Shown here in pieces: positions 1 through 33,925 of a stretch of 33,925 nucleotides of DNA. Numbering within the stretch: position 1 is the first letter of the stretch; each line of letters begins with the position of its first letter. Origin of the DNA: an uncultured Lachnospiraceae bacterium (GTDB taxonomy: Bacteria > Bacillota > Clostridia > Lachnospirales > Lachnospiraceae); contig CAJOFN010000009.1 of NCBI GenBank assembly GCA_905233905.1, forward strand, positions 1 through 33,925, in the 5' to 3' direction. The position numbers were made by a program, and so were the translations under genes. The notes beneath the pieces are model-generated. The model worked only from the letters and a program-made list of their open reading frames with translations, did no database searches and was not told where the DNA came from.

Positions 1-2
1 TA

Positions 3-1928
3 CTATTCCATCTCTACCGTCCCCGGGGGTTTGCTGGTAAGGTCGTGGAGGACGCGGTTGATGCCGCGGACTTCGTTGATGATACGGCCGGTGGTGCTTT
101 GGAGGAGCTTCTGGGGGAGAGAGGCGGACTCCGCGGTCATGAAGTCTATGGTCTGGACCGCGCGCAGCACCACGGCGTAGTCGTAGGTGCGCTCGTCACC
201 CATTACGCCTACAGAGCGCATATTTGACAGCGCGGCAAAGTATTGATCGGGCATCCACGGCGGATTCTTCCCCTGTCGGTCTTCCCAGGCTCGGCGTATG
301 GAGTATACCCCTGCTGTCTTAAGCTGTTCATACTCTGCCTGCGTCAGTAATCCCTTATTCACAGACTCTTCTGTCACTTCTATCTCTTTTCCCTGACTCT
401 GGGTTTGAGTGTACCTCACCCCTGCTGCCTTAAGCTGTTCATACTCTGTCTGCGTCAGCAATCCCTTATTCACTGAGTCCTCGGTCACTTCTATCTCTTT
501 TCCCTGACTCTGAGATTGGGTATACCTCACCCCTGCCGCTTTAAACTGCTCGTATTCTGCCTGCGTCAGCAATCCCTTATTCACTGAGTCCTCGGTCACT
601 TCTATCTCTTTTCCATGACTCTGGGACTGGTTGCGCCATTCCTCTGCCGCCTTTGCCACTTCCTCGCGGAAGATGGCGTCGGCTTCCTGGACGATGCGGA
701 CTTTTTCCGGGGTCACTTCTCCGATTATTCTTATACCAAGTCCCGGACCGGGGAAGGGCTGGCGGTTTACAAGGTGTTCGGGGATGCCAAGCTCCCTGCC
801 CACCTTACGGACCTCATCCTTGAAGAGATCACGCAGGGGTTCGATTATTTCCTTGAAATCCACATAATCCGGCAGCCCGCCAACATTGTGGTGGGATTTG
901 ATCACGGCGGATTCGCCGCCCAGGCCGCTTTCCACAACGTCGGGGTAGATCGTGCCCTGCACTAAAAAGTTAACGGCGCCGATCTTTTTTGCCTCTTCTT
1001 CAAAAACACGGATGAATTCTTCGCCTATTATCTTGCGTTTCCTTTCCGGCTCCGTGACACCGGCAAGCTTTTCATAAAACCTGTCCCTTGCGTCCACTCT
1101 TATGAAATTAAGCTCATAGGGTCCTTCGGGTCCGAATACCTTTTCGACCTCATCGCCTTCATTCTTGCGCAAAAGCCCATGATCCACGAAAACACAGGTC
1201 AGGTTCCTGCCAACTGCCTTAGACAGCAGCACCGCAGCCACAGAGGAGTCTACTCCGCCGGAAAGGGCGCACAGGACTTTGCCGTCACCCACCTTGCCGC
1301 GGATGGAATTTATCTGCTCTCTGGCAAAGGATTCCATTACCCAGTCGCCGCTGCAGCCACAAATATCCATCACAAAATTGTGCAGAATCCTGCTGCCACA
1401 TTCCGTATGAAGAACCTCGGGATGGAACTGGATGGCGTAAAGCCTGCGGGAAGCATCCTCGGCAGCCGCTACAGGAGTGGAATCCGTATGGGCTATGGTC
1501 TTAAAGCCATCCGGAAGGGCGCTGATATAGTCAAAGTGGCTCATCCAGGTAATGGATTCTTTGGGGATGCCGTCAAAAAGCGGAGAAGCTGTGTCAAAAT
1601 ATGTATATGTCCTGCCGTATTCCCGGTCAGAGGCGCGTTCTACCTTTCCTCCCAAAACATGGGCCATAAGCTGCGCTCCATAGCACAGGCCAAGCACCGG
1701 AACCTCAGTCTCAAACCACTCCCTGCCACACGACGCGGCACCTTCTTCGTATACGCTGTTAGGTCCTCCGGTGAAGATTATCCCTGAGGGCTTCTTTGCC
1801 ATGATCTCGGAGAATGGAGTCCTGTAAGAGTAGATCTCGCAGTAAACATTGCACTCCCGGACGCGCCTTGCCACGAGCTGGTTGTACTGCCCGCCGAAAT
1901 CAACGACGATTATTTTTTCGTGAGCCAT
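3..1928 (-). CDS. guaA: GMP synthase (glutamine-hydrolysing), with a roughly 111-aa tandem-repeat insertion
   Basis: [16 protein letters not shown] and GLCYGAQ start, [23 protein letters not shown]-loop, [37 protein letters not shown]-terminal SKPPGTVE. Confidence 0.98.
308..640 (-). repeat. Three tandem in-frame 111-bp repeats (37 aa each) inside guaA
   Basis: On the + strand the unit starting 'cccctgc' recurs at 308, 419 and 530 (exact 111-bp period). Protein unit approx. Y/[38 protein letters not shown], three copies; the outer edge of the third copy diverges. Confidence 0.97.
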
Positions 1929-2018
1929 AATTTCCTCCTGAAAAGCGGTTATATATTTGCGGCAAAATGCCGATATGTATTATGTGGATTATATATCTGG
2001 AAAGCGGGGTGTCCGTCC

Positions 2019-2534
2019 ATGTCGTCATTCTCAATAACAGCAAATCATTACCTGCGGGTAGCATATATGGGCAACACGGATCTGATGAAGAAGGCAGACC
2101 GCGAAAAAGCGTCTGAATCCAAGCTTTCAATGGCGGATTCCAAAGCGCTGCGCAAGGCTATCTCAAGGCTTGCCGATTACAAGATGGATGATGTAAAGGA
2201 TGACGATGAAACCAAAAAGACGGATTTCTTTAACACCATAAAAGCTTTTACCGACACCTACAACAACACAATCGAATCCGGAAGCAAAAGCCAGAATTCT
2301 TCAATTTCCAAGCTTACTAAGGAAATAAAGAAGGTTTCCGAAAAATATGCGGACAAGCTCTCCGATTACGGGATCACATTTGATTCCTCCGGATATATGA
2401 GCGTGAAGAACTCCGCTGTCAACAACATCTCTTCATCCAAATACAAGGACATCATCGGCAAGGATTCTGAGTATGCCAAAGAGCTTTCAGCCATCGCCAA
2501 AAAGATGTCCAAGCATATCGACCTTGCAGTTTAG
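2019..2534 (+). CDS. Hypothetical protein with a FliD-like segment
   Basis: ATG at 2019 (MSSFSITANHYLRVAYMGNT...) is in frame with the longer GTG ORF at 1920. C-terminal half (YADKLSDYGITFDSSGYMSVKNSAV) resembles the 'GI.fDssG.msld' segment of flagellar cap proteins. A terminator follows. Confidence 0.7.
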   Translation: MSSFSITANHYLRVAYMGNTDLMKKADREKASESKLSMADSKALRKAISRLADYKMDDVKDDDETKKTDFFNTIKAFTDTYNNTIESGSKSQNSSISKLTKEIKKVSEKYADKLSDYGITFDSSGYMSVKNSAVNNISSSKYKDIIGKDSEYAKELSAIAKKMSKHIDLAV

Positions 2535-2560
2535 CGATATTGGTTATCGTTTTCTCCTCA

Positions 2561-2593
2561 ACAGGGGCTTCATCGGTGCGAAGCCCCTGTTTT
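2561..2593 (+). terminator. Rho-independent terminator
   Basis: acaggggcttc-atcggtgc-gaagcccctgt followed by tttt. Confidence 0.85.
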
Positions 2594-2793
2594 CATACTC
2601 ATTAACGATTATAGCAGCCAGTATACCAGACACGCGAACGCATTTATAGCTAACTCAGAAAAGTATGTCGGCAGTTATTTGCGTTCGCGAGTACATACTC
2701 ATTAACGATTATAGCAGCCAGTATACCAGACACGCGAACGCATTTATAGCTAACTCAGAAAAGTGTGTCGGCAGTTATTTGCGTTCGCGAGTA
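2594..2793. repeat. Tandem duplication of a 100-bp intergenic unit, each copy carrying a 10-bp inverted repeat
   Basis: Copies 2594-2693 and 2694-2793 are nearly identical (visible difference gtAtgt/gtGtgt plus the end). Inverted arms CGCGAACGCA/TGCGTTCGCG at 2633-2642/2680-2689 and 2733-2742/2780-2789. Confidence 0.97.
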
Positions 2794-2830
2794 TATTGTA
2801 TAATAGATTCTGATTTTGCGTCAATACATA

Positions 2831-2858
2831 TTGATTTTAAATTCTTTAATACTATAAT
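2831..2858 (+). promoter_or_regulatory. Predicted sigma-A promoter of upp
   Basis: TTGATT-N16-TATAAT, about 38 bp upstream of the upp start; RBS aaaggagg precedes ATG 2897. Confidence 0.6.
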
Positions 2859-2896
2859 ATTAGTAATCAGTTTTAAGCATAATAAAGGAGGTCTGA

Positions 2897-3526
2897 ATGG
2901 GCGAGGTAATCTATGTAAATCACCCTTTGGTTCAGCACAAAATTTCCATACTGCGAGACAAGAATACAGGTACAAACGAGTTTCGGACACTTATCATGGA
3001 GATCGCCATGTTAGAGGGCTACGAGGCTCTTCGGGATCTTCCCACCGAGGAAGTAGAGGTGGAAACTCCCCTGATGAAGTGCAAGACACCCATGCTTTCG
3101 GGGCGCAAGATAGCGATCGTTCCGATCCTGCGCGCCGGACTTGGCATGACTGAGGGCATATTAAACTTAGTGCCTTCCGCAAAGGTGGGACACATCGGGC
3201 TCTACCGTGATCCCGTGACTCATCTTCCCCACGATTATTACTGCAAGCTGCCCTCACCTATTGAGGAGCGCATCATCCTTGTGCTTGATCCCATGCTTGC
3301 CACGGGCGGATCTGCTTCTGAAGCCATCACCTTTATCAAGCAGCATGGCGGAAAGAACATCAAGTTTATGTGCGTGGTCGCTGCTCCCGAGGGGCTGGAG
3401 AGACTGAGCCAGGATCACCCTGACATCCAGATCTACATCGGCCACATGGATGAAAAGCTCAACGACAACGCCTACATCCTGCCCGGTCTTGGCGATGCCG
3501 GAGACCGCATTTTCGGTACGGTATAA
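2897..3526 (+). CDS. upp: Uracil phosphoribosyltransferase
   Basis: [65 protein letters not shown]. Confidence 0.98.
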
Positions 3527-4926
3527 TGTTTCATTTATCTCAAAAGCACATGCGCCAGAAGCCGCCGCTCAAATGCATCATTATCGGCAGCGGCAAGGTG
3601 GGTACGGCTCTGATCGACGTACTGCGCAGCGAAGGCAACGACATTACCCTTATTGACCAGGATGCGGCGGTAGTGGACGAGATCACCGGCACCTACGACA
3701 TCATGGGCATTGTCGGCAACGGGGCTTCTTTTCGCGTGCAGAAAAGCGCGGGGGTTGACGAAGCCGATCTTCTTATAGCGGTCACGGAATCTGACGAGTT
3801 AAACCTGCTGTGTGCCACTGTCGCCAAGCAGGTCGAGAACTGCGCTACCATTGCAAGGGTGCGCACTCCTGATTACAGCGTGGAGGCGGATTTCCTGCGT
3901 GATCAGCTCGGCCTTGCGATGATAATAAATCCTGAGCTTTCTTCCGCAAGAGAGATTTTAAGACTTCTTACCATTCCGGGAGCGCTGGAGGTTTCTTCCT
4001 TTGCCCACGGCGCGGCGCAGCTCATTCGTATACAGGTAAAGGCAGGATCGCCCCTTATCGGCATGACGGTATCGGATTACGCAAGATCCCACAACGACCC
4101 CATGCTCTTCTGCGCCGTTGAACGTGATAATGAAGTGCAGATCGCAAGCGGTAGTATCATGTTCCGTGAAGGGGATATCGTCGCCTTTGTCTGCCAGCAT
4201 CATTACATCGGAAATGTTATGTCCAACCTTGGAATCACCTACGGTTCGGTCAAAAACTGCATTATAGTCGGCGGCGGAAGGTGCGCGTATTATCTGGCTA
4301 CACATCTTGCCCAGGCGCACATTGCGGTCAAGGTCATAGAAAAGGACATGGAGCGGTGCAAATTCTTAAGTGAAAACATTGACAACGCCGTGATCATTCA
4401 CGGGGACGGCGCGGATGAGGCTCTCCTGAAGGAAGAAGGGCTTGAAACCGCCGATGCCTTTGTTGCCCTTACTGGAATGGACGAGGAGAACATCATCCTT
4501 ACCCTCCATGCACAGCAGGTATCCTCCGCAAAGGCTATTACCAACGTCAACCGTTTCGCCTTCAAGGAAGTGATACGCTCCCTTGACCTGGGTTCTGTTG
4601 TTTACCCGAGATACCTTACCGCGGAGGCCATTCTCGCCTATGCCAGAGCAAGAAGGGAATCTCTTGACTTCAACAACATCGCCAGCCTTTCACAGCTTTA
4701 TGACCAGCAGCTTGAATGTATTGAGTTTTATGTATCCGAAACACCAGGGCTCTGCGGCATACCCATCCGCAAGCTGCAGTTAAAGCCCGAGCTCATCATT
4801 ACCTTTATCAGCAGGCACGGTACGGTGATCTTCCCTCTGGGAGATGATACCATCGAAGCCGGCGATACCGTAATGGTGGTCACCAAACACAAAGGTTTTT
4901 CCAATATAACTGATATATTGGCATAA
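3526..4926 (+). CDS. trkA: Trk potassium uptake system NAD-binding subunit TrkA
   Basis: Duplicated RCK_N Rossmann motifs (CIIIGSGKVGTALIDVL; CIIVGGGRCAYYLATHL) and TrkA_C domains; start overlaps the upp stop. Confidence 0.95.
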   Translation: MFHLSQKHMRQKPPLKCIIIGSGKVGTALIDVLRSEGNDITLIDQDAAVVDEITGTYDIMGIVGNGASFRVQKSAGVDEADLLIAVTESDELNLLCATVAKQVENCATIARVRTPDYSVEADFLRDQLGLAMIINPELSSAREILRLLTIPGALEVSSFAHGAAQLIRIQVKAGSPLIGMTVSDYARSHNDPMLFCAVERDNEVQIASGSIMFREGDIVAFVCQHHYIGNVMSNLGITYGSVKNCIIVGGGRCAYYLATHLAQAHIAVKVIEKDMERCKFLSENIDNAVIIHGDGADEALLKEEGLETADAFVALTGMDEENIILTLHAQQVSSAKAITNVNRFAFKEVIRSLDLGSVVYPRYLTAEAILAYARARRESLDFNNIASLSQLYDQQLECIEFYVSETPGLCGIPIRKLQLKPELIITFISRHGTVIFPLGDDTIEAGDTVMVVTKHKGFSNITDILA

Positions 4927-4941
4927 AATGGAAATAAAATC

Positions 4942-6384
4942 ATGAACAGATCTATGATCACCTATGTTTTAGGTACAGTCTTTAAGCTTACGGGAGCCTT
5001 CTTACTGGTTCCCGTGTTGTGTTCTATAATATACCGCGAGCATGAAGGGGTGCCTTATTTGATAACGGGCATCATCTCCATTCTCATAGGCGTGATGTTC
5101 ACAATAAACAAGCCCCGGGATTCTTCCTTTTTCCTACGGGAAGGCTGCATTACCACCGCGCTTTCATGGATACTTCTCTCCATCGTGGGCGCCATCCCCT
5201 TTGTTCTTACGGGGGAGATCCCTAATCTTTTAGATGCAGTATTTGAAACGGTTTCAGGCTTTACCACCACAGGCGCTTCCATTGTTGACAACGTGGAAGC
5301 CTTAAGCCATACCGCCCTGCTCTGGCGAAGCTTTACCCACTGGATCGGGGGCATGGGAGTTCTGGTCTTTCTGCTTGCCATCATCCCTCTTACGGGCGGC
5401 GGCACCATCAACCTTATGAGGGCGGAAAGCCCGGGCCCCACCGTAGGCAAGCTTGTTCCCAAGATCACCTATACCGCGAGGATACTCTACGGCATCTATC
5501 TGTCACTTACGGTTGCCATGCTCCTCATCCTTATAATACTGAGGATGCCTTTATTTGACGCTATCTGCACTGCCTTCGGGACTGCGGGCACAGGAGGCTT
5601 TGGAATCCGTGCCGACAGCATAGGCTCTTATTCCCCTGCCATCCAGTGGGTGATAACGATATTCATGATACTGTTCGGGGTGAATTTTAACGCTTATTAT
5701 CTGATACTTTTAAGGGAATTTAAAAGGGCCTTCTCCATGGGAGAGGTCCGGGCTTATTTCCTTATTATATTAGCTGCCATCATCCTGATAACCATAAACA
5801 TCACCGGCTACTATCCCACGATCTCCGAAGCCATCCTGGCATCGTCGTTCCAGGTTGGCTCGATCATCACGACTACCGGGTTCTGTACCGCTGATTTCGG
5901 CCAGTGGCCGCCCTTATCACAGGGAATATTAGTGATGCTGATGTTCATCGGCGCCTGCGCGGGCAGCACCGGCGGCGGGATGAAGGTTTCAAGGGTCATC
6001 TTCCAGGCGAAGAGCATGCACCGTCAGGTCTTTACCTATCTGCATCCCCGTGCCGTTAATCCCATAAAGATCGACAACCAGGTAATGGATGAAGTGACCC
6101 ACAAGGGGCTCCATTCTTACTTTGCGGCTTATCTTCTGATATTTTCTCTGTCAATACTGCCGCTTCTGGCCGAAGGCTGTGATCTGGTGACCGGGTTTAC
6201 CGCTGTTGCGGCAACCTTTAATAATATAGGTCCCGGGCTGGCTGCCGTGGGACCTACTGAAAATTTCGCTGCATTGGGTGGCATATCCAAATGCGTGCTG
6301 ATATTTGATATGCTCGCGGGAAGGCTTGAGATATTCCCGCTGATCGTACTGTTCTCGCCGTATCTGTGGGTTAAGAGGCAATAA
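4942..6384 (+). CDS. trkH: Trk potassium uptake transmembrane subunit TrkH
   Basis: Polytopic, TrkH selectivity-loop-like segments (VSGFTTTGAS, GTAGTGGFG, TTTGFCTADFGQWP, FIGACAGSTGGGMKVSR); immediately follows trkA. Confidence 0.95.
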   Translation: MNRSMITYVLGTVFKLTGAFLLVPVLCSIIYREHEGVPYLITGIISILIGVMFTINKPRDSSFFLREGCITTALSWILLSIVGAIPFVLTGEIPNLLDAVFETVSGFTTTGASIVDNVEALSHTALLWRSFTHWIGGMGVLVFLLAIIPLTGGGTINLMRAESPGPTVGKLVPKITYTARILYGIYLSLTVAMLLILIILRMPLFDAICTAFGTAGTGGFGIRADSIGSYSPAIQWVITIFMILFGVNFNAYYLILLREFKRAFSMGEVRAYFLIILAAIILITINITGYYPTISEAILASSFQVGSIITTTGFCTADFGQWPPLSQGILVMLMFIGACAGSTGGGMKVSRVIFQAKSMHRQVFTYLHPRAVNPIKIDNQVMDEVTHKGLHSYFAAYLLIFSLSILPLLAEGCDLVTGFTAVAATFNNIGPGLAAVGPTENFAALGGISKCVLIFDMLAGRLEIFPLIVLFSPYLWVKRQ

Positions 6385-7129
6385 CGTCCATCATGTCGTA
6401 CATGCCGGCGGGCTTGTCTGTTAAAAACTTCGCCGCGGCTATGGCGCCGTTGGCGAATACTGCCCTGGAGGTCGCCTGATGGGTGATGGTGACAGTCTCA
6501 TCAGTGCCGGCGAAGAGCACTTCATGCACTCCTACTATATTCCCTCCCCGGACCGCGGAGATGCCGATCTCCTTTTCGGGTCGCTTCTGGCGCCGCGCGC
6601 TCCTGTCGTAAACGTATTCATATCCGCCCCCTGCGCCTTCATTGGCAGCATCGGCAAGCATTATCGCCGTACCGCTCGGAGCGTCGAGCTTGCGGTTATG
6701 ATGCTTTTCCACAATCTCCATGTCAAAGCCCGCGGGAGCGAATACCCCTGCTGCCTTCTGCACCAGCGAAAGGATTGTATTGACTCCGAGGGACATATTC
6801 CCGGAACGCAGAACCGCAACCCTGCCGGAAAGCTCCTTGACCCTGTCAAGCTGTTCATCCGAAAGACCTGTAGTGCATAAGACTACGGGAAGGCTGCGCC
6901 TGTCGCAGAAAGCGATGAGCCTGTCTATCGCAGCCGCAACGGAAAAGTCTATCACGACATCGGCCGGGGTATCGCACTTGTCAATATCGGTAAAAACAGG
7001 GAAGGCATGGCTGCCGTCATCCGCTATATCGATTCCGGCAACTATCTCTATATCATTATCCGCTGACGCTGCTTCGGCTACTACCCTTCCCATGTAGCCG
7101 CCTGCGCCGTGTAATATCACCCTGATCAT
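6371..7129 (-). CDS. dapB: 4-hydroxy-tetrahydrodipicolinate reductase
   Basis: ILHGAGGYMGRVVAEA, VVLCTTGLSDEQ, EIVEKHHNRKLDAPSGTA. Confidence 0.97.
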   Translation of the reverse strand: MIRVILHGAGGYMGRVVAEAASADNDIEIVAGIDIADDGSHAFPVFTDIDKCDTPADVVIDFSVAAAIDRLIAFCDRRSLPVVLCTTGLSDEQLDRVKELSGRVAVLRSGNMSLGVNTILSLVQKAAGVFAPAGFDMEIVEKHHNRKLDAPSGTAIMLADAANEGAGGGYEYVYDRSARRQKRPEKEIGISAVRGGNIVGVHEVLFAGTDETVTITHQATSRAVFANGAIAAAKFLTDKPAGMYDMMDVIAS

Positions 7130-8025
7130 TTCAGTATGCCTAACTTGCGCATTTCCGCCGCAAGGATCTTGGTGTTCTCCTCTGTCATCTCATAGAGAGG
7201 GGGTCTTAAGGGACCGACCTCCATTCCCATAAGCTCCATGGCTTTCTTTACAGGGATAGGATTGACCTCACAGAAGAGGGCGTCAACAAGGGGAAGGAGC
7301 TTAAGCTGAAGATCCCTTGCGCCTGCGATATCCCCGTCAAAGAACATCTGGCACATATCATGGGTCTCATTGGGAGCGATATTTGCTACAACGGAGATAA
7401 CCCCGATGGCGCCGATGGACAGCAGAGGCACTACAAGCCCGTCTTCGCCTGAATACATGGCAAGCTTGCCATCGGTAAGATACATGGTCTTGGAGGCCTG
7501 TGCCATATTGCCTGTGGCTTCCTTGATGCCGATGATATTCTCCTTTTCTTTGAAGAGGGTCGCCATAGTCTCCGGCATGACATTGGTGCCGGTGCGGCTG
7601 GGTACATTATATACGATGATGGGAAGCTTAACAGAATCCGCAATCTCTGAATAATGGCGGATAAGACCTCCCTGGGTCGCTTTATTGTAATACGGGGTGA
7701 CGATGAGCAGTCCGTCCGCACCGTCCTCCTCCGCCTCTGTGGAAAGCTGGATCGCCGTCTCGGTGCTGTTGCTGCCGGTGCCGGCTATTACGGGTATCCT
7801 GCCTGCGGCGAACTTTACGGTCTGCGCTATGACATTCCTATGCTCCTCCATTGAAAGCGTTGCGCTTTCACCGGTAGTACCGCAGATTATGATGGAGTCC
7901 GTGCGGTTCTTTACATGGTAATCTACCAGCTCCTCTAACTTCTCGTAGTTGACCTCGCCATTATCATGCATTGGCGTGATAATCGCCACGCCTGAGCCGC
8001 GGAAGGTTTCATCGATCATACTCAT
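7126..8025 (-). CDS. dapA: 4-hydroxy-tetrahydrodipicolinate synthase
   Basis: FRGSGVAIITPM, GTTGESATLSMEEH, YYNKATQGGL, YNVPSRTG, GIKEATGN. Confidence 0.98.
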   Translation of the reverse strand: MSMIDETFRGSGVAIITPMHDNGEVNYEKLEELVDYHVKNRTDSIIICGTTGESATLSMEEHRNVIAQTVKFAAGRIPVIAGTGSNSTETAIQLSTEAEEDGADGLLIVTPYYNKATQGGLIRHYSEIADSVKLPIIVYNVPSRTGTNVMPETMATLFKEKENIIGIKEATGNMAQASKTMYLTDGKLAMYSGEDGLVVPLLSIGAIGVISVVANIAPNETHDMCQMFFDGDIAGARDLQLKLLPLVDALFCEVNPIPVKKAMELMGMEVGPLRPPLYEMTEENTKILAAEMRKLGILK

Positions 8026-8041
8026 GGTTAATCCCCCCTTA

Positions 8042-8521
8042 CTACTTCTCTCTGTTTATATTTAGAACATTGTCCGCAATGCCGCGGATGCTTTCCGGCA
8101 GCTTCCTTCCCGTCAGGATAACGGAGGTTGAGCTGCTGCGCTGGGATAAGATATTGACTAATTCCGCCTCATCGAACATGCCTTCATTGACTGCGCCGAG
8201 TACCTCGTCTAATACAAGAAGGTCACATTCTCCGGTTGCAAGAACCTTGCGGGCGAAATTGATCCCGTTCTGGATGTTCTTCTTTTCTTCTTCGCGCTCC
8301 TCCTCGTTCATATTGTCAAAAGCTGAAGGGGATTTCTCGAAACGAAAGAATTTCATCTCCGGCTCAAACCTGTCGGAAAAGCTTGTATTGATCTGTTCTT
8401 TAAGAAAGGGGATCACATAAACTGTGCCCCCTCTTCCGGCAAGACGAAGCGCATGCCCCAACGCGGCGGCAGTTTTGCCCTCACCATTGCCGTAATATAC
8501 TTGAAGCATACCCTGATCCAT
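8042..8521 (-). CDS. Cob(I)yrinic acid a,c-diamide adenosyltransferase (CobO/BtuR family)
   Basis: VYYGNGEGKTAAALGHALRLAGRG P-loop, LVLDEVLGAVNEGM, VILTGRKLPESI; ATG 8521 preceded by aagagga (the ORF track starts at 8560). Confidence 0.9.
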   Translation of the reverse strand: MDQGMLQVYYGNGEGKTAAALGHALRLAGRGGTVYVIPFLKEQINTSFSDRFEPEMKFFRFEKSPSAFDNMNEEEREEEKKNIQNGINFARKVLATGECDLLVLDEVLGAVNEGMFDEAELVNILSQRSSSTSVILTGRKLPESIRGIADNVLNINREK

Positions 8522-8550
8522 ACTGTTATCCTCTTGGCCGTAAGAAAAAC

Positions 8551-9738
8551 TTACAGGCACTTTGTTATCTCAAGGTCAGGCTGGCGGGACAGGTCGATAA
8601 CCGCTCCGCTGTCTAACTGAACCATAGGCCTGCTGAGCTTGCTCTGGTTGATGTATATTATCCTGGCGGAAGTACCGTCATTTAAGATCACGCGGTTGTT
8701 CTGGTAGGCGTTGGCGATATTCTGAAGGAAGGTCAGTATAAACTTGGGATTGTACTTGTGGAGACCGTCATTCTCAAATGCCGCTATTACCTGGAACGCC
8801 GACTTGGGGGCGCGGTAGTTGCGCGTCGCCGTCATGGCATCATAAACATCCGCTATGGCGATTATCGCCGCCATGTCCTCTATCTGCTCTCCGGGAAGAT
8901 GGTTGGGGTAGCCCGATCCGTCAAAGCGCTCGTGATGCTGGATGGCACAGTCGAGCACTGCCCGGTCTATGCCCGGAATCTTCTTGAGCATGGAGTATCC
9001 ATCCGCAGGATGCCGTCTTATCATTGCAAACTCTTCGTCTGTGAGCTTGCCTGTCTTGTTCAGGATCTCCTCGGGGATGCGGATCTTGCCTACATCGTGG
9101 AGAAGTCCTGCGATGGTCAGGAGATTGAGATCATCCCTGCGCATCTTGAGCCACTTGCCGATGGCCCTTGCAACCAGGGCAACATTGACGCTGTGGGCGT
9201 AGGTGGCATCGTCTAAGGTGCGCATGTTGTGGAGCATATCGAAAAGATCCAGTGATGTCCTGGATGAAAACAGACTCTCCGCCTCACGGAGCATGCCGTT
9301 CATGTCAATCTTGTCGCCTTCGCCGTCCACTATCTGCTTAAAGGAGGTCTTGAGCGCCGCGATATTGCGGGAGTAATTGATGGAAAACTCCTGAAACTCA
9401 GGCGTAGCTTTAAGCCTCTCTGAATAGGCGATGGTCTCATTGCGCTTGCCGGAGGGCTTGGGAGGCTCGGGCTTTTCCTCTTCAGGCTCCGGTTCGGGCT
9501 CTTCCGCGGGCTGCGGCTCCTCCGGAGCGTCTACCAGATCTACTTCCTTAGCAGAATCCTCCACATCGGGAAGCTTCTCCTCAACAAAAACCTCAGCAAT
9601 ACGATAAAAGCTTAGCTTGGCGATTAGCTGAGCGTTCAAAACCGTTCCGGCTTTGGCAATGGTCTGCCCCTGCTTGGTCACAATATCCTTGGCTACGACC
9701 ATTCCGGCTTTCAGTTGCTTGCTTGAGAGTTTGTTCAT
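8551..9738 (-). CDS. HD-GYP domain protein (probable c-di-GMP phosphodiesterase)
   Basis: GLLHDVGKIRIPEEILNKTGKLT and HHERFDGSGYPNHLPGEQI signatures; Glu/Pro-rich linker after an N-terminal domain. Confidence 0.93.
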   Translation of the reverse strand: MNKLSSKQLKAGMVVAKDIVTKQGQTIAKAGTVLNAQLIAKLSFYRIAEVFVEEKLPDVEDSAKEVDLVDAPEEPQPAEEPEPEPEEEKPEPPKPSGKRNETIAYSERLKATPEFQEFSINYSRNIAALKTSFKQIVDGEGDKIDMNGMLREAESLFSSRTSLDLFDMLHNMRTLDDATYAHSVNVALVARAIGKWLKMRRDDLNLLTIAGLLHDVGKIRIPEEILNKTGKLTDEEFAMIRRHPADGYSMLKKIPGIDRAVLDCAIQHHERFDGSGYPNHLPGEQIEDMAAIIAIADVYDAMTATRNYRAPKSAFQVIAAFENDGLHKYNPKFILTFLQNIANAYQNNRVILNDGTSARIIYINQSKLSRPMVQLDSGAVIDLSRQPDLEITKCL

Positions 9739-9795
9739 GTATGCTTCCCCGATTTCCCGGCAGACATCATCTGCTAATTATACGCAATACCCCTG

Positions 9796-9824
9796 TTGAC
9801 ATAAAACCGCCTTTACTATATCAT
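9796..9824 (+). promoter_or_regulatory. Candidate promoter pointing antisense into the hydratase 3' end
   Basis: TTGACA-N17-TATCAT on the + strand, in the gap between the HD-GYP start (9738) and the hydratase stop (9848). Confidence 0.4.
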
Positions 9825-9847
9825 ATTTCAACTATCCACGCAACACT

Positions 9848-12139
9848 TTAATCCCTGTAATAGTTGATAAGACAGCCCTTTAGGATGATCTCCCTTTCTG
9901 CGGGGGTAAGGGCATCCATATGCAGCTCTATCTCATTTAAGCCACCGTCTTTTATAACATATGCCGTAATGTCAGCCGCGCCGGATGCGATCTCGTCCCT
10001 GATGCCCGGAAGCAGGATGTAATCACCGTTGGCGAAGGGGAGCTTTTCGTGACCGTCGCGGGTGATAAGAGGCAGCATCCCCCAGTTGATAAGGTTGGAA
10101 CGGTAACGCTTGGTGGCGTATTCCTCGGCGATATTCGCCCAGCCTCCGAGAACCTTCTGACAGGAGGCCGCCTGCTCCCTGGCGGAACCGTCTCCCGGCT
10201 TGACCGCAAAAATCGTGGAGCCTATGCCGATGTTGTGCCTCCTGATCTCCGGGAACCTTGTGTGGATGGCTTCCATCACGCCGTGAACCTCTTCCAATAC
10301 GCTTCCGGGGCAGGTATCTGCTTCTATCGCCTTCTGCGCCTTCTGGACTTCCTTTGCCCTTCCCACATAGGCGGGATCCTTGCGCGAAAGGGTAAATTCC
10401 GCAAGACCAAGAGGGTTGGACCTGAAGGAAGAGGTCTCCCCGGAGGGTATCAGCTCATCGGTGGTGGTAACAGGGTCGTGTATCTCTGAAACAATCTTTA
10501 GAATGAGGTTCTCCGGCAGGGCGGACATGGCGGGCCAGTCCTTGATATTGGGGCCGAACACAAGCTCCGCTTCGGGATCAGCCTTGCCGGAGGCGTCAAA
10601 TACGCGGTTGGCGTATATCCTGCCGTCAAAGTGATATGCCGGCTTTGAAAAGCTGCCGTCCCATTCATCCGCGCCTGTGAGGAAGCCCTTGTTCGCCGCT
10701 GTAGCCGCTATTGACCTTGCATCCATCAGCGCAACGGAGGCTATCTGTCCGTTCTGGAGCTTGGAGCCCTCCCTGTTGGGGAAATTGCGTGTGGAATGGC
10801 GGATGGAGAAGCCGTTGTTGCCGGGGGTATCTCCCGCGCCGAAGCAGGGACCGCAGAACGCAGTTTTTACAATGGCACCTGTCTCCATCAGGTCTGCAAC
10901 GCTGCCGTTTTTGACCAGCTCCATATAAATGGGCGTGCTGGCAGGATATACGGAAAGCGTGAATTCATCTGGTCCGATGCTGGTGCCGCGCAGGATATCC
11001 GCCGCGTCTGTGATATTTTCAAAGCCGCCCCCCGCGCATCCGGCTATTATTCCCTGATCTACATATAATCTGCCGTCACGGACCTTATCCTTTAAGGTGA
11101 AATCAACCGCTCCGTCCAAGGATACTGCCGCCCTCTTTTCAACGTCGTCAAGGATATCCATGAGATTATCCTTCAGCTCGGCGATGGTATAGGTATTGCT
11201 GGGATGGAAGGGCATGGCTATCATGGGGCGGATCTCGCCTAAATCAATCTCTATCATGCCGTCGTAGTATGCCACATCCCCTGGCGCAAGCTCCTTATAG
11301 CCCAAACCCCTGCCGTGGAGCTCGTAAAATTCCTTGACCTTATCATCTGTCTGCCAGATAGATGACAGGCAGGTGGTCTCCGTGGTCATTACATCGATGC
11401 CAATACGGTAATCCACTGAAAGCTCCGCGACGCCGGGGCCGACAAATTCCATAACTTTATTCTTGACATAGCCATTGTCAAATACCTCTCCTATTATGGC
11501 AAGGGCGATATCCTGGGGACCGACTCCGTGGCTTGGCCTGCCCTTTAAATATACGGCAACGACACCGGGCATATCTATATCGTAGGTACGGCCTAAAAGC
11601 TGCTTGACAAGCTCCGGTCCGCCTTCACCCATTGCCATTGTACCTAAGGCACCGTAACGGGTATGGGAATCAGAGCCGAGTATCATCCTGCCGCCTTCAG
11701 CGAGCATTTCCCTGGCGTACTGGTGGATCACTGCCTGATGAGGGGGCACATAGATCCCGCCGTATCTTCTGGCGCAGGAGAGGCCGAACATATGGTCATC
11801 TTCGTTGATCGTTCCGCCAACTGCACAAAGGCTGTTGTGGCAGTTGGTAAGGACGTAGGGGATAGGGAACTGCTCCAGTCCTGACGCGCGGGCTGTCTGG
11901 ATTATGCCCACATAGGTAATATCGTGGCTGGTGAGCTTGTCGAATTTGATCTGTAATGAGTCCATATTCCCGGAGGTGTTGTGAGACTCTAATATGCCGT
12001 AGCTTATGGTCGCCCCGGCTGCGCTTGCCCTTTCTGTTTCCTTTCCGGTCTTTTGCCTGATGGCGGCAATGGCATCGGCACCGTCCTCAATTATCTCGGT
12101 GCCATTTATCAGGTATACACCGTTGTTGTATAATTTCAT
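9848..12139 (-). CDS. Aconitase-superfamily hydratase (YbhJ-like)
   Basis: 763 aa; [67 protein letters not shown] aconitase-type motifs. Confidence 0.85.
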
Positions 12140-12837
12140 TGATCCTCCTCCTTCCAGGCAAAATACTCTGCGTCTAAGTCTACCTTTATCTCGGGCAGCT
12201 CTGTGTCATCCTCCTCTTTGTCCTCTTTATCTAACAGATCTTCAAGGCCCTGGGCCTTGAAGTATTCCTCGTTGATCTTAATTTCAACCTGCGTGTCCGC
12301 ATAGGGATCCTTTTCTTCCTCAGGAACGTGATTCTCCTTTTCCTTGGCGCGGCGGGCGTTTTCGTCCTCGATAAGCCTCAGATATTTCTGGGTATCAATG
12401 AGTCCCTGGAGCTGGCCCTTGAGCTCGTACTGGTTGTGGCGGATGGTGTTGAGCTCTTCCTTGATATGCTCCTGCAGCTCCGAATAAATGCCGTCGAAGC
12501 GGTTCCTGGTATCCTTTACCACATCCGCAAGCTCGTTCAGGGAGCGGTCGGAGTACATGAGGGAGGCAGCGTAGATCTCTTCAGCGTTGCGCCGGGTCTC
12601 AAAGATCAGCTCGTCATTTTCCTTCCGGGCAGCGCGGCGGGCCTTGTCCTTGCTTGCCTCGGTAAGCTCATACTCCTCCATCATGTCATACATGCAGTCA
12701 TTCAGATCCTTGAGCAGATTCATCATGCGCATTTTGTCGATGACCACCTTGCGCTTGCTGCCCTCATAGGGTTCAGCCTTGGAAAATAATACATGGATAT
12801 CTCGTAATACCTTTTCTGTCTTGTCCTGTGCGTTCAT
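12136..12837 (-). CDS. Hypothetical predicted coiled-coil, acidic C-terminus protein
   Basis: 233 aa, charged helical sequence ([29 protein letters not shown]...); ATGA overlap with the downstream hydratase. Confidence 0.75.
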
Positions 12838-12852
12838 TTAGGATCTCCAAGT

Positions 12853-14124
12853 CTATATTTTGTGGGTAAACACTTCCATGGAACGGTCTAAAATACCGTG
12901 AAGATAAGCTATCATGGTGCCGTAATTGGTAATGGGCACGCCGCATCTGCCGGCGGAGGCTATGCGCCATTTCATCTCCCGCGCCGGAAGGGTACAGCCG
13001 CCGCAATGGATGATAAGGTCATAGCTTTTAAGCTCCTTCTCGTCCGGGAACTGGCCGCCGCTGGTGAAATGATAGTCAAAGGCTTTGCCTGTATGTTCCT
13101 TGATCCAGCCGGGAAGCTTTACGGTGCCAATATCCTTGCATTGCCTGTGGTGGGTGCAGCCTTCCGAGATCAAAACCCTTGCGCCGTCCTTCAGGCCTTC
13201 TATGGCCTTTGCACCCTGTGCCTGCCAAGACAGGTCGCCCTTGTAGCGCGCCATCAAGATGGAAAAGGATGTAAGGGGAACCTCCTCCGGAACGAGCTTT
13301 GAAACCTCGCCAAAGGCCTGGCTGTCAGTGACTACCATGCGGGGAGGCCGCCCCAGCCGGTTCAAGGTCTTTGTAAGCTGCGCGGGCTGGGTGACCGCGG
13401 CTATCGCGCCGGAATCTAAAATATCCCTTATCACCTGCTGCTGGGGCAGGATGAGCCTGCCCTTGGGCGCCGATTCATCCACGGGGACAACAAGCACCAC
13501 AACATCTCCCTCAGCTATCAGGTCACTGATGAGGGGCGTAGTCTGGGAGTTGCTCCTGTCTGTTCTTGTCCGGGCTATCCTGTCCCGAAGCCTTGATATT
13601 TCGGATGCTTCGGGGGAAAGCGCGCAAAACGAAAAAATTTCCTCCCTTGAAATCCCGATGGCATCTGAAGTATTATTTATCGCTGCTTCTAAGGCGTCAG
13701 GGCTTAAGCGGTCTGATTTATTTAATATCACAAGGAAGGGAATCTCACCGGTCTTAAAGAAGGCTGTCAGACCTTCTTCAGGGGAAAGATCCTCTTTGCC
13801 CTTAAGTCTTTCGGCGTCTATGACAATAATGGCAATGTCGCATCGCCTTATTATCTCCCTTGTCTTTTCCTCCCTCAGCTCTCCGAGGTCGCTGCTATCG
13901 GAAAGCCCCGGCGTATCATAGATCATGACGGGGCCAATGGGCAAAAGCTCCATTGCCTTGCGGACAGGGTCAGTCGTAGTGCCCTCACGGTCAGCCACCA
14001 CCGCGATATCCTGTCCTGTAAGGGCGTTCATAACGCTGGACTTGCCGGCGTTGACCCGCCCGAATATGCCTATCTGAACCCTTTCCGATAAGGGAGTGGT
14101 ATTCATTGAACTGTCATTTGTCAA
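12853..14124 (-). CDS. hydF: [FeFe] hydrogenase H-cluster maturation GTPase HydF
   Basis: GIFGRVNAGKSSVMNALTGQ, DTPGLSD, C-terminal cluster motif CTHHRQC...HCGGC. Confidence 0.95.
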   Translation of the reverse strand: MTNDSSMNTTPLSERVQIGIFGRVNAGKSSVMNALTGQDIAVVADREGTTTDPVRKAMELLPIGPVMIYDTPGLSDSSDLGELREEKTREIIRRCDIAIIVIDAERLKGKEDLSPEEGLTAFFKTGEIPFLVILNKSDRLSPDALEAAINNTSDAIGISREEIFSFCALSPEASEISRLRDRIARTRTDRSNSQTTPLISDLIAEGDVVVLVVPVDESAPKGRLILPQQQVIRDILDSGAIAAVTQPAQLTKTLNRLGRPPRMVVTDSQAFGEVSKLVPEEVPLTSFSILMARYKGDLSWQAQGAKAIEGLKDGARVLISEGCTHHRQCKDIGTVKLPGWIKEHTGKAFDYHFTSGGQFPDEKELKSYDLIIHCGGCTLPAREMKWRIASAGRCGVPITNYGTMIAYLHGILDRSMEVFTHKI

Positions 14125-15539
14125 AATCTGAAATCCCTTTCTCCCTCAGCGATCCTTGAAAGGAAGCCTTCGCAGGATTCTCTAACCCTAAGATTGGTGA
14201 TGGTGTCAAGCTCTTTGGTGATAAGCTGTTCGCCTATGCGCCTGGTCTCCGGAGTGGCGTAGTCTATAAGATATTCCTGCAGGGTCATCAGCGCGTTGGG
14301 ATGACAGCAGTTGACGATCTGCTTTGATTTGAGCAGCTCCATGAAGCGGTCTCCTGTGCGGCCAGCGCGGTAGCAGGCGGTACAGAAGGATGGCACATAG
14401 CCAAGCTCCATCAGCCATCTTACCACTTCGTCCAGAGTACGGTTGTCTATAACATCAAACTGCGCGGAGTTATCTTCTTCGGCTTCCTCCTCCGCGTAGC
14501 CCCCCACACTGGTGCGGGAACCGCCGGAAATCTGGGAGATGCCAAGCTCCAGAACCCTCTTGCGGCTTGATATGCTTTCCCTTGTGGATACTATCATCCC
14601 GGTATAGGGAACCGCGATCCTGATGCAGGCGACGATCTTGGCAAATATGTCGTCTGAAAGACCGTTCTTGAAGGTCTCGGGGTCAATATCATCAGCGGGA
14701 CGGACCCTTGGAACGGAAATGGTATGAGGTCCGACGCCTATGGATGCCTCTAAGTGCTCCGCATGCATGATTATGCCGCAGAAATCGTAGCGGTAATTGT
14801 TAAGACCGAAAAGCACTCCAAGCCCGACATCATCAATACCGGCATGCATAGCGCGATCCATTGCCTCGGTATGATATGCGTAATCAGACTTGGGGCCGGT
14901 GGGATGAAGGCGCTCGTAGGAGGTCTTGTTGTAGGTCTCCTGGAAGAGAATGTAGGTGCCGATACCTGCATCCTTGAGCATCTTGTATTCTTCCTCCGTA
15001 GTGGCAGCGATATTGACATTGACACGGCGGATGTCACCGTTCTTGTGATGTATGCCGTAGATGGTGTTGATGCTCTCTATTATGTATTCTATGGGGTTCA
15101 TCGTGGGATGCTCCCCGGCCTCCAAGGCAAGGCGCTTATGTCCCATGTCCTGCAGCGCGATGACCTCTTCCCGGATCTGCTCCTGGGTAAGCTTCACGCG
15201 GCGGATGTTTTTGTTCTTTGCGTGGTAGGGGCAGTATTCGCAGCCATTTATGCAATAATTGGAGAGATAAAGCGGCGCGAACATAACGATACGATTGCCG
15301 TAGAATTCGTTCTTGATACGTCTGGCAAGGTCGTATATGCGCTCATTGAGCTCGGGTATGTCACAATCCAGCAAAACAAGGGCTTCCTGATGGGTAATGC
15401 CCTTCATCAGAGATGCTTTGTCGAGTATCTCCTCTATGAGGGGCGCGTTGGACTTGTTCGCCTCCGCGTAAGCCAAGACCTCCTGAATCCTCGCGTCATT
15501 GATAAAATCTTCTGCTCTGGGCGATCTGACATCATACAT
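14121..15539 (-). CDS. hydG: [FeFe] hydrogenase H-cluster radical SAM maturase HydG
   Basis: Radical SAM-type cluster region NYCINGCEYCPYHAKNKNIRR; HydG C-terminal CTACYRAGRTGDRFM...CCHPNALMT; start ATG 15539 with RBS ggaagtg. Confidence 0.95.
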   Translation of the reverse strand: MYDVRSPRAEDFINDARIQEVLAYAEANKSNAPLIEEILDKASLMKGITHQEALVLLDCDIPELNERIYDLARRIKNEFYGNRIVMFAPLYLSNYCINGCEYCPYHAKNKNIRRVKLTQEQIREEVIALQDMGHKRLALEAGEHPTMNPIEYIIESINTIYGIHHKNGDIRRVNVNIAATTEEEYKMLKDAGIGTYILFQETYNKTSYERLHPTGPKSDYAYHTEAMDRAMHAGIDDVGLGVLFGLNNYRYDFCGIIMHAEHLEASIGVGPHTISVPRVRPADDIDPETFKNGLSDDIFAKIVACIRIAVPYTGMIVSTRESISSRKRVLELGISQISGGSRTSVGGYAEEEAEEDNSAQFDVIDNRTLDEVVRWLMELGYVPSFCTACYRAGRTGDRFMELLKSKQIVNCCHPNALMTLQEYLIDYATPETRRIGEQLITKELDTITNLRVRESCEGFLSRIAEGERDFRF

Positions 15540-15607
15540 GGCGGTCACTTCCTTTTCATAAGTTGTTTTGTGCTTTATTGTAACACAGTTTGGGTGTAAT
15601 AAAAACA

Positions 15608-15646
15608 AAAAAATCCTGCCGGACGTCATATACCGGCAGGATTTTT
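15608..15646 (-). terminator. Rho-independent terminator at the end of the sucrose operon (stem flanked by A/T tracts, could be bidirectional)
   Basis: aaaaaatcctgccgg-acgtcatata-ccggcaggattttt. Confidence 0.85.
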
Positions 15647-15681
15647 AGAATTATAGTTGAATTATATTACAACTATTCTGA

Positions 15682-17643
15682 TCATTTTGCAGGAATTGAT
15701 GAAACATCATCGAATTCAAAGCTGTTGGTTACAAGTACAACTACCATGTCAGAATAGCCTGCAGCAGCTATCTTGTCACGGCTGAAGGAGATAAGCTTGT
15801 CACCCTTCTTAACCTTGTCACCCATGCCTACGAAGCACTCGAAGCCGTCGCCGTTCATCTGTACGGTATCAATACCTACATGGATAAGGAGCTCAACTCC
15901 GTTATCACCGGCAATACCTACGGCATGCTTGGAATCAACAACGGATACGATCTCACCTTCGAAGGGTGAAACAACTATCTCGCTGTCAGGCTTGATGCCG
16001 ACACCATTTCCTAATGCACCGGAGGCGAATGCTCCGTCAGGAATCTCGGTATAATCAACAGCTTCACCGACTACAGGCGCCATGATCTCAAGATTGGTGC
16101 TCTTGGAAGCTTTGATAACTGACTTAAGGTCAGCAAGCTCGGTAGCCTTTGCCTCTGCCCTTGCTTCTGCTGCCTTTGTTACATTGGGAACATTCTCTTC
16201 AACTTCAACTGCTCTCTCGTCAGGCTTTGCGGTCTCATCCTCTTCCTCCTTGTGAGTAGCGAAGGCAAGTGCGAATGCCACGCAGAAGGAGATAGCGAGC
16301 ATGATGGTGTAGGTAACAGGGTTGGTTACGATGAGGTATCCGGGGATACCGGTAACACCGTTAGCTCTTGCGGCAACTCCCATGATAGAGCCTGCCATTG
16401 CGCCGACAGCTCCGCCGATGGAACCGCAAACCAGAGGCTTGAAGTAGCGGAGGTTTACACCGAAGATAGCCGGCTCTGTGATACCCAGTGATGCTGAAAG
16501 TGAAGCGGGTACCGCGATAGCCTTGGTCTTGGTCCTGTGTGATCTGATACCGATTGCAAGACATGCTGCGAACTGCGCGAAGTTAGCGGATGATGCGATA
16601 GGCATCCAGGTATTAAGACCATTGCCGCCGTCCTGAGCAAGCATACCAAGCTCGATGATGTTGAACATATGGTGAAGTCCCATTACTACGGTGAACGGAT
16701 AGATCGCGCCGCAGGCAAGGGCTCCGATACCAAATCCGACCTTAACAAGTGCGGAGAAGAATGCAAGAACAACTGTCTCCAGTGATGAGAATACAGGTCC
16801 GATTATGGTAAAGGTCAGGAAATATGTTACTAAGATCGTTGTAAGCGGTGTTACAAACAAGTCGATCATTTCGGGAACATGCTTGTGGAGCCATGTCTCA
16901 ATCTTCGCCATGATGAATACGGCGATGATAACCGGAATGATGTGTCCCTGATAGCCGTGGCGTTCTACGTTGAAGAACAGGATATGCCATACAGGGATCT
17001 GTCCGTCGGTAACGTTGAAGAATGAGTTGATGGCATCGGTATTGCTGACATTCCATGCATTGAGCAGGGAAGGATCAAGCATTGCGATACCGAGTGTAGC
17101 GCCTAAAAAGATGTTGGCTCCGAATACACGGGCTGCAGAAATACCAACCAGAATAGGCAGATAAGCGATAGCTGCTACTGCTATCAGATGGAGGAAGCCA
17201 TACCAGTCGGTGTCACCGAAGCCCGGAATAGCGTTGGAAAGAGCCTCCATCAGACCCATCATCAGACCGCAGGATACGATAGCGGGAAGGATGGGTACGA
17301 ATACATCACCTAATGCCTTGATGATCTGGCGCCACAGAGGTGCCTGAGCGGCTGCTGCCGCCTTAACGTCTTCCTTGGTCGCAGCGGATGCTCCGGTTAC
17401 AGCGAGGAATTCGTCATAAACCTTGTTTACTGTACCTGTACCGATGATCAACTGCAGCTGACCACCTGACTCGAACATACCCTGAACGCCGTCGATATCC
17501 TCGAGCGCGCTCTTGTTGATCTTGTCATTGTCCGCAATAACAAGACGCAGTCTGGTGGCGCAGTGTGCCGCGGATACAACATTGGCTCCTCCGCCAATAT
17601 TAGCCGCGATCTCTTCCGCGCACTTACGATAGTCTAATGCCAT
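15682..17643 (-). CDS. PTS sugar transporter IIBCA, sucrose/glucoside type
   Basis: IIB (SAAHCATRLRLVI), IIC (GITEPAIFGVNLRY), IIA Glc-type (LLIHVGIDTVQMNG); neighbours suggest sucrose. Confidence 0.9.
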   Translation of the reverse strand: MALDYRKCAEEIAANIGGGANVVSAAHCATRLRLVIADNDKINKSALEDIDGVQGMFESGGQLQLIIGTGTVNKVYDEFLAVTGASAATKEDVKAAAAAQAPLWRQIIKALGDVFVPILPAIVSCGLMMGLMEALSNAIPGFGDTDWYGFLHLIAVAAIAYLPILVGISAARVFGANIFLGATLGIAMLDPSLLNAWNVSNTDAINSFFNVTDGQIPVWHILFFNVERHGYQGHIIPVIIAVFIMAKIETWLHKHVPEMIDLFVTPLTTILVTYFLTFTIIGPVFSSLETVVLAFFSALVKVGFGIGALACGAIYPFTVVMGLHHMFNIIELGMLAQDGGNGLNTWMPIASSANFAQFAACLAIGIRSHRTKTKAIAVPASLSASLGITEPAIFGVNLRYFKPLVCGSIGGAVGAMAGSIMGVAARANGVTGIPGYLIVTNPVTYTIMLAISFCVAFALAFATHKEEEDETAKPDERAVEVEENVPNVTKAAEARAEAKATELADLKSVIKASKSTNLEIMAPVVGEAVDYTEIPDGAFASGALGNGVGIKPDSEIVVSPFEGEIVSVVDSKHAVGIAGDNGVELLIHVGIDTVQMNGDGFECFVGMGDKVKKGDKLISFSRDKIAAAGYSDMVVVLVTNSFEFDDVSSIPAK

Positions 17644-17731
17644 TAATAGTGCCTCCCTTCGTTTGTTAAATTACTTACTCCTCTTGTTACTATGGATAAT
17701 CGCGAATGTTGCTGCGTTTAGCCCTTATCAA

Positions 17732-19588
17732 TTAAAACGTAGTCAGCAGCCACTTGAAGCCGTAGCCCGGGACTGCAACTGCTTCTGCCCTTACCTTGTC
17801 CCCCGTGATCATGTCCGTATACTCCTCCGGCTCGTTGATCCACGCGGTCTCTTCAAAATCATTGAAGTTGAACAGGGCGATGAGCTTCTGCTTGTTGTAA
17901 TAGCGGCCGATGCCTAATACATGGTCATTGTAGCACTCAACGATCCAAGTATCAGCGTCATTTAAGAAGACATCGTTCTTCATGCGATGATATTCAAGCT
18001 CTTTGAGCCCGTTGAAAATACGTCCCTGACGAGAGTTCTTGTTCTTGCGCTCTTTTACTTCATCCCAATTCAGATCGCCTCTGTGGATGTAGCGGCTGTC
18101 GTCCCACTTGAGCGGGTCTTCGTGATAGGCGTAATCATTGAGCTGACCGATCTCATCACCGCTATAGAGTACAGGGATGCCGGATAATGTGAACAGGAAG
18201 GCATGCATCATGATGTCACGCTGAATGTAGCGATCCTGCTTTTCCGAGTCCTGCTCGTATTCGGCTGCTTCTATTCCAAGGAGAGAAGCTGTTGTGCCGC
18301 AGAGCCTTGCGTCTCCAAGCCTCGGGTCGTCATTGTAAAGCTCGCCCCTGGAGTCGCTGCCCCAGCTATTGCCTGTCATCCAGTCATTTAAGAACTTCTT
18401 GTGCGCCACCTCCTCGATACCGAACTGCTTGAGGAAGTCGTAATCCAAGCCCCATCCGATGTCATCATGGCAGCGGAGATAATTGAGGAAGGTGTATTCA
18501 TGCGGCAGGGCGAAGGTTATGCCAAGCTGATGCTTTAACAGTCTTACGTCCTTTGTCGCTACGGTATGCCATGCGGAAGCCATGGTTGTAACATTATACA
18601 ACATGTGACATTCGGGCTTTTCAACGCTTCCGAAGTAGGGAACGACCTTGGAGGGCTCCATTACGACCTCGCCTAAAAGCAGTGTGCCGGGCGCAACAAT
18701 GTCTGCCGCCATATGCATTATGCGGCAAAGGGTATGAACCTGCGGAAGATTGCGGTTCGTAGAGCCGAGGGCCTTCCAGATATAAGGAACAGCGTCAAGA
18801 CGGATAACATCCACGCCCTGATTGCACAAAAAGAGCATATTCTCCGTCATGTCGTTGAATACTACGGGATTGCGGTAATTAAGATCCCACTGATAGGGAT
18901 AGAACATGGTCATGACCGGCTTTTGCACCTCTTCGATCCAGGTGAAGTTGCCGGGAGCCGTGGTAGGGAATACCTGCGGAACGGTCTTCTCGTATTCCGA
19001 GGGAATATCCCAGTTGTCATAGAAATAATAGCGGTCCATGAATTCCTTCTCGCCGCGTCTGGCACGGACAGCCCACTCATGGTCTTCGCTGGTGTGGTTC
19101 ATAACAAAATCAAGGCAGACTACCATACCCTTCTCGTGGCAGGCAGCGGAAAGATCAGCCAGATCCTCCATTGTACCAAGCTTCGGGTCTACCTTGCGGT
19201 AATCGCTGACGGCATAACCACCGTCGCTCTTGCCTTCGGGGCTCTGGAGCAGGGGCATAAGATGCACGTAATTGATGCCGCACTCCTGCAGGTATTTGAG
19301 ATTCTTCTTGACGCCCTTTAACGTGCCTGCAAAGCAGTTGGTATAAAGGAGCATGCCAAGCATATCATTGCCGCGATACCAGTCGGGAACGGTCTGTCTC
19401 GCGCCGTCCCAGCTCCGCAAAACGTCGTTGCGGTCCTTATAGCAGTTGTGGAGCATGGTGCAGAAATAATCAAACGCCTGCTCGTCATTGTTATAAATCT
19501 CGCTGTAAAGCCATTTCATCTCGTCGTAGTGACGGTTGAAGCGCTCTAAAAATTCGGGCTCCCATTTCTTTGTATCAACCATTGTCAT
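17732..19588 (-). CDS. GH13 amylosucrase-like protein (amylosucrase / sucrose hydrolase clade)
   Basis: FYPYQWDLNYRNPVVFNDMTENMLFLCNQGVDVIRLDAVPYIWKALG, LLGEVV, NYLRCHDDIGWG, SGIPVLYSGDEIGQLND; start chosen at ATG 19588 behind ggggga (19582 also possible). Confidence 0.87.
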   Translation of the reverse strand: MTMVDTKKWEPEFLERFNRHYDEMKWLYSEIYNNDEQAFDYFCTMLHNCYKDRNDVLRSWDGARQTVPDWYRGNDMLGMLLYTNCFAGTLKGVKKNLKYLQECGINYVHLMPLLQSPEGKSDGGYAVSDYRKVDPKLGTMEDLADLSAACHEKGMVVCLDFVMNHTSEDHEWAVRARRGEKEFMDRYYFYDNWDIPSEYEKTVPQVFPTTAPGNFTWIEEVQKPVMTMFYPYQWDLNYRNPVVFNDMTENMLFLCNQGVDVIRLDAVPYIWKALGSTNRNLPQVHTLCRIMHMAADIVAPGTLLLGEVVMEPSKVVPYFGSVEKPECHMLYNVTTMASAWHTVATKDVRLLKHQLGITFALPHEYTFLNYLRCHDDIGWGLDYDFLKQFGIEEVAHKKFLNDWMTGNSWGSDSRGELYNDDPRLGDARLCGTTASLLGIEAAEYEQDSEKQDRYIQRDIMMHAFLFTLSGIPVLYSGDEIGQLNDYAYHEDPLKWDDSRYIHRGDLNWDEVKERKNKNSRQGRIFNGLKELEYHRMKNDVFLNDADTWIVECYNDHVLGIGRYYNKQKLIALFNFNDFEETAWINEPEEYTDMITGDKVRAEAVAVPGYGFKWLLTTF

Positions 19589-19596
19589 ATCCCCCG

Positions 19597-20466
19597 TTAT
19601 GCAAGCTCGTCGAGAGCCAGCTTGAGACAACCCATGATACCCTGGTCATCGTTGAGTGAAGCAGGTACTATATAATGATCCAGATCCTTCATCTGCGGAG
19701 TCTGGATATAGTCGTGGAGCATCTCCTTTGTCTTCTGGCGGATCAGAGGGAAGAGCTGTTCCTGATGCATAACGCCGCCGCCTAAGATTATGCGCTGCGG
19801 TGAAAGGATCATAATGCAGTTGACCATTGCCTGCGCGATATAATAAGCCTCAAGATCCCAGACCTCGTCCCTGTCAGCAAGATCCTTGCCTTTGGCACCC
19901 CAGCGCTCTTCGATTCCGGGGCCTGCAGCCATGCCTTCAAGACAGCTTCCGTGGAAAGGACAATGTCCCTTGTAATCGTCGTCTTCCCTGGGCACCATAA
20001 GCATATGGCCTGCCTCGGGATGCATCATGCCATGCACCAGGTTGCCGCCTGAAATAACACCTGCGCCAACGCCTGTGCCGATGGTGAAATAAACGGCATC
20101 CGTAAGCCCCTTTGCGTCACCGTAGGTAACCTCTCCTAAAAGGGATCCATTGACATCGGTATCAAAGCCCACCGGTATATTAAGAGCCTTCCTGCATCTG
20201 CCAACCACGTCAACATTGGCCCAGCCGGGCTTGGGAGTCGTGGTAATATATCCGTAGGTGTCGGAATTCCTGTCCAGATCAATAGGTCCAAAGCAGGCTA
20301 TGCCCAGGGCCTCTATGCCCTTGTCCTTGAAATACTCTATACATGCATCCAGCGTCTCGTCAGGCGTCGTGGTGGGTATAGAGGTCTGCTCGAAAATCTT
20401 GCCGGTCTCGTCGCCGATGGCGCAGACCATTTTTGTTCCCCCTGCTTCAAGTGCTCCCAGTTTCAT
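19597..20466 (-). CDS. ROK-family fructokinase
   Basis: GALEAGGTKMVCAIGDE, FTIGTGVGAGVISGG, HPEAGHM, CPFHGSCLEGMAAGPGI zinc motif. Confidence 0.93.
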   Translation of the reverse strand: MKLGALEAGGTKMVCAIGDETGKIFEQTSIPTTTPDETLDACIEYFKDKGIEALGIACFGPIDLDRNSDTYGYITTTPKPGWANVDVVGRCRKALNIPVGFDTDVNGSLLGEVTYGDAKGLTDAVYFTIGTGVGAGVISGGNLVHGMMHPEAGHMLMVPREDDDYKGHCPFHGSCLEGMAAGPGIEERWGAKGKDLADRDEVWDLEAYYIAQAMVNCIMILSPQRIILGGGVMHQEQLFPLIRQKTKEMLHDYIQTPQMKDLDHYIVPASLNDDQGIMGCLKLALDELA

Positions 20467-20501
20467 TTAGTTTCCCCCTTCTTTATATGTATAAAAATAA
20501 G

Positions 20502-20775
20502 AAAACCGGACATCCGACGTCGAACCCGCTACTGTAAGCGCTGACTTCCCGGAAAGCTAAACCCAGGCACCCTCACGGCACATGAACGATTCTGCTTAGT
20601 GCTGCTGCATTCCTGCCCTGACACGGTTCACAGATGCCCATTGCGCGAGACCCGGATTTTCAAACACTCCCTAAAAAGGGCTGACCTTACAATAACAAAA
20701 ACCCTCGGTCGAATATCACCCCGGCTATAGCGGATTGCCGGTTCAGGGTACCGCTGCCACCCCGGCTGTCCGGTC
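20502..20775 (-). ncRNA. ffs: Signal recognition particle RNA, large bacterial type
   Basis: Minus strand contains GAACCGTGTCAGGGCAGGAATGCAGCAGCACTAAG (SRP S-domain core) and GGTCAGCCCTTTTTAGGGAGTGTTTG...GGGTCTCGCGCAATGGGCA; 5'/3' ends pair (ACCGGACA/TGTCCGGT) before a T-rich tail. Confidence 0.93.
20532..20546 (+). promoter_or_regulatory. Candidate cre (CcpA) site inside the SRP RNA gene
   Basis: cTGTAAGCGCTGACT fits WTGNAANCGNWNNCW except at the first W; 66 bp upstream of the fructokinase start. Confidence 0.3.
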
Positions 20776-20805
20776 TTTTAATTCTAACTTGAAATACCTG
20801 TTATG

Positions 20806-21345
20806 TCAATTACTAACCTCATTGTTCCTTTTTTCTTTTTCAATTTTGAGACGTTTGCGAAGCTCACGGAAAAAATCCTTGAGTAATTCGGAACATTCCT
20901 CTTCAAGCACCCCGCGCTCCACTATACACTGGTGATTAAAGCCTGCCATGTCTAAAAGGTTTATAACGCTTCCGGCACTGCCGGCTTTGGGATTCATGCA
21001 TCCGATGACAACCCTTGGTATCCTCGCCTGGACGATGGCGCCCGCGCACATGGGACATGGCTCTAAGGTGATATAGATCTCCACATCCTCCAGACGCCAG
21101 TCCCCGGTTTTCTTACATGCCTTTCTGATGGCTGAAAGCTCAGCGTGGGAAAGGACGCTCTTGTCCTTGTTGCGCCTGTTGTGGCCTCTGGCTATGATAC
21201 GGCCATCCTGCACAATGACGCAGCCGATGGGAACATCGCCGTCTTTTAAAGCTTTTGCCGCCTCCTTGTAGGCCGCTTTCATATATTTGATGTCATCTGC
21301 CCTTGCCTGTTCGTCCACGGCTGTGTCTGTTTGCTTCATGATCAT
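20806..21345 (-). CDS. tadA: tRNA(adenine34) deaminase
   Basis: SHAELSAIRKACKKTGDWRLEDVEIYITLEPCPMCAGAIVQARI; next to ffs as is common in Firmicutes. Confidence 0.95.
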   Translation of the reverse strand: MIMKQTDTAVDEQARADDIKYMKAAYKEAAKALKDGDVPIGCVIVQDGRIIARGHNRRNKDKSVLSHAELSAIRKACKKTGDWRLEDVEIYITLEPCPMCAGAIVQARIPRVVIGCMNPKAGSAGSVINLLDMAGFNHQCIVERGVLEEECSELLKDFFRELRKRLKIEKEKRNNEVSN

Positions 21346-21384
21346 TTCGTTATTATACCCTGCATTCCTGATTCTTTCAATGTT

Positions 21385-21413
21385 TTTACAAGTCTGCCCG
21401 GCTGTGGTATGAT
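21385..21413 (+). promoter_or_regulatory. Predicted promoter of the GNAT gene
   Basis: TTTACA-N17-TATGAT; RBS caggag before GTG 21447. Confidence 0.55.
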
Positions 21414-21446
21414 GTTTTTGAAATTTTTAGCTTCAGGAGTAATGCC

Positions 21447-21995
21447 GTGAATTTTAAATATGAGACTTCCCAGCTTATTATGAGGGTATGTACCCGGAAG
21501 GATGCCCGGCTGGTACATGACTTCTATGTGAGGAACTTAAAGGATTTTATGCGCTACGAGCCTTTAGATCCCCGTTCCGCGTCCACTCTTGTGTACTATG
21601 AGTCTCTGCTGGATATAGAATATGAGCTGCTGCTTCGGAAGGAGGTCATAAGGTTTTTCCTGTTCGAGAAGGCAAATCCGCTTAAGATAGTAGGGACTGT
21701 GGCATTTAGAAATATAAGCTTTGCGCCGCATCTGCTCAGCGCTCAGGTGGGTTACAAGATAGACCGCGCAAGCCGCCGAAGGGGCTTTGCAAGGGAAGCG
21801 CTTTCCACTGGATGTGATATAATGCTTAATGACCTGGGGCTGCACCGCATCGAAGCAACCGTATTACCGGATAACGAAGCCTCCTGCAGACTTCTGGAAG
21901 GGCTCGGCTTTGAGCGTGAAGGGCTTTTGAAAAGCAAGATACGCCTAAACGGTGTCTGGAAGGATCATCTGATATACGCTCTGGTGAAGAATTAA
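21447..21995 (+). CDS. GNAT-family N-acetyltransferase (RimJ/RimL-like)
   Basis: VGTVAFRNI, VGYKIDRASRRRGFAREALSTGCDIMLNDLGLHRIEATVLPDNEASCRLLEGLGFEREG. Confidence 0.92.
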   Translation: MNFKYETSQLIMRVCTRKDARLVHDFYVRNLKDFMRYEPLDPRSASTLVYYESLLDIEYELLLRKEVIRFFLFEKANPLKIVGTVAFRNISFAPHLLSAQVGYKIDRASRRRGFAREALSTGCDIMLNDLGLHRIEATVLPDNEASCRLLEGLGFEREGLLKSKIRLNGVWKDHLIYALVKN

Positions 21996-22033
21996 AAAGA
22001 AGTGCCGGAATTCAAGGTTCCCGCACTTCTTTT
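21994..22033. terminator. Bidirectional terminator between the convergent GNAT gene and rpsR
   Basis: aaaagaagtgc...gcacttctttt hairpin with A/T tracts. Confidence 0.75.
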
Positions 22034-22055
22034 GATCTGCTTATTTAAGCCTTCC

Positions 22056-22301
22056 TCAGTCCATAACATAAGGCATGATAGCGATATGCCTTGCGCGCTT
22101 GATGGCCTTGGTGAGCTCACGCTGATGCTTGGCGCAGTTGCCTGTGATACGTCTGGGAAGGATCTTTCCTCTCTCAGAAACATAACGCTTAAGCTTGTTT
22201 GCATCCTTGTAGCTGATAGTATTGTCCTTGCCGCAGAAAACACAAACCTTCTTCCTGCGTCTTACAAAACGCCTTTTTCCGTCCGATCCACGAAAAGCCA
22301 T
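22056..22301 (-). CDS. rpsR: 30S ribosomal protein S18
   Basis: [63 protein letters not shown]. Confidence 0.98.
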
Positions 22302-22370
22302 TATATATCTCCTCTCTAATAGTTAAATTCAGTAAACATCCGGCATCTGTCAACACCGGATATATAGTCA

Positions 22371-22817
22371 TCAGGCAAAAGGGATATCCTCGTCGTCAAC
22401 CCCGTCGCCTATATCCATGAAGCCGTCGCCTATATCGGCTGAAGGCATGGGCGCGCTTCCGGGCTCTGCGGGAGTAAAGCCTCCACCGCCACCGGACGCG
22501 TTCTTGCTCTCGGCAAACTCAATGTTGTTCGCTATTACGCGAACGCTGTAGACCATATTGCCGTCCTTGTTGGTATAATTATCGTTCTGGATCTCGCCTT
22601 CAACGAGAACCTTGGTGCCTTTGCGAAGATACTTCTCAACAAATTCCCCTGTGCGACCGAATGCCGTACAGTTGAAGAAATCTGCCGTAGGCTGACCTTC
22701 GCGCTTGAAACGGCGGTCTACCGCCAGTGAAAATCTCGCTATGGCTGTATTTGTCGGTCCGCCGTAGCGTGTCTCAGGATCTCTCGTGAGGCGACCCATA
22801 AGAATAACTTTATTCAT
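22371..22817 (-). CDS. ssb: Single-stranded DNA-binding protein
   Basis: MNKVILMGRLTRDPETRY OB-fold and acidic tail DDEDIPFA. Confidence 0.98.
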   Translation of the reverse strand: MNKVILMGRLTRDPETRYGGPTNTAIARFSLAVDRRFKREGQPTADFFNCTAFGRTGEFVEKYLRKGTKVLVEGEIQNDNYTNKDGNMVYSVRVIANNIEFAESKNASGGGGGFTPAEPGSAPMPSADIGDGFMDIGDGVDDEDIPFA

Positions 22818-22827
22818 CTATAATCTC

Positions 22828-23118
22828 CTATTCCTCGTCTTTGCGAACGATAAGAAAACGAAGAACGTTGTCAGCGATACGAAGCTGCGCCTCGATCTCT
22901 ACAGGAGCCTCGGGCTCTGCTTCAAACTGAATGAAATAGTAAAAGCCTTCATTCATCTTCTGGATGTCGTAAGCAAGGCGCTGTCTGCCCCACTCCTCAA
23001 CCTCGCCGACTGTGCCGCCGAACCGTGTGATAAAGCCCTTGGCTCTCTCAACCACAGCAGCTCTGGCGTCGTCTTCGATCTTGGCATTCACGACGAGCGC
23101 CAATTCATACTTGTTCAT
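22828..23118 (-). CDS. rpsF: 30S ribosomal protein S6
   Basis: MNKYELALVVNAKIEDDARAAVVERAKGFITRFGGTVGEVEEWGRQRLAYDIQKMNEGFYYFIQFEAEP; RBS aggaggt; operon rpsF-ssb-rpsR. Confidence 0.97.
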   Translation of the reverse strand: MNKYELALVVNAKIEDDARAAVVERAKGFITRFGGTVGEVEEWGRQRLAYDIQKMNEGFYYFIQFEAEPEAPVEIEAQLRIADNVLRFLIVRKDEE

Positions 23119-23182
23119 GTCTAAACCTCCTTTTGGTCTGTTGGCCTCCCACACCTGTGAGAAGCAAGGATAATAAGGGATC

Positions 23183-23264
23183 GTCATAAGGAATACCAAA
23201 GCTTAATATTCCCTATGACACCGGGACAGGAATCTCATCCCTGCCCGTATCGGTCACATACCGG
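23183..23264 (-). promoter_or_regulatory. Structured rpsF leader; candidate S6:S18 autoregulatory element
   Basis: Minus strand: GATACCGG...CCGGTGTC 8-bp pairing enclosing GGGCAGG/CCTGTCCC, followed by the 13-bp hairpin GTCATAGGGAATA/TATTCCTTATGAC. Confidence 0.55.
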
Positions 23265-23270
23265 TATCAG

Positions 23271-23299
23271 ATATTACCAAAATCCCACCGGTTTTGCAA
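23271..23299 (-). promoter_or_regulatory. Predicted promoter of rpsF-ssb-rpsR
   Basis: Minus strand TTGCAA-N17-TAATAT. Confidence 0.55.
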
Positions 23300-23349
23300 G
23301 CAAAAAACAAATTTTTTATAAAGTTTAATTTTCCGTTTAGAATTGTTAA

Positions 23350-24090
23350 TCAAATGTTTATGGACGAGAGGACCTTGCCTATGCTATCCTGTATCACGAG
23401 ATCGGCTTTGGACTCTTTGCCCGTCGAGGATTTATTGATCAGCACAAGCTTATTGCCTCTGTAATAGTCCACGAGCCCTGCCGCGGGGTATACCACCAGG
23501 GATGTTCCGCCTACTATGAGCATATCCGCCATGGATATCTGACGCACCGACTCGCTTAAGATATCCTGGTCGAGCCCTTCCTCATACAGCACCACATCCG
23601 GCTTGATCACGCCGCCGCACTTGTCACATTTCGGCTCCATGGTCTTCTTGGCCTTCTGGTTCATCATATAATCCAGGTCAAAGGTCTTGCCGCAGTCCAT
23701 ACATATATTATTGAGGACGGTGCCATGTACCTCCAGGACATTTTTGCTTCCTGCCTTCTGATGGAGTCCATCAATATTCTGGGTCACTATGGCTGTAAGT
23801 TTTCCGGCCTCTTCAAGCTTTGCCAGCGCATAGTGCGCCGCGTTGGGTTCTACCCCGTCCACCAGGATCTTGTCATAGTAGAACCTGTAGAACTCCGGCC
23901 GGTTGCGCATGAAAAAGGTATGGCTCAATATCTGTTCAGGGGGATAGTCGTATTTCTGATTATACAGGCCATCCACGCTGCGGAAATCCGGTATTCCGCT
24001 CTCGGTAGATACACCCGCCCCTCCGAAGAATACTATTCTTTCGGATTCATCTATCATCTGCTGAAGCTTTGCTATTTTAGTCTGATCCAT
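23350..24090 (-). CDS. Sir2-family NAD-dependent deacylase
   Basis: FFGGAGVSTESGIPDFRS, TQNIDGLHQKAGS, CMDCGK/CDKCGG zinc ribbon, VGGTSLVVYPAA. Confidence 0.96.
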   Translation of the reverse strand: MDQTKIAKLQQMIDESERIVFFGGAGVSTESGIPDFRSVDGLYNQKYDYPPEQILSHTFFMRNRPEFYRFYYDKILVDGVEPNAAHYALAKLEEAGKLTAIVTQNIDGLHQKAGSKNVLEVHGTVLNNICMDCGKTFDLDYMMNQKAKKTMEPKCDKCGGVIKPDVVLYEEGLDQDILSESVRQISMADMLIVGGTSLVVYPAAGLVDYYRGNKLVLINKSSTGKESKADLVIQDSIGKVLSSINI

Positions 24091-24976
24091 AGGCTCCTCC
24101 TCTTTTGATGCCGTTTACCGCGTCATACACCTGACGCTTGGGGATGTTCCGGTCAAGGGCTGTCTGCTTTATGGCGGATTTTGGATCCATACCCTGATCC
24201 ATGTAGCCCCGGACATGTTCTTCTATTGTAAGGTGATCGTATGCCCCTGACTTTTCCTCCTCTATCTGGGAAAAGGTCTTGCCGTCGATCACTATAACAT
24301 ACTCACCCTTTGGCTCTCTATCGGAATAATGATCAATGGCATCCGACAGGGACATTTCAAGTGTCTCTTCATGAAGCTTTGTAAGCTCTCTGCAAAGCGC
24401 TGCCCGTCTGTTGCCAAGGGTCTCGTAGAGCTCGTTTAATGTAGACCTTAAATGGTGAGGGGCTTCATATATGACTATGGTGCGGGTTTCATGCTTTAAT
24501 TCCTCAAGCACCTGCAGGCGTTTTTTCTTCTTTACCGGCAGAAATGCCTCAAATGCCAGTCTCCGGCAGGACAGGCCGCTGCCTGTAGCCGCGCAGATAA
24601 TGGCTGCGGGACCCGGGATGACTCTTACCGGTATCCCTTCCTGCATACACGCTGCCACCAGCTCTTCTCCGGGATCGGATATGCCGGGAGAGCCTGCGTC
24701 TGATATAACTGCCAGCTTTTGTCCCGACCGCAGCTTTTCCAAAAGCCCGGGGAGTTTTGAGCGTTTATTGTGCTCGTGATAAGAGGTGATCGGTGTATGT
24801 ATGTCGTAATGCTCTAAAAGCCTGCGGGATGTGCGGGTGTCCTCCGCGCATATGAGATCGGCTTCGCGCAATATCCTTACCGCCCTGTAGGTTATGTCCT
24901 CAAGATTTCCGATGGGCGTCGCCACAAGATAGCAGATCCCGGTATCAAAGGTATTATGGGTTTTCGCTGTATCCAT
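24077..24976 (-). CDS. rsmI: 16S rRNA (cytidine1402-2'-O)-methyltransferase
   Basis: LVATPIGNLEDITYRA, CAEDTRTSRRLLEHY, ISDAGSPGISDPG, VIPGPAA. Confidence 0.97.
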   Translation of the reverse strand: MDTAKTHNTFDTGICYLVATPIGNLEDITYRAVRILREADLICAEDTRTSRRLLEHYDIHTPITSYHEHNKRSKLPGLLEKLRSGQKLAVISDAGSPGISDPGEELVAACMQEGIPVRVIPGPAAIICAATGSGLSCRRLAFEAFLPVKKKKRLQVLEELKHETRTIVIYEAPHHLRSTLNELYETLGNRRAALCRELTKLHEETLEMSLSDAIDHYSDREPKGEYVIVIDGKTFSQIEEEKSGAYDHLTIEEHVRGYMDQGMDPKSAIKQTALDRNIPKRQVYDAVNGIKRGGAYGSD

Positions 24977-25745
24977 AGATGTTCATTATCTCTGTGGTGT
25001 AGTTGCCGGGACTGTCATAAACAATGAGAGGAGGGTCCACCTTAAGATAGGACTTTGCGCCGCGCACGCCTTCGAGCAGTACCATGTTTGGTTCATGATC
25101 CGCAAAGGGATGCACCATGCGCATCCGCTTAAGCTCTATACCGTATTCATGCATTACCACAAAGAGCTCGCCAAGCCGGAAGGGCCTGTGTACCATATAG
25201 ACCCTGCCTTTGGTCCGAAGAAGCTTTGCCATCTGCGCTACAAGCTCTTCAAGCGTAAGCTTTATTTCATGACGGGCTATGGTCTTTGCGTCGTCAGTAT
25301 TTTTAAGCCCGTGTCCGCCCTTCATATACGGCGGATTGCAGGTTATGACATCGCATAATCCACCGCCCAAAAGCTCTTTAGCTTTGAGGGCGTCGCCGCA
25401 TATCATGGTTATCCTGTCCTTTAGGCCATTATATGCCACACTCCTTGCCGCCATTTCGGCACTGTACCTTGACAACTCAATACCGGTGATATGGGCGCCT
25501 TTGTCCCTTGTAGCAAGCAGCAGCGGAACTATTCCGTTTCCGCTGCACAGGTCCAGCACTTTTTCATCCTTTGAAGCTTTGGCAAAATCCGATAGCAGCA
25601 CCGCATCCATTCCGAATTTGAATACACTGCTGCTCTGGATTATCTTAAGCCCGCCCCTCTGAAGGTCGTCAAAGCTCTCGCCTTCCTTAAGCCACCGGCA
25701 TTCATCCTGGCTGTCATATTCAGGTAAGCTACGTGGATCTGTCAT
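24954..25745 (-). CDS. TrmN6/YfiC-like SAM-dependent methyltransferase
   Basis: FGMDAVLLSDFAK, VLDLCSGNGIVPLLLA, ITCNPPYMKGG. Confidence 0.93.
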   Translation of the reverse strand: MTDPRSLPEYDSQDECRWLKEGESFDDLQRGGLKIIQSSSVFKFGMDAVLLSDFAKASKDEKVLDLCSGNGIVPLLLATRDKGAHITGIELSRYSAEMAARSVAYNGLKDRITMICGDALKAKELLGGGLCDVITCNPPYMKGGHGLKNTDDAKTIARHEIKLTLEELVAQMAKLLRTKGRVYMVHRPFRLGELFVVMHEYGIELKRMRMVHPFADHEPNMVLLEGVRGAKSYLKVDPPLIVYDSPGNYTTEIMNIYGYSENP

Positions 25746-27160
25746 TATTGATCCTTGCGGTCTGTCCTGTAGCCGCGGCTGTATCCGCCGTTGCGTATGA
25801 CATTATCCTTGCGCTTAGCGGTATCCTCCTGCTTAGGCTTTTGCGCCTGCCGGTCCTTGCCTTTGTTCTTTTTATGCTTGGATGAGCCCTTCTTTTCAGG
25901 GCTCTTGTCTGAAGGCTTACGGTCGGATCTGTCCTTTGGTCTGTTGTCATCCTCGAATTTGCCCTTGTGCTTGCCGCCGGAGCTTTCTCCTTTGCGATCA
26001 TCACGCTTGTTCTTCCTGCGGCGCTCCCTGCCCTCCTGGCCGGAGCCCTTGTCGGATGCTTTGTCCTTGTCAGAACGGTCCGCGCGCTTTTTATCGTCGG
26101 CGCCGGAGCCTTTGTTCTTCCGGTTAAACCTGCCCTTGTCCCTGCTTTTGTCTTTATTCTTGTGTTCCTTGCCGGAAGACTCCGCTGATTCATCTTCCGC
26201 ATCAGTATCCGTCTGCGTCCCGGAAAAATCGTCATAGTCCGTATCATCAGAGACTAATGCCAGCTCTTCCTTAAGCTTCTGCTCCTCGGCAGCTTCTAAC
26301 TTCTTAAGTATCTCTTCAACGGCTTCCGGTGAGGGAGGCCCCTGACGGCGGTTGGTGATCCCAAGCTCCGTTACCGGGTATTCCTTCATTTCCCTGGAAT
26401 CGCCGTCCTCGAATAAGACAAGAACAGTCTGTTTTAATATGTTGACCGAGCGGATCGTGCCGGTCTTGCCTTCTATGTCCGTGGCGTAATCTCCGCTCCG
26501 TGGCATGGTGCGGTTGAGGTATTCGTACACCTCTTCCTCATGGGAGAGGCAGCACATAAGCCTGCCGCATACTCCGGAGATCTTGGATGGATTAAGGGAG
26601 AGGTTCTGTTCCTTTGCCATCTTGATGGATACCGGCGCAAACCCGGCCAGGTACGTGCTGCAGCAAAGGGGCCTTCCGCATATTCCTATGCCGCCTAAAA
26701 GCCTGGTCTCATCTCTTACGCCTATCTGCCGAAGCTCGATCCTTGTACGGAACTCCGAGGCAAGGAGCCTTACCAGCTCCCTGAAATCCACACGCCCTTC
26801 CGCTGTGAAATAGAATAAAAGCTTTTTGCGGTCAAAGGCATATTCCGCCTGAATGAGCTTCATTGGCAGCTCCAGCTCCGCGATCTTTCTTTTGCAGATC
26901 CTGTATGCCTGTTCTTCCTTTTCGGTGTTCTCCCGGACTATGGCGCGGTCTTCGTCTGTAGCTATGCGCTCAATATTTTTGATTATCGCGGGCAGCTCAC
27001 TTTCCTCCTTCTCTATGGGAGGAATTGATACCTTGCCGTATTCCAGGCCTTCACCCGCGCGAACTATTACTTCGGTTCCAACTGCAAGCTCAAGCTCTCC
27101 GGGATCATAATAAAAGCTCTTGCCCGCATGCCGGAAACGTACTCCTACGATTGTTTTCAT
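25745..27160 (-). CDS. ricT: PSP1/RicT family protein with a long Lys/Asp/Ser-rich C-terminal tail
   Basis: GGIGICGRPLCCSTYL, MAKEQNLSLNPSKISGVCGRLMCCLSHE cysteine motifs. Confidence 0.93.
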   Translation of the reverse strand: MKTIVGVRFRHAGKSFYYDPGELELAVGTEVIVRAGEGLEYGKVSIPPIEKEESELPAIIKNIERIATDEDRAIVRENTEKEEQAYRICKRKIAELELPMKLIQAEYAFDRKKLLFYFTAEGRVDFRELVRLLASEFRTRIELRQIGVRDETRLLGGIGICGRPLCCSTYLAGFAPVSIKMAKEQNLSLNPSKISGVCGRLMCCLSHEEEVYEYLNRTMPRSGDYATDIEGKTGTIRSVNILKQTVLVLFEDGDSREMKEYPVTELGITNRRQGPPSPEAVEEILKKLEAAEEQKLKEELALVSDDTDYDDFSGTQTDTDAEDESAESSGKEHKNKDKSRDKGRFNRKNKGSGADDKKRADRSDKDKASDKGSGQEGRERRRKNKRDDRKGESSGGKHKGKFEDDNRPKDRSDRKPSDKSPEKKGSSKHKKNKGKDRQAQKPKQEDTAKRKDNVIRNGGYSRGYRTDRKDQ

Positions 27161-28167
27161 TTATATTCTCCATGATCAGCGTAGCCCGATAAACGTATCA
27201 GAAGCTGCTGCATTACTCTTGGCGCCGTGACCCTCGCCGCAAGCTGTTTCCTCGCGCTTGAAATATCTTCAAAGCAGATTAAAAGCCTCTTATAAGACAT
27301 CCCGGCGGCTTCCCGGGATATAGTATAGGACTCTTCCTGCCAGATCAGACGCTCTTTATCGTTTAGTGCCTTATATAGTAACACATCACGATACCAAATT
27401 ACAAAAAAATCAAACAACTCGCTTTCCCGGCCCTTGTACTCGGAAACTATCTGCTCCGCTTTGTCCATGAGCCAGTCTGCGGGCTGTTCATCAATATGCG
27501 ACAGAAGCTCGGCAACGCTGCTCCTCATTCCGCCAAACTCCTCACCGGAAGCCAGTCTGTCGGCTTTTCCCAGATTGCCTGCAGCAAATGCGGTTATCAT
27601 CGCAGCCTCATATTCGGGAAGCCTGTGGCTGCGCATAAGATAGTTCTTTATCTGCTCGTCAGACAGAGGCGTAACGGAAAGCTTCATGCATCTTGAGAGG
27701 ATCGTAGGCAAAAACGCCTGAATCCTCTCTGCGAGCAGCAGAATGACGATGTATTCCGGCGGGTCCTCCAGGGTTTTAAGTACAGCGTTCTGTGCCGCCA
27801 TGTTCATCCTGTCCGCTTCGTCGATTATATATATCTTATATGGTCCGTAGTACGGTCTCAGGCTTACATCCTCGACAAGCTGCTCCCTGATCTCATCGAC
27901 AACGATCTCGTTGGGGCGTTCATGGTTCACCCTTATTATGTCGGGATGACTGCCGCTTTGCGCCATTTTGCAGTAATGGCACTCTCCGCAGGGCTCAATG
28001 CCGCCTTTTTCGCACTGTAAGGCAGCAGCAAAAACACCGGCAAGCATCTTCTTGCCGGAGTATTTTTCCCCTTCGAATATGTATGCCTGACGCGGTGAAG
28101 ATCTTTTTACCGCGCCCTGCAGATGAGCCTTAAGCTCCTGCTGCCCGATTATGTCCGAAAATTTCAT
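27157..28167 (-). CDS. holB: DNA polymerase III subunit delta'
   Basis: FSDIIGQQELKAHLQGAVKRSSPRQAYIFEGEKYSGKKMLA, YIIDEADRMNMAAQNAVLKTLEDPPEY. Confidence 0.93.
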   Translation of the reverse strand: MKFSDIIGQQELKAHLQGAVKRSSPRQAYIFEGEKYSGKKMLAGVFAAALQCEKGGIEPCGECHYCKMAQSGSHPDIIRVNHERPNEIVVDEIREQLVEDVSLRPYYGPYKIYIIDEADRMNMAAQNAVLKTLEDPPEYIVILLLAERIQAFLPTILSRCMKLSVTPLSDEQIKNYLMRSHRLPEYEAAMITAFAAGNLGKADRLASGEEFGGMRSSVAELLSHIDEQPADWLMDKAEQIVSEYKGRESELFDFFVIWYRDVLLYKALNDKERLIWQEESYTISREAAGMSYKRLLICFEDISSARKQLAARVTAPRVMQQLLIRLSGYADHGEYK

Positions 28168-28607
28168 TATGTCGATATATCCAGTAACAGACCCCTGATC
28201 TCATCCACCCTGCCTAAGATGTCGAGATGATCCTTTTCGTCAGCAACAAGGGCGGTAGCCAGGTCGTCCAAATTTTTGTCAACCCGCTTGACCATTCCGT
28301 AAACTCTGTGCCTTCCCCTGCGGTCCAGGAAATTCTCGCGGGAGAACTTATGAGATCTGTTCACCACTTCATTGACAAACTCCTTGACCAGGGAACGGTA
28401 CTGGCGCATATCACGGATGTCCATATGCTCTGCGATCTTTTTGCCCTGATCGTCGATCTTGTCCATGAGATTTTTAAGCTTTTCGGAAAGCTCCTCATCT
28501 TCTATCGCCGAAGCAAGGGTGAATTTGAACTGACCGTCAGCCTTTGAGGTTTCCTTGGTCTCGGTGGTCTGCTGTATGGGATTTATGTCATTGATCTTTA
28601 TTTCCAT
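28167..28607 (-). CDS. YaaR family protein (DUF327)
   Basis: [47 protein letters not shown]; adjacent to holB. Confidence 0.88.
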
Positions 28608-29196
28608 TCAAAGCGCCTTTCATGTAGTCCGCTATGGAATCCACTACGTCCTCAAGCTCGCCTTCATTTTTGAAAATGATTGAAACTCCGGCAGCTTCAA
28701 GCTTATCTGATGAAAAGTCTTCCGAATCGGTAAGAAATCTCCGGCATACCTCATCATACCTGGGCGCTGCCTGTTTGCGTTCCCGGCGTATGGCTCTTTC
28801 AAGCCGTATAGAATCCTCTGTTTCTATATATATCGGAAGAACCAGCTCTTTGCTGTAGTAGTCGCGAAGCTTTATATACGCTTCTAAAGTGGCGATCATC
28901 AGATAGTCAGAAGAATTTATGTCTATCTGGCCGTCATCAGCGGTGAAATACGCCCACCTTCCGAGCCTTGTGTTATAAACCCTCTTTTCGATGACTTTTC
29001 CGGCTTCTGTAAGGCGCGCTTCCTCCTCCTCATCGCAGAAATGGTATTCCACACCGTCAACCTCCTTCTGGCGTATCGGTCTTGTGGTGTATAACACAAC
29101 GCGTTTAAGCCCAAGGTCACTCCTGTCTAAAAGCCGCTTGTATATGGCGTCTTTACCGCTGGCGCTTTTGCCCATCAATACAAATATCCTGCCCAT
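28588..29196 (-). CDS. Guanylate kinase-like NMP kinase (divergent P-loop)
   Basis: [38 protein letters not shown]; sits where tmk is usually found in this Firmicutes cluster. Confidence 0.8.
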
Positions 29197-30317
29197 TATC
29201 TTATCGCTCTGTCTATCTCATGCAGTGCCGCAGACAGCCTGTCAAAGCCTTCCTTTGTGTCCATGACAGAGGACAGCGCCAGGGCAAAGCCGTCTGAATA
29301 TTTCTCAAGCTCAAGCCGGTATTCTTCTCTCAAGCTTCGGGTCAGTTCTTTTCCGGAAAGACCGGTATTTACTGTCGATATTATGATTTTTGACCTGTCT
29401 TTATCGTCTCTGTCTACAATATAGATATGCTTAAGGTCTGAGACGCCGCTGTAAAATTCATCCAGACGCTTCCCATATTCGGCAAATAAAGCTCTTCCTT
29501 TCTCTGATATATTCCGGCAGCAGAGGGCTGCTGAACTCATCAGAAGGTATGAGGGCGAGCTCGTCTGGAGCATATTAAGGTAGTGCTTGACCCTCTCGCC
29601 TTTGATACGGCAATCCCCGGTATTTTTCAGGAGTATCAGCGAAAGCTGTCCCAGCACCGGCAGGGTCTTGTGGAGGGATACGACCGCGGCATCCGCGCCC
29701 TCTTCTATGGGATTTGCAAAGCACCTTGACATTTCCCTGCCGAAATGGGCACCGTGGGCACTGTCAGCTATAAGCGCCGCGCCGTTACTGTGGGCAATAG
29801 CTGACAGCGCTTTAATATCCGCAACAATACCTTCATAGGTGGGTGAAGTGACCACTACCGCAGAAGGCTTTGCGCCGTTTTGAAAAAGCCGCTCTAATTC
29901 CTCCGGGGAGGATGGCTCCAAAAAGCCTTCCTGAAGGCGCTTTGCCGGGATGGTATCTATGGACAGCCCGCGCAGCTTTCCGGCATTACTGACGCTTGGA
30001 TGGCAGCTGGCTGCCGCTAAGAGCCTGTCATGCCGCGAGGTCGCCGCGAATATCACCGAAAGATTGCTGCCGGTAGAGCCGTTCACGGACAGATATGCCT
30101 CATCTGCGCCATACACCCCGGCCCACATATCCTGGAGCTCCTTAAGAATACCCTTTGACTCCCTCAGATCATCAAAGCCCTCTATCTCTGTAATATCGTA
30201 TTGGAAGGGGTCCCAAATACCGGGATTAACGCGCTTCGCTCCGGGCATATGAAAGGGATAAATACCGCTGTTAACATAGTCTTCGATCCTTTGATCAAGC
30301 CATCTGTATGTAGTCAC
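29196..30317 (-). CDS. Orn/Lys/Arg decarboxylase family, YaaO-like PLP enzyme (short form)
   Basis: FHMPGAKR, VNGSTGSNL, LIADSAHGAHFG, VVSLHKTLPVLGQLSLIL PLP-lysine motif; 373 aa. Confidence 0.88.
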   Translation of the reverse strand: MTTYRWLDQRIEDYVNSGIYPFHMPGAKRVNPGIWDPFQYDITEIEGFDDLRESKGILKELQDMWAGVYGADEAYLSVNGSTGSNLSVIFAATSRHDRLLAAASCHPSVSNAGKLRGLSIDTIPAKRLQEGFLEPSSPEELERLFQNGAKPSAVVVTSPTYEGIVADIKALSAIAHSNGAALIADSAHGAHFGREMSRCFANPIEEGADAAVVSLHKTLPVLGQLSLILLKNTGDCRIKGERVKHYLNMLQTSSPSYLLMSSAALCCRNISEKGRALFAEYGKRLDEFYSGVSDLKHIYIVDRDDKDRSKIIISTVNTGLSGKELTRSLREEYRLELEKYSDGFALALSSVMDTKEGFDRLSAALHEIDRAIR

Positions 30318-30376
30318 TACTGTATAGCCTCATATATTGCCGTTCATGAAGGTTCAGGGGTAAGTCATCAGGACTC

Positions 30377-31834
30377 CTACTGCAAAAACCTTCCTATTCC
30401 GGGCATCCAGTCGCCTGTAAAGGGCTGTCCCACTGCCATGGATATTGCTATGGGGACTACGAATACGGAGATCTTCTCCATGAGATCCAGCCATGAAAGA
30501 GATAGGCCGCTCCGGTGTCGCAGGAATTTTTCCCATTTCTGCTCCATAAAACGGTCTGTAGCCCAGCCACGGATCTTTTTCACCCTGGCCTCATCAGGAG
30601 TAAAATCCTCCTCCTCACAGATACCAAGAAGCTCCCTTGATACCGTCATCCCATCTATGGTCTGTGTACACAGGATCTCGTACAGCCGCAGGAACACGCT
30701 CATATCTTCAATAAGCTCCATCCTGCGGATCATATCGAACATGAGTGAGGTAACCTCCGATACGTCCTTTAAGGCTTCAGGCTCCTGCGTATTATGAGTA
30801 TCCTTCGCGATATGCTTCTCATCGGCTCCAATATGAGGCGCGGTTTCCACAGCCTGCCCACTGCCGGCACTTCTGCCGTCATCGACTTTATGCCTTGGTT
30901 CAGGCTTGCCATGGACCTCTGCTCCTCGTTCCGTCATTACCTCACCTTGAGGTGAAGCTTTTTGATCTGTTTCTGCCTCGGCTTGCGGCGCTGCTACTTG
31001 CTCTGCTGCCAGTTTGCCCTTTGATGGCGCTTCTTCCGGCGACATGATCCTGCCTTGAGACGATGTTCTTTCCATCGCTGCCGGATTGTCCTGGGAGGAA
31101 GATAGTTCTTCTGACATCAGATCACCCTGCGGCAACTCTTCCTGACTGCTGTCATCCGGCATTTCGTAGGAGAGGTCTGCCGCCCCGGAGTCTAAGGATA
31201 TCCATGTGCCGAGTATGGCCTCAACCTTGCTGCGCACCCTTCTTGCATTGGCGTATGTAAGGAGAAGCTCTATGTCCTTGGATTCATCCGAAAGATACGC
31301 CCTGACAGCCTGCCTGAACTCTTCCGGCGAAAGGCGCTCGCGGTATTTGAAAACATCGCATATCAGACGGTCAACCGTATATATAGCTATCCTGCCCCCG
31401 GGTATAAGCTCAATCTCCTCGACTCCAAGACCAAGCACCTTTTCCTCGGTGTAGTAAGGCTTGACCGGAGGCTTCTGAAGCTTTAGCCTCGCCTTGGATA
31501 TATTCTTGCTGATGGCTATCGTCCATGTGTCGGGACGTTCGTCAATATAGCCATGATAATACAGAGCCGTCTGCATCGTCAGGACGCCGTCCTTAAACTG
31601 GGAAAGTATGGCCTCTTCCACAGAGCCGTCCTGATCCGGCAGGGAGTAATAGCCGCTCTTGGGGCGCAGAAGCTCCCCCTGTTCAACAAGGCTCAATATT
31701 CTCTTGTAGGGTATGCCTGCCGCTGTAAGCTGGGAAGTCTTTACCATGCCGTGATTCCTTTGGATGAGGTCACGGACGCGTTCAAGAGCCGCTTCCCGCT
31801 CCAGCCGCTCGGCCCGGAGGTTTCTCTGTATCAT
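30377..31834 (-). CDS. AbiEi-like (type IV antitoxin / transcriptional regulator) protein with repeat linker and an AbiEii-tail-like C-terminus
   Basis: N-terminal DLIQRNHGMVKTSQLTAAGIPYKRILSLVEQGELLRPKSGYYSLPD and TMQTALYYHGYIDERPDTWTIAISKN are typical of AbiEi-type proteins; start taken at ATG 31834 (track uses TTG 31840). Confidence 0.75.
   Translation of the reverse strand: MIQRNLRAERLEREAALERVRDLIQRNHGMVKTSQLTAAGIPYKRILSLVEQGELLRPKSGYYSLPDQDGSVEEAILSQFKDGVLTMQTALYYHGYIDERPDTWTIAISKNISKARLKLQKPPVKPYYTEEKVLGLGVEEIELIPGGRIAIYTVDRLICDVFKYRERLSPEEFRQAVRAYLSDESKDIELLLTYANARRVRSKVEAILGTWISLDSGAADLSYEMPDDSSQEELPQGDLMSEELSSSQDNPAAMERTSSQGRIMSPEEAPSKGKLAAEQVAAPQAEAETDQKASPQGEVMTERGAEVHGKPEPRHKVDDGRSAGSGQAVETAPHIGADEKHIAKDTHNTQEPEALKDVSEVTSLMFDMIRRMELIEDMSVFLRLYEILCTQTIDGMTVSRELLGICEEEDFTPDEARVKKIRGWATDRFMEQKWEKFLRHRSGLSLSWLDLMEKISVFVVPIAISMAVGQPFTGDWMPGIGRFLQ
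30908..31160 (-). repeat. Degenerate 36-bp (12-aa) tandem repeat linker inside the AbiEi-like gene
   Basis: Repeat-end codons (G/D/A) at 30908, 30944, 30980, 31016, 31052, 31088 and 31124, exact 36-bp spacing; units DLMSEELSSSQD / NPAAMERTSSQG / RIMSPEEAPSKG / KLAAEQVAAPQA / EAETDQKASPQG / EVMTERGAEVHG. Confidence 0.8.
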
Positions 31835-31849
31835 AAACAATATTTTATT

Positions 31850-31897
31850 ATATTTTAAATACCCTGGTCAAGTATAGCTTGCAACCATTTAAAATAT
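31850..31897. promoter_or_regulatory. Perfect 11-bp inverted repeat, candidate operator of divergent regulators
   Basis: ATATTTTAAAT (31850-31860), 26-bp spacer, ATTTAAAATAT (31887-31897). Confidence 0.6.
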
Positions 31898-31907
31898 GTC
31901 CTATAAT
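31879..31907 (+). promoter_or_regulatory. Predicted promoter of the ArgR-like gene
   Basis: TTGCAA-N17-TATAAT; ggagatga RBS before ATG 31952. Confidence 0.6.
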
Positions 31908-31951
31908 CGTATAGAGACAACAAATCATGTCATATTTATGGAGATGATGCC

Positions 31952-32470
31952 ATGTCAGATTATACCAAACCCACCCGCGTCAGGGTCAACCCGTCACGCC
32001 ATACCTGCGAGGAGATAATCCGCCGCATACTTCTCACCGAGACGAAAGAAAACGGCTCCAACCGCCACTTCAAGACCGGAGCCGATTTTATGACATATTT
32101 TGAATCGCTTTACCCCTCCGGCCCGGCGCTGACCAAGCAGGTTCAGAGGGCTATCCGTTCCATGGGGCTTGCCAAGGATCAGAACGGGTATTTTCTGATC
32201 GACAAGACCAAAGAGGAACAGGCGACCGAGCAGGAGCTCAAATCCGTTCTCGAAAAGAGCGACGCCGATATAACAAATACCGGCACCACCTTACAGACCC
32301 TTCTGATCACATGCTCCGAGGCTCACCGAAGGTATCTTATGACGCTGATCCCAAGCTGCCATAGCTTAAGCCCGCTTTGCGTCACCATGACAGAGACCAA
32401 CAACGGCATCCTTATATTTACTCCGGACGCCGGCGCATTAAACGAGGCTCTTGCTGACATTATGGATTAA
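31952..32470 (+). CDS. Hypothetical protein, possibly a divergent ArgR-like regulator
   Basis: LTKQVQRAIRSMGLAKDQNGYFLI resembles an ArgR winged-helix region; C-terminal CVTMTETNNGILIFTPDAGALNEALADI weakly like the ArgR oligomerisation domain. Confidence 0.6.
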   Translation: MSDYTKPTRVRVNPSRHTCEEIIRRILLTETKENGSNRHFKTGADFMTYFESLYPSGPALTKQVQRAIRSMGLAKDQNGYFLIDKTKEEQATEQELKSVLEKSDADITNTGTTLQTLLITCSEAHRRYLMTLIPSCHSLSPLCVTMTETNNGILIFTPDAGALNEALADIMD

Positions 32471-32485
32471 ACGCTCCAGAAAAAT

Positions 32486-33904
32486 CTATCTGCGTTTGCG
32501 GCTCCGCCTTCTGCCGTTCTGGCGGATCGTTGTATAGCGCCTCTTTTTTGCCCTTTTTGTTTCCCTTCTGCGCATTCTGCCCCTGTGGACTATGGGAGAT
32601 ATCAGCTTTATCAGAAGGATCAGGACTATTAAGCCTGCCGCGCAGCCTGCGGCTATGGCTATGGTCGTATAATTTACGGTTATCTCCTCGGCCTCATCCC
32701 CGTCTCCGGTCTCCTGCAGGTTGGCAAAGGGATAGGTATAGTCTTCCTCTTCCTCGGACAGATACAGGTTCCCTCCGCCAACATAACGATCTCCATATGT
32801 ACAGGAAAGCACTCCGATAGCTCCATCTTCTGTGCCATCCACTGGCTCCACGGTCACATTCACATCAAGGATGCTGGCTGCCTTGGGCAGAACAACTCCG
32901 CAGTTCTTGTCTGCCACATAAAAGCTTTCCACCTGGGCAAGCCTTCCCACTCCCGCACCCCCGGCCTTGTCATAGGCAGTTTCGGACAGGGGATAGGTGA
33001 CAAAATTGTCAAAGCAGTAATCAAACAGGTGTATCGTATCCGTATAATAGCCCGGAGAAGGCGCGTTCATAACAACACAGACCAGGGTCATCCCCTTGCG
33101 TGTGGCGTAAGTGACAAGGGTATTGCCCGCTGCCACTGTGTATCCGGTCTTGCCGCCCATACAGCCTTCATAAAGGTATTTGCTGGTTTTGTAGAAATTC
33201 AGCATGGCGTGATGATTGTTAAGGGGCGTCTGGACGTCATGCTTGTTGGTAGGAGGAATATTGTATGCTCTTGTGCCTGTTATGGTACGGAAGGTCTTAT
33301 TTTTGAAGGCCTCCCTGGCGATCAGCGCCATATCATAGCTGGTGGTATAATGATCCTCATCCGGCAGTCCGTTGGGATTGGCAAAATGCGTATTCTCACA
33401 GCCGATCTCCGCGGCGCGCTTGTTCATCATATCCACGAAATCAGGCTCATTGCCTGCCACATGCTCGGCTATGGCCCATGCGCACTCATTTGCCGACTCC
33501 AAAAGCATGCCGTAAAGACATTCCTCCATGGTCATCTTTTCCCCAACCTCACGGGAGATGTGGGAGGTATCGCCTTCGTTCAGATATACCGCGTCATGGG
33601 AAAACTTAACCGTCTCGTCAAGCTCGCTGTTTTCGATCGCCACAAGAGCCGTAAGGATCTTGGTGATGCTGGCAGGGTACAGCTTTTTATTGGGCTTTTT
33701 CCTGTAAAGCACCGCGCCGGAATCCTGCTCTAATACGACTACGGAATTGGATTCAGTCTCCACACCCGCTGGCCAGACTTCCTTGGCATAACTTACAAAC
33801 GGAAAGAGCATGGGCGTTATCAGCAGAAGCAGCGACATCAGCACTGCTACAAGCTTGAATATAGGCTTGTTTTCCTGTACGAATTTCTCTTCATATTCCG
33901 TCAT
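32486..33904 (-). CDS. D-alanyl-D-alanine carboxypeptidase (PBP5/DacF type) with C-terminal TM segment and basic tail
   Basis: LYPASITKILTALVAIE (SxxK), ESANECAW (SxN), GGKTGYTVAAGNTLV (KTG); TM near C-terminus followed by RRRETKRAKKRR...RRSRKRR. Confidence 0.93.
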   Translation of the reverse strand: MTEYEEKFVQENKPIFKLVAVLMSLLLLITPMLFPFVSYAKEVWPAGVETESNSVVVLEQDSGAVLYRKKPNKKLYPASITKILTALVAIENSELDETVKFSHDAVYLNEGDTSHISREVGEKMTMEECLYGMLLESANECAWAIAEHVAGNEPDFVDMMNKRAAEIGCENTHFANPNGLPDEDHYTTSYDMALIAREAFKNKTFRTITGTRAYNIPPTNKHDVQTPLNNHHAMLNFYKTSKYLYEGCMGGKTGYTVAAGNTLVTYATRKGMTLVCVVMNAPSPGYYTDTIHLFDYCFDNFVTYPLSETAYDKAGGAGVGRLAQVESFYVADKNCGVVLPKAASILDVNVTVEPVDGTEDGAIGVLSCTYGDRYVGGGNLYLSEEEEDYTYPFANLQETGDGDEAEEITVNYTTIAIAAGCAAGLIVLILLIKLISPIVHRGRMRRRETKRAKKRRYTTIRQNGRRRSRKRR

Positions 33905-33925
33905 TATATTACCTTTAAGCATCTG

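Follow-up and report, generated by a model that had tools for sequence, protein, structure and literature searches.

The window (the whole 33,925-nt stretch of an uncultured Lachnospiraceae genome that was analysed) carries on its reverse strand a single open reading frame in which an AbiEi-type protein is joined, through a linker, to the C-terminal helical domain of an AbiEii/AbiGii-type toxin. An OKR-type decarboxylase-like gene, which synteny identifies as a conserved neighbour of the fusion, lies downstream, and a divergently oriented gene of unknown family lies on the other side, beyond an intergenic region with promoter-like sites and repeats (Table 1).

Table 1. Features of the fusion locus, in coordinates of the window.
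Feature	Position	Strand	Basis or remark
AbiEi - linker - AbiEii C-domain fusion protein, 485 aa	30377..31834	-	ATG 31834, stop 30377
AbiEi half, residues 1-215	31190..31834	-	Pfam AbiEi_4; PADLOC AbiEi 2.6e-51; fold match 6y8q 1.4e-12
Winged helix of AbiEi half, residues 18-66	31637-31783	-	
Linker, residues 216-355, acidic, disordered, poorly conserved	30770..31189	-	pLDDT, dN
AbiEii/AbiGii C-terminal helical domain with GDWMPxxxRFL tail, residues 356-485	30380..30769	-	PADLOC, alignment, pLDDT
OKR-type decarboxylase-like gene, downstream, 59 nt past the fusion	29196..30317	-	Pfam OKR_DC_1 1.1e-33; synteny
Divergent 172-aa gene, unknown family	31952..32470	+	only alongside syntenic AbiEi/AbiEii
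Promoter-like site of fusion gene, TTGACC-18-TAAAAT	31842..31871	-	consensus scan 10/12
Promoter-like site of divergent gene, TTGCAA-17-TATAAT	31879..31907	+	consensus scan 10/12
Perfect 11-bp inverted repeat, candidate operator	31850..31897	.	ATATTTTAAAT (31850-31860) / ATTTAAAATAT (31887-31897)
Two GACA-type half-sites, ATGTCC (31896-31901) and AGACAA (31915-31920)	31896..31920	.	motif enriched across syntenic clade

The initial annotation of this DNA had described the N-terminal ~210 aa as AbiEi-like, and the profile searches bear this out. Pfam AbiEi_4 matches residues 18-66 (5.2e-10; 39.7 bits, cut-off 25), which identifies the winged-helix DNA-binding domain of an AbiEi-family regulator, while the PADLOC AbiEi match extends over residues 18-212; the winged helix and the C-terminal domain of an AbiEi antitoxin are thus both present. 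The last ~100 aa had been likened to AbiEii; here the homology stands and the length does not, since the AbiEii-derived part comprises ~130 aa. Residues 359-484 align with positions 157-282 of the 283 positions of the PADLOC AbiEii model PDLC02311 (1.1e-33; 6e-35 when the C-terminus is searched by itself), a match covering the C-terminal part of the model only, in agreement with the absence of the nucleotidyltransferase (NTase) core noted earlier. Chance similarity between helical sequences was considered as an explanation and is ruled out by the PADLOC matches. The Pfam AbiEii family (PF08843) is silent on the C-terminus of the fusion; therefore, homology to canonical AbiEii is shown through relatives and fold. 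Unfused homologues at the same chromosomal place match PDLC02311 along their full length as well as other PADLOC AbiEii models, their full-length profile matches the AbiGII chain 9hlo_B (2.4e-12), and the best PDB match of their predicted fold is the AbiEii homologue TglT/MenT3 (1e-6), all of which supports placing the C-terminal helical domain in the AbiEii/AbiGii family. As had been observed, no AbiEii toxin ORF lies next to the fusion; moreover, the genome (93% complete) yielded no PF08843 match and no second copy of the fusion protein. The AF2 model of the fusion has pLDDT mostly >90 in both domains and <50 in most of the linker, and it is the AbiEi half of this model that gives the fold match to 6y8q.

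Among 299 genomes of the family, the best match to the fusion is found in G168 (= L031), a member of the same genus with the same fusion (422 aa, in a 426-aa open frame), followed by separate AbiEi proteins. The linker measures ~140 aa in the window and ~65 aa in G168. The recurrence of the fusion in this independent genome rules out an assembly artefact, as does the existence of an unfused intermediate. Downstream of the separate AbiEi in relatives stands a protein of 270-310 aa, the C-terminal 130 aa of which correspond to the C-domain of the window. Such separate pairs of AbiEi and an AbiEii-like protein occur in ~30 Lachnospiraceae genomes, mostly at the same chromosomal place, and the order in most of them is DacF - divergent 172-aa gene - abiEi - abiEii - OKR decarboxylase - tmk - yaaR - holB - yaaT - MTase. 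We refer to these pairs as syntenic; canonical pairs in the same family lie at other chromosomal places. In the relatives abiEi precedes abiEii, the stop of the first in many cases overlapping the start of the second, and the two genes are separate, whereas the window and G168 have a single ORF. A C-domain profile splits the proteins into two sets, one with a GDWMP tail at E ~1e-24 or lower, the other lacking the tail at 2e-21 or higher; in 391 genomes of the class, no member of the GDWMP-tail set was found outside the family. Where G016 and G303 show an ORF with the C-domain alone, the cause is a contig end. Mobile spread was also considered and rejected: no plasmid match was found, and the top "phage" hit is a piece of bacterial DNA that carries DacF and OKR genes. 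This entry, L136 (MT837737.1, named "Bacteriophage sp."), encodes DacF, syntenic-type AbiEi and AbiEii and OKR decarboxylase in the order seen in bacteria and is probably a mis-binned Lachnospiraceae fragment.

Toxicity depends on residues in each one of motifs I, II, III and IV, as shown by Dy et al. 2014 (PMC3985639). These NTase motifs read hG[G/S] (I), DhD (II), K..R (III) and +DxxD (IV). Of 13 canonical members, 12 have motifs I, II and IV as well as the lysine of motif III, whereas the DxD of motif II occurs in 0/30 syntenic proteins. The exceptional row of the canonical set, L105 (G082), is motif-less, bears GDWMP and does not lie at the syntenic place; its AbiEi with a motif-less AbiEii is either sister to the domesticated clade or branches early from it, and may show the state prior to fixation. 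The syntenic toxin has thus lost the catalytic motifs, retained the NTase fold (mean pLDDT 93.7 in the AF2 model of an unfused protein) and gained a conserved C-terminal GDWMPxxxRFL tail, and, judged from its sequence, it is very probably dead. Relatives thus hold no intact abiEi-abiEii pair at this locus: the pair is there, but its toxin lacks the catalytic motifs in ~30 genomes. Because the toxins of these relatives are already motif-less, inactivation preceded deletion and fusion. In the window itself, motifs I and II are gone with the whole NTase domain and the residues of motifs III and IV are replaced, so that the motifs expected of AbiEii in an AbiE/AbiG type IV toxin-antitoxin (TA) system are missing. 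As a side observation, PDLC02311 scores motif-less members far better (up to 7e-93) than one canonical member (1e-29); hence, defence scans will label domesticated pairs as AbiE.

An intermediate stage is preserved in G302, from the genus of the window. Here the 234-aa AbiEi has a gene of its own, and a second ORF of 200 aa comes next, overlapping the abiEi stop as in many operonic relatives. This second ORF consists of a short leader and the C-domain; the NTase domain is gone while the genes are still unfused. In the AbiEi tree, the window, G168 and G302 form one clade (99/98) nested within the syntenic set, which together with L105 is separated from the canonical proteins (99/97). The C-domain tree has the same syntenic/canonical split (100/100), and in it G302 was not recovered beside the window and G168; the NTase domain was therefore deleted once or twice. 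Distances track those of the core genes nearby (Mantel r 0.21-0.53, p 0.0005-0.05); AbiEi and the C-domain correlate with each other at r 0.66, next to 0.67 for HolB-YaaT, which argues for mainly vertical inheritance as a unit. Between the window and G168, dN is 0.272 for AbiEi, 0.275 for the C-domain and 0.875 for the linker, against 0.07-0.41 for neighbouring genes; dS is saturated for this pair and no dN/dS ratio is claimed. For G049/G367, dN/dS is ~0.02-0.05 in AbiEi and ~0.08-0.2 in both halves of AbiEii. These values indicate that both domains are maintained, even the dead NTase domain where it is present, and decay is not the explanation, since drift is seen in the linker and conservation in both globular domains. 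The fusion is well supported as the end of a series leading from a pair through a dead-enzyme pair and NTase deletion to fusion.

The divergent 172-aa gene occurs in 27 of 397 family genomes, and all 27 are among the 32 with syntenic AbiEii (Fisher 4e-37, kinship ignored). Its product has no Pfam match above the cut-off and no convincing match in a PDB profile search; the idea of an ArgR-like repressor gained no support from either. From its promoter-like site, the transcript of the fusion gene would be leaderless. Inverted repeats in the promoter serve negative autoregulation in AbiE/AbiG systems. In the window, the 11-bp inverted repeat, a candidate operator, spans both promoter-like sites, and an equal or longer repeat arose in 8/1000 shuffles. 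Across the syntenic loci, GACA/TGTC half-sites upstream of abiEi number 69 against 17.2 +/- 3.9 in dinucleotide shuffles, whereas canonical abiEi genes have 3 against 4.4; the enrichment figure is descriptive because the motif was picked after inspection of the same sequences. At six places, half-sites pair up as (A/C)GACAW-N6-WTGTC palindromes, and the spacing of the half-sites tends to ~10, 20-21, 31-32 or 41-43 bp. Boxes that are partly AGACAA-N6-TTGTCT palindromes at roughly helical spacings are seen, for example, in L079, L081, L090, L094, L096, L103 and L131-L134. At the window locus the GACA sites are weak and the palindrome is absent; the window genome has one palindrome match only, on another contig. 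A wide GACA regulon was rejected, the palindrome being no commoner than a reversed control in five pooled relatives; without a genome-wide excess, the boxes more probably serve as a local operator than mark a regulon. Separately, an ACCAC...GGAG[CT]GG element of constant 27-nt length stands just before abiEi in nine unfused syntenic loci (L076, L078, L079, L081, L087, L089, L095, L097 and L099); it is not in the canonical loci checked and was seemingly lost in the genus of the window.

We consider the fusion to be the end product of a domesticated AbiE/AbiG (AbiEi-AbiEii) operon that is reused as a local transcription regulator and is no longer a toxin (probability about 0.55). The relatives show that an abiEi-abiEii pair was fixed in a core chromosomal neighbourhood and that the toxin lost its catalytic motifs, kept its fold and gained the conserved C-terminal tail. 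In the genus of the window, the NTase domain was deleted while the genes were still separate, and the window and one relative have both genes merged via a disordered linker. The evolutionary part of the explanation is well supported, whereas the function is what we infer. The proposal of a domesticated TA fusion with the toxin cut to its C-terminal helical domain accordingly finds support in the domain matches and the series seen in relatives, while its reading as a new regulator is favoured by the winged helix, the divergent promoters, the GACA boxes and the linkage to the 172-aa gene. AbiEi would still bind DNA via its winged helix, and the helical domain of the toxin may serve as its permanently tethered partner in oligomerisation, co-repression or signal input. 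The fusion would act at the divergent promoter region (31841-31951) to regulate its own gene and the 172-aa gene, and possibly the decarboxylase operon further downstream. That AbiEi touches the C-domain is suggested by the PDB entry 9hlo, in which the closest solved relatives, AbiGI and AbiGII, are two chains, and by the gene fusion itself; against it counts that S. agalactiae AbiEi and AbiEii were assayed for interaction and classed as non-interacting (PMC3985639). A broader proposal, to which we give slightly less than even odds, is a three-gene regulatory system (172-aa protein, AbiEi and AbiEii) that is restricted to a subset of the Lachnospiraceae and derives from an abortive-infection TA pair, with the former toxin as a pseudo-enzyme subunit and, in the genus of the window, its helical domain alone tethered to the repressor.

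The roles within such a system could also be distributed differently, with the 172-aa protein as the regulator acting on the GACA boxes and AbiEi/AbiEii as its partner, sensor or effector and not the main DNA-binder there. In four genomes that have the 172-aa gene away from abiEi, the boxes remain with the former, and upstream of abiEi they are few or absent in L084, L091, L100 and L104, all without the 172-aa gene; since the boxes follow the 172-aa gene and not abiEi, its product may be their binder. Nevertheless, the Pfam and PDB profile searches revealed no recognisable DNA-binding domain in the 172-aa protein, whereas AbiEi has one, and we regard this arrangement as unlikely. The ancestry in phage-defence genes and the conservation of the C-domain would also suit a defence or growth-control module that works without nucleotidyl transfer, its helical domain binding, for example, tRNA under modulation by AbiEi. 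However, the core locus, the vertical inheritance, the missing plasmid match and the lost catalytic motifs make such a module improbable.

A protein composed of an antitoxin and a toxin part able in principle to bind antitoxin might instead act as an anti-toxin decoy, as the initial annotation had suggested, or as an immunity factor, directed in either case at AbiEii toxins that mobile elements carry. The distribution of AbiEii does not support this: it is missing from the genome of the window, canonical AbiEii occurs in 4/32 hosts against 49/365 other family members (no enrichment), and a PF08843 match is present in just 15/33 hosts, one being the syntenic gene. We thus hold a decoy to be very improbable. 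The successive loss of catalytic residues and of a domain, followed by fusion, could likewise be read as the decay of a functionless remnant, but this is barely credible given that the frames are open in ~30 genomes, domain dN resembles that of neighbouring core genes while the linker drifts, the predicted fold is confident, and the GDWMP tail is new yet near-invariant.

The domestication of TA systems has been proposed often and is seen step by step rarely; here, active pair, dead-enzyme pair, enzyme-domain deletion and gene fusion coexist in one bacterial family, and a tightly linked partner gene with candidate operators makes the new role directly testable. The findings also carry a warning, as defence-annotation tools call these core chromosomal genes AbiE though the toxin is very probably dead. 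No published description of such a domesticated AbiE pair or fusion was found in the open-access literature searched, subscription literature being mostly outside the search.

Compared with known systems, the parts belong to known families and their state is new: a derivative of AbiE/AbiG that is domesticated and non-catalytic and whose end form is a fusion. Because the catalytic motifs and the bicistronic organisation are both missing, the fusion should not be classed among the type IV TA systems. Its AbiEi half resembles AbiGi-AbiGii (profile match to 9hlo_A, 6.9e-34) and AbiEi (6y8q, 8e-34), and many relatives share the arrangement in which abiEi comes first and its stop overlaps the abiEii start. 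In contrast, the KGG...DID motifs kept in the AbiGII chain of 9hlo are lost in the syntenic family, which differs further by its GDWMP tail and core locus, while the window stands apart in being fused and devoid of the NTase domain. The DUF1814 nucleotidyltransferases MenT3/TglT (Rv1045) and JHP933, which are the best fold matches of the unfused syntenic AbiEii (1e-6 and 6e-5), are active enzymes, whereas the syntenic protein has no catalytic residues. A precedent for an AbiEi with regulatory importance for its host is the Mesorhizobium huakuii regulator, as described in an abstract (PMC8436566); that protein is part of an AbiE TA system, and the abstract mentions no fusion to a toxin remnant such as the one that sets the present protein apart.
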